NCBI RefSeq assembly: GCF_000687455.2
Contig: NZ_JGVW01000080.1
Span: 1 to 64,000 of the forward strand
Direction of reading: 5' to 3'
DNA: 64,000 nt
DNA from: Burkholderia sp. lig30
GTDB taxonomy: Bacteria > Pseudomonadota > Gammaproteobacteria > Burkholderiales > Burkholderiaceae
Part shown: piece after piece, positions 1 through 64,000 of the stretch
Layout: each line of letters opens with the position of its first letter
Position numbering within the stretch: position 1 is the first letter of the stretch
Position numbers and translations under genes: made by a program
Notes under the pieces: model-generated
Seen by the model: only the letters and a program-made list of their open reading frames with translations
What the model was told of the DNA's origin: nothing
Databases searched by the model: none

Positions 1-810
1 CGCGCGGGCGACGAGCGCGACCCGCTCGCCCGCCGCATCCGCGGCCGCGAGCAGCGGCTCGAGCGCGTCGAACGGCAGCAGCACGAGCGGCGTGCGCGGC
101 GCGTAATGCGCCTTCATCGTGCCCGATGCGCGCGGCGCGGTCGCGTCGCTGCCGTCGGGCAGGCGCGGCGCGCGGCCGAGCACGTCGGCGATCTGCTGGG
201 GCGTCACGTGCCCCGGGCGCAACAGCGCCGGAAAGCCGCGCGACAGATCGAGAATCGTCGATTCGATGCCGACCTCCGACGGCCCGCCATCGAGCACGTG
301 CACCGTGTCGCCGAATTCGTCGCGCACGTGCTGCGCCGTCGTCGGGCTCACGTGGCCGAAGCGGTTCGCGGACGGCGCCGCGACCCCGCCGTGTCCGCCG
401 CGCCGCGCGCTGAACGCGGCGAGCAGCGCCTGCGCGACCGGGTGCGACGGGCAGCGCAGCGCCACCGTGTCCTGCCCGCCGCTCACCGCATCGGGAATGT
501 GCGCGGCGCGCTTCAGGATCAGCGTCAGCGGGCCGGGCCAGAACGCGTCGATCAGCTTCCTCGCGTCGTCCGGCAGGCTGTCGACCCAATAGCCCGGATC
601 GCCGCCCGGCGGCAGGTGGACGATCACCGGATGATTCGCCGGCCGGCCCTTCGCCGCGTAGATGCGGGCGACGGCGTCGGGATCGGCCGCATCGCCGCCG
701 AGCCCGTAGACCGTCTCGGTCGGAAACGCGACGAGCTGCCCCGCATCGAGCAGCGCGGCGGCGGCGTCGATCTGTTCGGGCGTCACGGCTTTCGGAAGAT
801 CGGTGGACAT
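1..810 (-). CDS. L-threonylcarbamoyladenylate synthase (Sua5/YrdC family), 3' end missing
   Basis: Makes threonylcarbamoyl-AMP from threonine, bicarbonate and ATP for the t6A37 modification of ANN-decoding tRNAs. Seen: reading leftwards from ATG at 810, the N-terminus carries the YrdC-fold signature FPTETVYGLGG at about residue 30, then KGRP and NHPVIVH, a WPGPLTL block, and a PSANRFGHVSPT segment, followed by the start of the C-terminal Sua5 domain. The frame stays open for 270 codons to the window edge, so the C-terminus lies outside. It follows purK by only 11 bases and is probably the last gene of the purine operon. The extra C-terminal domain marks it as Sua5 type rather than the shorter TsaC/RimN type. 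Confidence 0.93.
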   Translation of the reverse strand, partial: MSTDLPKAVTPEQIDAAAALLDAGQLVAFPTETVYGLGGDAADPDAVARIYAAKGRPANHPVIVHLPPGGDPGYWVDSLPDDARKLIDAFWPGPLTLILKRAAHIPDAVSGGQDTVALRCPSHPVAQALLAAFSARRGGHGGVAAPSANRFGHVSPTTAQHVRDEFGDTVHVLDGGPSEVGIESTILDLSRGFPALLRPGHVTPQQIADVLGRAPRLPDGSDATAPRASGTMKAHYAPRTPLVLLPFDALEPLLAAADAAGERVALVARA

Positions 811-821
811 CGGCAATCGTC

Positions 822-2018
822 TCAGTCGAGCGGCACGCGCAACAGGCGCGCGCACGCGGTGGCCGCGTCGACGGCTTCGTCGAGCGTGGCCGCCGTGAAG
901 TTCACGTGGCCCATCTTGCGGCCGACCCGCGCCTCTTCCTTGCCGTACAGGTGCAGGCGCGCGGCAGGCATCGCCGCGACCTCGTCCCACGGCGGCGTGA
1001 CGGGAGCCTGCGCGTCGCCGTTCGCGAACCAGACGTCGCCGAGGATGTTGAGCATCGCGGCGGACGAATGCTGGCGCGGGTCGCCGAGCGGCATGCGCGT
1101 CATCGCGCGCACCTGCTGCTCGAACTGGCTCGTCGCGCATGCGTCGACCGTGTAGTGGCCGGAATTGTGCGGGCGCGGGGCCATCTCGTTGGCGACGAGC
1201 GAGCCGTCTTCGAGCACGAAGAATTCCACGCACAGCACGCCGACGTATTCGAGCGTCGCGGCGATCCGCATCGCCGCCTGCTGCGCGTTTCCGACGAGCG
1301 CGTCGTCGGCCGCGGGTGCCGGCACGACCGTCAGCGACAGGATGCCGCCGTGGTGCGTGTTCTGCGCGAGCGGGAACACCGCGCACTGGCCGTCGGCGCC
1401 ACGCGCGATCAGCGCGGACACTTCATATGCGAGCGGCAGGCGCTTTTCGAGCACGCAGGGTACGCCGCCGAGTGCCGCGTGCGCGTCGCGCGCTTCCTGC
1501 GCGGTCGCGACCCGCACCTGCCCCTTGCCGTCGTAGCCGAGGCGCGCGGTCTTCAGGATGCCGGGCAGCACCGCGTCGAGCGCGGCGTCGTCGAGCGCGG
1601 CAAGCGCCGCCGCCGACTCGATCACCACGTGCGGCGCGACCGGCACGCCGGACGCCTCGATGAAGCGCTTCTCAGCGATCCGGTCCTGCGCGACCGACAC
1701 GCAGCGGCCGGCCGGTGCGACGAACGTCGTGCGCGCGAGGAAATCGAGGCTCGCGGCCGGGACGTTCTCGAATTCGGTCGAGACCGCATCGCACAGCCCG
1801 GCCAGTTCGGCGAGCGCGGCTTCGTCGTCGTACGCCGCGCGCAGGTGGCGGTCGGCCACCGTGCCGGCAGGGCTCGTCGGATCGGGATCGAGCACGGCGA
1901 CGCGATAGCCCATCGATTGCGCGGCGAAGCAGAACATGCGGCCGAGCTGGCCGCCGCCGACCATGCCCAGCCAGGCGCCGGGCAGGATCGGGGAGTTGGA
2001 TGCAGGAGTTGCGGTCAT
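822..2018 (-). CDS. purK: 5-(carboxyamino)imidazole ribonucleotide synthase PurK
   Basis: ATP-grasp enzyme converting AIR, bicarbonate and ATP to N5-CAIR in de novo purine synthesis; its product is used by PurE, encoded just upstream. Seen: 398 aa, an N-terminal nucleotide-binding block with GGGQLGRM near residue 20, a YDGKGQ segment of the ATP-grasp domain, and the [12 protein letters not shown] motif typical of PurK. The ATG at 2018 is preferred over an in-frame start 16 codons upstream because homologous proteins begin shortly before the GGGQLGRM block. It is co-oriented with purE (gap about 73 bases) and sua5, which suggests one operon. The length is normal for the family. Confidence 0.95.
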
Positions 2019-2091
2019 GTCAGTGGTCGGTCGCGGCGGGCCACGCGCCCGCCGCAGTGAGGACAAATCCGGGTTCGACGGCCCGGCCCGT

Positions 2092-2610
<519 letters not shown>

Positions 2611-2632
2611 CGTTTTTCTCTGTCTTCGATGC

Positions 2633-3523
2633 TCAGGCGAGCGGCTGGCCGGTGATGCGCTCGAGCGCTTCCTCGTACTTCTCGCCCGTCTTCGCGACCA
2701 CGTCGTCGGGCAGCTTCGGCGCCGGCGCCGTCTTGCCCCACGGCTGCGCCTCGAGCCAGTCGCGCACGAACTGCTTGTCGAACGACGGCGGGTTCGTGCC
2801 GACCTGGTACTGGTCGGCCGGCCAGAAGCGCGACGAGTCGGCCGTCAGCGCTTCGTCCATCAGATACAGCTTGCCGTGGTTGTCGAGGCCGAACTCGAAC
2901 TTGGTATCGGCGATGATGATGCCGCGCGTCGCCGCGTAGTCGGCCGCTTCCTTGTACAGCTTGATCGAGATGTCGCGGATCGTCGCGGCCAGCTCGGTGC
3001 CGATGCGGCGCTCGGTTTCCTCGAACGTGATGTTCTCGTCGTGCTCGCCCATCTCGGCCTTCGCGGCGGGCGTGAAGATCGGCTCCGGCAGCTTCTGCGC
3101 GTTCTGCAGGCCTTCCGGCAGCTTGACGCCGCACACGGCGCCCGTCGCCTGGTATTCCTTCCAGCCGCTGCCGGCCAGGTAGCCGCGCACGACGGCTTCG
3201 ATCAGGATCGGCTCGAGACGCTTGACGACCACCGCGCGGCCCTTGACCTGCTCGACCTCGTCGGCCGCGACGACCGATTCCGGCGCGTCGCCCGTCAGGT
3301 GGTTCGGGACGATGTGCGACAGCTTGTCGAACCAGAAATTCGCCATCTGGTTCAGCACGCGGCCCTTGTTCGGAATCGGCTCGCCCATGATCACGTCGAA
3401 CGCCGACAGACGGTCGGTCGTGACGATCAGGAGCTTGTCGTTGCCGACCGCGTAGTTGTCGCGGACCTTGCCACGGCCGAGGAGCGGCAGCGAGCGGAGC
3501 GTGGATTCGTAAAGGGTAGACAT
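2633..3523 (-). CDS. purC: SAICAR synthase PurC
   Basis: Phosphoribosylaminoimidazole-succinocarboxamide synthase; condenses CAIR with aspartate using ATP. Seen: 296 aa starting MSTLYES, with GRGKVRDNY (the ATP-binding loop of SAICAR synthetases), a TDRLSAFDV motif and the [15 protein letters not shown] block. The size is nearer the ~300-residue proteobacterial form than the 237-residue E. coli form. A GTG 27 codons upstream stays in frame but reads through the fba terminator hairpin, so the ATG at 3523 is chosen. It probably heads a purC-purE-purK-sua5 transcript. Confidence 0.96.
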
Positions 3524-3550
3524 CGTCTTTTCGCAGATAAAGAGCCAAAC

Positions 3551-3592
3551 AAAAAGGGAAACGCCGTTCCCCGTCAGCAGGCGGGAACGGCG
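3551..3592 (-). terminator. Rho-independent terminator downstream of fba
   Basis: On the minus strand a 10-bp stem (arms 3562-3571 and 3583-3592) is followed by a T-rich run (TTTCCCTTTTTG). It lies between the fba stop and the purC start, so it separates the two transcripts. Confidence 0.7.
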
Positions 3593-3691
3593 GCCTTGCA
3601 ACACTTCGGTGCGCCGGAGGGCTTCGCGGCCCGGGCGGCACCAGCCAGGCCCGTCGGCCGGACCTGCCGGCCGGCCGATCGTACTACAGAC

Positions 3692-4756
3692 TCAGCGCAC
3701 GACCTGCGCGAGATCGCCGGCCTTGTACTTCTCGGCCATCTTGTCGAGCGCGACCGGCTTGATCTTCGACGCCTGGCCTTCGCAGCCGAACGCGAGGTAG
3801 CGGTCGACGCAGATCTGCTTCGCGGCTTCGCGCGCCGGCTTCAGGTAGTCGCGCGGATCGAACTTGCCCGGGTTCTCGAACAGGTAGCGGCGGATCGCGC
3901 CGGTGATCGCGAGGCGCAGGTCGGTGTCGATGTTGACCTTGCGAACGCCGTGCTTGATGCCTTCCTGGATTTCCTCGACCGGCACGCCGTAGGTTTCCTT
4001 CATGTCGCCGCCGAACTGGCGGATCTCCGCGAGCAGTTCCTGCGGCACCGACGACGAGCCGTGCATCACGAGGTGCGTGTTCGGGATGCGCGCGTGGATT
4101 TCCTTGATGCGCTGGATCGACAGGATGTCGCCCGTCGGCTTCTTCGAGAACTTGTACGCGCCATGCGACGTGCCGATCGCGATCGCGAGCGCATCGCACT
4201 GCGTGAGCTTGACGAAGTCGGCGGCCTGCTCCGGATCGGTCAGCAGCTGCTCGCGGGTCATCGTGCCGTCGGCGCCGTGGCCGTCTTCCTTGTCGCCCTT
4301 CATCGTCTCGAGCGAGCCCAGCACGCCCAGCTCGGCCTCGACCGTCACGCCGATCGCGTGCGCCATCTCGACGACCTTGCGCGACACGTCGACGTTGTAC
4401 TCGTACGACGCAACCGTCTTGCCGTCCGCCTCGAGCGAGCCGTCCATCATCACGCTGGTGAAGCCGCTGCGGATCGCCGCCATGCAGACGGCGGGCGACT
4501 GGCCGTGATCCTGGTGCATCACGACCGGGATGTGCGGATACGACTCGACCGCCGCTTCGATCAGGTGGCGCAGGAACGGCTCGCCAGCATATTTACGCGC
4601 GCCTGCCGATGCCTGCATGATCACGGGCGCACCGACCTGGTCCGCCGCCGCCATGATCGCCTGGACCTGCTCCAGGTTGTTCACGTTGAAGGCCGGCAGA
4701 CCGTAGCCGTTCTCTGCCGCGTGGTCCAGCAGTTGGCGCATTGATACGATGGGCAT
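3692..4756 (-). CDS. Class II fructose-1,6-bisphosphate aldolase
   Basis: Zinc-dependent cleavage of fructose-1,6-bisphosphate to glyceraldehyde-3-phosphate and DHAP in glycolysis, gluconeogenesis or the Calvin cycle. Seen: 354 aa; N-terminal [21 protein letters not shown], the metal-ligand motif MHQDHGQ near residue 80, VEAELG, the MHGSSS loop and the NIDTDLR segment near the C-terminus. Both sequence and length fit the Calvin-cycle (CbbA-like) subtype. A clear AAGGAG ribosome binding site precedes the ATG at 4756. Upstream lies pyk on the same strand, and the neighbourhood groups several lower-glycolysis genes. It may be named fbaA or cbbA depending on convention. Confidence 0.95.
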
Positions 4757-4941
4757 TGTGGTACTCCTTGGAATGAAAACCGGTGCGTCCTGAATGCCGG
4801 CGCGATCCGACCCGACTTGACCGTCGGGGGGAACGGGCGCGGCTGAGCGTCGAATAGCCGCATTTTATCGCGAAGCGCCCGGAATCCGGCCAAATGGCGG
4901 CCCGGCTCGCAATTTGTTACGTTCGGCCGGCCGTTGCAATG

Positions 4942-4978
4942 CAAAAAAGCCGCGCCGGGCATACGCGCCCTCGCGGCC
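4942..4978 (-). terminator. Rho-independent terminator downstream of pyk
   Basis: Minus strand: GCCGCG/CGCGGC outer stem (4949-4954 with 4972-4977) plus an inner GGGC/GCCC pairing, followed by TTTTTTGC. It starts about 14 bases after the pyk stop codon. Confidence 0.7.
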
Positions 4979-4991
4979 CTTGCGTGCCGGC

Positions 4992-6428
4992 TCAATAATG
5001 TTCGCCGACCCGCACGATCTTCAGCGTGTTGGTGCCGCCCGCCTGCCCCATCGGCTCGCCGACGGTCAGCACCACCATGTCGCCGTGCGCGACGTAGCCG
5101 CGCTTCACGACCAGGTCGATCGCCTGCTGCAGTGCAATATCGCGATCGGCGTTGAAGTCGCCGTGCAGCGGCGTGACGTTGCGGAACAGCGCCATCGCGC
5201 GCTCGCTGCCGACGCGCTGCGTCAGCGCGAAAATCGGAACGTGGGTGTAGTGGCGCGACATCCACAGCGCGGTCGCGCCCGACTCGGTCAGCGCGACGAT
5301 CGCCTTCGCGCCGAGGTGGTACGCGGTAAACAGCGCGCCCATCGCGATCGACTGGTCGATCCGGGTGAACGTGCGATCGAGAAAATCCTTGTCCAGCTCG
5401 ATGTGCTCGGATTTCTCGGCCTCCACGCAGACGGCCGCCATCGCCTCGATCGTCTCGACCGGGTACTTGCCCGCCGCGGTCTCGGCCGACAGCATCACCG
5501 CGTCGGTGCCGTCGAGCACCGCGTTCGCGACGTCCGACACCTCGGCGCGGGTCGGCACCGGCGCGTGGATCATCGACTCCATCATCTGGGTCGCGGTGAT
5601 CACGAGCTTGTTCGATTCGCGCGCCATGCGGATCATGCGTTTCTGCAGCGCCGGCACCGCCGCGTTGCCCACTTCGACGGCCAGGTCGCCGCGCGCGACC
5701 ATGATGCCGTCGGACGCGTCGAGGATGCCCTGCAGCGCCGGGATCGCCTCGGCCCGCTCGATCTTCGCGATCATTTTCGGCTTGATGCCGAACGGCGCGC
5801 CCGCGATGTTCGCGAGCTGGCGCGCCATTTCCATGTCCGTCGCGTTCTTCGGGAACGACACCGCGACCAGGTCGGCGCCGAGCGACATCGCCGTGCGGAT
5901 GTCCTCCATGTCCTTCGCGGTCAGCGCGGGCGCGGACAGCCCGCCGCCCTGCCGGTTGATGCCCTTGTTGTTCGACAGCTCGCCGCCCACCTTGACGGTC
6001 GTGTGGATCTCGTCGCCCTGCACGCGCTCGACCGTCAGCACGATCAGGCCGTCGTTCAGCAGCAGCAGGTCGCCCGGCTTCAGGTCGCGGGGCAGATCCT
6101 TGTAGTCGAGGCCGACCCGCTCGTCGTTGCCCAGTTCGCAGGCCGCATCGAGGATGAACGACTGGCCCGGGCTCAGCATGGTCTTGCCGTTCTCGAACTT
6201 CCCGACGCGGATCTTCGGACCCTGCAGGTCCGCCATGATCGCGATCTCCCGGCCGATCCTGCGCGCGGCCTCGCGCACCATCTCGGCACGCTGGCGGTGA
6301 TCGTCGGCGGTGCCATGCGAAAAATTGAGCCGCACGACGTCGAGGCCCGCCTGCATCATCTGCAGCAGAACCTCCGGCGAACTGGACGCCGGGCCGATCG
6401 TCGCGACTATCTTGGTGGCGCGATGCAT
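4992..6428 (-). CDS. pyk: Pyruvate kinase
   Basis: Transfers phosphate from phosphoenolpyruvate to ADP, the last step of glycolysis. Seen: 478 aa starting MHRATKIVATIGPAS; the NFSHG motif, the MADLQGPKIRVG segment, the KIERAEAI catalytic-lysine motif and MVARGDLAVEV, all in the expected order, then the C-terminal allosteric domain ending in VGEPMGQAGGTN. The ATG at 6428 is chosen because upstream in-frame residues are non-conserved and arginine-rich. It lies 82 bases downstream of pgk, and the two are probably co-transcribed. Confidence 0.96.
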   Translation of the reverse strand: MHRATKIVATIGPASSSPEVLLQMMQAGLDVVRLNFSHGTADDHRQRAEMVREAARRIGREIAIMADLQGPKIRVGKFENGKTMLSPGQSFILDAACELGNDERVGLDYKDLPRDLKPGDLLLLNDGLIVLTVERVQGDEIHTTVKVGGELSNNKGINRQGGGLSAPALTAKDMEDIRTAMSLGADLVAVSFPKNATDMEMARQLANIAGAPFGIKPKMIAKIERAEAIPALQGILDASDGIMVARGDLAVEVGNAAVPALQKRMIRMARESNKLVITATQMMESMIHAPVPTRAEVSDVANAVLDGTDAVMLSAETAAGKYPVETIEAMAAVCVEAEKSEHIELDKDFLDRTFTRIDQSIAMGALFTAYHLGAKAIVALTESGATALWMSRHYTHVPIFALTQRVGSERAMALFRNVTPLHGDFNADRDIALQQAIDLVVKRGYVAHGDMVVLTVGEPMGQAGGTNTLKIVRVGEHY

Positions 6429-6510
6429 GAAACTCCTCGTCTGAGTCAGGGGGATGCGCTGGGCGGACCGCCGCGGGGTGACCGGCAGGACACCCCGCGC
6501 GCCGCCATGC

Positions 6511-7707
6511 TCAGGCTGCCCGCGTTTCGAGCACTTCCACTGCCGGCAGTTTCTTCCCTTCGAGGAACTCGAGGAACGCGCCGCCGCCCGTGGAGATATA
6601 GCTGACCTGGTCGTGGATGCCGTACTTCGCAATCGCCGCGAGCGTATCGCCGCCGCCCGCGATCGAGAACGCGGACGAATGGGCGATCGCGTCGGCCAGC
6701 GTCTTCGTGCCGTTGCCGAACTGGTCGAACTCGAACACGCCGACCGGGCCGTTCCAGACGACCGTGCCGGCCTTCTCGAGCTGGCTCGCGAGCGCCTTGG
6801 CCGTCTCCGGCCCGATGTCGAGGATCATGTCGTCCGCTTCGATGTCAGCGACCTTCTTCACCGTCGCGGCTGCCGTCGGCGAGAATTCCTTCGCGGTCAC
6901 GACGTCGCTCGGGATCGGCACCGACGCGCCGCGCTTGCGCGCTTCGTCGATGATCGCCTTCGCCTCGTCGACGAGGTCGGCTTCCGCGAGCGACTTGCCG
7001 ATCGACAGGCCGGCCGCCAGCATGAACGTGTTCGCGATGCCGCCACCGACGATCAGTTGGTCGACCTTCTCGGCGAGCGACTTCAGGATCGTCAGCTTGG
7101 TCGACACCTTCGAGCCGGCGACGATCGCGACGAGCGGGCGCTTCGGGTTGCCGAGCGCCTTGCCGAGCGCGTCGAGCTCGGCCGCGAGCAGCGGGCCCGC
7201 GCAGGCCACCGGCGCGTACTTCGCGATGCCGTGGGTCGTCGCCTCCGCGCGGTGCGCGGTGCCGAACGCGTCGTTCACGTAGACGTCGCACAGCTGCGCC
7301 ATCTTCTGCGCGAGCTCGTCCGAGTTCTTCTTCTCGCCCTTGTTGACGCGGCAGTTCTCGAGCAGCACGACCTGGCCCGGCGCGACGGACACGCCGTTCT
7401 CGACCCAGTTCGCGACGAGCGGCACGTCACGGCCGAGCAGCTCGGCGAGGCGCTTCGCGACCGGCGCGAGCGAATCCTCGGGCTTGAACTCGCCTTCCGT
7501 CGGGCGGCCCAGGTGGGACGTCACCATCACCGCGGCGCCGGCGTCGAGCGCGGCCTGGATGGCCGGCACCGACGCACGCACGCGGGTGTCCTCGGTGATG
7601 TTGCCGTGATCGTCCTGCGGGACGTTCAGATCCGCGCGGATGAACACGCGCTTGCCGGCGAGCTGGCCGGCGGCGATCAGGTCGGTAAGACGCTTGACTT
7701 GGCTCAT
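6511..7707 (-). CDS. pgk: Phosphoglycerate kinase
   Basis: Interconverts 1,3-bisphosphoglycerate and 3-phosphoglycerate with ATP/ADP transfer. Seen: 398 aa; the N-terminal [12 protein letters not shown] signature, TSHLGRP, the [11 protein letters not shown] motif, the KVSTKL hinge and the C-terminal GGGDTLAA loop that binds the nucleotide. The ATG at 7707 gives the usual family length; further upstream the frame encodes atypical residues. Pgk, pyk and fba form a co-directional glycolytic cluster. Confidence 0.97.
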
Positions 7708-7941
7708 GGAGAAAATGAAGTAGTGGATGGAGAAAACGGTTGGATACGACGTGCGCGGGCTGCCGCCTGAGGGCGCCGGATGCGGCCGCGGCTCGCGCGA
7801 TCCGCATGACGCGCACCGGAAATATCTGGACGCGGCCATTTTAGCCGATCCGTCCGGCCGACTGACCCGTGCGTCGGCGAATTCCACCCGCCCGGGACAC
7901 GCGCCGCGCGCCGCGCAGGACGCCGACAGCACGCCGGCCGG

Positions 7942-8265
7942 TCAGCCGATCAGGCGCAGTGCGGTGAACACCAGCATGCCGGCGACGATCGTGCCGAGCA
8001 TGGTGCGCCGCCACAGGAACCAGCCGAAGCCGGCCAGGGCCGCGTAGAAGTGGGGATTGCCGAGCCCGAGCGAAATCCCTTCCGGGGTTTCGAGCACGTC
8101 GGGCAGCACGACGGCCGCGAGCGCCGCCGCGGGCGCGTAGCGCAGCGCGCGCTGCACGCGCTGGGGCAGCACGGTGCGCTCGCCGCCGATCAGGAAGAAC
8201 GCGCGGGTGAGCGCGGTGACGAGCGTCATGCCGATGATGACGAGCCAGATCTGCGCGGCGCTCAT
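7942..8265 (-). CDS. azlD: AzlD family branched-chain amino acid transport protein
   Basis: Small membrane subunit of an AzlCD-type exporter for branched-chain amino acids. Seen: 107 aa, almost entirely hydrophobic with about four membrane segments, a charged loop (PQRVQRALRYAP) and the conserved ALAAVVLPDV stretch. Its ATG overlaps the azlC stop as ATGA, so the two are translationally coupled. Transport activity is inferred from the family; the direct substrate cannot be read from the sequence. Confidence 0.88.
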   Translation of the reverse strand: MSAAQIWLVIIGMTLVTALTRAFFLIGGERTVLPQRVQRALRYAPAAALAAVVLPDVLETPEGISLGLGNPHFYAALAGFGWFLWRRTMLGTIVAGMLVFTALRLIG

Positions 8266-9017
8266 TCAGTCTCCTCGGAACGCAAGGTTTTGGTGCGGAT
8301 ACGCCGCCAGTCGGCCTGCTCGACGAAGAAATCGGCACTGCAGCCGGCCGCGAGCGCCGCCAGCACCGCGAGCGGCAGCGCGAGCCGGTAAGGTAGGTCG
8401 AACGCGACCAGCGACACCACGCCCGCGACCGCCACCGCGGCCAGCGTCGAGCGGTTCGCGACCGACGACACCATGATCGGAATCAGCGCGAGCGTGCCCG
8501 CCAGCTCGAGCCCCCAGCGCGCGGGAAAGAAGCTCGCGAGCAGGATGCCGGCGATCGACGAGGCCTGCCACGACGCCCAGCTCGCGGCCGCCATGCCCCA
8601 GAAGTACGCCTCCTTGCCCGGCACGTAGCCGTTCGCGAAGCCCTGCTTCTGGAACAGCAGGTAGATCACGTCGCCGTTGAAATAGCCGATTGCGAGCCGC
8701 CGCCACAGCGGCAAGTACGAAAAATGGGGGGCGAGCCCGGCGCTGAAGATCACGAAGCGCAGGTTGACCATCGTGGCCGTCAGGAGCACGGTCCAGATCG
8801 GCAGCTTGGCGGCAAGGAGCGGCAGCACCGCGAGCTGCGACGAACCCGCGTAGACGAGCAGCGACATCGCGGTGGCCTGCCCGAGCGTCATCACCGACTT
8901 GCTCATTGCGATGCCGGTGACGAGGCCCCAGGAGACGATTGCCATCAGCGTCGGCGAATAGTCGCGCGCGCCCTGGAGCAACGCGAATCGGTCGGTGGCG
9001 GACAGTCGAGCGAGCAT
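8262..9017 (-). CDS. azlC: AzlC family branched-chain amino acid permease subunit
   Basis: Large subunit of an AzlCD (YgaZH-like) exporter of branched-chain amino acids in the inner membrane. Seen: 251 aa from ATG at 9017; multiple hydrophobic segments, with the conserved block FVIFSAGLAPHF and a YAGSSQLAVLPLLA segment typical of AzlC. The 3' end overlaps azlD. The pair is divergent from ilvE, which makes branched-chain amino acids, so its placement fits that substrate class. Confidence 0.9.
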   Translation of the reverse strand: MLARLSATDRFALLQGARDYSPTLMAIVSWGLVTGIAMSKSVMTLGQATAMSLLVYAGSSQLAVLPLLAAKLPIWTVLLTATMVNLRFVIFSAGLAPHFSYLPLWRRLAIGYFNGDVIYLLFQKQGFANGYVPGKEAYFWGMAAASWASWQASSIAGILLASFFPARWGLELAGTLALIPIMVSSVANRSTLAAVAVAGVVSLVAFDLPYRLALPLAVLAALAAGCSADFFVEQADWRRIRTKTLRSEETE

Positions 9018-9213
9018 GGGGAAAGCGCCTGGCGGGCGCAGATCGGCGGTGCGCCGGCAAGCGACGCCCGCGCGGCCCGTCCTGGTTCGAATAGGTGTCG
9101 GCCGATTATAGCCCCGCCCCCGCGGGCGCCGACCGTCCCGCCGGCAAAAGACGCTAAAATAACCGTCTTTCCTGCTCAACGCTGCACACAACCGCCCCCG
9201 TTAGGAGATACCT

Positions 9214-10137
9214 ATGTCAATGGCCGACCGCGACGGCAAGATCTGGATGGACGGCAAGCTGATCGACTGGCGCGATGCCAAGATCCACGTCCTGACCCAC
9301 ACGCTGCATTACGGCATGGGCGTCTTCGAAGGCGTGCGCGCATACAAGACGGCCGACGGCAGCACGGCGATCTTCCGCCTGAAGGAGCACACGAAGCGCC
9401 TGCTCAATTCCGCGAAGATCTTCCAGATGGACGTGCCGTTCGACCAGGAAACGCTCGAATCCGCGCAGCGCGACGTCGTGCGCGAGAACACGCTCGAGTC
9501 GTGCTACCTGCGCCCGATCATCTGGGTCGGCTCGGAAAAGCTCGGCGTGTCGGCGAAGGGCAACACGATCCACGTCGCCATCGCCGCCTGGCCGTGGGGC
9601 GCGTACCTCGGCGAGGAAGGCCTCGCGAAGGGCATCCGCGTGAAGACGTCGTCGTTCACGCGCCACCACGTCAACGTGTCGATGGTGCGCGCGAAGGCGT
9701 CGGGCTGGTACGTGAACTCGATCCTCGCGAACCAGGAAGCGACCGCCGACGGCTACGACGAGGCGCTGCTGCTCGACGTCGACGGCTACGTGTCGGAAGG
9801 CTCGGGCGAGAACTTCTTCCTCGTGAACCGCGGCAAGCTGTACACGCCGGATCTCGCGTCGTGCCTCGACGGCATCACCCGCGACACGATCATCACGCTC
9901 GCGAAGGATCTCGGCATCGAAGTGATCGAAAAGCGCATCACCCGCGACGAGGTCTACACCGCCGACGAGGCGTTCTTCACCGGCACGGCAGCCGAAGTCA
10001 CGCCGATCCGCGAACTGGACAACCGCACGATCGGCAGCGGCGCGCGCGGCCCCGTCACGGAAAAGCTGCAATCGGCGTTTTTCGATATCGTGTCGGGCAA
10101 GAACGCGAAGTACGCGCACTGGCTGACGAAGATCTGA
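9214..10137 (+). CDS. ilvE: Branched-chain amino acid aminotransferase
   Basis: PLP-dependent class IV aminotransferase for the last step of Leu, Ile and Val synthesis and the first of their breakdown. Seen: 307 aa; HYGMGVFEGVRAY at residues ~30-45, the PLP-binding lysine in the RAKASGWY motif (K161), the EGSGENFFLV motif and the FFTGTAAEVTPI C-terminal block. A good AGGAG ribosome binding site lies 7 bases before the ATG. It is followed after 51 bases by a zinc-finger gene and may form an operon with it. Confidence 0.96.
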   Translation: MSMADRDGKIWMDGKLIDWRDAKIHVLTHTLHYGMGVFEGVRAYKTADGSTAIFRLKEHTKRLLNSAKIFQMDVPFDQETLESAQRDVVRENTLESCYLRPIIWVGSEKLGVSAKGNTIHVAIAAWPWGAYLGEEGLAKGIRVKTSSFTRHHVNVSMVRAKASGWYVNSILANQEATADGYDEALLLDVDGYVSEGSGENFFLVNRGKLYTPDLASCLDGITRDTIITLAKDLGIEVIEKRITRDEVYTADEAFFTGTAAEVTPIRELDNRTIGSGARGPVTEKLQSAFFDIVSGKNAKYAHWLTKI

Positions 10138-10188
10138 GTGCGCGCTGCGCTCGAATGTCCCCACATTGCTTGAAAACGAGAACGCCCC

Positions 10189-10383
10189 ATGAGTGAAATC
10201 AAGGAAATGCCGCTGGTCGAACTATCGGCCAAGGATCTGCCCGCCTACTGCCCGAACCCGGCGATGACGCGCTGGAGCGCGCATCCGCGCGTGTTCATCG
10301 ACGTCACGCACGGCGAGGCGCGCTGCCCGTACTGCGGCACGCGCTACAAGCTGCGCGACGGCGAAACCGTCAAGGGCCACTGA
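10189..10383 (+). CDS. Small zinc-finger (CHCC-type) protein
   Basis: A 64-residue protein with an invariant C..H..CxxC pattern: a cysteine in AYCPNPAM, a histidine in SAHPRVF, and the pair in CPYCGTRY. This spacing matches the zf-CHCC family related to the mitochondrial complex I accessory subunit NDUFS6. The bacterial role is unclear. It is co-directional with ilvE and waaF, with gaps of 51 and 127 bases. The conserved metal ligands make it a real gene despite its size. Confidence 0.85.
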   Translation: MSEIKEMPLVELSAKDLPAYCPNPAMTRWSAHPRVFIDVTHGEARCPYCGTRYKLRDGETVKGH

Positions 10384-10510
10384 GCCCGGACGGCCCGTCC
10401 GCCTCACGCGGCGGCGCAGCCGGGGCTCCGGCGCGCCGCCCTTTCCTCTTCATGGCAACCCGAACGCGGCGCCCGCGCCGTGATTCATTACGACATCGGA
10501 AATCGACCTG

Positions 10511-11551
10511 ATGCGTCGAGCGTTGGTTATCGCACCGAACTGGATCGGTGACGCATTGATGGCGCAGCCGCTCTTTGCGCTGCTGAAGAAACTGCATCCG
10601 CGCATCGCGATCGATGCCGTCGCGCCCGCCTGGGTCGCGCCGGTGCTCGAGCGAATGCCGGAGATCCACGATGTCTACGCGACCGACCTCGCCCACGGCA
10701 AGCTGCAGATGCTGCGCCGCTGGCAGCTCGCGAGCGACCTGCGCGACAACGGCTACGATGCCGCGTACGTGCTGCCGAACTCGCTGAAGTCCGCACTGAT
10801 CCCGTGGCTCGCGGGCATTCCGCTGCGCATCGGCTACACCGGCGAGCACCGCTACGGCCTGTTGAACGTGCGGCACGCGAACCCGCGCAAGGCGCACGGC
10901 GAGCGGCCGCCGATGACCGGCCACTACGCGGCGCTCGCGTACGCGCCCGGCGCGAAGCTGCCGGAGTCGATGAAGACCTTGCCGCCGCCGCGCCTCGAAT
11001 CCGACCTGAACGAAACGGCGCGCGTGTCCGCGCGTTTCAATCTCGATACGCGCAAGCCGCTCGTCGTGTTCTGCCCGGGCGCCGAATACGGTCCGGCGAA
11101 GCGCTGGCCGCCCGAGCACTTCGCGTCGCTCGCGAAGATCGTCCACCAGTCGTTCCCGTACACGCAGATCATCGCGCTCGGCTCGCCAAAGGACGCCGCC
11201 GCCGCGCAGGCGATCGCCAACGACGCGCCCAACGTGCACAACCTGTGCGGGCAGACATCGCTGTCGGAAGCGTGCGCGCTGATCGCGCGCGCGAACGCGG
11301 TCGTCACCAACGATTCCGGGCTGATGCACGTCGCCGCGGCGCTGCGCCGGCCGCTCGTCGCGTTGTACGGCTCGACGGATCCGCGCCACACCCCACCGCT
11401 GTCGGAGCTGGCAAAGGTACAATGGCTGCATCTCGAATGCAGTCCCTGCTTCGAACGCGAGTGCCCGCTCGGCCATCTGAAGTGCCTGCGCGAACTCGGC
11501 CCGGAGCAGGTATTCGGCGATTTGCGCGGCATGCTCGTCGGGCAGCGCTGA
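10511..11551 (+). CDS. waaF: ADP-heptose:LPS heptosyltransferase II
   Basis: Glycosyltransferase family 9 enzyme adding the second L-glycero-D-manno-heptose to the lipopolysaccharide inner core at the cytoplasmic face of the inner membrane. Seen: 346 aa; N-terminal LVIAPNWIGDALMAQPL, the GAEYGPAKRWP motif in the middle, and the donor-binding NDSGLMHVAAAL plus YGSTDPRHTPP blocks. The cysteine-rich C-terminus (ECSPCFERECPLGH) is typical of WaaF. The length is normal. Confidence 0.95.
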   Translation: MRRALVIAPNWIGDALMAQPLFALLKKLHPRIAIDAVAPAWVAPVLERMPEIHDVYATDLAHGKLQMLRRWQLASDLRDNGYDAAYVLPNSLKSALIPWLAGIPLRIGYTGEHRYGLLNVRHANPRKAHGERPPMTGHYAALAYAPGAKLPESMKTLPPPRLESDLNETARVSARFNLDTRKPLVVFCPGAEYGPAKRWPPEHFASLAKIVHQSFPYTQIIALGSPKDAAAAQAIANDAPNVHNLCGQTSLSEACALIARANAVVTNDSGLMHVAAALRRPLVALYGSTDPRHTPPLSELAKVQWLHLECSPCFERECPLGHLKCLRELGPEQVFGDLRGMLVGQR

Positions 11552-11667
11552 CCGGTCACGGCCAGCGCGCTGCGGCGCGCGCGCCGGGCAATCCGATTCA
11601 CCGGTATGCGGCGGCCTTGCGGCCGCCGTCCTGAAACGGCGCGCGACGCGCGCGAGAGATAAACCCG

Positions 11668-12114
11668 ATGCCACGTTTTGCCCGCCTCTTCGAAGCCGCC
11701 GCCGATACGCTCAACGCTTACTACCAGGCCATCGCGGACGCCAACCTCGACGCCCTGATGGCCCTGTGGATCGACGAGGATTTCGCCAGCTGCATCTGGG
11801 CGGACGGCGCGCATCTGCACGGCCTCGAGCAGATTCGCAGCGGCTTCGGCGCACGGCTGTCCACGCAGCACGTGACGATCGAGCCGCTCGACATTCGCGT
11901 GTACGACAGTCTCGGCACCGTCGTCTACACGATTGCCGAAGCGCATCAGCAAGGCGACCTGACTGCCGAGCCCGACATGGTGTTCGCCACCTACGTGATG
12001 ATTCACGAGCGGGGCGAATGGCGCATCGCGCACATCCATGCGAGCCCGATTCCCGAACAGGCGGCCGGGCAGTTCGCCGCCAAGATCCGCCACGGGCAAG
12101 GCCCGCTGCATTGA
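11668..12114 (+). CDS. NTF2-like / SnoaL-like domain protein
   Basis: 148 aa, a single compact alpha+beta domain of the NTF2-like superfamily: an N-terminal helix (AAADTLNAYYQAIADANLDA), a strand segment with the typical LWIDEDFASCIWADG pattern, and a C-terminal sheet containing WRIAHIHASPI. Proteins of this type are enzymes or ligand-binding modules; no catalytic assignment is possible here. It is followed at 18 bases by the hydrolase gene, so the two are probably co-transcribed. Confidence 0.75.
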   Translation: MPRFARLFEAAADTLNAYYQAIADANLDALMALWIDEDFASCIWADGAHLHGLEQIRSGFGARLSTQHVTIEPLDIRVYDSLGTVVYTIAEAHQQGDLTAEPDMVFATYVMIHERGEWRIAHIHASPIPEQAAGQFAAKIRHGQGPLH

Positions 12115-12132
12115 AGAATACGCGGGGCGATC

Positions 12133-13164
12133 ATGAGTACGGCTTCTCCGCCCACACCGCTTTCCGGAGCGAACGACCCGGACGACGCGCAGCGCTATCG
12201 CGCGCCGCGCTGGCTGCCGAGCAGCCACGCGCAAACCATCGTGCCCGCGCTGTTCGCGCGACGGCCGGCAGTCGCGTATCGGCGCGAGCGATGGGAAACG
12301 CCCGACCACGACTTCATCGACCTCGACTGGCTCGCGCATCTCGATAGCGCCGCGCCGCCGCCCGATGCGCCGCTGTTCGTGCTATTCCACGGCCTCGAAG
12401 GCAGCTCCGGCTCGCATTACGCGCTGGCGCTGCTGGCCGAGGCGCGCGCGAAGGGCTGGCACGGCGTCGTCCCGCACTTCCGGAGCTGCAGCGGCGAGAT
12501 GAACCGCCAGCCGCGCTTCTACCATCTGGCCGACAGTGCCGAGGTCGACTGGATTCTCAACCGCCTTGCCGCGCAACACCGCGGGCCGCTCGTCGTCGCC
12601 GGCGTCTCGCTCGGCGGCAACGTGCTGCTGCGCTGGCTCGGCGAGCATCGCAGCGACACGTCGATCGTGCACGCCGCCGCCGCGATCTCGACGCCGCTCG
12701 ACGTCCACGCGGGCGGCCACGCGCTGTCGCAAGGCTTCGCGCGGGTCTACACGCGCAGCTTCCTGAAAACCCTGAAGCGCAAGGCGCTCGCCAAGCTCGA
12801 CCAGTATCCCGGGCTGTTCGACCGCGACGCGATGCTCGCGGCCGTGACGATGCACGACTTCGACGACGTCGTCACCGCGCCGCTGCACGGCTTCGCCGAC
12901 GCGAACGACTACTGGACGCAAGCGACGACGCGCCCGCTGCTGCCCGCGATCGACGTGCCGACGCTGATCCTCAATGCCCGCAACGACCCGTTCCTGCCCG
13001 CGTCGGCCCTGCCCGGCCCGAGGGACGTGTCACCCGCCGTCGAGCTCGACCAGCCCGAGCACGGCGGCCATGCGGGATTCATGACCGGGCCGTTCCCCGG
13101 CCGGCTCGACTGGTTGTCGGTGCGGGTGTTCGGCTATTGTTCCCGATTCGTCGACCATGGATGA
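12133..13164 (+). CDS. YheT-like alpha/beta-fold hydrolase
   Basis: 343 aa serine hydrolase of the YheT/ABHD1-3 type. Seen: N-terminal RAPRWLPSSHAQTIVPALF, characteristic of the family; FHGLEGSSGSHYA (oxyanion region); the nucleophile elbow GVSLGGN with Ser159; and later an acid-containing segment (LNARNDPFLP) and a histidine in EHGGHAGF. The substrate is unknown, though relatives act on esters or lipids. Its stop overlaps the start of the next gene by 8 bases, implying translational coupling. Confidence 0.88.
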   Translation: MSTASPPTPLSGANDPDDAQRYRAPRWLPSSHAQTIVPALFARRPAVAYRRERWETPDHDFIDLDWLAHLDSAAPPPDAPLFVLFHGLEGSSGSHYALALLAEARAKGWHGVVPHFRSCSGEMNRQPRFYHLADSAEVDWILNRLAAQHRGPLVVAGVSLGGNVLLRWLGEHRSDTSIVHAAAAISTPLDVHAGGHALSQGFARVYTRSFLKTLKRKALAKLDQYPGLFDRDAMLAAVTMHDFDDVVTAPLHGFADANDYWTQATTRPLLPAIDVPTLILNARNDPFLPASALPGPRDVSPAVELDQPEHGGHAGFMTGPFPGRLDWLSVRVFGYCSRFVDHG

Positions 13165-13744
13165 CATCGTCAGACAAGCCCTCTCCAAATGGCCGAACGT
13201 GCCGCACTGCACCGGCTGGCTGCTGCTCGACCGGCGCGGCGACTGGCGCACGCGGGACGACGCCGCGCAGGCGGCCGGCTCGCTCGGCTCGCCGATCCGC
13301 CACGCCGCGCTGATCGGCTTCATCGCCCGCAACTACGCATGTGACGAGCACGGGCAGTGGTATTTCCAGAACGGCCCGCAGCGCGTCTACGTGGAGCTCG
13401 CCTACACGCCGTGGATCGTGCGGCTCGCCGAGCAGGACGGCAGGCTGGCGCTGACCGACCAGACCGGCCGTGCGTTTGAGCCCGCGCAAGCCTGGCTCGA
13501 CGATGCGGGCGGCGTGCTGTTCGTCGATACGAGCACCCCGCCGCGCGTCGCCGCGCTGCACGACCACGATCTCGGCCTGTTCGCCGATCACGCCGATCTC
13601 GACGCGACGCCGCCGCTGCTGCGCTGGCCCGCCGGCGCCGGGCTGCCGCTCGACACGATCGCATGCGCGGACGTGCCCGCGCGCTTCGGCTTCGTCGCGA
13701 GTCCGGCCGAGCGGACCAGGGCCGCGCAGCCCGGCGCGCACTGA
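13157..13744 (+). CDS. DUF2946-like conserved protein
   Basis: 195 aa, no signal peptide or membrane segment. The N-terminus MDDIVRQALSKWPNVPHCTGW and the GQWYFQNGPQRVYVELAYTPW core match a proteobacterial family that I recall as DUF2946; function unknown. It starts inside the end of the upstream hydrolase gene, so the two are co-expressed. The C-terminal third is proline/alanine-rich and less conserved in appearance. Confidence 0.78.
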   Translation: MDDIVRQALSKWPNVPHCTGWLLLDRRGDWRTRDDAAQAAGSLGSPIRHAALIGFIARNYACDEHGQWYFQNGPQRVYVELAYTPWIVRLAEQDGRLALTDQTGRAFEPAQAWLDDAGGVLFVDTSTPPRVAALHDHDLGLFADHADLDATPPLLRWPAGAGLPLDTIACADVPARFGFVASPAERTRAAQPGAH

Positions 13745-13751
13745 CGCGGCG

Positions 13752-15449
13752 TCAGCTACGGCCGTTCTTGTCGTCGTCGCGCTCCTCCTTGTAGCGCGCC
13801 TCGAATTCACGCAGGCGCGCGTCGATCATCGACTGCTCGTAGAACGTCACGTCCTTCGCGTCGCGCGCCTCCTTCAGCTGGCGGATCGCCGACGGCCATG
13901 CGCCGTCGAGCGCGAGCTTTTCCGCCAGCGCGCGGCGCCGCGCGAGCACGTCGCCCTTGCCATCGCTCGCCTTCGCAAGGTAATCCCACCAGTCCGGCTG
14001 TTCCGGATCGGCCTGCGCCTGCGTGCGCGCGAGCGCCTGCGCGTCGGCGAAGCGCCGCGCCGCGAGCAACGCCTGCAGATTCGCGACGATCGCCGCATGC
14101 GACGCCGGCCAGCGTCGGCGTGCGAGCGCCGCGAGCCGCACCGCGTCGTCGGCCTGCCCGGCACGGCGCGCGATGTCTGCCGCCAGCACGTCGAGACTCG
14201 GCGAGCTGCCCGACGGATCGTCGTCGCGGTGCGCGGTCGCGTCGAACGCGCGACGCGCGGACGCGAGCGCCTGGCTCGCGGGGTCGTACTGCCCGGCGAG
14301 CGTGTTCGCCAGCGCGACGCCGTACCAGTTTGCCGCGACGTTCGCGGCGGTGTGCTCCTCGATCTCCAGGCGCATGCGGCGCGCCTCGGCCGCGATGTCG
14401 GTCGACGCGCGGTTCTGCAGGATGCGCAGCCGCGCGCGCACGAAGCCGTACTCCGCCGACTGCCGCGGCTGCCGGTACGGCGCGCGCCGCGCGCGATCCT
14501 CCATGTCTGCGATCCGCTCGCCCGTCAGCGGATGGGTGCGCGCGTAGGCGGGCACGCCGGCGTCGCCCGTCGACGCGCGCTCGAGCCGCTCGAAAAAGCC
14601 CGGCATCCCGTACGGGTCGTAGCCCGCGCCCGCGAGCAGCTGGAAGCCGACGCGATCCGCCTCGCGTTCCGCCGACCGGGAAAAACGCAGCTGATTGTCG
14701 ACCGCGAACGCCTGCCCGCCCATCACGATCGCGCTGCCCAGATCGCCGCTTCTCGCCACCACGCCGGCCAGCACGCCGAGGAGCATCGTCGCGAGCGCGG
14801 TGTAGCCGCCCCGCTCGTTCGCCGTGATCATCCGCGCGATGTGGCGCTGCAGCACGTGGCCCATCTCGTGGCCGAGGACCGACGCCAGCTCGGATTCCGT
14901 CTGCGTCGTGACGACGAGCCCGCTGTTGACGCCGATGAAGCCGCCCGGCATCGAGAACGCATTGATCTGCGGATCGCGCACCGCGAACAGGTCGAAATCG
15001 GGCGTGTAGCCGCCGATGTAGCGCGCGGCGGCGGCGGCCGCGAGCCGCGCCGCGATCGCGTTCAGGTAGTCGCGCACCAGCCAGTCGTCGAGATAGTCGG
15101 GATCGCGCCGCACTTCGCGCATCACCCGCTCGCCGACCTTGCGCTCGGCCTGCGGCGTCAGCGTGCCACCGGACCCATCGCCCAGGTCCGGCAGCTGCAG
15201 CGCCTTGAGCGGCGCGCGCAGGCTCGCGGCGGCATTCGACGCGCCGTCCCCGCCTGACAGGCGGCTTTCGGCGCCGCCGTAGGTTCCGAACACGTCGGCG
15301 GCGATCCCGGGCGGCACCGTCGAGATCGACGGCGATTCGATCGCAGGCGCCGCCTCGAGCGGCGCTGCGCCCGCGCGTTGCGCGAAACCGTCGGGCGGCA
15401 GCGCGAGCGCAACCGACAACGACGCAGCAAGCAACTGTTTGACACGCAT
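13752..15449 (-). CDS. M48 family metalloprotease with TPR region (BepA/YfgC-like)
   Basis: Periplasmic zinc metallopeptidase likely involved in outer-membrane protein quality control, as known for E. coli BepA. Seen: 565 aa; a signal peptide (MRVKQLLAASLSVALALPPDGFA), an N-terminal linker, the HEMGHVLQRH zinc motif at residue ~194, a downstream EREADRVG motif supplying the third ligand, then a long alpha-helical C-terminus with tetratricopeptide-like repeats. The ATG at 15449 gives an immediate signal peptide; a longer in-frame start would bury it. The gene is divergent from moaC. Confidence 0.9.
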   Translation of the reverse strand: MRVKQLLAASLSVALALPPDGFAQRAGAAPLEAAPAIESPSISTVPPGIAADVFGTYGGAESRLSGGDGASNAAASLRAPLKALQLPDLGDGSGGTLTPQAERKVGERVMREVRRDPDYLDDWLVRDYLNAIAARLAAAAAARYIGGYTPDFDLFAVRDPQINAFSMPGGFIGVNSGLVVTTQTESELASVLGHEMGHVLQRHIARMITANERGGYTALATMLLGVLAGVVARSGDLGSAIVMGGQAFAVDNQLRFSRSAEREADRVGFQLLAGAGYDPYGMPGFFERLERASTGDAGVPAYARTHPLTGERIADMEDRARRAPYRQPRQSAEYGFVRARLRILQNRASTDIAAEARRMRLEIEEHTAANVAANWYGVALANTLAGQYDPASQALASARRAFDATAHRDDDPSGSSPSLDVLAADIARRAGQADDAVRLAALARRRWPASHAAIVANLQALLAARRFADAQALARTQAQADPEQPDWWDYLAKASDGKGDVLARRRALAEKLALDGAWPSAIRQLKEARDAKDVTFYEQSMIDARLREFEARYKEERDDDKNGRS

Positions 15450-15670
15450 GGCAGGATGATCACGATGCCGTTTCGCGCGCGTCGCGCGCCCGGCGGCGAT
15501 TGGTATGAATATCGTGGTCATTGTAATGGGGTCGAGAGGTCGATCGCGATGCGCGGCATCACGCCCGGCTGTACCGCACGGGGGCCGCTGCTATGATAGG
15601 CGCCCTCTGAAGCTTTGCATTGGATCGAACCAGGCGCTGACGCGCCGTCGTCGATCGACAGGAGCAAGAC

Positions 15671-16147
15671 ATGTCTGGACTGACCCATTTCGACGCCGCC
15701 GGCCACGCGCACATGGTCGACGTCGGCGGCAAGCAGGAAACGCAGCGCATCGCCGTGGCGCGCGGCACGATCCGGATGCTGCCGGCCACGTTCGAGCTGA
15801 TCCGCGACGGCCGCGCAAAAAAAGGCGACGTGCTCGGCGTCGCGCGGATCGCGGCGATTCAGGGCGCGAAGCGGACCGCCGACCTGATCCCGCTGTGCCA
15901 TCCGCTCGCGTTGACCCGCGTGGCGGTGGATTTCGAGCTCGACGATACGCTGCCGGGCGTGCGTTGCACCGCGCAGGTGGAGACGTTCGGCCGCACCGGG
16001 GTGGAGATGGAAGCGCTGACCGCGGTGCAGGTCGGGCTGCTGACGGTCTACGACATGTGCAAGGCGGTGGATCGCGGGATGACCATCACCGACGTGAAGG
16101 TGATGGAGAAACACGGCGGGAAGTCGGGGGACTGGAAGGCGGAGTAA
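15671..16147 (+). CDS. moaC: Cyclic pyranopterin monophosphate synthase MoaC
   Basis: Forms cyclic pyranopterin monophosphate from the MoaA product in molybdenum cofactor synthesis. Seen: 158 aa; N-terminal [13 protein letters not shown], the [13 protein letters not shown] active-site block, [23 protein letters not shown] split over residues ~115-137, and KxGGKSGDW at the end. This is the full family length. A purine-rich ribosome binding site (GACAGGAGC) precedes the ATG. The other moa genes are not in this window. Confidence 0.97.
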
Positions 16148-16226
16148 GCCGCACCAGCGCGCGCGACAAGGTTCGTGGCGATGCCGCGCCGCCAAGCGGC
16201 ACGACATCGTACGACGAACCGGTTAC

Positions 16227-16538
16227 TTACTTGAGGGCAATCTGCGGCAGGGTGTTGTTCCACGCGTCCTTGGCCCAGGCCAGCGTTTCGTCGCCGCCCA
16301 CGAGCGTGCCGGCGATAACGCCCCACACGGTACCAATGAGGGGCGTCACAGCATAGCCGACGAGCTGTGCAAGCGCGCCAAAGCCGAATCCGCCAGCGCC
16401 GCCCAGCTTGCCGCCGAGCGCTATCGCGAGAACACCGCCCGTAATGCCGCCGATAATGGCACCGCGTGCCGCATCATCGAGCGAAGTCGCCCAGCCGCCC
16501 GATACGTTCCGTGCTTCGATACCCGTCAATTCGCGCAT
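16227..16538 (-). CDS. Double-glycine-leader peptide, bacteriocin-like
   Basis: 103 aa from ATG at 16538, with AGGAAAGG upstream as ribosome binding site. Seen: a 15-residue leader MRELTGIEARNVSGG ending in the Gly-Gly typical of substrates cleaved by C39-peptidase ABC exporters, then a body very rich in Gly, Ala and Ile with repeated GxxxG-like spacing (GAIIGGITGG; GGKLGGAGGFGFG) and a short polar tail. Known: this architecture matches class II bacteriocins and class II microcins. Inferred: an exported, membrane-active peptide. No immunity gene or exporter is adjacent. The leader shares geometry with three peptides at 50.8-52.3 kb. Confidence 0.75.
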   Translation of the reverse strand: MRELTGIEARNVSGGWATSLDDAARGAIIGGITGGVLAIALGGKLGGAGGFGFGALAQLVGYAVTPLIGTVWGVIAGTLVGGDETLAWAKDAWNNTLPQIALK

Positions 16539-16605
16539 AGTCGTTTTTCCTTTCCTGAAATCGGCACATCGACGTACGTCCCGCACGGGTATCAGGCAGA
16601 GGCAA

Positions 16606-16746
16606 TCAATCGAGCACATTCATGCCTTGCAGCTCAGAGCCGCACGCCTGCCCCGTCCGACGACGATGTCCGTGATTCGCTCGACCAGCAAAAGATACGA
16701 GACGCTCAAGGGCGGCAATATCGTTGCTCGTCCAATTTTGCGCAGC
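16606..16746 (-). pseudogene. Possible decayed small helix-turn-helix-like protein
   Basis: On the minus strand one frame reads WTSNDIAALERLV, and the neighbouring frame continues RITDIVVGRGRRAALSCKA before the first frame resumes with QGMNVLD. Spliced across two frameshifts this resembles small DNA-binding-like proteins with a W-x-x-x-D-I-x-x-L ... I-x-x-x-x-x-R-x-x-x-A-L pattern. No complete frame exists and the region is less GC-rich than its neighbours. Alternatively it is simply non-coding. The 16539-16974 gap holds nothing else that I can recognise. Confidence 0.25.
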
Positions 16747-16974
16747 GTCACGTTCGCGACAGCGCGCCGGAGGGCCGCGGATCCCGCCTTGCGCACGACA
16801 GCGACACCCACTCCATCCATTATCGTCGACGCATATTTTTCGAATTCCTAACCAATCACATATGATCATGTCCAACACAAGGACATTTGAAATCACATTA
16901 CCGACGCAAAGGAAAGACTGGAACCCCCTGGCGCGCCGATCTTCGGACCGGTTACATACCGGCGCATCCGATGC

Positions 16975-17424
16975 TCACAACATCGACTTGCCTTGCGCGA
17001 GAATCTTGTCGCACACCTGTTTCGTCATCTGCTCTTTCAGGCCGCCGCCGCTCAGATTCAACTGATTGCCATTGCCCGTATTCAGGATCCCCTTGGCGCC
17101 ATCGGCGTAGCCCCTGTCGGACGAAGACGAACCGCCCGGCAGCTTGCTCATCAGGGAATCCTTGACCGACGATGCGCCGCCGCCCAGATAGTTGTTCTTG
17201 ATGCAAAATTCCAGAATTCCCGCTACGTTTCCGCTACTGCTGGATGACAGCGAGTGCAACGAGAGTCCGTTGCCCAACCCGCCCAAGCCGCTCAGCCCGC
17301 CAGATGATCCGCCGGCTCCACCTTGATTGAGAAGGCCGCCAAGCTGCGCGTGGGCGACGGAAACGTACAGCAAACCAGCAATCAGGAACCCCTTCCCTGC
17401 GGTGCGGTGCTTGCGTGTGCCCAT
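16975..17424 (-). CDS. DUF2501-like secreted protein
   Basis: 149 aa with an N-terminal signal peptide ending at AHA, followed by a low-complexity Gly/Ser/Leu region and the conserved C-terminal half (FCIKNNYLGGGASSVKDSL, ADGAKGIL, LSGGGLKEQMTKQVCDKIL). This pattern matches the DUF2501 family (E. coli YjjA); function unknown. Probably periplasmic. It is one of three consecutive minus-strand genes for small exported proteins in this region. Confidence 0.82.
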   Translation of the reverse strand: MGTRKHRTAGKGFLIAGLLYVSVAHAQLGGLLNQGGAGGSSGGLSGLGGLGNGLSLHSLSSSSSGNVAGILEFCIKNNYLGGGASSVKDSLMSKLPGGSSSSDRGYADGAKGILNTGNGNQLNLSGGGLKEQMTKQVCDKILAQGKSML

Positions 17425-17506
17425 GGCATCCCCATTTTTCCGGAACCAGACCAGTTTTCAATATAGTGCCTTTCAGAGACGCTACGCCTGCGCGAAGCAG
17501 GTGGGC

Positions 17507-17533
17507 ACAAAAAAACCCGCGTAGCGCGGGTTT
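17507..17533 (-). terminator. Rho-independent terminator of the LprI-like gene
   Basis: Minus-strand stem AAACCCGC/GCGGGTTT (arms 17513-17520 and 17526-17533, 5-base loop) followed by seven T residues; about 58 bases past the stop codon of the 17591-17947 gene. Confidence 0.8.
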
Positions 17534-17590
17534 ACTCGGAAGCAGCGGTCAGCGGCAACGCCTTTCCCGATGGTGATGCATCGATTCGTT

Positions 17591-17947
17591 TCAGTTGATG
17601 TCGCTGGACTGCACGCATGCCGCATGGATCCCGGTCACGACCGGCGCATCGCAGACATCATCCACGCGCTTCCGATACAGGTCGATCAGGCATTTTTCGG
17701 TCGTGCACTTGTTGCGTTGGGCCAGCCATGCCCGCTGCTCCTTCTTCAAGGACGTGCCGCCATCGCCCAGATCCGTTGCGAGCATGCCCTTGTAGTTGTC
17801 CGTCAGCGCGTCGTCCAGCTTCCCAAGCAAAGGATTCGCGCAGATCGCCTTCTCCACGAAGGTCGATGCCTTCTTGCAGTCGAACGACGTAGCGTGCGCC
17901 AGCGGCGGCACGATCAGCAACACCGCAAGCAGATGTCGAAATTTCAT
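17591..17947 (-). CDS. LprI/DUF1311-like secreted protein
   Basis: 118 aa with a signal peptide (MKFRHLLAVLLIVPPLAHA). The mature part contains the family pattern FDCKKASTFVEKAICANPLLGKLDDAL, a WLAQRNKC segment, and six cysteines in all. Known: this family includes LprI, a lysozyme inhibitor, and many uncharacterised periplasmic proteins. Inferred: periplasmic, possibly protecting against lysozyme. It has a strong terminator downstream and stands as a monocistronic unit. Confidence 0.85.
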   Translation of the reverse strand: MKFRHLLAVLLIVPPLAHATSFDCKKASTFVEKAICANPLLGKLDDALTDNYKGMLATDLGDGGTSLKKEQRAWLAQRNKCTTEKCLIDLYRKRVDDVCDAPVVTGIHAACVQSSDIN

Positions 17948-17980
17948 GGTCTTCCTCCGTTGTCAGTTATTGGATCCTGC

Positions 17981-18004
17981 AAAACCGCCGCATGAATGCG
18001 GCGG
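17981..18004 (-). terminator. Likely terminator of the pilin/PglL transcript
   Basis: Nine-base stem (17985-17993 with 17996-18004) followed on the minus strand by TTTT. It lies 46 bases after the pglL-like stop. A second perfect 20-base palindrome sits at 18021-18040. The short T tract makes this less certain than other terminators here. Confidence 0.45.
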
Positions 18005-18049
18005 CGACTTCGATTCCGATGCGCCGGCCCGGGCCGGCGCCCATCGTCC

Positions 18050-19837
18050 TCACTCGTCGTCGTCATCCTCCGAATCGTCAGCCGCATCGGCCGACGCTTC
18101 GCCATACTTCGCCTGCACCGCCGCCTTGAACGGCTTCAACGTCGGCTGCTCGTCGCACAGCTTGTACAGCGCAGCGAGCTGCTGCGGCCAGTCCTTCAGT
18201 TCCGTCGCGAACACATGCAGGCGCTCGACCGTATCCATCGCGTCCGCGTCGCGGCCATCGAGCGCCTGCAGCACCGCATACCGGCGCAGAACCGTCTCGC
18301 CGGGCAGGAGCGACAGCGCGCGCTCGTGCGCGGCGAGCTTCTGCGGCAGGTCGGCCCGCGAGATCGTCAGCAGCGTCGCCGCGCCGTAATCGCCCCACGC
18401 ACCGAACAGGAACGACGGCGCATCGCGATACTGGGCAGCCGGATCGCTGCCGTAATACAGCACTTCCGCGCGCTGGTAATCGCGCAACACCGGATACGCC
18501 GCCGCCAGCCCGCCGAGCGACAGCAACGCGAACAGCGCGAACGCCGCGCCGCGCGGCAGCACGCGCAGCGGCTTGACGTCGAGCAGCCCGATCACGAACA
18601 TCGCCGGCAGCAGGAAGAACATGTACTGCTGCGGATACTCGACGAGCGCGTGCATCAGCAGCACGCCGATCAGCGCGAAACCGAACACGCGCGCGCTGGT
18701 GTGCGGCGCGCGCAGCGCGCGCACCAGCCACAGCACGAGCGTGACAACCAGCACCCCGAGCCCGGCGACGCCGGACTTCGCGAGCAGGTCGATGAAGATG
18801 TCGTGCGCGTTGTTCGCGATCTCCACCCCGCCGAGCGCGCGCGCGAGCGCGAACTGGTGCACCGGGAACTCACCCCAGCCGACGCCGAGGAGCGGATGCT
18901 CGTGGAACATCGTGAGCCCGTACTTCCAGAGCGCGAGGCGCGGTGCGATCTGTCCGGCGTCGCGCATCCGTTCGGCCGCCGATTCCGCCAGGTTCAGCTG
19001 GTAATGCACGTTCGCCCAGCGCACGGCGACGTTCACCGCGACGAACGCGACGGCAAGCACCACCGGCATCAGCCATGCGCGCGCGCGGCCGGGCGCACCG
19101 GGATGACGGCGCGCTTCGGCCCACGCCATCCAGAAACCGGCAACGACCATCACCCCGACCTGCAGCCACGGGCCGCGCGACACCGTCAGCGCCAGCCCGC
19201 TCGACAGCACGACCGACAACACGAGCCACGCCCACGCGGGCATGCGGCGCGTCTGCACGAGATACAGCGCGCCGGCGAGCGCGAACGCGATGTAAGTCGC
19301 CAGATGGTTCGCCTGCGCCATGTTGCCGTACGGCCGCCGCTCGGCCGCCACGTTGTACATCACGACGAACGGCGACACCGCCGACTCGAGATGGAACAGC
19401 TGCACGAACTGGCACGCCACGGCGAACACGCCGCCGATGATCAGCGCGCCCGCCATCATCCGGGCCACGACGTCGGTCAGGTTCGCGCGGGCGAGCGCGT
19501 AGCCCGCCTGCATCGCGACGAGCGCCGCGCCGAAATAGCCGACCGCGAGCCAGTTCATCGACGGTTGCCGCAGCGGCAGCAACGCCACCTGCGCGATCAG
19601 CACCGCCGCGAACGCCAGCGGCGCGGCAAACGCGGCCGGCGCGGCGAAGGGCACGGCCGGGCGGCTCGTGCGCACCAGCAGGACGACGCTCGCGCCGAGC
19701 AGCAGGTACAGCACCAGCGCGGAAAACTCGGAATAGAAAGTCGGAATCGGATAGGTGTGGTTCGTGACCGCATACGGCACGATCAACGCGACAGCGAGCG
19801 CAACCAGCGACAACGAACGCGAGAAGGAGGAAGGCAT
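18050..19837 (-). CDS. PglL-type O-oligosaccharyltransferase (O-antigen ligase family)
   Basis: Inner-membrane enzyme transferring lipid-linked glycan to Ser/Thr of periplasmic proteins. Seen: 595 aa, about ten or more hydrophobic segments, and a large periplasmic loop containing HPLLGVGWGEFPVHQF, the signature of the Wzy_C/PglL superfamily. The soluble C-terminal part is helical and ends in an acidic tail (DDSEDDDDE). The start at 19837 has a GGAGGA ribosome binding site. It lies directly downstream of a type IV pilin gene, a plausible substrate. I recall general O-glycosylation in Burkholderia depending on a PglL in this gene context. An O-antigen ligase (WaaL) role is the alternative, made less likely by the pilin neighbour. 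Confidence 0.85.
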   Translation of the reverse strand: MPSSFSRSLSLVALAVALIVPYAVTNHTYPIPTFYSEFSALVLYLLLGASVVLLVRTSRPAVPFAAPAAFAAPLAFAAVLIAQVALLPLRQPSMNWLAVGYFGAALVAMQAGYALARANLTDVVARMMAGALIIGGVFAVACQFVQLFHLESAVSPFVVMYNVAAERRPYGNMAQANHLATYIAFALAGALYLVQTRRMPAWAWLVLSVVLSSGLALTVSRGPWLQVGVMVVAGFWMAWAEARRHPGAPGRARAWLMPVVLAVAFVAVNVAVRWANVHYQLNLAESAAERMRDAGQIAPRLALWKYGLTMFHEHPLLGVGWGEFPVHQFALARALGGVEIANNAHDIFIDLLAKSGVAGLGVLVVTLVLWLVRALRAPHTSARVFGFALIGVLLMHALVEYPQQYMFFLLPAMFVIGLLDVKPLRVLPRGAAFALFALLSLGGLAAAYPVLRDYQRAEVLYYGSDPAAQYRDAPSFLFGAWGDYGAATLLTISRADLPQKLAAHERALSLLPGETVLRRYAVLQALDGRDADAMDTVERLHVFATELKDWPQQLAALYKLCDEQPTLKPFKAAVQAKYGEASADAADDSEDDDDE

Positions 19838-20002
19838 GAGCAAACCGGGTGTCAGCAACCGGCGCACTATACAAAAAAAACCCTCTTCTGTGCGGGGACG
19901 TTGCAACGGTTGCGCCGCACCGCCGGTTTGGGCGGCCGCCGCCCGGCGCCCGGCGACGGCCGGTCAGCCAGGCGCCGCGGCCCCTGGCGGCGAGGCCCGA
20001 CG

Positions 20003-20611
20003 CTATGCGCGGCACTCGGCCGGCGCGAACTTCGCCGGCAGGGAGGCCGCGTCGGCCGGCAGCGGTCCCGCGCCCGGCGCCGGCAGCGACGACGCGCGCT
20101 TGCCTGCCGAGAAGCATTCCCACGTGACCGAACCGGCCTGCATCGTGCCTTTCGCGAGCGGCACGCGGGCCGTCGGCGCATCAGCGCGGTCGGGCGCGGA
20201 CGGCACCAGCACGAGCGTGTTCGCATCGGCGGGTGCCACCCGGGCGCTGAAGACGACCGAAATCTGGCCGGTGTCGTCGTCGATGCGGACCGACTCGACG
20301 TTGCGGGTCGCTGCCGGCGCGCTGTAACCGCCCGACAGGCCCGTGCCGCTCGCGGCATTGTCCGCGACGGCAAGGCGCGCGGACGCGGCGAGCGCGAGCC
20401 TCTCCCCGACCCGCGAGCGCGCAAGGTAATCCTGATAGGCGGGAATCGCATACGCGGCGACCACCCCGACGATCGCGAGCACGATCATCAGTTCGATCAG
20501 CGTGAAGCCGCCGACGCGCCAGCGCGGCGTGCGGCGTGGCGCGAGCGGGCGCGCATGCCGCAAGTCGGCGGCCAGGCGGCGAAACAGGGAAACGGAAAAG
20601 GCTTCGAACAT
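20003..20611 (-). CDS. Type IV pilin (PilA-like)
   Basis: 202 aa prepilin. Seen: a long basic leader of about 35 residues ending at WRVGG, then [20 protein letters not shown], the N-methylated pilin signature with Glu5, followed by [15 protein letters not shown]. Two C-terminal cysteines (WECF and AECRA) form the usual disulfide loop. Processing by a prepilin peptidase is expected. The next gene downstream encodes a PglL-like O-oligosaccharyltransferase, suggesting that the pilin may be glycosylated. The N-terminal leader is longer than in most type IVa pilins. Confidence 0.9.
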
Positions 20612-20625
20612 GGCTGGCTCCGGAA

Positions 20626-20658
20626 ACGAAAAACGCCTGCCGATCAAGGCAGGCGTTT
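20626..20658 (-). terminator. Rho-independent terminator downstream of terC
   Basis: Stem with 11-base arms (20631-20641 and 20648-20658) and a 6-base loop; on the minus strand it is followed by TTTTTCGTTT. It overlaps the region just before the pilin start, separating terC from the pilin gene. Confidence 0.7.
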
Positions 20659-20710
20659 CGATCGTAGCCAGCCGGCCGCGGCGCCGGCAGTCGGCCGGAC
20701 GGCCAACGCG

Positions 20711-21421
20711 TCAGTGCAGGCTCGCGCCAGATGCGCCCCGGCGCTTCTTCAGCGCATAGCCGACCCCCACCACGAACAGCGCGCCGGCCATGCTCGCGCC
20801 ATAGATCGCGGCGGGCGTGTCGAGGAGCGGCCAGCGATCACCGGCCGGGTCGTTCACCATCAGGCCGCCGGCGATCCAGCCGAGCAGCGCCGCGCCGAAC
20901 GCGACGATGATCGGGAAGCGGTCGAGCAGCTTCAGCACCAGCGTGCTTCCCCACACGATGATCGGGATGCTGACGACGAGGCCGAAGATCACCAGCGCAA
21001 GCCGGTGGCCGGGATCGGCCTGCTCGGCCGCGCCGGCGATCGCGATCACGTTGTCGAGGCTCATCACCGCATCGGCGACCACGATCGTCTTGACCGCCGT
21101 CCACAGCTTGTCGGCCGGCTTGATGTTGTCGTGCGCATCCGGGGCCGGCGCCATCAGCTTGACGCCGATCCACAGCAGCAGCACGCCGCCCGCGAACTTC
21201 AGCAGCGGCACGTCGAGCAGCACGACGGCGAACGCGATCAGCGCGACCCGCAGCACGATCGCGCCGGCGGTGCCCCACAGCACGCCGCGCAAGCGCTGGC
21301 TCGCCGGCAGGTTCCGGCAGGCGAGCGCGATCACGACGGCGTTGTCGCCGCCGAGCAGGATGTCGATGACGACGATCTGGAACACTGCGCCCCAATGGAG
21401 CGACGTGAGGAATTCGAGCAT
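20711..21421 (-). CDS. TerC family integral membrane protein
   Basis: 236 aa, about seven membrane segments. Seen: the two family motifs LLGGDNAVVIALA near residue 23 and VADAVMSLDNVIAIAG near residue 118, each with an acidic residue inside the membrane. Known: TerC/Alx relatives are linked to manganese efflux and tellurite resistance. Inferred: metal export or homeostasis, possibly manganese. It lies 155 bases downstream of sucD but behind a terminator, so it is probably transcribed on its own. Confidence 0.88.
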   Translation of the reverse strand: MLEFLTSLHWGAVFQIVVIDILLGGDNAVVIALACRNLPASQRLRGVLWGTAGAIVLRVALIAFAVVLLDVPLLKFAGGVLLLWIGVKLMAPAPDAHDNIKPADKLWTAVKTIVVADAVMSLDNVIAIAGAAEQADPGHRLALVIFGLVVSIPIIVWGSTLVLKLLDRFPIIVAFGAALLGWIAGGLMVNDPAGDRWPLLDTPAAIYGASMAGALFVVGVGYALKKRRGASGASLH

Positions 21422-21521
21422 GAACGGGAAAAGAAAGGGAAATCCGGCGAGCCGGCACGGGCGGACGAGCCCGCCGCGCCGCGCGTTGCGCTTCGCGCCT
21501 TACAGAAGCGTTTCGCGAGCA

Positions 21522-21552
21522 TAACAAAAAACGCCGGCGATGCCGGCGTTTT
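21522..21552 (-). terminator. Rho-independent terminator of sucCD
   Basis: Perfect 8-base stem ACGCCGGC/GCCGGCGT (21531-21538 with 21542-21549) extended by flanking A/T pairs; the minus strand continues into TTTTTTG. It lies 24 bases past the sucD stop. Confidence 0.85.
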
Positions 21553-21575
21553 CTGCAGGACGTCCCCGAAGGAAA

Positions 21576-22457
21576 TTACAGCGCTGCCTTCAGCAGGCGG
21601 CCCATTTCCGACGGATTGCGCGTGACCGTGATGCCGCACGCTTCCATGATTTCCAGCTTCGCTTCGGCCGTATCCGCACCGCCCGAGATCAGCGCGCCGG
21701 CGTGGCCCATGCGCTTGCCCGGAGGCGCCGTGACGCCAGCGATGAAGCCGACCACCGGCTTCTTCATGTTGTCCTTGATCCACTGCGCCGCGTTGGCTTC
21801 GTCCGGACCGCCGATCTCGCCGATCATGACGACTGCATCCGTATCCGGATCGTCGTTGAACATCTTCATGACGTCGATGTGCTTCAGGCCGTTGATCGGG
21901 TCGCCGCCGATGCCGACTGCCGACGACTGGCCGAGGCCCAGTGCCGTCAGCTGCGCGACCGCTTCATACGTCAGCGTGCCCGAACGCGACACGACGCCGA
22001 TGCGGCCCTTGCGGTGGATGTGGCCCGGCATGATGCCGATCTTCAGTTCGTCCGGGGTGATCGTGCCCGGGCAGTTCGGCCCGAGCAGCAGCGTCTTGCG
22101 GCCTTCGCGGCGCATGCGGTCCTTCACTTCGATCATGTCGCGGACGGGGATGCCTTCCGTGATGCAGATCGCGAGATCCAGATCGGCTTCGACCGCTTCC
22201 CAGATCGCCGCAGCGGCGCCTGCCGGCGGCACGTAGATGACCGACACGGTCGCGCCGGTTTCTTCCTTCGCTTCCTTGACGCTCGCGTAGATCGGAATGC
22301 CTTCGAAATCTTCGCCGGCCTTCTTCGGGTTCACACCCGCGACGAACGCTTCACGGCCGTTCGCGTATTCACGGCATGCGCGCGTGTGGAACTGGCCGGT
22401 CTTGCCGGTAATGCCCTGCGTGATGACCTTTGTGTCTTTGTTGATCAGAATCGACAT
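21576..22457 (-). CDS. sucD: Succinyl-CoA synthetase alpha subunit
   Basis: Forms with SucC the TCA-cycle enzyme interconverting succinyl-CoA and succinate with ATP (or GTP) formation. Seen: 293 aa; N-terminal [21 protein letters not shown], the CoA-binding fold, a GPNCPG motif, and [14 protein letters not shown] carrying the phosphorylated histidine. The length is typical. It lies 64 bases downstream of sucC. Confidence 0.97.
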
Positions 22458-22521
22458 GTATAGACCTCTGTTCGATTGGCGTCGCGTGTCAACCGCGCCA
22501 CCATGCGTGTGTTCGATAGCG

Positions 22522-23688
22522 TTACTTGCCTTCGGCAGCCGCGACGACCTTCTGCGCAGCTTCTTCCATGCTGTCTGCCGAGATGATCGGCAGGCCCGAA
22601 TCGGCCAGCATCTTCTTGCCGAGGTCCTCGTTCGTGCCCTTCATGCGCACGACGAGCGGCACGTTCAGGTTCACGGCCTTCGAACCGGCGATCACGCCTT
22701 CCGCGATCACGTCGCAGCGCATGATGCCGCCGAAGATGTTGACGAGGATCGCCTTCAGGTCCGGGTTCTTCAGCATCAGCTTGAACGCTTCGGTGACCTT
22801 CTCGGTCGTCGCGCCACCGCCGACGTCCAGGAAGTTCGCCGGCTCGCCGCCGAACAGCTTGATCGTGTCCATCGTCGCCATCGCGAGGCCCGCGCCGTTC
22901 ACGAGGCAGCCGATGTTGCCGTCGAGCGAGATGTACGCGAGGTCGAACTGCGACGCTTCGATTTCAGCCGGATCTTCTTCGTCCAGGTCGCGGTACGCGA
23001 CGATTTCCGGGTGGCGGAACAGCGCGTTCGAGTCGAAGTTGAACTTCGCGTCGAGTGCGATGACCTTGCCGTCGCCGGAGACGTTCAGCGGGTTGATTTC
23101 AGCCAGCGACGCGTCGGTTTCCCAGAATGCCTTGTACAGGCCTTGCAGGATGGCGCGCGCTTGCGGAATCGAAGCAGCCGGCACGCCGATCTTCGCGGCG
23201 AGGTCGTCAGCCTGGGCGTCGAGCAGGCCGGTCGACGGCTCGACGATGACCTTGTGGATCAGTTCCGGGTGCTTTTCGGCAACTTCTTCGATGTCCATGC
23301 CGCCTTCGCTCGACCCCATCAGAACGATCTTTTGCGACACGCGATCAACGACGAGGCTGACATACAGTTCCTGCTTGATGTCGGCGCCTTCTTCGATCAT
23401 CAGACGGTTGACCTTCTGGCCTTCCGGACCGGTCTGGTGCGTGACGAGCTGCATGCCGAGGATCTGGTTCGCGTATTCGCGCACCTGCTCGATCGACTTC
23501 GCCACCTTCACACCGCCGCCCTTGCCACGGCCACCCGCGTGAATCTGAGCCTTCACGACCCACACCGGGCCGCCGAGCTCTTCCGCCACCTTGACGGCCT
23601 CGTCCACCGAGAACGCCGGCTTGCCGCGCGGTACCGCGACTCCGAATTTCCGCAGGATTTCCTTACCCTGGTACTCGTGAATCTTCAT
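22522..23688 (-). CDS. sucC: Succinyl-CoA synthetase beta subunit
   Basis: ATP-grasp subunit that binds succinate and nucleotide. Seen: 388 aa; [22 protein letters not shown], a [16 protein letters not shown] loop, [23 protein letters not shown] and the GGATTEKV and [11 protein letters not shown] blocks. It precedes sucD in the same operon. Confidence 0.97.
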
Positions 23689-23755
23689 GCGTGATTCCCT
23701 TCAGTCTGAGAGTTGGATAAAAGTCGCTTAAGTCGCTTCTTCTTGCAATTATCGG

Positions 23756-24358
23756 TTATTCCTTTCCACCGTCCCGCTCCGGACGGCTTGCACCGTACCA
23801 GCGCGGGTAGAACTGCCGCACCGCCTCGCCGTCGAACCGCAGTGCCTGGCAGCGGCCGAGCTGGAACGGTGGCGCGACGTTCGCTGCGTCGGTCGCCGCC
23901 GCTCCTTCGTGACGCTCCTCGCGCACATCCCACACGTCGCCGGCGAACGCCTGGATGGCTGCGGTCGGCAGCACGGCGCACAGCTCGGTGAGATGCGAAC
24001 AGCCCGCGACGCCGGACAGGAGCCGGGTGGCATCGCGACGAAAATTGCTGAGGAGATTGAGCCCGATAAGGGCACGATAGGCGGGATTGGCGGCTTCGCA
24101 ATGACCGGGATAAGGAACCCATTCCGACGACGCTTCGGCGTCGACGATGTTGAGGTCCCGATCAATGGTAATGCGTAGCCAGAGTTCATGAATCGGCAGG
24201 CCATCTGGCCGGGTGCCCGACCCAAGCACGACATCACGCGGCTTGTGGTCGGTCAGGCAGGCCTCGATATCCCACAAGCCGTCGCCGCGCTCATAGGCAT
24301 CCGATCGGATTGCGCGTCGATGTCGCAACTGACGGTGCACGGGCTCGGATAGCGGCAT
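23756..24358 (-). CDS. DUF2889 family protein
   Basis: 200 aa, cytoplasmic by appearance. Seen: N-terminal RQLRHRRAIRSDAYERGDGLWDIEACLTD split around residues 8-36, then HELWLRITIDRDLNIVDAEA and CEAANPAYRALIGLNLL, a pattern I recognise as the DUF2889 family; function unknown. The ATG at 24358 gives the conserved N-terminus directly. It lies upstream of sucC on the same strand with a 67-base gap and could be co-transcribed with it. Confidence 0.85.
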   Translation of the reverse strand: MPLSEPVHRQLRHRRAIRSDAYERGDGLWDIEACLTDHKPRDVVLGSGTRPDGLPIHELWLRITIDRDLNIVDAEASSEWVPYPGHCEAANPAYRALIGLNLLSNFRRDATRLLSGVAGCSHLTELCAVLPTAAIQAFAGDVWDVREERHEGAAATDAANVAPPFQLGRCQALRFDGEAVRQFYPRWYGASRPERDGGKE

Positions 24359-24504
24359 GCTGGAGGTTGAGGCCGGAGAGGAAAACCAGCGGATTCTAGC
24401 ATACCGGGTCTTCCGGTCAGGCCCGTGCGACGGCGGGTATTCCCGTCTGTTAAGAAATGATTGCGTTGCAGCAAACTCGCGCGGCGCGCGCGAGCGGAGC
24501 GCCG

Positions 24505-25361
24505 TCAATCGTCGCCGAACAGCTCGTCGCCGCCCTTGAGCAACTTCACGATCGTCGCGCGCGAGAAGCCGCGCGTCGCCAGGAAGCGTGCCTGCTTCGC
24601 GCGCTCGGCGGGCGTTTGCGGCACCGCACCGAATTTCTTGCGCCAGACCGCCTGCGCGCGCGCCCATTCCGTCTCGCGCAACTGCGCCCCCACCTCCTCG
24701 ACGAGCGCGTCGCCAACCGCATGCCGCTTCAGCTCGCCGACGATCCGCGCCGTACCGACGCGCGAGGCGCGGCGATGCACGAGGCTTTCGGCGAAGCGCG
24801 CGTCGGACAGCCAGCCTTCCTGTTCCAGCGCATCGAGCACCGGCTCGACCGATTCGCCTTCGCCGGCATAAGGCGCGAGCTTGCGCGCGAGTTCGGCCCG
24901 GCTGTACTCGCGCCGCGACAGGTAGCCGAGCGCGCGGCCTTTCAGCGAGCGGGCGGGCTTCGACGATGACGACGGCCGGCCGGCCGCGTCGGCGCCGCCG
25001 TCGGACGGCGCCCCTGCCCGGCGCGCGCGGCGCGGCGCCTGGCTCGTGCGGGTGTAGACGTCTTGCGCTGCGCCCGGCGCGTCGGCCGTGCCGGCGCGCG
25101 AGAAGCCGACGCCGGACACGCGCCGGCGCGCCCGATCGTGCGCGTCGAACGATTCGTCGTCATCGAACGGATCGGCCACCTCGAACGCGTACGGATCGGC
25201 CGCCGCAAATGAAACGAGGGCATCGTCGGATGCCCTCGTCGCGGTGCGGCTCGCGGCCCGCCGGCCGGCGCCGGGAGACGCGGCGCGCCGCGCCGGATCG
25301 CCCGGCGCGTCATGCGCGGTGCGCTCGTCCGGCACGCCCGCCTCGCCCCGGCGCTTCACCA

Positions 25362-25362
<1 letters not shown>
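24505..25362 (-). CDS. recX: RecA regulator RecX with long N-terminal extension
   Basis: Modulates RecA filament growth. Seen: 285 aa; the C-terminal 150 residues show the three-helix repeats of RecX ([55 protein letters not shown]). Residues 1-135 are a low-complexity, Ala/Arg/Asp-rich extension that shorter RecX proteins lack. The ATG at 25362 overlaps the recA stop as TGATG, so translation is coupled. A shorter start within the extension is possible but no better ribosome binding site is evident. Confidence 0.9.
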
Positions 25363-26432
<1,070 letters not shown>

Positions 26433-26514
26433 GAATCGTCCTTTGCTATGATGAGCAGCGTCTGATACGGGTGCGCCGGGTTCGACACCGCGGGGCACAC
26501 GACGAATGCAGACA

Positions 26515-26530
26515 CTGTATAAAAAAACAG
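26515..26530. promoter_or_regulatory. LexA (SOS) box between recA and a divergent response regulator
   Basis: The 16-base sequence CTGTATAAAAAAACAG matches the proteobacterial CTG-N10-CAG LexA operator. It lies 83 bases upstream of recA and about 100 bases upstream of the divergent response-regulator gene, so it should control recA and could affect both. Confidence 0.85.
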
Positions 26531-26629
26531 TGTTTTATGCAAGCCCGCGATGCGGGTCCGCGCCACACACAACTTCGGAGACAGCCGCGCCGGCGCCATC
26601 GCCGCGTCGCCGGCCACCGGTCACGCAAC

Positions 26630-27358
26630 ATGCGAATTCTCATCGCCGAAGATGACAGCATACTCGCGGACGGCCTCACCCGGTCACTCCGCCAGTCGGG
26701 CTATGCCGTCGACCATGTGAAGAACGGTGTCGAGGCCGATACGGCCCTGTCGATGCAGACGTTCGACCTGCTGATCCTCGATCTCGGCCTGCCGAAGATG
26801 CCCGGCCTCGACGTGCTGAAGCGGCTGCGCGCGCGCAACTCCAGCCTGCCGGTGCTGATCCTGACCGCCGCCGACAGCGTCGACGAGCGCGTGAAGGGCC
26901 TCGACCTCGGCGCCGACGACTACATGGCCAAGCCGTTCGCGCTCAACGAGCTGGAGGCGCGCGTGCGCGCGCTGACCCGGCGCGGCGCGGGCGGCGGCCC
27001 GACGGTCGTGCGGCACGGCTCGCTCGCGTTCGACCAGGTCGGCCGCATCGCGTACGCGAACGACCGCGTGCTCGACCTCTCCGCGCGCGAGCTCGGCCTG
27101 CTTGAAGTGCTGCTGCAGCGGATCGGCCGCCTCGTGTCGAAGGAACAGCTCGTCGACCACCTGTGCGAATGGGGCGAGGAAGTGAGCAACAACGCGATCG
27201 AAGTCTACGTGCACCGGCTGCGCAAGAAGATCGAGCCGAGCGGCGTGCGCATCGCCACCGTGCGCGGCCTCGGCTATTGCCTCGAGAAGACGGCGCCGGC
27301 AAGCGCGGGCGAACCCGCCGCGCCGCCGGCCGCCGCGGCCGGCTCGACGCTGCGCTGA
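26630..27358 (+). CDS. OmpR/PhoB-family response regulator (TctD/QseB-like)
   Basis: 242 aa. Seen: receiver domain MRILIAEDDS with the acidic pair at residues 8-9, phospho-acceptor D51 in LILDLGLP, conserved T/K region (LTAADS; MAKPF), then a winged-helix DNA-binding domain with the VSKEQLVDHLCEW and NAIEVYVHRLRKKIE motifs and RGLGYCLE at the wing. A 20-residue Ala/Pro-rich tail follows. The gene is 18 bases upstream of a sensor kinase; the pair is divergent from recA. The start at 26630 gives the canonical N-terminus. Confidence 0.92.
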   Translation: MRILIAEDDSILADGLTRSLRQSGYAVDHVKNGVEADTALSMQTFDLLILDLGLPKMPGLDVLKRLRARNSSLPVLILTAADSVDERVKGLDLGADDYMAKPFALNELEARVRALTRRGAGGGPTVVRHGSLAFDQVGRIAYANDRVLDLSARELGLLEVLLQRIGRLVSKEQLVDHLCEWGEEVSNNAIEVYVHRLRKKIEPSGVRIATVRGLGYCLEKTAPASAGEPAAPPAAAAGSTLR

Positions 27359-27376
27359 CGGCCAGCCGTCGCCGCC

Positions 27377-28930
27377 ATGGCCACGCCGGCACCCTCCCGC
27401 CATCCGACGGGCGAGCCCGTCTCCGCCGCCGACGCGGCACGCGACGCGCGCTACGAGAACCCGTTCGCGCCGCCCGACGAGACCGACGCGCCCGACGCCG
27501 TGCGGCCGCGCTCGCTGTTCGGCGAGATCCTCGACTGGATGCTCGCGCCGCTTCTGCTGCTCTGGCCGATGAGCATCGCCGTCACGTATCTCGTCGCGAA
27601 GACGATCGCGAACGGCCCGTTCGACCGCGCGCTCGAGACCAACGCGTACGTGCTCGCGCGGCAGATCCATCCGGTCAACGGCGTCGCCGAGCTGACGCTG
27701 CCCCAGGCGACGCGCGACTTCCTGCGCGCGGACAACGTCGACAGCGTCTACTTCCAGGTGCTCGGCACGCGCGGCGAGCTGGTCGCCGGCGAAGCCGACC
27801 TGCCGCTGCCGCGCGACGAGGATCGCCCGCCGCCGGGGGTCGTCGTGTTCCGCGACGACCTGCTGCGCGGCGACGACATCCGCGTCGCGTACACCACCGT
27901 CGCGCTGCCGCAGGCCAGCGGCACGCAGCCGGTGCTCGTGCAGGTCGGCGAGACGCTCGACAAGCGCAACGCGCTCGCGAACGACATCATCAAGGGCGTG
28001 ATCCTGCCGCAGTTCGTGATCCTGCCGCTCGCGATCCTGCTCGTCTGGTTCGGGCTGTCGCGCGGGCTCGCGCCGCTCAATGCGCTGCAGGCGCACATCC
28101 GCGGGCGCCGCCCGGACGACCTGTCGCCCGTCGAGGCGCAGCGCGCGCCGCCCGAGATCGAGCCGCTCGTCACGTCGTTCAACGAGCTGCTCGCGCGGCT
28201 CGAACAGAACATGGCGCTGCAGAAGCGCTTCATCGCCGACGCCGCGCACCAGATGAAGACCCCGCTCGCCGGGCTGCGCACGCAGGCGGAATTCGCGCTG
28301 CGCCACCCGGTCCCCGAAGACGTGCAGCGCTCGCTCGAGCAGATCGCGACCAGCTCCGAGCAGGCCGCGCGGCTCGTCACCCAGCTGCTTGCGCTCGCGC
28401 GCGCGGAGAACCGCGCGAGCGGGCTGATGCTCGAACCCGTCGAGATCGCGACGCTCGCGCGGCGCGCGGTGCGCGACTGGGTGCAGGCCGCGCTCGCGAA
28501 ACGGATGGATCTCGGCTACGAAGGCCCGGAAGACGACGCGCCGCTCGACGTCGACGGCAATCCGCTGATGCTGCGCGAAATGCTCGGCAACCTGATCGAC
28601 AACGCGATCCGCTATACGCAGGACGGCGGGCGCATCACCGTGCGCGTGCGCGCCGAGCACGGCGCGCGGCAGGTTCATCTGGAAGTCGAGGACACCGGCC
28701 CCGGCATCCCCGCGAGCGAACGCGCGCGCGTGCTCGAGCGCTTCTACCGGATCCTCGGCCGCGAGGGCGACGGCAGCGGCCTGGGGCTCGCGATCGTGCG
28801 CGAGATCGTCGCGCAGCACGGCGGCACGCTGACGCTGGACGATCACGTCTACCAGGAAAGCCCGCGCCTGGCCGGCACGCTCGTGCGCGTCAGCCTGCCG
28901 TTGCGCGAGCCGGCCCCGGAATTACCCTGA
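27377..28930 (+). CDS. Sensor histidine kinase (TctE-like)
   Basis: 517 aa. Seen: a cytoplasmic N-terminal tail of about 60 residues, TM1 (LAPLLLLWPMSIAVTYLVA), a periplasmic 2CSK_N-like sensor domain, TM2 (VILPQFVILPLAILLVWFG), HAMP-like linker, the H-box FIADAAHQMKTPLAG with H291, N-box NLIDNAIRYT, and the G1 DTGPGIP and G2 GSGLGLAI boxes. It is the cognate partner of the upstream response regulator. Relatives respond to tricarboxylates or other small ligands; the ligand cannot be inferred. The 215-base gap after it leads to the MHS transporter gene, a possible target. Confidence 0.92.
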   Translation: MATPAPSRHPTGEPVSAADAARDARYENPFAPPDETDAPDAVRPRSLFGEILDWMLAPLLLLWPMSIAVTYLVAKTIANGPFDRALETNAYVLARQIHPVNGVAELTLPQATRDFLRADNVDSVYFQVLGTRGELVAGEADLPLPRDEDRPPPGVVVFRDDLLRGDDIRVAYTTVALPQASGTQPVLVQVGETLDKRNALANDIIKGVILPQFVILPLAILLVWFGLSRGLAPLNALQAHIRGRRPDDLSPVEAQRAPPEIEPLVTSFNELLARLEQNMALQKRFIADAAHQMKTPLAGLRTQAEFALRHPVPEDVQRSLEQIATSSEQAARLVTQLLALARAENRASGLMLEPVEIATLARRAVRDWVQAALAKRMDLGYEGPEDDAPLDVDGNPLMLREMLGNLIDNAIRYTQDGGRITVRVRAEHGARQVHLEVEDTGPGIPASERARVLERFYRILGREGDGSGLGLAIVREIVAQHGGTLTLDDHVYQESPRLAGTLVRVSLPLREPAPELP

Positions 28931-29146
28931 CGTGCACTGCAGCAATTTCGCTGCCGCGACGCGATTTCGACGTAGTTGCGTGCCATTCAATGCCGGATCG
29001 GCATGCGAAGCCGTACATTGAGACCGGGTATACGCGTAATCAATTTGCCGGCGCGAGTCAGTGCGCCGTAAGTTTGCCCTCCAATAATCGTCCACGGAAC
29101 CGCCGCAAAGGCGGCCTACACATACAAAGGACTTGGAGACGATTTC

Positions 29147-30805
29147 ATGGCAACGATAGGCGGGCAAATTGCGCACTCGCCGATGACAGGCGAAGAAAAG
29201 CGGGTGATCTTCGCGTCGTCGCTCGGCACGGTATTCGAGTGGTATGACTTCTACCTGGCCGGCTCGCTTGCGGCCTACATCAGCAAGAGCTTCTTCTCCG
29301 GCGTCAATCCGACCGCCGCGTTCATCTTCACGCTGCTCGGCTTCGCCGCCGGCTTCGCGATCCGTCCGTTCGGCGCGATCGTGTTCGGCCGGCTCGGCGA
29401 CCTCGTCGGCCGCAAGCACACGTTCCTCGTGACGATCGTGCTGATGGGCATCTCCACGTTCGTCGTCGGCTTCCTGCCCGGCTACGCGTCGATCGGCATT
29501 GCCGCGCCGGTGATCTTCATCGGCATGCGGCTGCTGCAGGGCCTCGCGCTCGGCGGCGAATACGGCGGCGCCGCGACCTACGTCGCGGAGCATGCGCCGT
29601 CGCACCGGCGCGGCTTCTACACCGCGTGGATCCAGACGACCGCGACCCTCGGCCTGTTCCTGTCGCTGCTCGTGATCCTCGGCGTGCGCACCTTCATCGG
29701 CGAAGAGGCATTCGCCAACTGGGGCTGGCGCGTGCCGTTCGTCGCGTCGATCCTGCTGCTCGCCGTGTCCGTGTGGATCCGGCTGCAGCTGAACGAATCG
29801 CCGGTGTTCCTGCGCATCAAGTCGGAAGGCAAGACCTCCAAGGCGCCGATCAAGGAAGCGTTCGGCCAGTGGAAGAACCTGAAGATCGTGATTCTCGCGC
29901 TGATCGGCCTCACGGCGGGTCAGGCGGTGGTGTGGTACACGGGCCAGTTCTATGCGCTGTTCTTCCTGACCCAGACGCTGAAGGTCGACGGCGCGAGCGC
30001 CAACATCCTGATCGCGATCGCGCTGCTGATCGGCACGCCGTTCTTCCTGTTCTTCGGCTCGCTGTCGGACAAGATCGGCCGCAAGCCGATCATCCTGGCC
30101 GGCTGCCTGATCGCGGCACTCACCTACTTCCCGCTGTTCAAGGCGCTCACGCACTACGCGAACCCGGCGCTCGAAGTCGCGACCCAGAAGTCGCCGATCA
30201 CGGTGGTCGCCGATCCGGCCACCTGCTCGTTCCAGTTCAACCCGGTCGGCACGTCGAAGTTCACGAGCTCGTGCGACATCGCGAAGGGCGCGCTGGCGAA
30301 GGCCGGCCTGAACTACACGAACGTCGCGGCAACGGCGGGCACGATGGCGCAGATCAAGGTCGGCGACACCGTGATCGACGCGTATGACGGCAAGACAACC
30401 GACGTGAAGGCGAAGGGCGCGGCGTTCGACAAGACGCTCGCGTCGACGCTCAAGGCCGCGGGCTATCCGCCGAAGGCCGACCCGGCGCAGCTGAACTGGC
30501 CGATGACGATCGTGATTCTGACGATCCTCGTGATCTACGTGACGATGGTCTACGGCCCGATCGCCGCGATGCTGGTCGAGATGTTCCCGACGCGCATCCG
30601 CTATACGTCGATGTCGCTGCCCTATCACATCGGCAACGGCTGGTTCGGCGGCTTCCTGCCGGCGACCGCGTTCGCGATCGTCGCGGCGAAGGGGGATATC
30701 TACTCCGGGCTGTGGTATCCGATCGTGATCGCGCTCGCGACGGCCGTGATCGGGTTGCTGTTCGTCAAGGACACGAAGGATTCGGACATCTACGCGCAGG
30801 ATTGA
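29147..30805 (+). CDS. MFS transporter, metabolite:H+ symporter family, with large loop insertion
   Basis: 552 aa, about 100 longer than usual for the family. Seen: TM helices with the MHS motifs FEWYDFYLAGSLAAY, RPFGAIVFGRLGDLVGRK, RLLQGLALGGEYGG and GSLSDKIGRKP. Residues ~335-448, between two late helices, form a hydrophilic insertion with a cysteine pair (residues 357 and 374), probably a periplasmic disulfide-bonded domain. Relatives carry alpha-ketoglutarate, shikimate, proline/betaine or dicarboxylates; the substrate is unknown here. A GGAG ribosome binding site precedes the ATG. It follows a two-component system that may regulate it. Confidence 0.88.
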   Translation: MATIGGQIAHSPMTGEEKRVIFASSLGTVFEWYDFYLAGSLAAYISKSFFSGVNPTAAFIFTLLGFAAGFAIRPFGAIVFGRLGDLVGRKHTFLVTIVLMGISTFVVGFLPGYASIGIAAPVIFIGMRLLQGLALGGEYGGAATYVAEHAPSHRRGFYTAWIQTTATLGLFLSLLVILGVRTFIGEEAFANWGWRVPFVASILLLAVSVWIRLQLNESPVFLRIKSEGKTSKAPIKEAFGQWKNLKIVILALIGLTAGQAVVWYTGQFYALFFLTQTLKVDGASANILIAIALLIGTPFFLFFGSLSDKIGRKPIILAGCLIAALTYFPLFKALTHYANPALEVATQKSPITVVADPATCSFQFNPVGTSKFTSSCDIAKGALAKAGLNYTNVAATAGTMAQIKVGDTVIDAYDGKTTDVKAKGAAFDKTLASTLKAAGYPPKADPAQLNWPMTIVILTILVIYVTMVYGPIAAMLVEMFPTRIRYTSMSLPYHIGNGWFGGFLPATAFAIVAAKGDIYSGLWYPIVIALATAVIGLLFVKDTKDSDIYAQD

Positions 30806-30870
30806 TTGAGGCCGGGATGGCCGGCCGGATGCGGTGTCGGCAACTTTTTTCGGGAAAGTGAAAAAAGGTG

Positions 30871-30899
30871 TTGACACCGCTGATGGAGCCCTGCATAAT
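30871..30899 (+). promoter_or_regulatory. Sigma-70 promoter of the tRNA gene
   Basis: TTGACA at 30871-30876, exactly 17 bases, then CATAAT at 30894-30899; the tRNA begins at 30912. This is the clearest consensus promoter in the window. Confidence 0.85.
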
Positions 30900-30911
30900 T
30901 TCATTTCTGTT

Positions 30912-30988
<77 letters not shown>

Positions 30989-30993
30989 AATTC

Positions 30994-31029
30994 AAAAAGC
31001 CGCTGTTCCGAAAGGTTCAGCGGCTTTTT
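30994..31029 (+). terminator. Rho-independent terminator of the tRNA gene
   Basis: Twelve-base arms AAAAAGCCGCTG and CAGCGGCTTTTT around a 12-base loop, six bases past the tRNA CCA end. Confidence 0.88.
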
Positions 31030-31434
31030 CTCGTCCGGCGTTTCTCGTCCGCGTGGACTCAGCACAGATGCGTCACGGCGGGCGGCCTCCTCTTATGGCT
31101 GGCACGGATACATCTATATTTTCCAGCGTTACCCTCCGCCCTCTTTGCAGGTGTGGCACGACTGCCGAATACGAACCGGCTACAGCAGCGTTACTGCTGC
31201 TGGACGGACTCCATCACGCGCAATCCTGCGGTTTTCGCCGCTACCGGCGTACCAATATCAATCCTTGGGTGTAAATCCGGGAACGCCATCGACGCTCAAG
31301 CGCAACAGATAAGGCGAGCCAGCGGAAATTTCGCCCCCTGAAAACACAACGAGCCCATCAAGTGGGCTCGCAGCAACGTCAACGCCACCCGCTCGCCGCC
31401 GTCCGATCCGGGCGACAAACAGGCCTGACTGGTA
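31030..31434. other. Gene-free stretch downstream of the tRNA
   Basis: About 400 bases with no convincing gene. Short frames exist on both strands but lack ribosome binding sites, family motifs and the strong GC third-position bias of neighbours. The right end holds the terminator-like hairpin of the DUF4148 gene. Because tRNA 3' ends are integration targets, this could be an old scar, but no direct repeat of the tRNA end was found by eye. Confidence 0.5.
31341..31370 (-). terminator. Terminator-like hairpin downstream of minus-strand DUF4148 gene
   Basis: Arms CGAGCCCA (31350-31357) and TGGGCTCG (31363-31370) with a 5-base loop; the minus strand continues TTGTGTTTT. It lies 65 bases after the stop. 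Confidence 0.55.
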
Positions 31435-31740
31435 TCAGTGACCGAAGAAGATCGAATTGTTGGGCACCTGCATCGCGACAGCCGGACGACCGGCATGCAC
31501 GCCCGGCGCGGCCTGGCTACCGATCCCGCTGGCATCTTCCGTATTGGCACGGGCCTGGGCGGCCTGGAATTCCGCCGGGTAGAACGGGCCCGACGAATCC
31601 AGCTTGTAGCCTGCCTTCTCGAGTTGCACGAGTTCCTCGCGCACTTGCGCACGGGTCAGCGGGGCATCGGTTTGGGCAACAGCGCCAAACGACGCAGACA
31701 GGGTGGCGGCAGCAACAACAGCGTACACGAGCGATTTCAT
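31435..31740 (-). CDS. DUF4148 domain secreted protein (copy 1)
   Basis: 101 aa. Seen: a signal peptide ending at GAVAQ, then the DUF4148 core TDAPLTRAQVREELVQLEKAGY with a tyrosine and proline pattern (PFYPAEFQAAQAR). Known: these small periplasmic proteins are abundant in Burkholderia; function unknown. Ribosome binding site GGAGATC before the ATG. Its paralogue is divergent 350 bases away, sharing the segment QTDAPLTRAQVR exactly. Confidence 0.88.
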   Translation of the reverse strand: MKSLVYAVVAAATLSASFGAVAQTDAPLTRAQVREELVQLEKAGYKLDSSGPFYPAEFQAAQARANTEDASGIGSQAAPGVHAGRPAVAMQVPNNSIFFGH

Positions 31741-32091
31741 GACGATCTCCGATGTTTTATTGACTTCGCTCGCGACACCATGTCTTAAGCGATTGATTAC
31801 ATGCTAGTCATCCAAATTTTCGAGATAAACGGCAAGTTCAGACATAGATTGTTGCACCTTTCGTAAATATAAACAGGACGTTCCTTATCCCGCACGACAT
31901 CCGTGGCCGGCCCCGACACCATGGGAATCACATGAGTCGCCGGGCACGCCCGGATTCCGCGAAAACGCGGGAACAGTCAGTTCCCCGAATCGTGGTTACT
32001 GTTATGCATACGCTTACATAGACTTGAGTCATCGGTTACGGACAAGGTGTTCGTAGCCAGACAAACCAAACAAAGTCTGGAGGTAAGCATC
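31741..32091. promoter_or_regulatory. Divergent intergenic region between two DUF4148 genes
   Basis: 351 bases of locally AT-rich sequence that must hold the promoters of both DUF4148 genes. No consensus -35/-10 pair stands out. No gene is seen inside it. Confidence 0.4.
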
Positions 32092-32442
32092 ATGAAGAAC
32101 CTGATTCAAGCCGTCGTCGTTGCCGCCGCCCTTGCCGCCCCGGTTGCGGTGTTTGCCCAAACCGATGCGCCGCTGACCCGCGCGCAGGTTCGTGCCGAAC
32201 TGGTCGAACTCGAAAATGCCGGCTATCACCCGGCCGTTGGCCAGGACCCGCATTACCCGGCCGACATCCAGGCGGCCGAAGCCCGCGTCGCGCAGCAACG
32301 TGCCGCGGTGGCACAGGCGCAAGGCGTCGACATCAGCGGCGTCGGCAGCGAAGCGCAGGCTGCTGCTGCTGCCGGCAAGCCGGTGAAGGTGGTTCGCCTG
32401 CAGGCAGATGACGCGCTCAAGTCGCTGTATCGCCACCACTAA
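32092..32442 (+). CDS. DUF4148 domain secreted protein (copy 2)
   Basis: 116 aa with signal peptide (MKNLIQAVVVAAALAAPVAVFA) and the DUF4148 core TDAPLTRAQVRAELVELENAGY, HYPADIQAAEARVAQQ, then a small-residue linker and a basic C-terminus ending YRHH. A perfect GGAGG ribosome binding site fixes the start at 32092 rather than 15 codons upstream. Paralogous to the divergent gene at 31435-31740; probably an old inverted duplication. Confidence 0.88.
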   Translation: MKNLIQAVVVAAALAAPVAVFAQTDAPLTRAQVRAELVELENAGYHPAVGQDPHYPADIQAAEARVAQQRAAVAQAQGVDISGVGSEAQAAAAAGKPVKVVRLQADDALKSLYRHH

Positions 32443-32709
32443 ACAAGGCATCGCTGGCGGCCCGCGCCTGGTCGGCCGCCCCTGAGCGCGCGAAGCCGCT
32501 GCGCGCTCCCGCATCAAACACTGGCTCGCGATGGCGATCCCCGATCGCGGGCCGGTTCCACAGGAATGACCTCAGTCACCCGCCCCCCGGTGACTTCGCC
32601 CGACCCCGACCGGCCGGGCGTCTTTTCCTGTGCGTCTCCCCGTTCGATTGCCCGACAGCCTCGCCATCGTCGAGCACGACGCTTCACCCAGGCGCGCGCC
32701 ACGCCCCCG

Positions 32710-33096
32710 TCACACGAACAGCGCGATACACAGCGCGGCGCCGCAAAGATAGGTGCCGAGCGCGCCGATGAACCGTGCGGGATTAGGCTTCTCCATCGTC
32801 GGCCATGCGATCAGCCCGACGACGAGCAGGCACCGGCAGACAGTCGCGGCGACGATGAGGAACAGGATCGCCGTCGAAGGCGAATGCGCGCCGAAATAGA
32901 GAAACAGCAGCGCGAGGAACGGCGCGTATTCGGCGGTATTGCCGTGCGCGCGAACGAGCTTGTGCAGCGGATTCGCGGGATCGGACGCACAGCCGGACGA
33001 GGTGGTATCGCGAAAGCGCGCGATGGACACAGCGAGTCCGAGCACGAACAGCAGGAGCCCGAGAACCGCCACGCAGGAAAGCGCGATCGTGTTCAT
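32710..33096 (-). CDS. MAPEG family membrane protein
   Basis: 128 aa with four hydrophobic segments. Seen: ARFRDTTSSGCASDP, then RAHGNTAEYAPFLALLFLYFG, the family signature containing the E/N/R pattern of the glutathione-binding site, and a C-terminal PNPARFIGALGTYL. Known: MAPEG proteins include microsomal glutathione transferases. Inferred: membrane-bound glutathione-linked detoxification or an uncharacterised relative. Confidence 0.85.
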   Translation of the reverse strand: MNTIALSCVAVLGLLLFVLGLAVSIARFRDTTSSGCASDPANPLHKLVRAHGNTAEYAPFLALLFLYFGAHSPSTAILFLIVAATVCRCLLVVGLIAWPTMEKPNPARFIGALGTYLCGAALCIALFV

Positions 33097-33531
33097 ATGG
33101 ATGGGACGCCAGGCAGGAGTTGAACGGAATACCGAACGGTTCCGATCCTACCTGTTGGCCGCCGGCTCGGCCACTCGCGCGCGCCGCGCCTGACGCGCAC
33201 CCGAATTGCCGTGCTCGGCGAAAGCCGCGACATGGACACGCCGCACGCGACGATCCGCTCGCCGCGCATTCGTCCGAATTCACCTTTCCACCGCATTGCA
33301 CCTTTCGAATGCGCCCGGCCGTCTGCGTGCAAAACGCGCGCGCTCATGCGGCGCGATGCGCGACCGTGGTGCGCGATTCCGCATCCGTGCCCCCGCCCGA
33401 AGCACCGCAACGCGAGCCTCGTTGCGTTCGCGCATCGCGAGGCCGAACGTCCTTGGCAGTGCGCAGTTCAGGACTAAACTAACCCTTAATGGGGTGCGGC
33501 CGGGAGCCCGCCCTTGCAGGGAGACGCCGCC
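33097..33531. other. Gene-free stretch upstream of the penicillin-binding protein gene
   Basis: 435 bases between divergent genes. Frames here are arginine-rich readings of GC-rich DNA without start signals. It presumably holds promoters for both flanking genes; I see no clear consensus promoter. Confidence 0.4.
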
Positions 33532-36500
33532 ATGAATCGGCCGCTGATTCGAATCCCGCCGCGCGCGACCGGTGCCGCATCGGTGTGGAAGTGGGTGAAA
33601 TGGTCACTGATTGCAGCCACGCTGGTCGCAACCGCGATCGTCGCGAGGCTTTGCCAGGTCGAGATCGAGACGTCCCGGCTGCAGGCGCGCTATTTGTCCG
33701 AACTGACCCGCGACGTCGGCTACACGGTCGAGACGGGCGAAAGCGACCATATCCACTTCCCTGCCAATGGCCCCTACGACCAGCGGCTCGGCTACGCGAT
33801 GCTGCCGGCGTTCCAGCAGCGCCTGCTGGCGCGCGGCTTCGTCGTCAGCAGGCAGGCGCGCGACTCCGAGCGGATGCTGTCGCTGGCCGCCGACGGCCTG
33901 TTCCTTCCGTACGAGGAAAAGGACCAGGCCGGGCTGACCTTGTTCGACACGACCGGCGCGCCGCTTTTCAGTGTCCAGTCGCCACGGCATGTCTATCGTG
34001 ACTTCGACGCGATTCCCGGCGTGATCGTCGATTCCCTGCTGTTCATCGAAGACCGCTATCTGCTCGACCCGAGCCAGCCGAACCGCAACCCCGCGATCGA
34101 CTGGGGCCGCTTCGGCCGCGCGCTCGCCGATCAGGGCCTGCATTTCGTCAACCGCCACCAGTCGACGCCCGGCGGCAGCACGCTCGCGACGCAGATCGAG
34201 AAATTCCGCCACTCGCCGGACGGCCGCACCGCGTCACCGCCGGAAAAGCTGCGCCAGATCGCGTCGGCGTCGGTGCGCGCGTACCTGAACGGCCCGCAGA
34301 CGATGCCCGCGCGCCGCGCGATCGTCGTCCACTACCTGAACTCGGTGCCGCTCGCGGCGCGTCCGCACATCGGCGAAGTCACCGGCATCGGCGACGGCCT
34401 CGCCACCTGGTACGGCCGCGATTTCGACGACGTGAACCGGACGCTCGCCGCACCGACCACGCCGGAAAACCTCTCCGCCCAGGCGGTCGCGTTCCGCCAG
34501 GCGCTGTCGCTGATGATCGCGCAGCGCGCGCCGTCGTACTTCCTCAACAGCGGGTATCCGACGCTGCAGCGGCTGACCGACAGCTACCTGCGCCTGCTGT
34601 CGAACGGCGGCGTGATCGCGCCCGCCCTGCGCGACGCCGCGCTCGCGGCGCACATCGAACGCAGCGCCCCGCCGCCGGCGAACCGCGTGCAGTCGTTCGT
34701 GTCGCGCAAGGCAGTGACGTCGGCACGCACGTCGCTGCTCGCATCGCTCGGCATCGACGATATGTACCAGCTCGACCAGTTCGACCTGCAGGCGACGAGC
34801 ACGCTCGACAACGCGGTGCAGCAGGCGGTCGCGGCGCGGCTCGCGAACGCGGCGACGCGCGACGGCGCGCAGGCCGCGGGCCTCTATGGCTTCGAGATGC
34901 TGCAGCCGAAGGACGACCCATCGCGGCTCACCTTCAGCTTCACGCTCTACGAGCGGCGCAACGGCGCGAACGTGCTGCGCGTGCAGACCGACAGCGTCAA
35001 CCAGCCGTTCGACCTCAACCGCGGCGCACGGATCAACCTCGGCTCGACAGCCAAGCTGCGCACGCTCGTCACCTACCTGCAGATCGTCTCCGACCTGCAC
35101 GCACGCTACGCGGCGCTGCCGGCCGCCGAGCTCGCCCGCGTGCGCCCCGATCCGCTCGACGGCCTGACGCGCTGGGCGCTAGACTACCTCGCGCATACTG
35201 ACGACCGCTCGCTGCAGGCGATGCTCGATGCGGCGGTCGAACGCAAGTACTCGGCAAGCCCCGGCGAGCTGTTCTACACGGGCGGCGGTGCGCAGGCGTT
35301 CACCAACTTCGACAAATCCGACAACGGCCGCATCCTGACGCTGCACGAAGCATTCGTGCATTCGGTCAACCTCGTGTTCGTGCGCCTGATGCGCGACATC
35401 GTCCATTACGAGATGATCCAGACCGCGGGGCCTTCGGCGTCGTGGCTCGGCGACCCCGAAGAACGCAAGCGCTACCTCGCGCGCTTCGTCGACGAGGAAA
35501 GCCGCGTCTACGTGAAGCGCTTCTACACGCGCTACGCGAACCAGCCTGCGGAGGACGCGCTCGCGCTGATGCTCAAGGACGTGCGCAAGTCGCCGCCGAA
35601 GATCGCGACGGTACTGCGCAGCGTCGCGCCTGACGAATCGCGCCCCTGGTTCGACGCGCAGATGCGCGCGGCGCTGAAGGGCACGCCGGCCGCGACGCTG
35701 CCCGACGACGATCTCGCGAAGCTGTACGCGAAGTACGCGATCGACCGCTTCAACCTGAACGATCGCGGCTACATCGCGAGCGTGCATCCGCTCGCGCTCT
35801 GGACGCTCAATTACCTGCGCAAGCATCCGGACGCACCGCTCGCCGAAGTCGAGCGCGCGAGCCGCGACGCGCGCTTCTACACGTATTCCTGGCTGTACAA
35901 GACGCGTTATCACGCGACGCAGGACCGGCGCATCCGCCGCATGGTCGAGCTGCGCGCGTATGCGGCGATCAGCAAGTCGTGGCGCGCGGTCGGCTATCCG
36001 TTCGCGGAAGTCACGCCGTCGTTCGCGGCGGCGATCGGCGCATCGGGCGATCAGCCGGACGCGCTCGCGAAGCTGATCGGCCTCATCGCGAACGGCGGCG
36101 CGAAGGTGCCGACCGAGACGATCTCCCGGCTCGATTTCGCAGCCGGCACGCCATACGAGACGCACTTCGTGCGCGCGCCCGCAAAAGCGCAGCCGATGCT
36201 GCCGCCGGAGATCGTCGGCATCGTGCGCGGGCTGTTGCGCGACGTCGTGCTGAACGGCACCGGCAAGCGGCTCGCGCAAGGCATGACGCTGCCCGACGGC
36301 AAGACGCTCGACGTCTACGGCAAGACGGGCACCGGCGACCAGCGCTTCAACGTCTACGCGCGCGGCGCGCGGCTGATCGAATCGCGCAAGGTGAATCGCA
36401 GCGGCACGTTCGTGTTCGTGCTCGGCGACCGCTTCTTCGGGGTCCTGACCGCCTCCGTCCATGAGCCGTACGCGGCCCGCTACGACTTCACGAGCGCGAT

Positions 36501-36663
36501 GGCGGTGCAGTTGCTGAAGTCGATGGCGCCGGCGCTCGCGCCGCTGATCGAGTCGCCGCCCGCCGCCGCAGCCCACACCGCCGCAACCACGCCGGCGCCT
36601 GCCGCGAATGCCGCGAATGCCGCGAATGCCGCGAATGCCGCGAATGCCGCGAATCCATCATGA
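33532..36663 (+). CDS. Bifunctional penicillin-binding protein (class A-like, atypical)
   Basis: 1043 aa inner-membrane protein. Seen: one N-terminal TM (VKWSLIAATLVATAIVARL), a glycosyltransferase-51 domain with FIEDRYLLDPS near residue 180 and GGSTLATQIEKF near 220, then a transpeptidase domain with SxxK as STAK, SxN as SVN (HSVNLVF), and KTG as GKTGTGD. The GT51 sites deviate from the usual ExxFxxHxGxD spacing. The C-terminal 40 residues are Ala/Pro-rich and end in a six-fold AAN repeat. AGGGAG lies before the ATG at 33532. Inferred: a peptidoglycan synthase, distinct from PBP1a/1b and possibly specialised. Confidence 0.85.
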   Translation: MNRPLIRIPPRATGAASVWKWVKWSLIAATLVATAIVARLCQVEIETSRLQARYLSELTRDVGYTVETGESDHIHFPANGPYDQRLGYAMLPAFQQRLLARGFVVSRQARDSERMLSLAADGLFLPYEEKDQAGLTLFDTTGAPLFSVQSPRHVYRDFDAIPGVIVDSLLFIEDRYLLDPSQPNRNPAIDWGRFGRALADQGLHFVNRHQSTPGGSTLATQIEKFRHSPDGRTASPPEKLRQIASASVRAYLNGPQTMPARRAIVVHYLNSVPLAARPHIGEVTGIGDGLATWYGRDFDDVNRTLAAPTTPENLSAQAVAFRQALSLMIAQRAPSYFLNSGYPTLQRLTDSYLRLLSNGGVIAPALRDAALAAHIERSAPPPANRVQSFVSRKAVTSARTSLLASLGIDDMYQLDQFDLQATSTLDNAVQQAVAARLANAATRDGAQAAGLYGFEMLQPKDDPSRLTFSFTLYERRNGANVLRVQTDSVNQPFDLNRGARINLGSTAKLRTLVTYLQIVSDLHARYAALPAAELARVRPDPLDGLTRWALDYLAHTDDRSLQAMLDAAVERKYSASPGELFYTGGGAQAFTNFDKSDNGRILTLHEAFVHSVNLVFVRLMRDIVHYEMIQTAGPSASWLGDPEERKRYLARFVDEESRVYVKRFYTRYANQPAEDALALMLKDVRKSPPKIATVLRSVAPDESRPWFDAQMRAALKGTPAATLPDDDLAKLYAKYAIDRFNLNDRGYIASVHPLALWTLNYLRKHPDAPLAEVERASRDARFYTYSWLYKTRYHATQDRRIRRMVELRAYAAISKSWRAVGYPFAEVTPSFAAAIGASGDQPDALAKLIGLIANGGAKVPTETISRLDFAAGTPYETHFVRAPAKAQPMLPPEIVGIVRGLLRDVVLNGTGKRLAQGMTLPDGKTLDVYGKTGTGDQRFNVYARGARLIESRKVNRSGTFVFVLGDRFFGVLTASVHEPYAARYDFTSAMAVQLLKSMAPALAPLIESPPAAAAHTAATTPAPAANAANAANAANAANAANPS
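36601..36654 (+). repeat. Six tandem copies of a 9-base unit in the PBP gene
   Basis: GCCGCGAAT repeated six times without error, encoding (AAN)6 at the C-terminus just before the stop codon. Perfect copies suggest slippage and possible strain-to-strain length variation. Confidence 0.9.
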
Positions 36664-36750
36664 TGCAGGACACCGGCTGGCGCGCGGGTCAGCCCCGCGC
36701 GCCGGTTATGGAAACGCAGCCGTTCCGCAGCCCTTTCGCCGCTCTTTCGC

Positions 36751-37098
36751 TTATCGCGATCGGCCGTCGTAGCGCGTGACGGGCACCGCGTCGATGTCGA
36801 CGCCTTCGAGGCAGCGGATGTTGACGGCCGCCATCCGGTTGCCCTGCGGGTCGGTGCCTTCGGCGAAAGGATGGATGCCGCACGTCTTGCAGAAGCGATG
36901 CTGGATCACGTGCTTGTTGAACATATAGGTCGCAAGATTCTCTTCGGGCGTCTGCAGATGCAGATTCGCGCGCGGCGCGAACCACAGCAGCGCGCCCGTG
37001 CGCGAGCAGATCGAGCAATTGCACGACAGCGCGCCCTTCAGCTCGCCTTCGACCTCGAACTTCACGTTGCCGCAATGGCAACTGCCTCGATACAGCAT
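36751..37098 (-). CDS. GFA (CENP-V) family zinc protein
   Basis: 115 aa. Seen: GSCHCGNVKFEVEG, CNCSICSRTGALLW and HRFCKTCGIHPFAEG, giving the full set of zinc-binding cysteines (CxC, CxxC, CxxC) of the glutathione-dependent formaldehyde-activating family. Known: most members have no proven reaction; some promote S-hydroxymethylglutathione formation. The ATG at 37098 has an AGGGAGGG ribosome binding site. Confidence 0.9.
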   Translation of the reverse strand: MLYRGSCHCGNVKFEVEGELKGALSCNCSICSRTGALLWFAPRANLHLQTPEENLATYMFNKHVIQHRFCKTCGIHPFAEGTDPQGNRMAAVNIRCLEGVDIDAVPVTRYDGRSR

Positions 37099-37246
37099 GA
37101 TCCCCTCCCTGTCCGGCTCGCGGGCGGTGAAGCCACCGCCGCGAGCGTTGGTCAAGCCATTCCGATGCGCGTACGGTAGCGTGCGGCCGCCTCGCATGCA
37201 ATGCCCGCGGGCGCCGCGTCGAACGACCGGTGCCCGGCAGCCGCGA

Positions 37247-38179
37247 TCAGCCGAGCGCGGCGAATCCCGGCACGCTGGCCGCCAGCACGGCGGCCGCGAC
37301 GAACACGCCGATCATCGCCAGCGCTTCCAGATGCAGGATGTTGCGGAACGTATGCGCGTCCTCGGTCGACGCGGTGCGGCGCAGCCGCGGCAGCGCCGAA
37401 AAACGGTTCAGCGCGCCGAGCACCACCGCGAGCGCGACGAGCAGCAGCTTCAGCATCAACACACGGCCCCACGCGCTGCCGTCGAGCGGCGCGAGCGAGC
37501 CGCCGAGTCCGCGCACCGCGTTGAGCGCGCCGGTGCCGAGCACGAACACGAGCGCGACGACCGACATCTGTGACAGCCGCTGCGCGACGCGAATCAGCGC
37601 GCCGCGCGCGACCGACGCGCCGAGCACCGGCAGCACCGCCACCCCGCCCGCGAGCACCAGTCCGCCCCACACGGCGGTGGCGAGCAGATGCACCGTCTGC
37701 ACGCCGGCTGCCGCCGAGAAGGTGCCGACATCGGCCGCATGGCCGAGCAGCGCCTTGCCCGCCGCAACCGCGATCACCGCGAGCCACAGCGCCGCGTACG
37801 CGAGCGGCCCGTTCGGCCGTGCGAGCGCGGTGAAGAACAGCACCAGCGCGCCGCCGAACGCGACGCTCCATGCAAAGCCGACGTGCGTCTGCGTCAGCAC
37901 GGTGGACATCGCGCCGAACGCGCCGCCGAGCCCCGAGCCGCTCATCGACGCGGCCTCATAGGCGAGCCAGCCGAGATCGGCCAGCACGAGCGCCGCGGCC
38001 GCGGCCGCGAGCGAATGCTGCGCGCGCTGCCACGCCGGATGCGACGGCGCAAGGAGCGGCTGCGCGCCGTCCTTGCCGAGCCACGCCTTGATCAGGGCCG
38101 AGCCGACCGCCATCGCGAACGCGGCGTCCATCAGCGCGGCGAGTGCGACCTGACCGATCCACAAGCTGTCGATCCGCAT
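37247..38179 (-). CDS. CopD family copper resistance membrane protein
   Basis: 310 aa, about eight membrane helices. Seen: LTQTHVGFAWSVAFGG, GHAADVGTFSAAAGVQTVHLLATAVWGGLVLAGG split over residues ~165-200, and a final HLEALAMIGVFVAAAVLAA, a pattern of conserved histidines typical of the CopD domain. Known: CopD acts with CopC in copper uptake across the inner membrane. No copC is adjacent. The ATG at 38179 is preferred over a long arginine-rich upstream frame. Confidence 0.85.
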   Translation of the reverse strand: MRIDSLWIGQVALAALMDAAFAMAVGSALIKAWLGKDGAQPLLAPSHPAWQRAQHSLAAAAAALVLADLGWLAYEAASMSGSGLGGAFGAMSTVLTQTHVGFAWSVAFGGALVLFFTALARPNGPLAYAALWLAVIAVAAGKALLGHAADVGTFSAAAGVQTVHLLATAVWGGLVLAGGVAVLPVLGASVARGALIRVAQRLSQMSVVALVFVLGTGALNAVRGLGGSLAPLDGSAWGRVLMLKLLLVALAVVLGALNRFSALPRLRRTASTEDAHTFRNILHLEALAMIGVFVAAAVLAASVPGFAALG

Positions 38180-38590
38180 CACGCGCGCCCTCCGCTGCGG
38201 CAAGCGTTGCGCGGCAGGGCCGCGCAACTGTGAGTCGGGCGTCGGAGGACGGGCAACGGCACGAGAGTCAACGTCATCGGTGAAATCGGAAGCATGGGAA
38301 TGAACGGAGCAGCACGGGCAATCGCCGCACGCCCCGCGAGTGTACGTGCTTCGATGGGCAAAACGCACGCCGGTTCACGAAAGGCACAAACGATGAACGC
38401 GCAAGCGATACGCGGTGAAAAACGATGCGCGGCAAATTGTCGCAATCCGGAAACAGACTGGAACGGGCGGCCATATGTCAAATAGCCGTCATTACCCATC
38501 GATGATAGAATGCCGCGTCGCAGCAGCCCGGCTGTCCTGCCTCGTCATGCCGAGCCGATCGTAGCCCGGACAGGTCCCCGACGAATAAAC
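38180..38590. promoter_or_regulatory. Divergent region between copD and the cytochrome c operon
   Basis: 411 bases, less GC-rich near 38390-38510, no gene seen. A TAGAAT (38506-38511) is a candidate -10 for the cytochrome operon but has no good -35. Confidence 0.35.
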
Positions 38591-39352
38591 ATGGAGTCTC
38601 GTGTGTCTTCAAGACGCCTCATCCGTCCGCTCCTCGCCCTTCTGTTGATCGGCGGAGCGGGTCTTACGAGCGCTGCCCAAGCGCAGACCAAGCCCTCGGA
38701 GCAAGCCCACGCACAGGCGCCGCTCAAGGCACCCGATACCATGGCCGAGCGCGTGCGCGGCTGTACGGCCTGTCATGGCACGCAAGGCCAGGGCACCGAC
38801 AACGATTACTTCCCGCGTCTGGCCGGCAAGCCGGCCGAGTACTTGTACAACCAGCTCGTCAACTTCCGTGACGGCCGCCGCAAGTACCCGCCGATGAACT
38901 ATCTGCTGACGTACCTGAACGACGACTACCTGCACGCGATCGCCGAGCACTTCTCGGCACAGCGTCCGCCGTACCCGGCGCCGACGAAGCCGGCAATGCC
39001 GGCCGCGACGCTCGCACGCGGCAAGCAACTCGTCACGCAAGGCGACGCATCGCGCAAGCTGCCCGCCTGCGTGGCCTGCCACGGCGCGACGCTGACCGGC
39101 ATGGAGCCGGCCATCCCGGGTCTCGTGGGCCTGCACAGCGACTACCTGAGCGCGCAGCTCGGCGCATGGCGCTCCGGCAACCGCCACGCAAAGGCGCCGG
39201 ATTGCATGCATGACATCGCCGCAAAGCTCTCCGACGAAGACGTGACCGCCGTGACGGCATGGCTCGCCGCCCAACCGGCGCCCGCCAACCCCGTGCCGGC
39301 TCCGGCCCGTTCGATGAAGACTCCGCTCGCCTGCGGCAGCGAACCGCAATAA
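38591..39352 (+). CDS. Diheme c4-type cytochrome c
   Basis: 253 aa periplasmic electron carrier. Seen: a signal peptide (about residues 10-31, ending AAQA), heme site 1 CTACH at 58-62 followed by GTQGQG, heme site 2 CVACH near residue 158, and methionines in each half (PPMNY; the MHD region) as likely axial ligands. Repeated half structure as in cytochrome c4. It is 19 bases upstream of a triheme cytochrome, forming a two-gene operon closed by a strong terminator. No dehydrogenase or oxidase gene is adjacent. Confidence 0.9.
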   Translation: MESRVSSRRLIRPLLALLLIGGAGLTSAAQAQTKPSEQAHAQAPLKAPDTMAERVRGCTACHGTQGQGTDNDYFPRLAGKPAEYLYNQLVNFRDGRRKYPPMNYLLTYLNDDYLHAIAEHFSAQRPPYPAPTKPAMPAATLARGKQLVTQGDASRKLPACVACHGATLTGMEPAIPGLVGLHSDYLSAQLGAWRSGNRHAKAPDCMHDIAAKLSDEDVTAVTAWLAAQPAPANPVPAPARSMKTPLACGSEPQ

Positions 39353-39371
39353 GGCAAGGGAGACAGACTAA

Positions 39372-40670
39372 ATGAAACGCAAGTCCCTGTTTGCACTCTC
39401 GGCTGTCGCGATCGTCGCGGCAGCGGCTCTCGTACCCGTCCTGTGGCCGGGCAACGACACGCTGCACGGCAATGCCGTCGCGGCCACGACGCCGTCCGAC
39501 CAGGCAGCGCTGATCAAGAAGGGCGAGTACCTCGCACGCGTCGGCGACTGTATCGCATGCCACACCGTGCGCGGCGGCAAGCCGTTCGCGGGCGGCCTGC
39601 CGATGGCGACGCCGTTCGGCACGATGTACACGCCGAACATCACGCCGGACGATCAGGCCGGCATCGGCAAGTGGACGTCGGACGACTTCTACCGCGCGAT
39701 GCACACGGGCCGCTCGAAGGACGGCAGCCTGCTGTACCCGGGTTTCCCGTTCGCGAGCTACACGAAGGTCACGCGCACGGATTCGGACGCGATCTACGCG
39801 TACCTGCGCTCGGTCGCGCCGGTGTCGGTGCCGAGCCGTCCGCACGAGCTCAAGTTCCCGTTCAACAACCGTAACCTGCTGATCGGCTGGCGCACGCTGT
39901 TCTTCAAGGAAGGCGAATACAAGCCGGATCCGACCAAGTCGGTCGAATGGAACCGCGGCGCGTATCTCGTCGAAGGCCTCGGCCACTGCAGCATGTGCCA
40001 CACGTCGATCAACATGATGGGCGGCCCGGTGAACTCGGCAGCCTTCGCGGGCGGCCTGATCCCGCTGCAGAACTGGTATGCGCCGTCGCTGACGAACGAC
40101 AAGGAACTCGGCCTTGGCGACTGGCACGTCCAGGAGCTGTCCGACCTGCTGCAGGCCGGCGTGTCGAACAAGGGCGCAGTGTTCGGCCCGATGGCGGACG
40201 TGGTCCACAACAGTCTGCAGTACATGACCGACGAGGACACCCGCGCGATGTCGACTTACCTGAAGTCGATCCCGCAGAAGGCTGAAGCGCCGAAGAACAT
40301 GCAGTACGAGCCGACGAAGCAGTTCGGCAACACGCTGTTCGACCAGGGCAAGAAGATCTATGCAGACAACTGCGCGACCTGCCACGCCGCCAACGGCGAA
40401 GGCAAGGCACCGGCCTACCCGCCGCTCGCGCAGAACCGCTCGATCATGATGGAATCGGCCGTGAACCCGATCCGCATGGTGCTCAACGGCGGCTATCCGC
40501 CGAGCACCTTCAAGAACCCGCGTCCGCATGGCATGCCGCCGTTCGCGCAGTCGCTGTCGAACCAGGAAGTCGCGGCTGTCGTCACGTATATCCGCATGTC
40601 GTGGGGCAACAACGGTTCGCCGGTGTCGCCGCAGCAAGTGAGCGACCTGCGCTCCGCACCGCTCGACTAA
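39372..40670 (+). CDS. Triheme cytochrome c (alcohol/gluconate dehydrogenase subunit type)
   Basis: 432 aa with an N-terminal membrane/signal segment. Three heme sites: CIACH (60-64), CSMCH (206-210), CATCH (334-338), in the spacing of AdhB and gluconate 2-dehydrogenase cytochrome subunits; segments such as FAGGLPMATPFGTMYTPNIT and SDDFYRAMHTG are hallmarks of this family. Usually such a subunit passes electrons from a membrane flavo- or quinoprotein to ubiquinone or an oxidase. Here the catalytic subunit is missing and the partner is a c4 cytochrome. Ribosome binding site AGGGAGAC. Confidence 0.9.
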   Translation: MKRKSLFALSAVAIVAAAALVPVLWPGNDTLHGNAVAATTPSDQAALIKKGEYLARVGDCIACHTVRGGKPFAGGLPMATPFGTMYTPNITPDDQAGIGKWTSDDFYRAMHTGRSKDGSLLYPGFPFASYTKVTRTDSDAIYAYLRSVAPVSVPSRPHELKFPFNNRNLLIGWRTLFFKEGEYKPDPTKSVEWNRGAYLVEGLGHCSMCHTSINMMGGPVNSAAFAGGLIPLQNWYAPSLTNDKELGLGDWHVQELSDLLQAGVSNKGAVFGPMADVVHNSLQYMTDEDTRAMSTYLKSIPQKAEAPKNMQYEPTKQFGNTLFDQGKKIYADNCATCHAANGEGKAPAYPPLAQNRSIMMESAVNPIRMVLNGGYPPSTFKNPRPHGMPPFAQSLSNQEVAAVVTYIRMSWGNNGSPVSPQQVSDLRSAPLD

Positions 40671-40688
40671 GCATCGGGTGACGCTGAC

Positions 40689-40735
40689 GGGGCGCGGCTG
40701 CGGGAAACCGCAGCCGCGCCCCTTTGTCTTTTTTT
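40689..40735 (+). terminator. Strong Rho-independent terminator of the cytochrome operon
   Basis: Perfect 15-base stem (40689-40703 with 40708-40722), GAAA loop, followed by TTTGTCTTTTTTT. The strongest terminator in the window. Confidence 0.93.
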
Positions 40736-40796
40736 GCGGCGCTTTCACCGCGCGGGCCGCGCGACGCATCGCCGACCACAATATTCAAGAGTGTCT

Positions 40797-42287
40797 ATGT
40801 CCTTCGCATCCCTCGGCCTGGCCGAACCGCTCGTCAAGGCGGTCAACGAGCTGGGCTACACGTCGCCCACGCCGATCCAGTCGCAAGCGATCCCCGCCGT
40901 GCTCGGCGGCGGCGACCTGCTCGCCGGCGCGCAGACCGGCACCGGCAAGACCGCCGGCTTCACGTTGCCGATCCTGCAACGCCTCAACACGTTCTACGCG
41001 GAACACCAGAACGCGAAGCGCGCGGTACGCGCGCTGATCCTCACGCCGACGCGCGAACTCGCCGCCCAGGTCGAGGAAAGCGTGCGCGCGTACAGCAAGT
41101 ACCTGAAGCTGCGCTCGACCGTGATGTTCGGCGGCGTCAGCATCAATCCGCAGATCGACGCGCTCAAGCGCGGCGTCGACATCGTCGTCGCCACGCCGGG
41201 CCGCCTGCTCGATCACATGCAGCAGAAGACGATCGACGTGTCGCAGCTCGACATCCTCGTGCTCGACGAAGCCGACCGCATGCTCGACATGGGTTTCATC
41301 CACGACATCAAGCGCGTGCTCGCGAAGCTGCCGGCCGACCGTCAGAACCTGCTGTTCTCGGCGACCTTCTCCGACGAGATCAAGGCGCTCGCCGACAGCC
41401 TGCTCGACTCGCCCGCGCTGATCGAGGTCGCACGCCGCAACACGACTGCGGAAAGCGTCGCGCAGAAGATCCACCCGGTCGATCGCGACCGCAAGCGCGA
41501 GATGCTCACGCACCTGATCCGCGAGCACAACTGGTTCCAGGTGCTCGTCTTCACCCGCACCAAGCACGGCGCGAACCGGCTCGCCGAGCAGCTGACGAAG
41601 GACGGCATCAGCGCGATGGCGATCCACGGCAACAAGAGCCAGTCGGCACGCACGCGCGCGCTCGCTGAGTTCAAGAACAACACGCTGCAGGTGCTGGTCG
41701 CGACGGACATCGCCGCGCGCGGCATCGACATCGACCAGTTGCCGCACGTCGTCAACTTCGACCTGCCGAACGTGCCGGAAGACTATGTCCACCGTATCGG
41801 CCGCACCGGCCGCGCGGGCGCGACGGGCGAGGCGGTGTCGCTCGTGTGCGTCGACGAGAAGCAGCTGCTGCGCGACATCGAGCGGCTCATCAAGCGCGAG
41901 ATTCCGCAGGAAGTGATTGCCGGTTTCGAGCCCGATCCGAACGCAAAGCCGGAGCCGATCCAGCGGCGCGGCCAACGTGGCGGCGGCAACGGCGGCGGTG
42001 GTGGCGGTGGCAATGGCGGCGGCGGCAACCGCGCGCCGCGCGCCGGCGCGTCAGGCCAGCCGGCCGCGAAGCGCGAAGGCGCCGCGCAGCCGAAGGCCGC
42101 GAAACCGGCGAAGCCGCGCAATCCGGCCGCAGGCGGCAATGGCGGCAATGGCGGCAATGGCGGCAATGGCGGCAATGGCGGCAATGGCGGCCGCCCGGCG
42201 AGCGGCAACGGTGCACGTCCGGCCGGCGGCAACGCCGCGCACGCGAACCGCAATCGTTCGTCGCGCAACGGCCAGCGCGGTCACTGA
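40797..42287 (+). CDS. rhlE: DEAD-box RNA helicase RhlE
   Basis: 496 aa. Seen: Q motif ([20 protein letters not shown]), motif I AQTGTGKT, Ia [14 protein letters not shown] ([13 protein letters not shown]), III SAT (FSATFS), IV-VI including [13 protein letters not shown] and [10 protein letters not shown]. After residue ~380 comes a disordered Gly/Asn/Arg-rich tail with a perfect GGN repeat, as in RhlE-type helicases. Role: RNA remodelling in ribosome maturation or decay. The ATG at 40797 is chosen; a GTG two codons upstream is the alternative. Confidence 0.93.
42132..42185 (+). repeat. Six tandem copies of a 9-base unit in rhlE
   Basis: GGCGGCAAT repeated six times perfectly, encoding (GGN)6 in the disordered C-terminal tail. 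Likely to vary in copy number between strains. Confidence 0.9.
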
Positions 42288-42787
42288 AACCGCGCAGCGG
42301 CGTGCCGCAGGTGCTCGACCTGGCGTTGCCAGCGCGCGAGCACCGCGGCGCGTTCGTGCTGCAGCGCGAACGTCACCCCGGTCGCGAGGCGCGCATAGCC
42401 GACACGCTGCGCATCGCCATGCGCGATCGTCGCGGCAAACCCCGCGAGCCCGCCGAAATCGCCGTCGAGCGGCTCGACCCGCAGCTGCGCCTGATGGAAT
42501 GCGCCGTCTGCAACCAGCGTGAGCGCGGCCGCGCGCCCCTCGCGAAGCGCGCGCGCGGCGCGCGACTGCGGCCACAGCGCGAACAGCAGAAGATGCGCGT
42601 CGCGCGCATAGAGTTCGCCGACGCTCAGGAGCGTCGTGCGCAACTGCCCGTCGCCGCACTCGACGATCAGCGACACCGCGATGTCGGCCTTGGCCTCGAG
42701 CGCGGCGCCATCGAACAGCGAAACGACAGCCGGCGGCCACGCATCGAATGTCCATTGCTCGAGTGCGTTGCGATGTGAATCGGTCAC
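42281..42787 (-). CDS. Conserved protein of unknown function (possible split-barrel flavoprotein relative)
   Basis: 168 aa, soluble. The GTG at 42787 is chosen because GAGGA lies 7 bases before it; an earlier in-frame GTG lacks this. It overlaps the 3' end of rhlE by 7 bases, tail to tail. Blocks such as [37 protein letters not shown] (in two parts, ~residues 37-75) suggest the beta-barrel of pyridoxamine-phosphate-oxidase-like proteins, but no catalytic residue can be named. Function unknown. Confidence 0.65.
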
Positions 42788-42847
42788 GGTGCGTCCTCGA
42801 CAGTCGGCAAACACGACAGCGTACCAGCGATTCCTGATGCCCGGCGA

Positions 42848-43675
42848 TCAGCGGAAAAACACGTGCTGCGTAAGCTTCGCGAGCGGATAGTGAACGCCCG
42901 GCTGGATCTTCGCGGGCAGGTCGAGCGGCTTGAGCAGCATCTTCACGCACATGTCGGCGGACAGGTTGCGCCGCACCAGCGCATTGACGCGCGCGGCGCG
43001 CTCGCGGTTGTAGTCGCTGTCGCCGATGCGATCCGGATAGCGGATCGCGAACACATGGCGCAGCGCGATTTCCGAATCCTCGTTGCGGATTTCGAGCACG
43101 CGGCGCATCAGCGCGCCGAGCACCGCGAGCCGGCCGTTGCCCTCGAGCCGGTTGTATTTCTTGAAATACTTGAAGAAGTGCTTGTAGTGGCGCACTTCGT
43201 CGGTGCGAATGTTGTCGGTGATTTCCTTCAGCACCGGCTCGTCCGAGCATTCGTTGATCGCGCGGTAAAGCGTGGCCGTGCCGGTCTCGACGACGCAGCG
43301 CGCGACCATCTCCAGCGCGCGGGTTTTTTCGAAGGCGTCGACCGAGCAGGTCTTCGAATACTCGTCGAAGAAATTCGCGAACGCCGTATCCCAGTCGAAT
43401 TCCGGCCACACGTGCGCGATGTACGCCTTCAACGCGCGGCCATGCTGCAATTCTTCGTGCTCCCATGCATTGTTCAGCCATGCGGAGACTTCCGGGTCGT
43501 CGTTGAAGAACTCGCTCAGATTACTCGTGTAAAGATCCGAGCCGCTCTCGATGAACGACGCCGCGCACAGCAGCAACAACAGATCCTCGTTTGTCGCCGC
43601 GCGCCGGCGATCGATCCGCGTCAGGTCGATGTCCTCGATGCGCCACGGCATCACATGCGTCGTTTCAGTCTGCAT
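42848..43675 (-). CDS. Ferritin-like di-iron domain protein
   Basis: 275 aa, mostly helical. Seen: three Glu/His motifs typical of ferritin-like di-iron sites, EHEELQHG near residue 72, VVETGTATLYRA near 128 and RTDEVRHYKHF near 156, with E-x-x-H spacing in the first and third. Known: the superfamily includes ferritins, acyl-ACP desaturases and N-oxygenases. Inferred: an iron-dependent oxidase or desaturase-like enzyme of unknown substrate. No electron-transfer partner is adjacent. Monocistronic and divergent from glpR. Confidence 0.82.
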   Translation of the reverse strand: MQTETTHVMPWRIEDIDLTRIDRRRAATNEDLLLLLCAASFIESGSDLYTSNLSEFFNDDPEVSAWLNNAWEHEELQHGRALKAYIAHVWPEFDWDTAFANFFDEYSKTCSVDAFEKTRALEMVARCVVETGTATLYRAINECSDEPVLKEITDNIRTDEVRHYKHFFKYFKKYNRLEGNGRLAVLGALMRRVLEIRNEDSEIALRHVFAIRYPDRIGDSDYNRERAARVNALVRRNLSADMCVKMLLKPLDLPAKIQPGVHYPLAKLTQHVFFR

Positions 43676-44102
43676 GGTGTTGCGCTCCCGCGCGCCGCGC
43701 GCGCCGACGAGCCCCCCGCGCGCGGCGCGGGCGGCCGCCGCGTCGAATGCGGCGCATTGCCAACTGTTATTCGAGACCTACCGGCATCTTAGCCGGACTC
43801 CCATGATCCTGCTTCATAGCACTGACCATGCCAGACAAGCGCAGTTCCACTGCAATATGTCACGCATATTAGACGGGTCGTTCGAAAGGCGCGCGCGAGA
43901 AAAAAAACAGCGTGCCGCCCGCCCGGCACGGAACGCGGCAACGGCGCGCCGGAGGCGGGCGGCACGCCCGCTGCGGCAGCGGCCGCTCGCGGCTGCGTAG
44001 CCGCGCGCTCGGGACCGTCGCGAACCACCGGGACGCGCGCGGCGGTGCGCCGGCCGAACGCCCTTACAATACCCGCTCCGTCTTCACGCCTTCGCCGCCG
44101 AC
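43676..44102. other. Gene-free divergent region between the ferritin-like gene and glpR
   Basis: 427 bases; AT-rich around 43760-43900, then very GC-rich. It contains an orphan minus-strand terminator (next entry) and a candidate glpR -10 element TACAAT at 44065-44070. A 79-codon minus-strand frame at 43789-44028 lacks any protein features and runs through the terminator. Confidence 0.5.
43895..43967 (-). terminator. Orphan strong terminator; possible small RNA 3' end
   Basis: Minus strand: perfect 14-base arms (43954-43967 and 43910-43923) followed by eight T residues. No minus-strand gene ends upstream of it: the next DNA on that strand is antisense to glpR. It may close a short non-coding RNA starting near 44060, or stop antisense transcription from glpR. 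Confidence 0.6.
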
Positions 44103-44882
44103 ATGACCCGAGACCCTCGCCTCACCCTCAACGCGCGCCAGCAGGAACTGCTCGAATGGGTGCAGCGCGACGGCTTCGTGACCGTCGACGATCTCGCCGC
44201 GCATTTCGCGGTGACGCCACAGACGATCCGCCGCGACGTCAACTGGCTTGCCGACCTGAACCTGCTGCGCCGCTATCACGGCGGCGCGAGTCTGCCGACC
44301 AGCTCGGAAAACGTGTCGTACACCGCGCGCCAGCGCATGTTCCATGACGAGAAGCGGCGCATCGCCGCGCTCGCCGCGTCGCACATCCCCGATCAGGCGT
44401 CGCTGTTCATCAACCTCGGCACGACGACCGAGGAAGTCGCACGCGCGCTGAACCGCCACCGCGGCCTGCATGTGATCACCAACAACCTGAACGTCGCGTC
44501 GATGATGAGCGGCTATCCGGAATGCGAGGTGCTGATCACCGGCGGCATCGTGCGGCCCTGGGACAAGGGCATCGTCGGCGAGCTGGCGATCGACTTCATC
44601 CGCCAGTTCAAGGTCGACTACGCAATCATCGGCACGTCGGCCATCGAGACCGACGGCACGCTGCGCGATTTCGACACGCGCGAGGTGCGCGTCGCCGAGG
44701 CGATCATGCAGCACGCGCGCACCGTCTACCTCGTCGCCGATCATTCGAAGTTCGGCCGCCCGGCGCTGGTGCGCCAAGGGCATCTGAGCCAGGTGCACGC
44801 GCTGTTCACCGACAAGCCGCTGCCGCCCGAGATGGACGACACGATCGCCGCGGCCGGCACGCAGGTCCATATCGCCGAGTGA
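44103..44882 (+). CDS. glpR: Glycerol-3-phosphate regulon repressor (DeoR family)
   Basis: 259 aa. Seen: N-terminal DeoR helix-turn-helix (RQQELLEWVQRDGFVTVDDLAAHF, TPQTIRRDVNWL), then a sugar-phosphate isomerase-like effector domain with LFINLGTTTEEVA, VITNNLNVASMM, and DYAIIGTSAIE. Known: GlpR represses glp genes and is released by glycerol-3-phosphate. Context: glpD, glpK and glpF follow on the same strand, and a GlpR-like operator precedes glpD. No Shine-Dalgarno is evident before the ATG. Confidence 0.95.
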   Translation: MTRDPRLTLNARQQELLEWVQRDGFVTVDDLAAHFAVTPQTIRRDVNWLADLNLLRRYHGGASLPTSSENVSYTARQRMFHDEKRRIAALAASHIPDQASLFINLGTTTEEVARALNRHRGLHVITNNLNVASMMSGYPECEVLITGGIVRPWDKGIVGELAIDFIRQFKVDYAIIGTSAIETDGTLRDFDTREVRVAEAIMQHARTVYLVADHSKFGRPALVRQGHLSQVHALFTDKPLPPEMDDTIAAAGTQVHIAE

Positions 44883-45187
44883 CCCGCGCGATGCTGCGCC
44901 GCACCCGAGACTTCAAGTGAAATCAAGAAGTTGTCTGCAAACACGGACCGCTTCCTGCGCGCGCGGCTGTCAAACGGAAAATTAACGGGGCACGATTTGG
45001 CGTTGTCCGCCCGCTCGACTAGACTCCAGTTCCCCGTCCCGGTTACCCGCATCGCTCTCGCCACCGAAGCACGCGAACCGACCGGCAGACGGTAGCAGCT
45101 TTTCCCCCCACGCCATCCCTTGCTGGGTATCTCGCACCGGCCGATCAAGCCGGATGCGTGGGCAGTCCGGTTGTCATGGAGAGAACG
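44883..45187. other. Intergenic stretch after glpR
   Basis: 305 bases; besides the promoter candidate at 44997-45025 I see no gene or strong hairpin. Confidence 0.4.
44997..45025 (+). promoter_or_regulatory. Candidate sigma-70 promoter for the small gene at 45188
   Basis: TTGGCG (44997-45002), 17-base spacer, TAGACT (45020-45025). It would give a 5' leader of about 155 bases. Confidence 0.35.
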
Positions 45188-45385
45188 ATGCTGAGTCCGC
45201 ATGAATTAGCCACACTATTGCTCGTGAAGGACGCCCCCGATCAGGCCGAAATGGATCGGGACGAACTGGACGCACTGATGGAGCAGCAGCTGGTGCGCCT
45301 CGAAGCCCTCGGATCGGGGCGCAAATACTGTGTCACCGAAACGGGTGACGCGACGCTGCGATCCATCAAGTACCGCTACTCCTGA
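45188..45385 (+). CDS. Small conserved protein, winged-helix-like
   Basis: 65 aa: MLSPHELATLLLVKDAPDQ, then DELDALMEQQLVRLEALGSG and YCVTETGDATLRSI. The pattern of two helices followed by a beta-hairpin resembles the winged-helix half of MarR/ArsR-type proteins, but it lacks the rest. GGAGAG lies before the ATG. It is located between glpR and glpD, though no role in glycerol metabolism can be read from it. Confidence 0.7.
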   Translation: MLSPHELATLLLVKDAPDQAEMDRDELDALMEQQLVRLEALGSGRKYCVTETGDATLRSIKYRYS

Positions 45386-45442
45386 GCGCCACGGCCGCCC
45401 GACGGCCGTGCGCCCGTTTTCACCCGAGGCCGCCCGACGGCC

Positions 45443-45805
45443 TCAGCCTCCGCGCAGCGACGGATCGACCGCTGCGCGCCAGCTGATCGCCTTCGCGCGC
45501 GCGGCATTGAAATACGTCACCCAGTCGGCGCGGTGCGCCGAATCCGGCCCCGCATAGCGCGCGGAAAGTTCGTTTGCGAACGCGCAGTAGTTCGCTTCCG
45601 ACACGCCGCGATGCCGTTTCGCGACGTACGCGTCGTACAGCGCGGAATACACCGGCTGCGCGTCCGCGCCCCAGTCGCGCGCCGCCCCGCCGCACGCCGC
45701 CTGCAATTCGACGAACGACGGTGCCCGCCAGCCGCCGCCAAGCTGCGGCGTGCCGACACATCCCGCCAGCACGACGAGCGCGCCGGCCATCCCCCAGATC
45801 CGCAT
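45443..45805 (-). CDS. Predicted small lipoprotein
   Basis: 120 aa. Seen: signal peptide MRIWGMAGALVVLAGC with lipobox LAGC (Cys16). The mature part has three further cysteines and a YxxLYDAYVAKRHRGVSEANYCAFANEL-like helical segment in the middle; no family recognised with confidence. Antisense to the flow of the glp genes and convergent with the small gene at 45188. Confidence 0.78.
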   Translation of the reverse strand: MRIWGMAGALVVLAGCVGTPQLGGGWRAPSFVELQAACGGAARDWGADAQPVYSALYDAYVAKRHRGVSEANYCAFANELSARYAGPDSAHRADWVTYFNAARAKAISWRAAVDPSLRGG

Positions 45806-45908
45806 GATTCACCCCACCATCCACTCGATTCGACAAGTATCGTCCGGGATCGCGTCGCGCGCCACCCGCCCCTCTTTTTCGAACTTTACTTTTTCGATTT
45901 CGTTCGTT

Positions 45909-45928
45909 AAATTTCGAATTCGAACATT
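45909..45928. promoter_or_regulatory. GlpR-like operator upstream of glpD
   Basis: The minus-strand reading AATGTTCGAATTCGAAATTT matches 17 of 20 positions of the E. coli GlpR consensus (WATGTTCGWWAWCGAACATW, from memory). It lies 38 bases before the glpD start. Further TTCG/CGAA half-sites occur at 45875-45908, which could bind a second dimer. Confidence 0.6.
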
Positions 45929-45966
45929 TTCCGTTCGCACATTCAATCAGACGATAAGGACAGCAG

Positions 45967-47490
45967 GTGACTCAACCGAATCGCTACGACTTGCTCGTCG
46001 TCGGCGGCGGCATCAATGGCGCGGGCATCGCGCGCGATGCGGCCGGCCGCGGCCTGTCGGTCGTCCTGTGCGAGCAGGACGATCTCGCGTCGCACACGTC
46101 GTCGGCCAGCACGAAACTGATTCACGGCGGCCTGCGCTATCTCGAATACAAGGAGTTCGGGCTGGTTCGCAAGGCACTGCAGGAACGCGAAACGCTGCTG
46201 CGCGCGGCGCCACACATCATGTGGCCGCTGCGCTTCGTGATGCCGCACATGCCGAACCTGCGCCCGGCGTGGCTGATCCGTATCGGCCTGTTCCTCTACG
46301 ACCACCTCGCGAAACGCGAGCTGCTGCCCGGCTCGCGCGGCATCGACATGCGTCGCCATCCGGCCGGCACGCCGCTCGTCGATTCGATCAGGCGCGGCTT
46401 CGTCTACTCGGACGGCTGGGTCGACGACGCGCGCCTCGTCGTGCTGAACGCGCTCGACGCGAAGGAGCGCGGCGCCGAGATCCTGACGCGCACGAAGCTC
46501 GTGTCCGCCGAGCGGACGAACGGCGAATGGGAAGCGAGGCTCCGGCACGCGGACGGTTCGATCCGCGTCGTGCGCGCACGCGCGGTCGCGAACGCGGCCG
46601 GCCCGTGGGTCGGGGAGGTGCTGCACGGCGCGCTCGGCCGCGGCGCACAGCACAGCGTGCGGCTCGTGAAGGGCAGCCACATCGTCACGGCGCGGCTGTT
46701 CGATCACGATCACGCGTACATCTTCCAGAACCCGGACAAGCGGATCATCTTCGCGATTCCGTACGAGCGCGATTTCACGCTGATCGGCACGACCGACGTC
46801 GAATACACGAGCGATCCGGCGAAGGCCGCGATCGACCGCGACGAGACGCAATACCTGTGCGAGTCGATCAATCGCTACTTCAAGCGCAAGATCTCGCCGG
46901 CCGACGTCCGCTGGACGTATTCGGGCGTGCGTCCGCTGCTCGAAGACGCGGACGCGGCCAACGCATCCGCAGTCACGCGCGACTACCGCCTCGAGATGGA
47001 CGACGGCGCAGGCGCGCCGCTCCTGTCGGTGTTCGGCGGCAAGATCACGACCTTCCGCAAGCTCGCGGAAGAAGCGGGCGACCTGCTCTGCCGCGCGCTC
47101 GGCAGCGCCGCGCCTGCATGGACGGCCGGCGCGGCGCTGCCGGGCGGCGACATCGCCGGCGCGAAGTTCGACGCGTTCGCCGCTGCGTTCGCGCAGCGCC
47201 ATCCGTGGCTGCCCGACGACCTCGCCCGCCGCTACGCGCGCGCGTACGGCACGCGCGCTGCGCAGCTGGTCGGCGACGCGACATCGCTCGCGGGTCTCGG
47301 CGCGGCGATCGCGCCCGGCATCTACGACGCCGAGCTGCGCTACCTGCGCGACGTCGAATGGGCGACCTGCGCGCAGGACGTGCTGTGGCGCCGCTCGAAG
47401 CTCGGGCTGCACGTCGAGCCGGGCACGCTCGACGACGTGACGGCCGCGCTCGACGCGTGGTTCGCCGCCGCACACGCGCATCACGATTGA
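45967..47490 (+). CDS. glpD: Aerobic glycerol-3-phosphate dehydrogenase
   Basis: FAD enzyme on the inner membrane oxidising glycerol-3-phosphate to DHAP, reducing quinone. Seen: 507 aa; FAD-binding [36 protein letters not shown], the [12 protein letters not shown] block and the C-terminal domain. It starts at GTG (45967) with AGGA six bases upstream; there is no nearby ATG. First structural gene of glpD-glpK-glpF. Confidence 0.96.
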
Positions 47491-47575
47491 CCCGCTTTCC
47501 GGGCCCGCCCGAACGCGCCGCCTCGTGGGGCGCGAACCACAACTAAACCAAGCCACACGGATGGAGATGAGAGAC

Positions 47576-49078
47576 ATGCAGGATCAATACATCCTCGCAC
47601 TCGACCAGGGAACGACCAGCTCGCGCGCGATGCTGTTCGACCGCCAAGGCAACATCGTGTCGACCGCCCAGAAGGAATTCGAGCAGATCTACCCGCAGCC
47701 GGGCTGGGTCGAGCACGATCCGCAGGAAATCTGGTCGACGCAGGCCGGCGTCGCCGCCGAAGCCGTGACCCGGGCCGGCCTGAACGGCACGTCGATCGCC
47801 GCGATCGGCATCACGAACCAGCGCGAAACGACGATCGTCTGGGATCGCGAAACCGGCCATCCCGTCTATAACGCGATCGTCTGGCAGGACCGCCGCACGG
47901 CCGACTTCTGCGACACGCTGAAGGCTCAGGGCCTCGAGGCGACGGTGCGCGCGAAGACCGGCCTGCCGATCGACGCGTATTTCTCCGCGACGAAGATCCG
48001 CTGGATTCTCGACAACGTCCCCGGCGCGCGCGACAAGGCGCAGGCCGGCAAGCTGGCGTTCGGCACGGTCGACAGCTGGCTGGTGTGGAACTTCACGAAG
48101 CACGCGCTGCACGTGACCGACGTGACGAACGCGTCGCGCACGATGCTGTTCAACATCCACACGCGCCAGTGGGACGACGAGCTGCTCGCGCTGTTCGACA
48201 TCCCGCGCGACATGCTGCCGGAGGTGAAGGCGTCGTCGGAGATCTACGGTCACACGAAGACCACGGTGTTCGCGTCGAAGATCCCGCTCGCGGGCATCGC
48301 GGGCGACCAGCACGCCGCGCTGTTCGGCCAGATGTGCACGACGTCGGGCATGGTGAAGAACACCTACGGCACCGGCTGCTTCCTGATGATGAACACCGGC
48401 GCGACGCCGATCGAATCGAACAACAACCTCGTCACGACGATCGCATGGCAGATCGGCGACGAAGTGCAGTACGCGCTCGAAGGCAGCATCTTCATCGCCG
48501 GCGCGGTCGTGCAGTGGCTGCGCGACGGCCTCGGCATCATCAAGAGCGCGGCGGAGATCGAGGCGCTCGCCGAGAGCGTGCCTCACACCGACGGTGTCTA
48601 TCTGGTCCCCGCGTTCGCCGGGCTCGGCGCGCCGCACTGGAACGCCCGCGCGCGCGGCTCGCTGTTCGGCGTGACGCGCGGCACGACGTCCGCGCATCTG
48701 GCGCGCGCGGCGCTCGACGCGATCGCCTATCAGTCGCACGACGTGCTCGCCGCGATGGAGGCCGATTCCGGCATCCGCGTCGGCGAGTTGCGCGTCGACG
48801 GCGGCGCAAGCGCAAACAACCTGCTGATGCAGTTTCAGGCAGACCTGCTCGGCGTCGACGCGGTGCGCCCGCAGATCACCGAGACGACGGCGCTCGGCGC
48901 CGCCTATCTCGCCGGCCTTGCGATCGGCTACTGGAAGAGCGTCGACGAACTGCGCAGCCAGTGGCAGCTCGACCGCCGCTTCACGCCGTCGATGGCCGGC
49001 GCGCAGGTCGACGCATGCCTCGCCGGCTGGCGGCGCGCGGTGCGCGCGGCCAAGGCCTGGGCCGACGACACCCAGTAA
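47576..49078 (+). CDS. glpK: Glycerol kinase
   Basis: Phosphorylates glycerol to sn-glycerol-3-phosphate. Seen: 500 aa, FGGY fold; [11 protein letters not shown] (phosphate 1), GITNQRETT and [18 protein letters not shown], and the ATP site [21 protein letters not shown] at 47563-47566 supports ATG 47576; two ATG codons shortly upstream in frame are alternatives. It lies 85 bases after glpD. Confidence 0.96.
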
Positions 49079-49163
49079 GCGCCCGAACCGGCATCGACAT
49101 ACACGACAATGCCGGCGGGCCGCGCAGCACGCGAGCCCGCCGCGGCCTACGAGAGACACCAGC

Positions 49164-49877
49164 ATGTCACCTTACATCGCGGAATTCATCGGCACGGCGC
49201 TCCTCGTGCTGCTCGGCAACGGCGCGGTCGCCAACGTCCTGCTCGCCAGGACCAAGGGCCGGGGCGCCGACCTGATCGTCATCGTGATGGGCTGGGCGAT
49301 GGCGGTGTTCGTCGCCGTCTACGTGACGGCGTCGTTCAGCGGCGCGCACCTCAACCCCGTCGTCACGATCAGCCTCGCGCTCGCGGGCAAGTTCGCGTGG
49401 TCGAAAGTCGGCGGCTACATCGCTGCGCAGATGCTCGGCGGCATGGCGGGCGCACTGCTCGTCTGGCTCGCGTACCGGCAGCATTTCGCAAAGGAAGCCG
49501 ATGCGGACCTGAAGCTCGCGGTGTTCTGCACCGCTCCCGCGATCCGCAGCGTCACGCACAACGTGCTGACCGAAGCGATCTGCACGTTCGTGCTGATTCT
49601 CGGCGTGCTCTATCTCGCCGCGCCGCAGGTCGGGCTCGGCGCGCTCGACGCACTGCCCGTCGGCCTGCTCGTGCTCGGCATCGGCATCTCGCTCGGCGGC
49701 CCGACCGGCTATGCGATGAGCCCGGCGCGCGATCTCGCGCCGCGCATCATGCATGCGCTACTGCCGATTCCGGGCAAGCGCGACAGCGACTGGCGCTATG
49801 CGTGGGTCCCGGTCTTCGGCCCGCTGATCGGCGGCTCGCTGGCTGCGGGGTTGTATCTGTCGCTGCACGCGCACTGA
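49164..49877 (+). CDS. glpF: Aquaglyceroporin / glycerol uptake facilitator
   Basis: 237 aa, six membrane helices plus two half-helices. Seen: first pore motif FSGAHLNPVVTI (NPV, not NPA) and second GYAMSPARDLAPR (SPA, not NPA), with the conserved pore Arg and the Asp after it, as in glycerol channels. It completes the glycerol uptake and breakdown set with glpK and glpD (86-base gap to glpK). Confidence 0.9.
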   Translation: MSPYIAEFIGTALLVLLGNGAVANVLLARTKGRGADLIVIVMGWAMAVFVAVYVTASFSGAHLNPVVTISLALAGKFAWSKVGGYIAAQMLGGMAGALLVWLAYRQHFAKEADADLKLAVFCTAPAIRSVTHNVLTEAICTFVLILGVLYLAAPQVGLGALDALPVGLLVLGIGISLGGPTGYAMSPARDLAPRIMHALLPIPGKRDSDWRYAWVPVFGPLIGGSLAAGLYLSLHAH

Positions 49878-50030
49878 CGCAGGACGGCATGCGCGCCGCC
49901 GGGCTGCGGGCTGTTCTCTCTGGCGATGTCGATGCCAGATGCGTCAGCGGCCGCCCGCACCGCCCGCCTCCGATCAAAGCACGTATCATGTCGGCCTGAT
50001 TGCATCGCCGACGCCCGAATTCCCCGACCC

Positions 50031-50717
50031 ATGCTAGACCACCTCATTTGCGACTGCGACGGCGTGCTCGTCGACAGCGAAGTCATCGCCGACCGCATGA
50101 TCGTTCAGACGCTCGCGGCCACGTTCCCCCACATCGACTTCGAAAGCGTCGCGAAGACCGCGTTCGGCCAGCAGACGTCGCGCTTCCTCGCCGGCCTCGA
50201 AACCCGCTTCGGCATCACGATGCCGGACAATTTCCTCGACACGATCGAGCACAACATCGAAGCGGACCTCGCGCAGTCGCTCACGCCGATCAACGGCGTG
50301 CGCGATGCGTTGCAGAAGGTCAGCCTGCCCGCGGCGGTCGTGTCGAACAGCCGTCTCGAGCGCGTGCGCAGCTCGCTCGAGCGCGCGGCGCTCACCGATC
50401 TGTTCGGCGATCGCGTGTTCAGCGCCGAGCAGGTCGCGCGGCCGAAGCCCTATCCGGACGTCTATCTGCACGCCGCACGCACGCTCGGCGTCGAGCCGGC
50501 GCGCTGCGTCGTCGTCGAGGACAGCGTATCGGGCCTGAATGCGGCACGCACGGCCGGCATGAAGACGATCGCGTTCGTCGGCGCGAGCCACATCCCGGGC
50601 GACTACGCGGACGCGCTGCGCGCGATGGGCATCACGCGGATCATGCGGAAGATGGAAGAATTGCCCGGCCTCGTCGAAGCCGGCATGCGAGGGGAATTCG
50701 GCAACGCGCCGTGGTGA
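50031..50717 (+). CDS. HAD-IA family phosphatase (phosphoglycolate phosphatase-like)
   Basis: 228 aa cytoplasmic hydrolase. Seen: motif I CDCDGVLVDSE (nucleophile Asp and acid Asp), a helical cap domain, motif II VVSNS, motif III Lys in ARPKPYPD, motif IV VVEDSVSGLNAA. Known: such proteins hydrolyse small phosphates. The substrate is unknown; the glp cluster next door makes a phosphorylated C3 compound possible but this is only inference. Its 3' end has been duplicated twice downstream as decayed fragments together with peptide genes. Confidence 0.9.
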   Translation: MLDHLICDCDGVLVDSEVIADRMIVQTLAATFPHIDFESVAKTAFGQQTSRFLAGLETRFGITMPDNFLDTIEHNIEADLAQSLTPINGVRDALQKVSLPAAVVSNSRLERVRSSLERAALTDLFGDRVFSAEQVARPKPYPDVYLHAARTLGVEPARCVVVEDSVSGLNAARTAGMKTIAFVGASHIPGDYADALRAMGITRIMRKMEELPGLVEAGMRGEFGNAPW

Positions 50718-50732
50718 TGCCGGTGGCGGACG

Positions 50733-50761
50733 CGAGACGCGGCGGAATACGCCGCGTCTCG
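50733..50761. repeat. Perfect 12-base inverted repeat between HAD and peptide 1
   Basis: Arms 50733-50744 and 50750-50761 around a 5-base loop, between two convergent genes; no T run follows on either side. Near-identical copies recur at 51518-51546 (one mismatch) and, shortened, near 52109-52124. Confidence 0.8.
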
Positions 50762-50822
50762 CCACCCATGCGGGACGCGGAGCGCATCGCCTCGCGCCCG
50801 CCGCGTGTCGCGGCTCGATGCG

Positions 50823-51032
50823 TTACTTCGCGCCGCTCGGGCGGTTGAAGAGGTTCTTCAAGCCTTCGCCGAACTTCTGGAGGGCGGAAAAGACGCCCTC
50901 GAACACCTTTGCTGCGATGACGCAGACGAGCGGCTCGCCGGTTTTGCCGTCAGCGTCCTTGAACTTGAAGATCTTCGGCTCGCCGGCCCCGCCACACACG
51001 TGTTTGCATTCCGCCGCGCTGATGTTACGCAT
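50823..51032 (-). CDS. Double-glycine-leader peptide 1
   Basis: 69 aa. Seen: leader MRNISAAECKHVCGG (15 residues, GG end), then a 54-residue body with a lysine-rich front (KIFKFKDADGK) and an amphipathic helix-like tail (VFEGVFSALQKFGEGLKNLF), net positive charge. A strong GGAGG lies 8 bases before the ATG, so the start is 51032 although the frame continues upstream. Known: GG leaders direct cleavage and export by C39-peptidase ABC transporters. Inferred: an exported bacteriocin-like or signalling peptide. No exporter or immunity gene is visible nearby. Confidence 0.75.
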   Translation of the reverse strand: MRNISAAECKHVCGGAGEPKIFKFKDADGKTGEPLVCVIAAKVFEGVFSALQKFGEGLKNLFNRPSGAK

Positions 51033-51160
51033 GATTTCTACCTCCATTGAGTCGTGGTTACTGCCCCGGCACGATCGCCGCGGGCACCCATGCGTGACGA
51101 CATCGAACGGATCGGTCCGCTGCGATGCGGTCAGGCTTTGCAAAGAGTAATGCATTGGTG

Positions 51161-51195
51161 TACGAAACAAATATCGCCGAATATCCAGATTTGAT
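51161..51195 (-). promoter_or_regulatory. Conserved upstream block of peptide 1
   Basis: Minus strand reads AAATCTGGATATTCGGCGAT within this block, about 130-160 bases before the peptide start. Copies lie at 51930-51963 and 52420-52445 at similar distances from peptides 2 and 3. It may hold the promoter or an operator, or merely reflect recent duplication. Confidence 0.45.
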
Positions 51196-51229
51196 CATTT
51201 GCGCCGCAGTCTGCGCATGCCCGCTGCGC

Positions 51230-51502
51230 ATCGCTCGCATGGCACGCGCACCTCGCTGAAATATGGCCGGCTCGGCGCCGTCTCCGGGGAACACGCGGCG
51301 GGCCTGAATGTCGCTCGCGCGGCCGGGATGAAGGCGATCGCAATCGTCGACGTGAGTCGAATTCCGGGTGATTACGTGAATGTGTAGACGCGTGGACGCG
51401 CTGCGCGCAAAGGGCAACACGTGGATCATGCGGAAGAGGGATGCATTGCCGGGTCTCGTCGAAGCCGGCATGCGAGGAGCATTCGGCGATGCACCTTGGT
51501 GA
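51230..51502 (+). pseudogene. Decayed copy of the HAD gene 3' end (unit 2)
   Basis: Aligns to the last ~90 codons of the HAD gene: the segment GLNVARAAGMKAIAIVDVSRIPGDY parallels GLNAARTAGMKTIAFVGASHIPGDY of the intact gene, then a stop (51385-51387) and an insertion break the frame, after which the LPGLVEAGMRG-like end resumes to a matching TGA at 51500-51502. There is no start or active site, so it is non-functional. Confidence 0.85.
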
Positions 51503-51517
51503 CGCGGGAGACGAACA

Positions 51518-51546
51518 CGAGACGCGGCGAAAAACGCCGCGCCTCG
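51518..51546. repeat. Second copy of the array inverted repeat
   Basis: Arms 51518-51529 and 51535-51546 with AAAAA loop; same stem as at 50733-50761 with one substitution. Between HAD remnant 2 and peptide 2. Confidence 0.75.
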
Positions 51547-51589
51547 TCATCGATGCAAGGCGCGGAGCGCATCGCCCCGCGCCCGCCGC

Positions 51590-51805
51590 TTATCGCGGCT
51601 GCTTGTGCCCGCCGGTGCTGGGCGGGACGACGCCGATCGGGCATACGATCGGGCGGTCGAACCACCACGGACGCTTCGAGCCGAACACGTTACCTGCGGC
51701 ACTCGCGATAACCGGCGTGTCGGAGCCCTCGGGAAGCTGAAGCTTTTCCACTTCGCCCGTGCCACCAAACACGTTATTGCATTCAACCGTATTGATATTG
51801 CGCAT
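51590..51805 (-). CDS. Double-glycine-leader peptide 2
   Basis: 71 aa. Leader MRNINTVECNNVFGG matches peptide 1 at M1, R2, N3, I4, E8, C9, V12, G14 and G15. The 56-residue body is different: acidic front, then SKRPWWFDRPIVCPIGVVPP and a basic end, with tryptophans, prolines and one cysteine. Ribosome binding site GAGG, 8 bases before the ATG at 51805. The frame is open for 78 more codons upstream, but the conserved start and ribosome binding site argue for the short form. Confidence 0.7.
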   Translation of the reverse strand: MRNINTVECNNVFGGTGEVEKLQLPEGSDTPVIASAAGNVFGSKRPWWFDRPIVCPIGVVPPSTGGHKQPR

Positions 51806-51929
51806 GATTTCTGCCTCTATAGAGTGATCACTGCCCGGGCACCAACGCCGCGGGCGCCAATGCGAGACGACATCGAACGGGTCGAACCGCCACGACTCCG
51901 TCAGGCACGGAAAATAATAAACATCGGCA

Positions 51930-51963
51930 TACGAAACAAATATCGCAGAATATCCAGATTTGA
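51930..51963 (-). promoter_or_regulatory. Conserved upstream block of peptide 2
   Basis: Nearly identical to the block at 51161-51195 over about 30 bases (one substitution in the ATATCG-rich core). Starts about 125 bases upstream of the peptide 2 ATG. Confidence 0.45.
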
Positions 51964-51990
51964 CCAGGTGTGCGCGACCGGGAAATACGA

Positions 51991-52090
51991 TCTCGTTCGT
52001 CGGCGCATAGCAGCCTTCTCGACCGCTACGCGTCCGCACTTCGCGCGATGGACATCACGCGAATCACTCGGAACATCGGCGAGTTGCCTG
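51991..52090 (+). pseudogene. Decayed copy of the HAD gene 3' end (unit 3)
   Basis: About 100 bases aligning to the HAD region encoding FVGASHIPGDYADALRAMG and ITRIMRKMEELPG, with several substitutions and a frame-breaking TAG. It ends next to the peptide 3 stop codon. Confidence 0.75.
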
Positions 52091-52093
52091 CGC

Positions 52094-52285
52094 TCAGCGC
52101 AGCCAGGACGGCGGAATACCGCCGGGGCGGAACGCCGGAAGGATGTCGATCCTGACGAAAACGGGAGTGCGGTTTTCATCGCTGCCCTTTTCGATCACGA
52201 TGAATGGCACGATCCGTTGCCTGGCCCCGTCGTTGCCGATCCCGCCACACACGAGATCGCGTTCGCGCGCGTTGATTTGACGCAT
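52094..52285 (-). CDS. Double-glycine-leader peptide 3
   Basis: 63 aa. Leader MRQINARERDLVCGG keeps M1, R2, I4, E8, V12, G14 and G15 of the other two. The body is unrelated: IGNDGARQRIVPFIVIEKG, ENRTPVFVRIDILP and a Pro/Gly end. The last ~10 codons are read from the remnant of the array inverted repeat, so the C-terminus appears to have been recruited from duplicated flank. Ribosome binding site GGAGGG 8 bases before the ATG. Confidence 0.65.
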   Translation of the reverse strand: MRQINARERDLVCGGIGNDGARQRIVPFIVIEKGSDENRTPVFVRIDILPAFRPGGIPPSWLR

Positions 52286-52639
52286 GGTTTCACCCTCCGT
52301 TGAAGTTTCGCGTGCCCGCCGGCGGACACGCCGACGGACGTCTGCGCCTGCGCGGCGTCCGGCGAATCTCTGCTCGCGACGCCGACAGGCGACACAAGTA
52401 TGGATACCGCCCTGGGCGCGGGATATCGCAAAATCTCCAGATTCGCCCCTGCGCGTAGCCGATCTTGCGCGCGGTCAGCCATCGGAGGGAGGCGCGACGG
52501 TCGCGATCGACGCATGCGGCCGCGCACCGACCTCGATTGCGGCGTGGGGCGTGGGGCGTGGGGGGGGCGCATCGGGCTTCGACGGCCGATGCCAGCATCC
52601 CGGCGGCCGGCGCAATGCGCGGCCGCCTTCGAGTATGCG
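52286..52639. other. Intergenic stretch between peptide 3 and ribB
   Basis: 354 bases. It holds the conserved upstream block of peptide 3 (52420-52445) and a G-rich run at 52546-52567 (three to four G tracts of four or more spaced by CGT). No gene is seen. Confidence 0.5.
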
Positions 52640-53353
52640 TTACGCTTCGCTGGCGCAGCACTCGCGGGCAGCCGCGAGCGCCTCGCGAAACTCGACCAGC
52701 TCCGCGATCGTCAGCATCGGCAAGCCGTGACGTGCGGCGAAACGCTCGACGTCCACGCCGCGCGTCATCGTGCCGTCCGGATTCATCAGCTCACACAGCA
52801 CGCCGGCCGGCTGCAGGCCCGCGAGGATCGTCAGGTCCACCGTGCCTTCGGTGTGGCCGCGGCGCACGAGCACGCCACCCGGCTGCGCGCGCAGCGGAAA
52901 CACGTGACCGGGGCGGACGATGTCATCAGGCGTCGCGTCGTCGGCGATCGCGGCGCGGATCGTCGTCACGCGGTCGGCCGCCGATACGCCGGTATGCACG
53001 CCTTCGCGCGCCTCGATCGACACGGTGAACGCGGTGCCGTTGCGGCTCTCGTTGGTCTGCACCATCGGCGGCAGGTCGAGCGCGCGCACTTTCTCGTCAG
53101 TCAGGCACAGACAGACGATCCCGCTGCATTCGCGGATCAGGAGCGCCATCGTTTCGGGCGTGATCCGCTCGGCCGCGACGATCAGGTCGGCTTCGTTCTC
53201 GCGGTCGTGATCGTCCTGCAGCACGACCGCGCGGCCCGCGCGCAACGCGTCGAGCGCAGCGGCGATGCGCGGCGGCACCGGTTCGGTGTCGAGCAACGGA
53301 AGATCGGCAAAGGCATCGGCCGGAGCCGACGAAGAATGGGACGTAAAGGACAT
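52640..53353 (-). CDS. ribB: 3,4-dihydroxy-2-butanone 4-phosphate synthase
   Basis: Makes the four-carbon precursor of riboflavin from ribulose-5-phosphate. Seen: 237 aa; a ~30-residue variable N-terminus, then [22 protein letters not shown] (metal-binding acidic cluster), [30 protein letters not shown] and [11 protein letters not shown]. No GTP cyclohydrolase II domain is fused. Regulated by the FMN riboswitch upstream, so it is off when FMN is plentiful. Confidence 0.95.
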
Positions 53354-53475
53354 GTGAAACGCTCCTCGCAATGCAATTCGATTGGGCGAAAAACGTTTCA
53401 GGGCATTGCAAACAGACAGCGCGACATCCGCTTCGCGCGCAACGCGAAACGGCCCCGACGAACATGACTATCTGC
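53354..53475 (-). other. Expression platform between riboswitch and ribB
   Basis: About 120 bases of leader between the riboswitch aptamer and the ribB start; probably contains the switching hairpin that controls translation or termination. No separate gene. Confidence 0.4.
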
Positions 53476-53622
53476 ACATCTTCTCTCATCCGGACTGTGA
53501 CCGTCGGCTCTGGCATTCGACCAGATCTGCTGACCCCGCGCATGAAGCGCGGGCGCTCGCGGGCTTGCCGGCTGACGCCGGCCTACCGCCGGTGGGGAAT
53601 TTCACCCCGCCCTGAAGACGCA
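53476..53622 (-). promoter_or_regulatory. FMN riboswitch (RFN element)
   Basis: Minus strand shows the conserved RFN parts in order: CTTCAGGGCGGGGTGAAATT, CCCCACCGGCGGTA, a variable GC-rich hairpin, AGCCCGCGAGCG, a second variable hairpin, GGTCACAGTCCGGATGAGAG, and the closing AAGA. Located directly upstream of ribB. Confidence 0.95.
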
Positions 53623-53752
53623 CTGATGCCGGCGGAAAACCGGCGGGCCAAGCATACAACAGCTGCACGCGCGGTGCAGCGAGAACCTGCAAAACCTTGT
53701 TGCGGAACGGACCACGACACGTTCGCAAGCCCGCTACCGGCGAGAACAGGCA

Positions 53753-54424
53753 CTAGCCGGCCGCGCGCGCCTCAGGGACGTGCCAGCGCGGCGGCACCTC
53801 GGCGCTCACCGTGACGCGGAACGCGCGCGCCTCACTGTCGCCGGGATTGCGCAGGCTGTACGGCTGGTCGGCGTCGAACACGATCGCGTCGCCGGTCGCG
53901 AGCAGCTGCCGCCGGTCGTGCACGCTCACTTCGAGCGTGCCCTCGCTCACGACCAGATTGATCGTCGTGCCCGGCGCGCGCCGCGCGCCCGGCTCGGTGT
54001 GCAGCGGCGCGATCCGCAGTTCGTGAAACTCGGCGGCGGCCGGCTCGCCTTCCGGATACAGCGCGCGCGCCCAGAAACGGCCGTTCGAGCTGATCACGCG
54101 CGTCGCGCGTTCGGCCGCGAGATGCTCGAAGCCGCTGACTGCATGGCGTCGCAGGAACGCCGCGACCGACACCTTGAGCGCCGCGGCGATCTTGCAGAGC
54201 ACTTTGATCGACGGCACGCTGCGCGCCGATTCGATCTGCGCGAGCATCGCGCGCGACACGCCGGACAGCCGCGCCAGCGCGTCGAGCGACAGTTGCCGCT
54301 CCGCGCGCAGCCGCGCCAGGTTGACGCCGACGAGCTGCTCGAGGACGTCGAACGACGCCGCCTGCGCGGCGTCGCCGGCATCGAAGGAAGACACATCGCG
54401 CACGAGCGCCAGGGGGGAATGCAT
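53753..54424 (-). CDS. XRE-family regulator with C-terminal cupin domain
   Basis: 223 aa. Seen: helix-turn-helix LARLRAERQLSLDALARLSG and VSRAMLAQIESARSVPSIKVL (residues ~37-80), then a cupin_2 barrel with APGTTINLVVSEGTLEVSV and LATGDAIVFDADQPYSLRNPG. Known: such regulators sense small ligands in the cupin and control amino acid or polyamine metabolism. Target unknown; a divergent target is not obvious, as the MFS gene upstream is on the same strand 131 bases away. Confidence 0.9.
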   Translation of the reverse strand: MHSPLALVRDVSSFDAGDAAQAASFDVLEQLVGVNLARLRAERQLSLDALARLSGVSRAMLAQIESARSVPSIKVLCKIAAALKVSVAAFLRRHAVSGFEHLAAERATRVISSNGRFWARALYPEGEPAAAEFHELRIAPLHTEPGARRAPGTTINLVVSEGTLEVSVHDRRQLLATGDAIVFDADQPYSLRNPGDSEARAFRVTVSAEVPPRWHVPEARAAG

Positions 54425-54554
54425 TGCGTTGCCTCCGGGCTGCGTGGCAGCCTGCAAATCGAGTGACGCCAGACTAGCATCCGCCCCCGGCGCGCCAAAC
54501 GAAGTTATCTTCACACCGTTATCAGCATCGCGGAGGAATACGTTTCGCAACGCG

Positions 54555-55730
54555 CTATTGCGCCGTTGCGGCAGCGCTTTGCGCCGGGCCGCGGGTGTCG
54601 AGGCGCGCGGCCAGCCACGTGACGACGAGCGCCGCGAAGCTCACCGCGGCGGCAACCCACGGCAGCACGTCGAGCCCGAAGCCGTGCCCGAGCGCGAGAC
54701 CGCCGAGCCATGCGCCGCCCGCGTTGCCGACGTTGAACGCGCCGATGTTCAGCGTCGACGCGAGATGCGGCGCGGCGGCCGCCTTCTCGACGACGCGCGC
54801 CTGCAGCGGCGGCACCGTCGCGAATGCCGCGATCCCCCACACAAACACCGTGACGACCGCCGCGACCGGCAGGTGGCTCGTCTTCGCGAATACGGCCATC
54901 ACCGCCATCAGCGCGACGAGAATCGCCATCAGCGACGGCATCAGCGCGCGGTCGGCGAGCTTGCCGCCGATCGCGTTGCCGACGGTGAGCCCCGCGCCGA
55001 ACAGCACGAGGATCAGCGACACCGCGCGCGGCGAAAAGCCGGCGACTTCCTCGAGGATCGGCGCGATATAGGTGAACACGACGAACACGCCGCCGAAGCC
55101 GAGCACGGTCATCAGGAGCGCGAGCCACACCTGCGGCTCCCTCAGCACGCGCACCTCGTGGCCGAGGCCTGCCGGGGCGCTGTCGTGCCGGTTCGGCACG
55201 AGCGCGGCGATCCCGGCGAGCGACGCGACGCCGAGCGCCGCGACGATCCAGAACGACGCGCGCCAGCCGAGCGTCTGCCCGACGAACGTGCCGAACGGCA
55301 CGCCCAGCACGTTCGACAGCGTGAGTCCGGTGAACATCAGCGCGATCGCGCTCGCGCGCTTGTCGGCCGGCACGAGCGACGCGGCGACGACCGCGCCGAT
55401 GCCGAAGAACGAGCCGTGCGCGAACGACGTGACGACCCGAGCGACCATCAGCATCGCGTAGCCGGGCGCCAGCGCGCACAGCACGTTGCCGACGACGAAG
55501 ATCGCCATCAGCAGTTGCAGCGCGGTCTTGCGCGGCATGCGGCTCGTCAGCACCGCGAGCAGCGGCGCGCCGGCCGCGACGCCAAGCGCATAGCCGGTCA
55601 CGAGCAGTCCGGCGGACGGCAGCGACACGGCGAGATCGCGCGCGACCTCGGGCAACAGGCCCATGATGATGAATTCGGTGGTGCCGATGGCAAAGGCGCT
55701 GATCGCGAGCGCCAGTAACGGGACAGGCAT
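54555..55730 (-). CDS. MFS drug/sugar efflux transporter (YdhP/AraJ-like)
   Basis: 391 aa, 12 TM helices. Seen: N-terminal LALAISAFAIGTTEFIIMGLLPEVA, typical of the arabinose-efflux (DHA1) subfamily, motif A-like region SRMPRKTALQLLM, a GxxxGPxxG-like motif C region (GVPFGTFVGQTLGWR). Inferred: exporter of drugs or sugars. It is divergent from a LysR regulator (140-base intergenic region), which likely controls it. The ATG at 55730 is chosen to begin just before TM1. Confidence 0.9.
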   Translation of the reverse strand: MPVPLLALAISAFAIGTTEFIIMGLLPEVARDLAVSLPSAGLLVTGYALGVAAGAPLLAVLTSRMPRKTALQLLMAIFVVGNVLCALAPGYAMLMVARVVTSFAHGSFFGIGAVVAASLVPADKRASAIALMFTGLTLSNVLGVPFGTFVGQTLGWRASFWIVAALGVASLAGIAALVPNRHDSAPAGLGHEVRVLREPQVWLALLMTVLGFGGVFVVFTYIAPILEEVAGFSPRAVSLILVLFGAGLTVGNAIGGKLADRALMPSLMAILVALMAVMAVFAKTSHLPVAAVVTVFVWGIAAFATVPPLQARVVEKAAAAPHLASTLNIGAFNVGNAGGAWLGGLALGHGFGLDVLPWVAAAVSFAALVVTWLAARLDTRGPAQSAAATAQ

Positions 55731-55837
55731 GAGATTCTCCAGACTGCGTGGCACGACGCGCATGCCGCACCGCAGCAAAAGATGATTCGAGCGCGCATTG
55801 TCCCGAACACGGCCAGTTTTGATAATTGGCGTAGCAT

Positions 55838-55852
55838 TTGAAGTATTTTCAA
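55838..55852. promoter_or_regulatory. Candidate LysR operator between the MFS exporter and lysR-type gene
   Basis: TTGAA-GTATT-TTCAA, a perfect inverted repeat 18 bases before the LysR start codon; such a palindrome in a divergent gap is typical for LysR regulators. Confidence 0.4.
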
Positions 55853-55870
55853 AAATCTTCGAATAATCGT

Positions 55871-56803
55871 ATGGACCGACTGGGCGATATCCGGTTGTTC
55901 GCCGAAGCGGCCGAGCTGGGCAGCCTGACCGCCGCCGGACGCAAGCTGGGCCTCACGCCGGCCGCCGCCAGCGCGCGCCTCGCGAAACTCGAGGCCAGCG
56001 TCGCGACCCGGCTGTTCGAGCGCTCGACCCGCCAGTTGCGGCTCACCGAGGAAGGCCGGCTTTACCTGAACTGCTGCCGCCAGGCGCTGCAGGCGCTCGA
56101 CGACGCCGACGCGATGCTGCAGCACGGCCGCAACGTCGCGAGCGGCAAGGTGCGGCTGTCGACGACCTCCGACTTCGGCCGCAACCTGCTGCTCGACTGG
56201 CTCGACGACTTCAACGCGCTGTATCCGGACGTCACTTTCGCGCTGACCGCGTCCGATTCGTCGTCGAACCTGTGGCAGGAGGAGATCGACCTGGCGATCC
56301 GCTTCGCCGCGCCGCCGGACGGCGCGCTGATCGCCCGGCGCCTCGCGGCGAACCGCCGTGTGCTGTGCGCGTCGCCGGACTTCATTGCGCGCCACGGCGC
56401 GCCGGCCGCCCCGGACGATCTGGCGCGATTTCCGTGCATCGTGATCACGATCGCGTCCGGCCCGATGAACCAGTGGCGCTTCACGCGCGGCGACGACACG
56501 CAGGTCTATACGGTGCCGCTCGCGACCGCGCGCGAGACGAACGACGGCGCGCTGCTGCGCGAATGGGCGATACGCGGATACGGGATCGCGCTGAAGTCGA
56601 TCTGGGACATCGCCGACGACGTGCGCGCCGGCCGGCTGAAGGTGCTGCTGCCCGACTGGCGCCACCACGACGCGCCGCTGCACGCGCTCTATCACAGCAA
56701 GCGCTACATGGCGCCGCGCGTGCGCACGCTGCTCGACTTCCTGATCGAGCGGTTCGCGCGCGAGGAAGCGGCGCTGGACGACCTGCTGAACGCCTGCCGT
56801 TAA
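55871..56803 (+). CDS. LysR-family transcriptional regulator
   Basis: 310 aa. Seen: N-terminal helix-turn-helix MDRLGDIRLFAEAAELGSL, TAAGRKLGLTPAAASARLAKLE, then the periplasmic-binding-protein-like effector domain (GKVRLSTTSDFGRNLLLDWL; DLAIRFAAPPDG; REWAIRGYGIALKS). Divergent from the MFS exporter gene and likely its regulator. The ATG at 55871 gives the standard N-terminus. Confidence 0.92.
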   Translation: MDRLGDIRLFAEAAELGSLTAAGRKLGLTPAAASARLAKLEASVATRLFERSTRQLRLTEEGRLYLNCCRQALQALDDADAMLQHGRNVASGKVRLSTTSDFGRNLLLDWLDDFNALYPDVTFALTASDSSSNLWQEEIDLAIRFAAPPDGALIARRLAANRRVLCASPDFIARHGAPAAPDDLARFPCIVITIASGPMNQWRFTRGDDTQVYTVPLATARETNDGALLREWAIRGYGIALKSIWDIADDVRAGRLKVLLPDWRHHDAPLHALYHSKRYMAPRVRTLLDFLIERFAREEAALDDLLNACR

Positions 56804-56909
56804 GGGCGCGACAACAGCCCCGGGGAAAGCCGCGACGAGGGTCGCACCACCCGGCCGGGACGCGGTGCGGGGAGCGGCGCGCACGCACTGTGGCGTGGCG
56901 TCGAAAAGC

Positions 56910-56915
56910 TATAAT
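56910..56915 (+). promoter_or_regulatory. TATAAT box upstream of miaB
   Basis: Perfect -10 hexamer about 122 bases before the miaB start; no clear -35 at the right distance. Confidence 0.35.
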
Positions 56916-57036
56916 GGAAAGCTTTCCCGACGGTTCTCCCGGCCACATGCACGGCGCTGCCGCGCGGCGACCGGCCGCCGTCCCGATTCACCCTTGACGA
57001 CGCCCCCAGGTCAACCACTGCGAACGGCGAATCCCC

Positions 57037-58410
57037 ATGACCAAGAAAGTTTACGTAAAGACCTTCGGCTGCCAGATGAACGAGTACGACTCGGACAAGA
57101 TGGTGGACGTGCTCAATGCCGCCGAAGGCCTCGAAAAGACCGATAGCCCGGAAGACGCGGACATCATCCTGTTCAACACCTGCTCGGTGCGCGAAAAGGC
57201 GCAGGAAAAGGTGTTCTCCGACCTCGGCCGCGTGCGCGAGCTGAAGGAAGCGAATCCCGCGCTGCTGATCGGCGTCGGCGGCTGCGTCGCGAGCCAGGAA
57301 GGCGAATCGATCGTGGCGCGCGCGCCGTACGTCGATCTCGTGTTCGGCCCGCAGACGCTGCACCGCCTGCCGCAGATGATCGACGCGCGCCGCGCGAGCG
57401 GCCGCGCGCAGGTCGACATCACGTTCCCGGAAATCGAGAAGTTCGACCACCTGCCGCCCGCGCGCGTCGACGGCCCGAGCGCGTTCGTGTCGATCATGGA
57501 AGGCTGCAGCAAGTACTGCAGCTATTGCGTGGTGCCGTACACGCGCGGCGACGAGGTGTCGCGCCCGCTCGACGACGTGCTGACCGAGATCGCCGGCCTC
57601 GCCGATCAGGGCGTGCGCGAAGTCACGCTGCTCGGCCAGAACGTGAACGCGTATCGCGGCGCGCTGACGGCCGGCTCACACGAGATCGCCGATTTCGCGA
57701 CGCTGATCGAATACGTCGCCGATCTCCCCGGCATCGAGCGCATCCGCTACACGACGTCGCACCCGAAGGAATTCACGCAGCGCCTGCTCGACGTGTACGC
57801 GAAGGTGCCGAAGCTCGTGAACCACCTGCACCTGCCGGTGCAGCACGGCTCCGACCGCATCCTGATGGCGATGAAGCGCGGCTACACCGTGCTCGAATAC
57901 AAGTCGGTGATCCGCAAGCTGCGCGCGATCCGCCCCGACCTGTCGCTGTCGACCGACATCATCGTCGGCTTCCCCGGCGAAACCGAAAGCGACTTCGACA
58001 AGACGATGGCGCTCGTCGACGAGATGAGCTACGACACGAGCTTCTCGTTCATCTACAGCCCGCGCCCCGGCACGCCGGCCGCGAACCTCGCCGACGACAC
58101 GCCGCGCGAGGTCAAGCTCAAGCGCCTGCAGCACCTGCAGGCGACGATCGAGGAGAACGTCGCCCGCATCAGCCAGTCGATGGTCGGCAGGGTCGAGCGC
58201 ATCCTCGTCGAGGGGCCGTCGCGCAAGGACCCGAACGAGCTCGCGGGCCGCACCGAGAACAACCGGGTCGTGAATTTCCCGGCGCCGCTCGCTTCGCACC
58301 CGCGCCTGATCGGCCAGATGATCGACGTGAAGATCAATCACGCGTATCCGCACTCGCTGCGCGGCGAGCTCGTGCTCGCCCACGACGATGCGAACGCCAC
58401 GGCGCACTGA
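57037..58410 (+). CDS. miaB: tRNA-2-methylthio-N6-isopentenyladenosine synthase MiaB
   Basis: Radical SAM methylthiotransferase modifying i6A37 of tRNAs. Seen: 457 aa; N-terminal UPF0004 domain with [12 protein letters not shown] (Cys12) and NTCSVREKA, radical SAM cluster C157-x3-C161-x2-C164 in [19 protein letters not shown], and a C-terminal TRAM domain. It starts the miaB-phoH-ybeY-chaC-corC-lnt run. Confidence 0.97.
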
Positions 58411-58435
58411 CGCCCAACAGGAGCCCGACGCCACT

Positions 58436-59479
58436 TTGAAAACCGTTCAAGCACTGGAATTCACCGCGCCGCGCGACGACAACGCGCGCCTCGCGAATCT
58501 CTGCGGCCCGCTCGACGAGAACCTGCGGCAGATCGAACAGGCACTCGACGTGACGCTGTCGCGACGCGGCCACCGGATCGCGATTCGCGGACGCGGCGCC
58601 AGGCTCGCGCTCACCGCGCTCGAGAACTTCTACAACCGCTCGCGCGATCCGCTGTCGGTCGACGACATCCAGCTCGCGCTCGTCGAGGTGCGCCACACGA
58701 GCGGCAACGGCCGCCAGGACGCGATCGACGTGCGGTTCCGCGGCGACCCGGACCATCCGTTCGACGAACCGGTCGTGAGTCTCGACGCCGAAGCGCTCGA
58801 GGAGGCCGGGCCGAAGCTCTACACGCGGCGCGCCGACCTGCGCGGCCGCACGCCCGCGCAGCGCGAGTACCTGAAGCAGATCCTGTCGCACGACGTGACG
58901 TTCGGGATCGGCCCGGCGGGTACCGGCAAGACCTATCTCGCGGTCGCCTGCGCGGTCGACGCGCTCGAGCGCGACCAGGTCAAGCGCATCGTGCTGACGC
59001 GCCCGGCCGTCGAGGCGGGCGAGCGCCTCGGCTTCCTGCCCGGCGACCTCGCGCAGAAGGTCGACCCGTACCTGCGCCCGCTGTACGACGCGCTGTACGA
59101 CCTGCTCGGCTTCGACAAGACCGCGAAGATGTTCGAGCGCCAGATGATCGAGATCGCACCGCTCGCATACATGCGCGGCCGCACGCTGAACCATGCGTTC
59201 ATCATTCTCGACGAGGCGCAGAACACGACGCCCGAGCAGATGAAGATGTTCCTCACACGGATCGGCTTCGGCTCGAAGGCGGTCGTCACCGGCGACACGA
59301 GCCAGGTCGACCTGCCGCGCGGCCAGAAGTGCGGCCTCGTCGAGGCGCAGCAGGTGCTGAGCGGCGTGCGCGGCATCGCGCTCACCCGCTTCACGAGCGC
59401 GGACGTCGTGCGCCATCCGCTCGTCGCGCGCATCGTCGAGGCCTACGACGAGTTCCACGCGCAGCACAAGGACGAGTGA
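58436..59479 (+). CDS. PhoH-family ATPase (PhoH-like, YbeZ)
   Basis: 347 aa from a TTG at 58436, preceded by CAGGAG; an ATG 16 codons earlier would overlap miaB and give a non-conserved tail, so TTG is preferred but not certain. Seen: Walker [12 protein letters not shown] and Walker [12 protein letters not shown], the GDTSQVDLP motif. Known: YbeZ works with the RNase YbeY, encoded next, in rRNA processing. Often named ybeZ or phoH. Confidence 0.88.
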
Positions 59480-59557
59480 CGCGCGCGCCGTCGCGGCGTC
59501 AAGCGGCCCGGCTGCCCTCCGGCAGGCCGGGCCAACAAGATGGTCAGCCTGACCGAA

Positions 59558-59596
59558 ACAGCCCGATCGGCTTACGCTGATCGGGCTGTTTTTTTC
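59558..59596 (+). terminator. Rho-independent terminator after the PhoH-like gene
   Basis: AACAGCCCGATC/GATCGGGCTGTT stem (59558-59569 with 59579-59590) followed by TTTTTT. It should separate phoH from ybeY, so ybeY probably has its own promoter. Confidence 0.85.
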
Positions 59597-59678
59597 GGGC
59601 GCGCGGCCGCGCGCCGCAAATTCGGGCGCGAAAGGCGGTTTGGTGTATCCTCAACGCGTTCCGTTCGCCGCACGCGTC

Positions 59679-60458
59679 ATGAAATCCTCCCGTTCCAGCA
59701 AGTCCGCCCGCGCCGAGAAAGCCGCGCCCGAAACGCCCCGCCTGTCGCTGTTCGACGCGAAAGGCAAGGTCAGGACCGTCGACGCGCAAGCGCTGCGGAT
59801 TGACTTCAGCGACGGCCGCAGCCTGATGTTCGACCTGTCGGGCAGCTCGGGGGACGCCGCCGTCGCGATCGTCGCGCAGCACGCCGATCCTGCGATGCGC
59901 GCGACGCTTGCGCTGAGTCCCGAACACTACGACAGCATCACGCTGCACGTCGGCGCCGAAACCGCGCCCGCGGAAATCGGCCACGCGGCCGACGCCGCCC
60001 GCGAGCCCGAGCTCGAGCTGGCCGTGCAGTACGGCGACGAAATCACCGCCGCGCAACGCAAGGCGCTGCCCAAGCGCAAGCTGATCGCCGAATGGCTCGC
60101 GCCGGCGCTCTTCGCCGATACGCAGCTGACCGTGCGCTTCGTCGGCGACGAAGAAGGCCGCACGCTGAACGACAGCTACCGCCACAAGGATTACGCGACC
60201 AACGTGCTGACCTTCGCGTACGACGACGCGCCGGACGGCAAGGTGGTCGGCGATCTCGTGCTGTGCTGCCCGGTCGTCGAAAAGGAGGCACTCGAGCAGG
60301 GCAAGCCGCTCGACGCCCACTACGCGCACCTGCTCGTGCACGGCGCGCTGCACGCGCAGGGCTACGACCACGAGACGAGCGACGAGGACGCCGCCGAGAT
60401 GGAAGCGATCGAAATCGACGTCCTCGCGAAACTGGGTTTCCCGAATCCGTATCAGTAA
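59679..60458 (+). CDS. ybeY: rRNA maturation RNase YbeY with unusual N-terminal extension
   Basis: 259 aa, about 100 longer than typical YbeY. Seen: the YbeY domain from residue ~111 ([19 protein letters not shown], and the zinc motif [11 protein letters not shown]). Residues ~20-100 form a separate segment, [20 protein letters not shown] and onwards, with a strand-rich pattern and normal codon bias, so it is probably translated. No clear ribosome binding site precedes the ATG at 59679. Known: YbeY is an endoribonuclease for rRNA maturation, partnered by YbeZ. Confidence 0.85.
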
Positions 60459-60473
60459 GCCCGGGCGCGACCG

Positions 60474-61106
60474 ATGCTCGACGCCGCCAAGCTCATGGCC
60501 GACTATCCGCCGTCGATCGGCGAAGGGCGGCTGCTGTCGGAGCGGGAACTGGCCGACTCCCTCGCCGCGACGCTGAGCGGCTGGGACGGCCGGCAGGATC
60601 TGTGGCTGTTCGGCTATGGCTCGCTGATCTGGAACCCGGGCCTGCCGACCGCCGACGCGGTGCGCGGCAAAGTGCACGGCTATCACCGCGGCCTGTACCT
60701 GTGGTCGCGCGTGAACCGTGGCACGCCGGAGCACCCCGGCCTCGTGCTGGCGCTCGACCGCGGCGGCTCCTGCGCCGGCATCGCGTTCCGCCTGGCCGGC
60801 CCGACCGCGATGCCGCACCTCGAGACGCTGTGGAAACGCGAAATGCCGATGGGGTCGTACCGGCCGGCCTGGCTGCCGTGCTCGCTCGCGAACGGCGAAC
60901 GCGTGATGGCACTCGCGTTCGTGATGCGTCGCGACGTGCCGAGCTACACCGGCAAGCTGCCCGATCATGTCGTGAAGGCCGTGTTCGACCGCGCCGAGGG
61001 GCGCTACGGCACGACGCTCGACTACGTGAGCCGCACCGTCGACGCGCTGCGCGCGAGCGGCATTCCCGACCGCGCGCTCGAAGCGCTCCTCGCGCGCTGC
61101 CGTTGA
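60474..61106 (+). CDS. ChaC-like gamma-glutamylcyclotransferase
   Basis: 210 aa. Seen: the YGSL substrate-binding motif in WLFGYGSLIWNPG near residue 46, RGTPEHPGLVLALD, and a conserved glutamate region ETLWKREM. Known: ChaC relatives cleave gamma-glutamyl bonds of glutathione to give 5-oxoproline. It lies 15 bases after ybeY, likely co-transcribed. Confidence 0.9.
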   Translation: MLDAAKLMADYPPSIGEGRLLSERELADSLAATLSGWDGRQDLWLFGYGSLIWNPGLPTADAVRGKVHGYHRGLYLWSRVNRGTPEHPGLVLALDRGGSCAGIAFRLAGPTAMPHLETLWKREMPMGSYRPAWLPCSLANGERVMALAFVMRRDVPSYTGKLPDHVVKAVFDRAEGRYGTTLDYVSRTVDALRASGIPDRALEALLARCR

Positions 61107-61343
61107 CGCCACCCGGCCGGCACGCGCCGGTATTTTGTCCATGGATGCCCCGCCGCCCTTTTCTGAGATAGGATGGAAACCAAGGGGCCGGCCGGCGAAG
61201 CGCCGCACTCGCCCCGCGAGCGGGGCCGCGCGCGCCGCCCGTCCCGGCCGGCACCGCCCGGCTTGACACGGCCGCGCCACGCCCTTGGTGTATCCTTGCC
61301 AACTCCGTGACAGCGCGCCCCGATGTAAGCCGGGCGCACCACC

Positions 61344-62231
61344 ATGAACGATTCCTATCCCAGTCGAAAACCGAACGACAAACCGCATGAGAAGCGCTCG
61401 CTGCTCGAGCGCCTGACCGACTTCATCTCGCCCGAGCCCGAGTCCCGCGGCGAGCTGCTGGAAATCCTGCAGGACGCCCACGAACGCAACCTGATCGACG
61501 CCGATTCGCTATCGATGATCGAGGGCGTGTTCCAGGTCTCCGAGCTGTGCGCCCGCGACATCATGGTCCCCCGCGCGCAGATGGACGCGATCAACATCGC
61601 GGACAAGCCGGAGGATTTCATTCCATTCGTCCTCGAAAAGGCGCACTCGCGCTATCCGGTCTACGAAGACAACCGCGACAACGTGATCGGCGTGCTGCTC
61701 GCGAAGGATCTGCTGCGCTTTTACGCGGAAGAGGAATTCGACGTGCGCGGGATGCTGCGCCCCGCCGTGTACATCCCGGAATCGAAGCGCCTGAACGTGC
61801 TGCTGCACGACTTCCGCGTGAACCGCAACCACCTCGCGATCGTCGTGGACGAATACGGCGGCGTGGCGGGCCTGATCACGATCGAGGACGTGCTCGAGCA
61901 GATCGTCGGCGACATCGAGGACGAATACGATTTCGACGAGGAAGCCGGCAACATCATCTCCGCGCCGGACGGCCGCTTCCGCGTGCGCGCGCTGACCGGG
62001 ATCGAGCAGTTCAACGAGGCGTTCGCGACCGATTTCTCCGACGACGAAGTCGACACGATCGGCGGCCTGATCTCGCACCATTTCGGACGCGTGCCGCATC
62101 GCGGCGAAAAGCTGCGACTCGGCAACCTGGTGTTCGAGATCCAGCGCGCGGACGCGCGCCAGATCCACGTGCTGCTGGTGCGCCGCGATCCGCTCGCGGG
62201 CCGGCGCACCGAGGCCGCGCACCAGGACTGA
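61344..62231 (+). CDS. CorC-like protein with paired CBS domains
   Basis: 295 aa. Seen: two CBS domains (MVPRAQMDAINIADKP; KSRYPVY-like HSRYPVYEDNRDNVIGVLLAKD; HLAIVVDEYGGVAGLITIEDVLEQIVGDIEDEYD in two parts) and a C-terminal CorC/HlyC domain. No membrane DUF21 domain is fused. Known: CorC affects magnesium/cobalt efflux. Adjacent to lnt with a 70-base gap, the usual corC-lnt order. Confidence 0.9.
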   Translation: MNDSYPSRKPNDKPHEKRSLLERLTDFISPEPESRGELLEILQDAHERNLIDADSLSMIEGVFQVSELCARDIMVPRAQMDAINIADKPEDFIPFVLEKAHSRYPVYEDNRDNVIGVLLAKDLLRFYAEEEFDVRGMLRPAVYIPESKRLNVLLHDFRVNRNHLAIVVDEYGGVAGLITIEDVLEQIVGDIEDEYDFDEEAGNIISAPDGRFRVRALTGIEQFNEAFATDFSDDEVDTIGGLISHHFGRVPHRGEKLRLGNLVFEIQRADARQIHVLLVRRDPLAGRRTEAAHQD

Positions 62232-62301
62232 GTGCGCCGCCGGCCGTGCGACGCAGGCCGCGCGGCGCTTTTCCCAACCGCTTCGCCACCTTTCGCATCG
62301 C

Positions 62302-63969
62302 ATGGCTGAACCGATCCCGTCCCGCCCGGCAGGCGGCCTCCTCGCGCCGCCGCTCGGCCGCACGTTGCCGCGCTGGCATTACCCGGTCGCGCTGCTCGCC
62401 GGCGCGGCCCACACGCTCAGCTTCGCGCCGACGCCGCACGGCGGCTGGCTGCAGCTCGCGGTATTCGTCGGGTTTTTCGCGCAGCTGACGCGCACCAACA
62501 GCTGGAAAAGCGCCGCGCTCACCGGCGGCGCGTTCGGTTTCGGCAATTTCATCACCGGCATCTGGTGGCTTTACATCAGCATGCACGTGTACGGCGAGAT
62601 GGCCGCGCCGATCGCCGGCGCCGCGCTCGTGCTGTTCTCGCTGTACCTGTCGCTGTATCCGGCGTTCTCGGCGGGCCTGTGGTCGTTCTGCGCAGGCCAT
62701 GCGTGGCATCGCCGCGAGCCCGACCCGCGGCCGTTCTCGCCGACCTGGCATGGCGCATTCGCATTCGCTAGCGCATGGGCGCTCGGCGAATGGCTGCGCG
62801 GCACCCTCTTCACCGGCTTTCCGTGGCTCGCGAGCGGCTATCCGCAGGTCGACGGGCCGCTCGCCGGCTTCGCCGCGATCGCCGGCGTGTATGGCGTCGG
62901 CTGGATGCTGGCGCTGTTCGCCGCGCTCGTCGTCCAGGCGCTCGCCGCCGCCCGTCCGTCTCCCGCGCGCGAAAGCGCCGCCGCCGGCAACCGGCGCGTG
63001 CGCGTCGCGGCACCCGCCGGCGTCGCGGCCGCGCTCGTCGCGATCGGCCTCGCGCTGTCGCAGGTCCAGTGGACCGTGCCCGCCAACGCGCCGCTCGATG
63101 TCCGGCTGCTGCAGGGCAACGTGAAGCAGGACATCAAGTTCGAGCAGGCGGGTATCGACGCGGCAATCAGGATGTACCAGCAGATGATCGTCGAGAAGCC
63201 CGCGGACCTGATCGTCACGCCCGAGACGGCGATCGCCGTGATGATCCAGGATCTGCCCGAACCGTTCGCGCGCGCGGTGCGAACGTTCAGCGACAGCACG
63301 GGCTCGGCGGTGCTGTTCGGCGCGGTCGGCGCGTCGGTGACCGACGACGGGCGGTACGTCGACTACACGAACAGCCTGTACGGCGTGACGCCGAACGTGC
63401 GCGACATCTACCACTACGACAAGCACCATCTCGTGCCCTTCGGCGAATTCATTCCGTGGGGCTTTCGCTGGTTCGTCAATCTGATGAAGATGCCGCTCGG
63501 CGACTTCGCGCGCGGCGCACCGGTGCAGAAGCCGTTCTTCGTGCGCAACCAGCCGGTGATGGCGGACATCTGCTATGAGGACATCTTCGGCGAGGAAATC
63601 GCCGCGTCGATCCGCGACAATCCGCAGCCGCCCGGCGTGCTCGTCAACGTGACGAACCTCGCCTGGTTCGGCGACACGATCGCGCTCGACCAGCACCTGC
63701 AGATCGCGCGGATGCGCGCGCTCGAGAGCGGCCGGCCGATGCTGCGCGCGACCAACACCGGGATGACGGCCGCGATCGACGCGCGCGGCCGCGTGCTCGG
63801 GCAGCTCAAGCCGTTCACGATCGGCTCGCTCGACGTGCGCATCGAAGGCACGAGCGGCTTCACGCCGTACGTGACGAGCGGCAACAACACCGTGCTCGCG
63901 GTGACGTTCGTGCTGCTCGCGTTCGGCTTCACGTTCGGGCCGGGACTGCGGCGGCGCAACGGACAGTAA
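62302..63969 (+). CDS. lnt: Apolipoprotein N-acyltransferase
   Basis: 555 aa inner-membrane protein that N-acylates lipoproteins, completing their maturation. Seen: N-terminal TM bundle, then a periplasmic nitrilase-like domain with the catalytic triad in context: Glu in VTPETAIAV, Lys in YDKHHLVPFGEF, Cys in MADICYEDIFGE. It ends with a last TM and a basic tail. Preceded by corC. Confidence 0.95.
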   Translation: MAEPIPSRPAGGLLAPPLGRTLPRWHYPVALLAGAAHTLSFAPTPHGGWLQLAVFVGFFAQLTRTNSWKSAALTGGAFGFGNFITGIWWLYISMHVYGEMAAPIAGAALVLFSLYLSLYPAFSAGLWSFCAGHAWHRREPDPRPFSPTWHGAFAFASAWALGEWLRGTLFTGFPWLASGYPQVDGPLAGFAAIAGVYGVGWMLALFAALVVQALAAARPSPARESAAAGNRRVRVAAPAGVAAALVAIGLALSQVQWTVPANAPLDVRLLQGNVKQDIKFEQAGIDAAIRMYQQMIVEKPADLIVTPETAIAVMIQDLPEPFARAVRTFSDSTGSAVLFGAVGASVTDDGRYVDYTNSLYGVTPNVRDIYHYDKHHLVPFGEFIPWGFRWFVNLMKMPLGDFARGAPVQKPFFVRNQPVMADICYEDIFGEEIAASIRDNPQPPGVLVNVTNLAWFGDTIALDQHLQIARMRALESGRPMLRATNTGMTAAIDARGRVLGQLKPFTIGSLDVRIEGTSGFTPYVTSGNNTVLAVTFVLLAFGFTFGPGLRRRNGQ

Positions 63970-64000
63970 GCGCCGGGCACGCCCGGACGCGGCGGATCGC

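Follow-up and report, generated by a model that had tools for sequence, protein, structure and literature searches.

Organization of the locus

The window, which is the whole 64,000-nucleotide stretch of Burkholderia sp. lig30 DNA that was analyzed, contains a tandem array of three short minus-strand genes (U1, U2 and U3) between a HAD-family hydrolase gene and a ribB-like gene. Self-comparison bears out the three adjacent repeat units described in an earlier note on this DNA, as direct repeats extend over positions 50500–52450, with a spacing of 769–785 nt between units 1 and 2 and of 480–653 nt between units 2 and 3. The units are too different from each other for the array to be an assembly duplicate. 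Plasmid records gave a single match (2%), to a HAD gene. The features of the locus are the following.

50031–50717, plus strand: complete HAD-family hydrolase gene, 228 aa, source of the 3' pieces (Pfam HAD_2, E = 1.3e-22)
50732–50762, no strand: unit 1 inverted repeat (13-bp perfect stem)
50823–51032, minus strand: U1 peptide gene, 69 aa (leader profile E 4.1e-8; U1 is itself a profile row)
50988–51032, minus strand: U1 15-residue double-glycine leader (U1/U2 comparison)
51170–51191, minus strand: U1 promoter block, AATCTGGATATTCGGCGATATT (block search)
51270–51502, plus strand: unit 2 HAD 3' piece, decayed (repeat families D1 and D4)
51518–51546, no strand: unit 2 inverted repeat (folding z −5.4)
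51590–51805, minus strand: U2 peptide gene, 71 aa (leader profile E 2.2e-7; U2 is itself a profile row)
51939–51960, minus strand: U2 promoter block (block search)
51972–52104, plus strand: unit 3 HAD 3' piece, decayed, shorter and overlapping the end of U3 (repeat families D2 and D6; matches to the HAD gene of relatives)
52094–52285, minus strand: U3 peptide gene, 63 aa, C-terminal IPPSWLR (leader profile E 3.2e-7; U3 is itself a profile row)
52422–52443, minus strand: U3 promoter block (block search)
52640–53371, minus strand: ribB-like gene, boundary of the array (open reading frame; FMN riboswitch upstream)

Each unit has the minus-strand peptide gene that had been described (open reading frames of 69, 71 and 63 aa), and each peptide starts with a leader of 15 residues, the last two of them GG: MRNISAAECKHVCGG in U1, MRNINTVECNNVFGG in U2 and MRQINARERDLVCGG in U3. 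Start codon, ribosome-binding site and leader are kept in all three, each ATG having a GGAGG or GAGG site 5' of it, and the predicted cleavage would leave 54, 56 and 48 residues, respectively. A comparison of U1–U3 with Pfam and NCBIfam returned no family at E ≤ 10. The sole Rfam match at the gathering threshold within 48000–56000 is an FMN riboswitch (RF00050, 53474–53623); the gene at 52640–53371 is presumably ribB.

The broken HAD copies of units 2 and 3 proved to be 3' pieces only, and the complete gene is that at 50031–50717, which is present in 64 of 65 genomes of the genus. An inverted repeat had been claimed for every unit; it exists in units 1 and 2 (z −4.2 and −5.4) but unit 3 has no copy, and a different predicted hairpin lies inside its HAD piece (52000–52093, z −2.9, with 0 of 200 shuffles as good). 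The unit 1 repeat, for which 50722–50775 folds at −32.9 kcal/mol, sits between the convergent HAD and U1 genes and is likely their shared terminator. Promoter and terminator scans gave no signal above shuffles. The upstream block is common to all three units, with three copies in the window against 0.15 expected; one in 100 shuffles reaches three, the pattern having been drawn from these copies.

Relatives in other genomes

A search of 65 genus genomes with U1 as the single query returned only the window itself at E ≤ 0.01. The peptide body is too variable for a single-query search, and relatives were therefore sought by synteny. The comparison of related strains suggested in the earlier note finds open frames at the same place in seven other Burkholderia species, one peptide gene each in the HAD–ribB gap, which measures 503–704 bp in these carriers versus 50–291 bp in the 52 other measured genomes. 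The carriers are scattered (eight changes for eight carriers on a 61-genome tree), and one genome, G022, retains the promoter block alone at the locus, as a scar without a peptide gene. At the family level, a full-peptide alignment search gave matches in 5 of the 249 genomes drawn, all of them in the window's genus. A leader profile run on the 65 genus genomes gave 27 matches at E ≤ 0.01 in 11 genomes. No report of this array was found in the open PMC literature.

A recognizable promoter block lies 143–166 nt upstream of all ten ATGs, agreeing at 15 to 22 of the 22 positions of a consensus that was drawn from the same ten genes. With one mismatch allowed, the 65 genomes hold 16 matches, against none for a backwards control; at this stringency G034, G054 and G041, whose blocks have diverged, escaped detection. 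Seven matches are at the HAD locus, seven are copies of a single conserved sequence that lacks a GG peptide nearby, and two are coding-like. The block was therefore rejected as a marker of a wider regulon and we claim none.

Divergence of leader and mature part

The surroundings of the mature part are 73–85% identical between U1 and U2 (promoter 71/94, 5' UTR 63/74, leader 33/45, post-stop region with inverted repeat 83/105, HAD piece 173/217), versus 41% for the mature part itself (61/148, with 22 gap columns). This residual DNA similarity is equaled by one in 1000 codon shuffles; by a protein shuffle test it is not significant (p 0.15), and the same test finds no similarity of the U3 body to that of U1 (p 0.66) or U2 (p 0.35). 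U3 does resemble the peptide of SRS-46 (p 0.003), a genome that also holds a decayed U3-like copy (tblastn 3e-10). The bodies had been called unrelated, which is not borne out in view of the weak DNA similarity of U1 and U2 and of the kinship of U3 to peptides of other species; they appear instead to be relatives that diverged fast.

The leader, in contrast to the shifted frames (pN/pS 1.03 and 1.05 over the ten genes), is constrained in the true frame (0.59). It is a short N-terminal segment ending in GG with conserved residues upstream, M1, R2, E8, V12, G14 and G15 being invariant in 13 leaders (one GTG start written as M). This in-frame constraint, the kept promoter block, the decayed HAD pieces and the existence of relatives all support the proposal that a cassette was duplicated of which the peptide is the selected part.

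A candidate exporter on a separate contig

The genome of the array contains a C39 ABC transporter with its catalytic triad. It is part of a Cdz-like type I system on contig C49, composed of the C39-peptidase ABC transporter, HlyD and TolC, whereas the array is on contig C80 (138,669 bases) of this draft assembly, where we found no C39 match. The transporter has Peptidase_C39, ABC_membrane and ABC_tran domains and the triad C26/H99/D115, and the solved chain closest to it is 4ry2, a bacteriocin transporter; the two further C39 matches in the genome resemble stand-alone proteins. The system includes a glycine-zipper peptide with 11 GxxxG motifs, and the genes beside it are presumably of fimbrial type. 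This Cdz-like system is the likely exporter of the array.

At ≥84% identity, the transporter occurs in 7 of 8 carriers versus 4 of the 56 other genomes (Fisher p 4e-6), and counting the G022 promoter scar post hoc gives 8/9 versus 3/55 (p 3e-7). Ten of the 11 genomes with leader-profile matches have the transporter at ≥75% identity, as do the genomes of all 14 leader matches that are not profile rows. In G061 and G027, the HAD-locus peptide is the sole leader match at E ≤ 0.01, and we found no GG peptide beside this transporter. On the other hand, these two genomes also carry a second transporter of 51–52% identity, and the 49–54% class is common in genomes without the peptide, so that the C49-type transporter is one candidate exporter among others. 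Several genomes count against the association: G046 (Bp9143) has both the peptide and the promoter block, yet no transporter match above 31% identity; the transporter of G034 is split over two frames and looks broken; four genomes have the transporter at ≥84% without a HAD-locus peptide; and G012, G022 and G059 have it at ≥75% with no leader match at E ≤ 0.01. A pairs test over well-supported branches (3.0 same, 0.1 opposite, 1.9 no difference; p 0.25) is underpowered.

Proposed function of the array

We propose that each of the three genes of the array encodes the precursor of a short exported peptide. The C39 peptidase domain of the C49 transporter would recognize the leader and cleave behind its GG, and the peptide would then exit in trans through this transporter, the HlyD adaptor and the TolC-type channel. 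Duplications that started inside the HAD gene and carried its 3' end along would have enlarged the array; later the mature parts changed far more quickly than the sequence around them. Leader, ribosome-binding site and promoter block were retained, and peptide genes were gained and lost between species. Our preferred reading, to which we give a probability of about one half, is that exported peptides form a birth-and-death family encoded apart from their exporter, most likely microcin-like peptides that would serve antagonism among related bacteria. We favor it because of the U1/U2 contrast, the leader constraint, the same-locus relatives, the promoter block and the co-occurrence with the transporter.

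The main rival, which we consider possible at rather longer odds, is that the peptides are strain-specific signals (pheromones) that use the same export route and are sensed by kin. The C-terminal [IV]PxxWLR motif would then be conserved for docking to a receptor, with specificity residing in the middle. Seven of the ten peptides share the motif (six end in WLR, that of G041 in WLRPFGQ), and its absence from U1, U2 and BCC0506 argues against such an end. Most of the ten are proline-rich, and the mature parts of U2 and U3 are not membrane-like, which fits a signal. The weak hydrophobicity of U2 and U3, the lack of a glycine zipper and that of a membrane-type immunity candidate count against our reading. 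A signal would also suit the array units, in which no membrane-type immunity candidate was found: within 50718–52640, two non-peptide open reading frames have a ribosome-type site (from 51489 on the plus strand, 83 aa; from 51240 on the minus strand, 60 aa), and neither is membrane-like (best 19-residue hydropathy 0.72 and 0.97). The same scan is compatible with an immunity protein that is soluble or encoded elsewhere. For one signal, three variants side by side in a genome, as here, would be unusual.

It is less probable still that the contrast between body and flanks reflects gene conversion of promoter, leader and HAD pieces, or import of foreign bodies, instead of point change. In three species pairs (the misaligned HAD pair G054/G041 was left out), body dN is 0.18, 0.37 and 0.50 against a HAD dS of 0.16, 0.21 and 0.24, but body dS is raised along with it (0.34, 0.47 and 0.79), and the resulting body dN/dS of 0.53, 0.79 and 0.63, all below 1, counts against our reading. 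The rapid change of the mature part claimed earlier is thus supported by the U1/U2 contrast and by body dN exceeding HAD dS, with point selection as one possible cause; since dN/dS is below 1 and body dS raised, swapped bodies or flanks kept alike by gene conversion may also play a part. The weak residual U1/U2 body similarity in DNA speaks against this rival account, as does the lack of a match beyond known loci in the 249 family genomes, although a whole-peptide profile could miss a donor body. Duplicated spacer DNA whose frames stayed open by chance would fit the decayed HAD pieces, the decayed copy in SRS-46 and the 52 of 60 measured gaps without a gene, but is very improbable given a leader constraint confined to the true frame, a body more diverged than the decayed HAD piece (an imperfect yardstick, as one side is a working gene), the start, ribosome site and leader kept in ten of ten genes (though these were found via the leader) and the co-occurrence with the transporter.

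Read as exported competition peptides, the array resembles the Caulobacter Cdz system in its type I export and in a leader ending in G[G/A/S], as far as that system is described in PMC5380434, which also names Burkholderia cepacia as a holder of candidate Cdz-like systems. The same source locates many such systems within or next to fimbrial-adhesin islands, a setting that the C49 system presumably shares. Unlike Cdz, array and exporter are on separate contigs, so that U1–U3 are not found near type I secretion genes; unlike Cdz toxins, they have 0, 1 and 0 GxxxG motifs versus 11 in the C49 peptide, with no membrane-type immunity candidate found in the units. The Cdz survey profile, as outlined there, was built from small proteins encoded no more than about 10 kb away from secretion genes and required glycine zippers, and would therefore have missed orphans like this array.

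Class II microcins of Enterobacterales, in the account of PMC9746304, likewise combine a GG or GA leader precursor, a C39 transporter with a Cys/His/Asp triad, a membrane fusion protein and TolC, and a variable core with a conserved exporter. An immunity protein is among their five named components, whereas the scan of the array found no membrane-type candidate, and U1–U3 match no Pfam or NCBIfam family. The pneumococcal rtg, blp and com systems similarly pair one peptidase ABC transporter with a set of co-regulated GG peptides, and the rtg locus is reported to vary extensively between strains; as presented in PMC7018657, however, this is a Gram-positive system in which the rtg peptides secreted are encoded beside their exporter, not on a different contig. 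More tentatively than the family itself, we suggest that zipper-less secreted peptides of Burkholderia, away from the exporter and without recognized linked immunity, which share a promoter block and in 7 of 10 cases the [IV]PxxWLR end and diversify by tandem birth and death at a fixed chromosomal site, could form an exporter-linked recognition or competition code and not a classical bacteriocin operon.

A diversifying candidate substrate family, on another contig than its likely exporter, thus came to light through synteny, through co-occurrence and through the leader profile and promoter block. If export in trans is true, Cdz-like exporters in Burkholderia serve more substrates than hitherto estimated, and the HAD pieces give the array an internal, albeit imperfect, yardstick by which the speed of peptide change can be measured.

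Organization of the peptide array

The 5.5 Mb lig30 genome is assembled in 139 contigs, and the window lies on one of them (C80). Here three minus-strand open reading frames, U1, U2 and U3, sit between a HAD gene and a ribB-like gene. All three have a ribosome-binding site and encode a leader of 15 residues that ends in GG; in each the promoter block AATCTGGANNTTNNGCGATAT(T/C) starts 156–160 nt upstream of the ATG.

50031–50717: HAD gene, one border of the array
51032–50823, minus strand: U1, 69 aa
51805–51590, minus strand: U2, 71 aa
52285–52094, minus strand: U3, 63 aa
52640–53371: ribB-like gene with an FMN riboswitch upstream, the other border

Units 2 and 3 carry only 3′ pieces of HAD, in agreement with the earlier note, which described these copies as broken. 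It had also placed an inverted repeat in each unit; a strong one does lie between the convergent genes in units 1 and 2, where it is most simply a shared terminator, but it is missing from unit 3, for which a different hairpin is predicted within the HAD piece (z −2.9).

Divergence of leaders and mature parts

Alignment reveals one unit in two copies, 50501–51204 (U1) and 51270–51973 (U2), with identities of 71/94 in the promoter, 63/74 in the 5′ UTR, 33/45 in the leader, 83/105 in the post-stop sequence and repeat, 173/217 in the HAD piece, and just 61/148, plus 22 gap columns, in the mature part (the body). The mature part has therefore diverged beyond the adjoining decayed HAD piece. Since the copies differ by 15–27% around the mature part and by 59% within it, an assembly duplicate is excluded. 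The bodies had been called unrelated; those of U1 and U2 are not wholly so, as 1 of 1000 codon shuffles aligns equally well, though a protein-level shuffle test is not significant (p = 0.15). The contrast between body and flanks argues against plain drift. This yardstick is imperfect and understates neutral change, because one of the two HAD sequences belongs to a working gene. Nor does the contrast separate selection from exchange of bodies or from gene conversion in the flanks.

Over 45 leader pairs, which are not independent, pN/pS was 0.59 in frame versus 1.03 and 1.05 in shifted frames, and this lowering points to a leader that is translated and constrained. Comparisons among B. cepacia LK29, genome G034 and B. 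paludis give a leader dN of 0.06–0.07 and a body dN of 0.18, 0.37 and 0.50, versus a HAD dS of 0.16, 0.21 and 0.24. Body dS is likewise elevated (0.34, 0.47 and 0.79), which keeps body dN/dS below 1. We claim from these sequences that the bodies diversify fast, which does not by itself prove positive selection.

The locus in related genomes

HAD is present in 64 of the 65 genus genomes compared, and the HAD–ribB gap was measured in 60 of these, the window included, as well as in G057, where 124 bp is too short for a peptide gene; ribB was not found in the stretch examined in G014, G015 and G028. A gap of 503–704 bp with a single open minus-strand GG peptide gene occurs in seven other genomes: SRS-46 (G048), Bp9143 (G046), G034, B. 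paludis (G027), BCC0506 (G054), G041 and LK29 (G061), the last with a GTG start. Counting units across these genomes finds open frames at the same place in seven other species, with one gene each. The remaining 52 gaps span 50–291 bp; one of them, in G022, retains the promoter block at 19/22 positions (the next-best peptide-less genome scores 13). SRS-46 has a decayed U3-like copy next to its open gene. The motif [IV]PxxWLR lies at or near the end of 7/10 peptides, and a full-peptide profile matched five genomes, all of the window's genus, among 249 family genomes drawn from 25 genera. In Paraburkholderia sediminicola (L059) the corresponding gap spans 1574 bp; in it lie a 279-aa ORF and another small ORF unrelated to the peptides.

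A probable exporter and its co-occurrence with the peptides

The lig30 genome has three C39 matches. Two are stand-alone proteins (L158, about 6221–6913; L159, about 7010–7795), perhaps from functional-amyloid-type loci. The third, on contig C49 (L157), belongs to a complete system of transporter, HlyD protein and TolC-family protein, accompanied by two GG peptides, one of glycine-zipper type, and flanked by what we take to be fimbrial-type and flagellar-type genes. The transporter (716 aa; Peptidase_C39, ABC_membrane, ABC_tran) has the triad C26, H99 and D115, and the solved chain nearest to it in sequence is that of the bacteriocin transporter 4ry2. The triad spacing is identical to that of CvaB (C32, H105, D121), as given in PMC9746304. 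We call the system Cdz-like, after the contact-dependent bacteriocin system of Caulobacter; candidate Cdz-like systems were already reported in B. cepacia, according to PMC5380434.

A transporter at least 84% identical occurs in 11/65 genomes, in G034 split over two frames. With G050, which lacks HAD, left out (n = 64), it is found in 7/8 peptide carriers versus 4/56 others (p = 4 × 10−6), or in 6/8 versus 4/56 (p = 7 × 10−5) when G034 is counted as lacking it; counting the G022 promoter scar as a carrier, a choice made post hoc, gives 8/9 versus 3/55 (p = 3 × 10−7). Carriers are scattered: a quick 61-genome tree, with 19/58 inner branches unsupported, needs 8 changes to place the 8 carriers. 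A formal pairs test of peptide and transporter had too few pairs (p = 0.25). At E ≤ 0.01 a leader profile returned 27 matches, of which 13 are sequences that the profile was built from; all 14 others lie in genomes with a transporter of at least 75% identity, and 13 adjoin it. No match at this threshold was found in the transporter genomes G012, G022 and G059. G061 and G027 have the HlyD, transporter and TolC set, with no GG peptide found beside it. Against the link, G046 has a peptide and a best transporter match of just 31%, and four genomes have the transporter (at least 84%) without a HAD-locus peptide. Because transporters of 49–54% identity are common across the genus, and G061 and G027 also have one (51–52%), an exporter other than the C49 type could possibly serve the peptides.

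Possible function of the peptides

As far as sequence can tell, the array peptides resemble GG peptides and class II microcins in export. They share with GG peptides both the leader and the exporter, and show neither of the two Cdz toxin features tested. We put the odds at about even that they are exported competition peptides of the microcin kind. The GG leader and exporter class, the fast body change, the several variants in one genome and the birth and death of genes count for this reading. Against it, there is no glycine zipper (GxxxG occurs 0, 1 and 0 times in U1, U2 and U3), the hydrophobic stretch is not strong in U2 and U3 and moderate in U1 (best 19-residue mean 1.51), and no membrane-type candidate for the linked immunity gene of class II microcins was found within the array, although one of soluble type may be present. 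Signals come next after competition peptides, as the conserved peptide end would suit a receptor ligand as well.

Other GG-leader genes and conserved sequence

The sequence AATCTGGAGGTTCATYGATAT is conserved at seven places in six genus genomes (L163, L164, L166, L171, L172, L173 and L175, near 1500), with no GG peptide near it at any of the seven. Elsewhere in the window, 16230–16538 (minus strand) is an orphan gene with a GG leader of the same class as the array's; its 103-aa product has ten GxxxG motifs and matches Pfam DUF5862 (E = 4.9 × 10−15), a name not found in the open-access PMC papers searched. The leader profile also picked up an unlinked, glycine-rich GG-leader peptide of 77 aa on contig C93 of lig30 (L239:2675–2908, minus strand), near what we take to be metH-like and argS-like genes.
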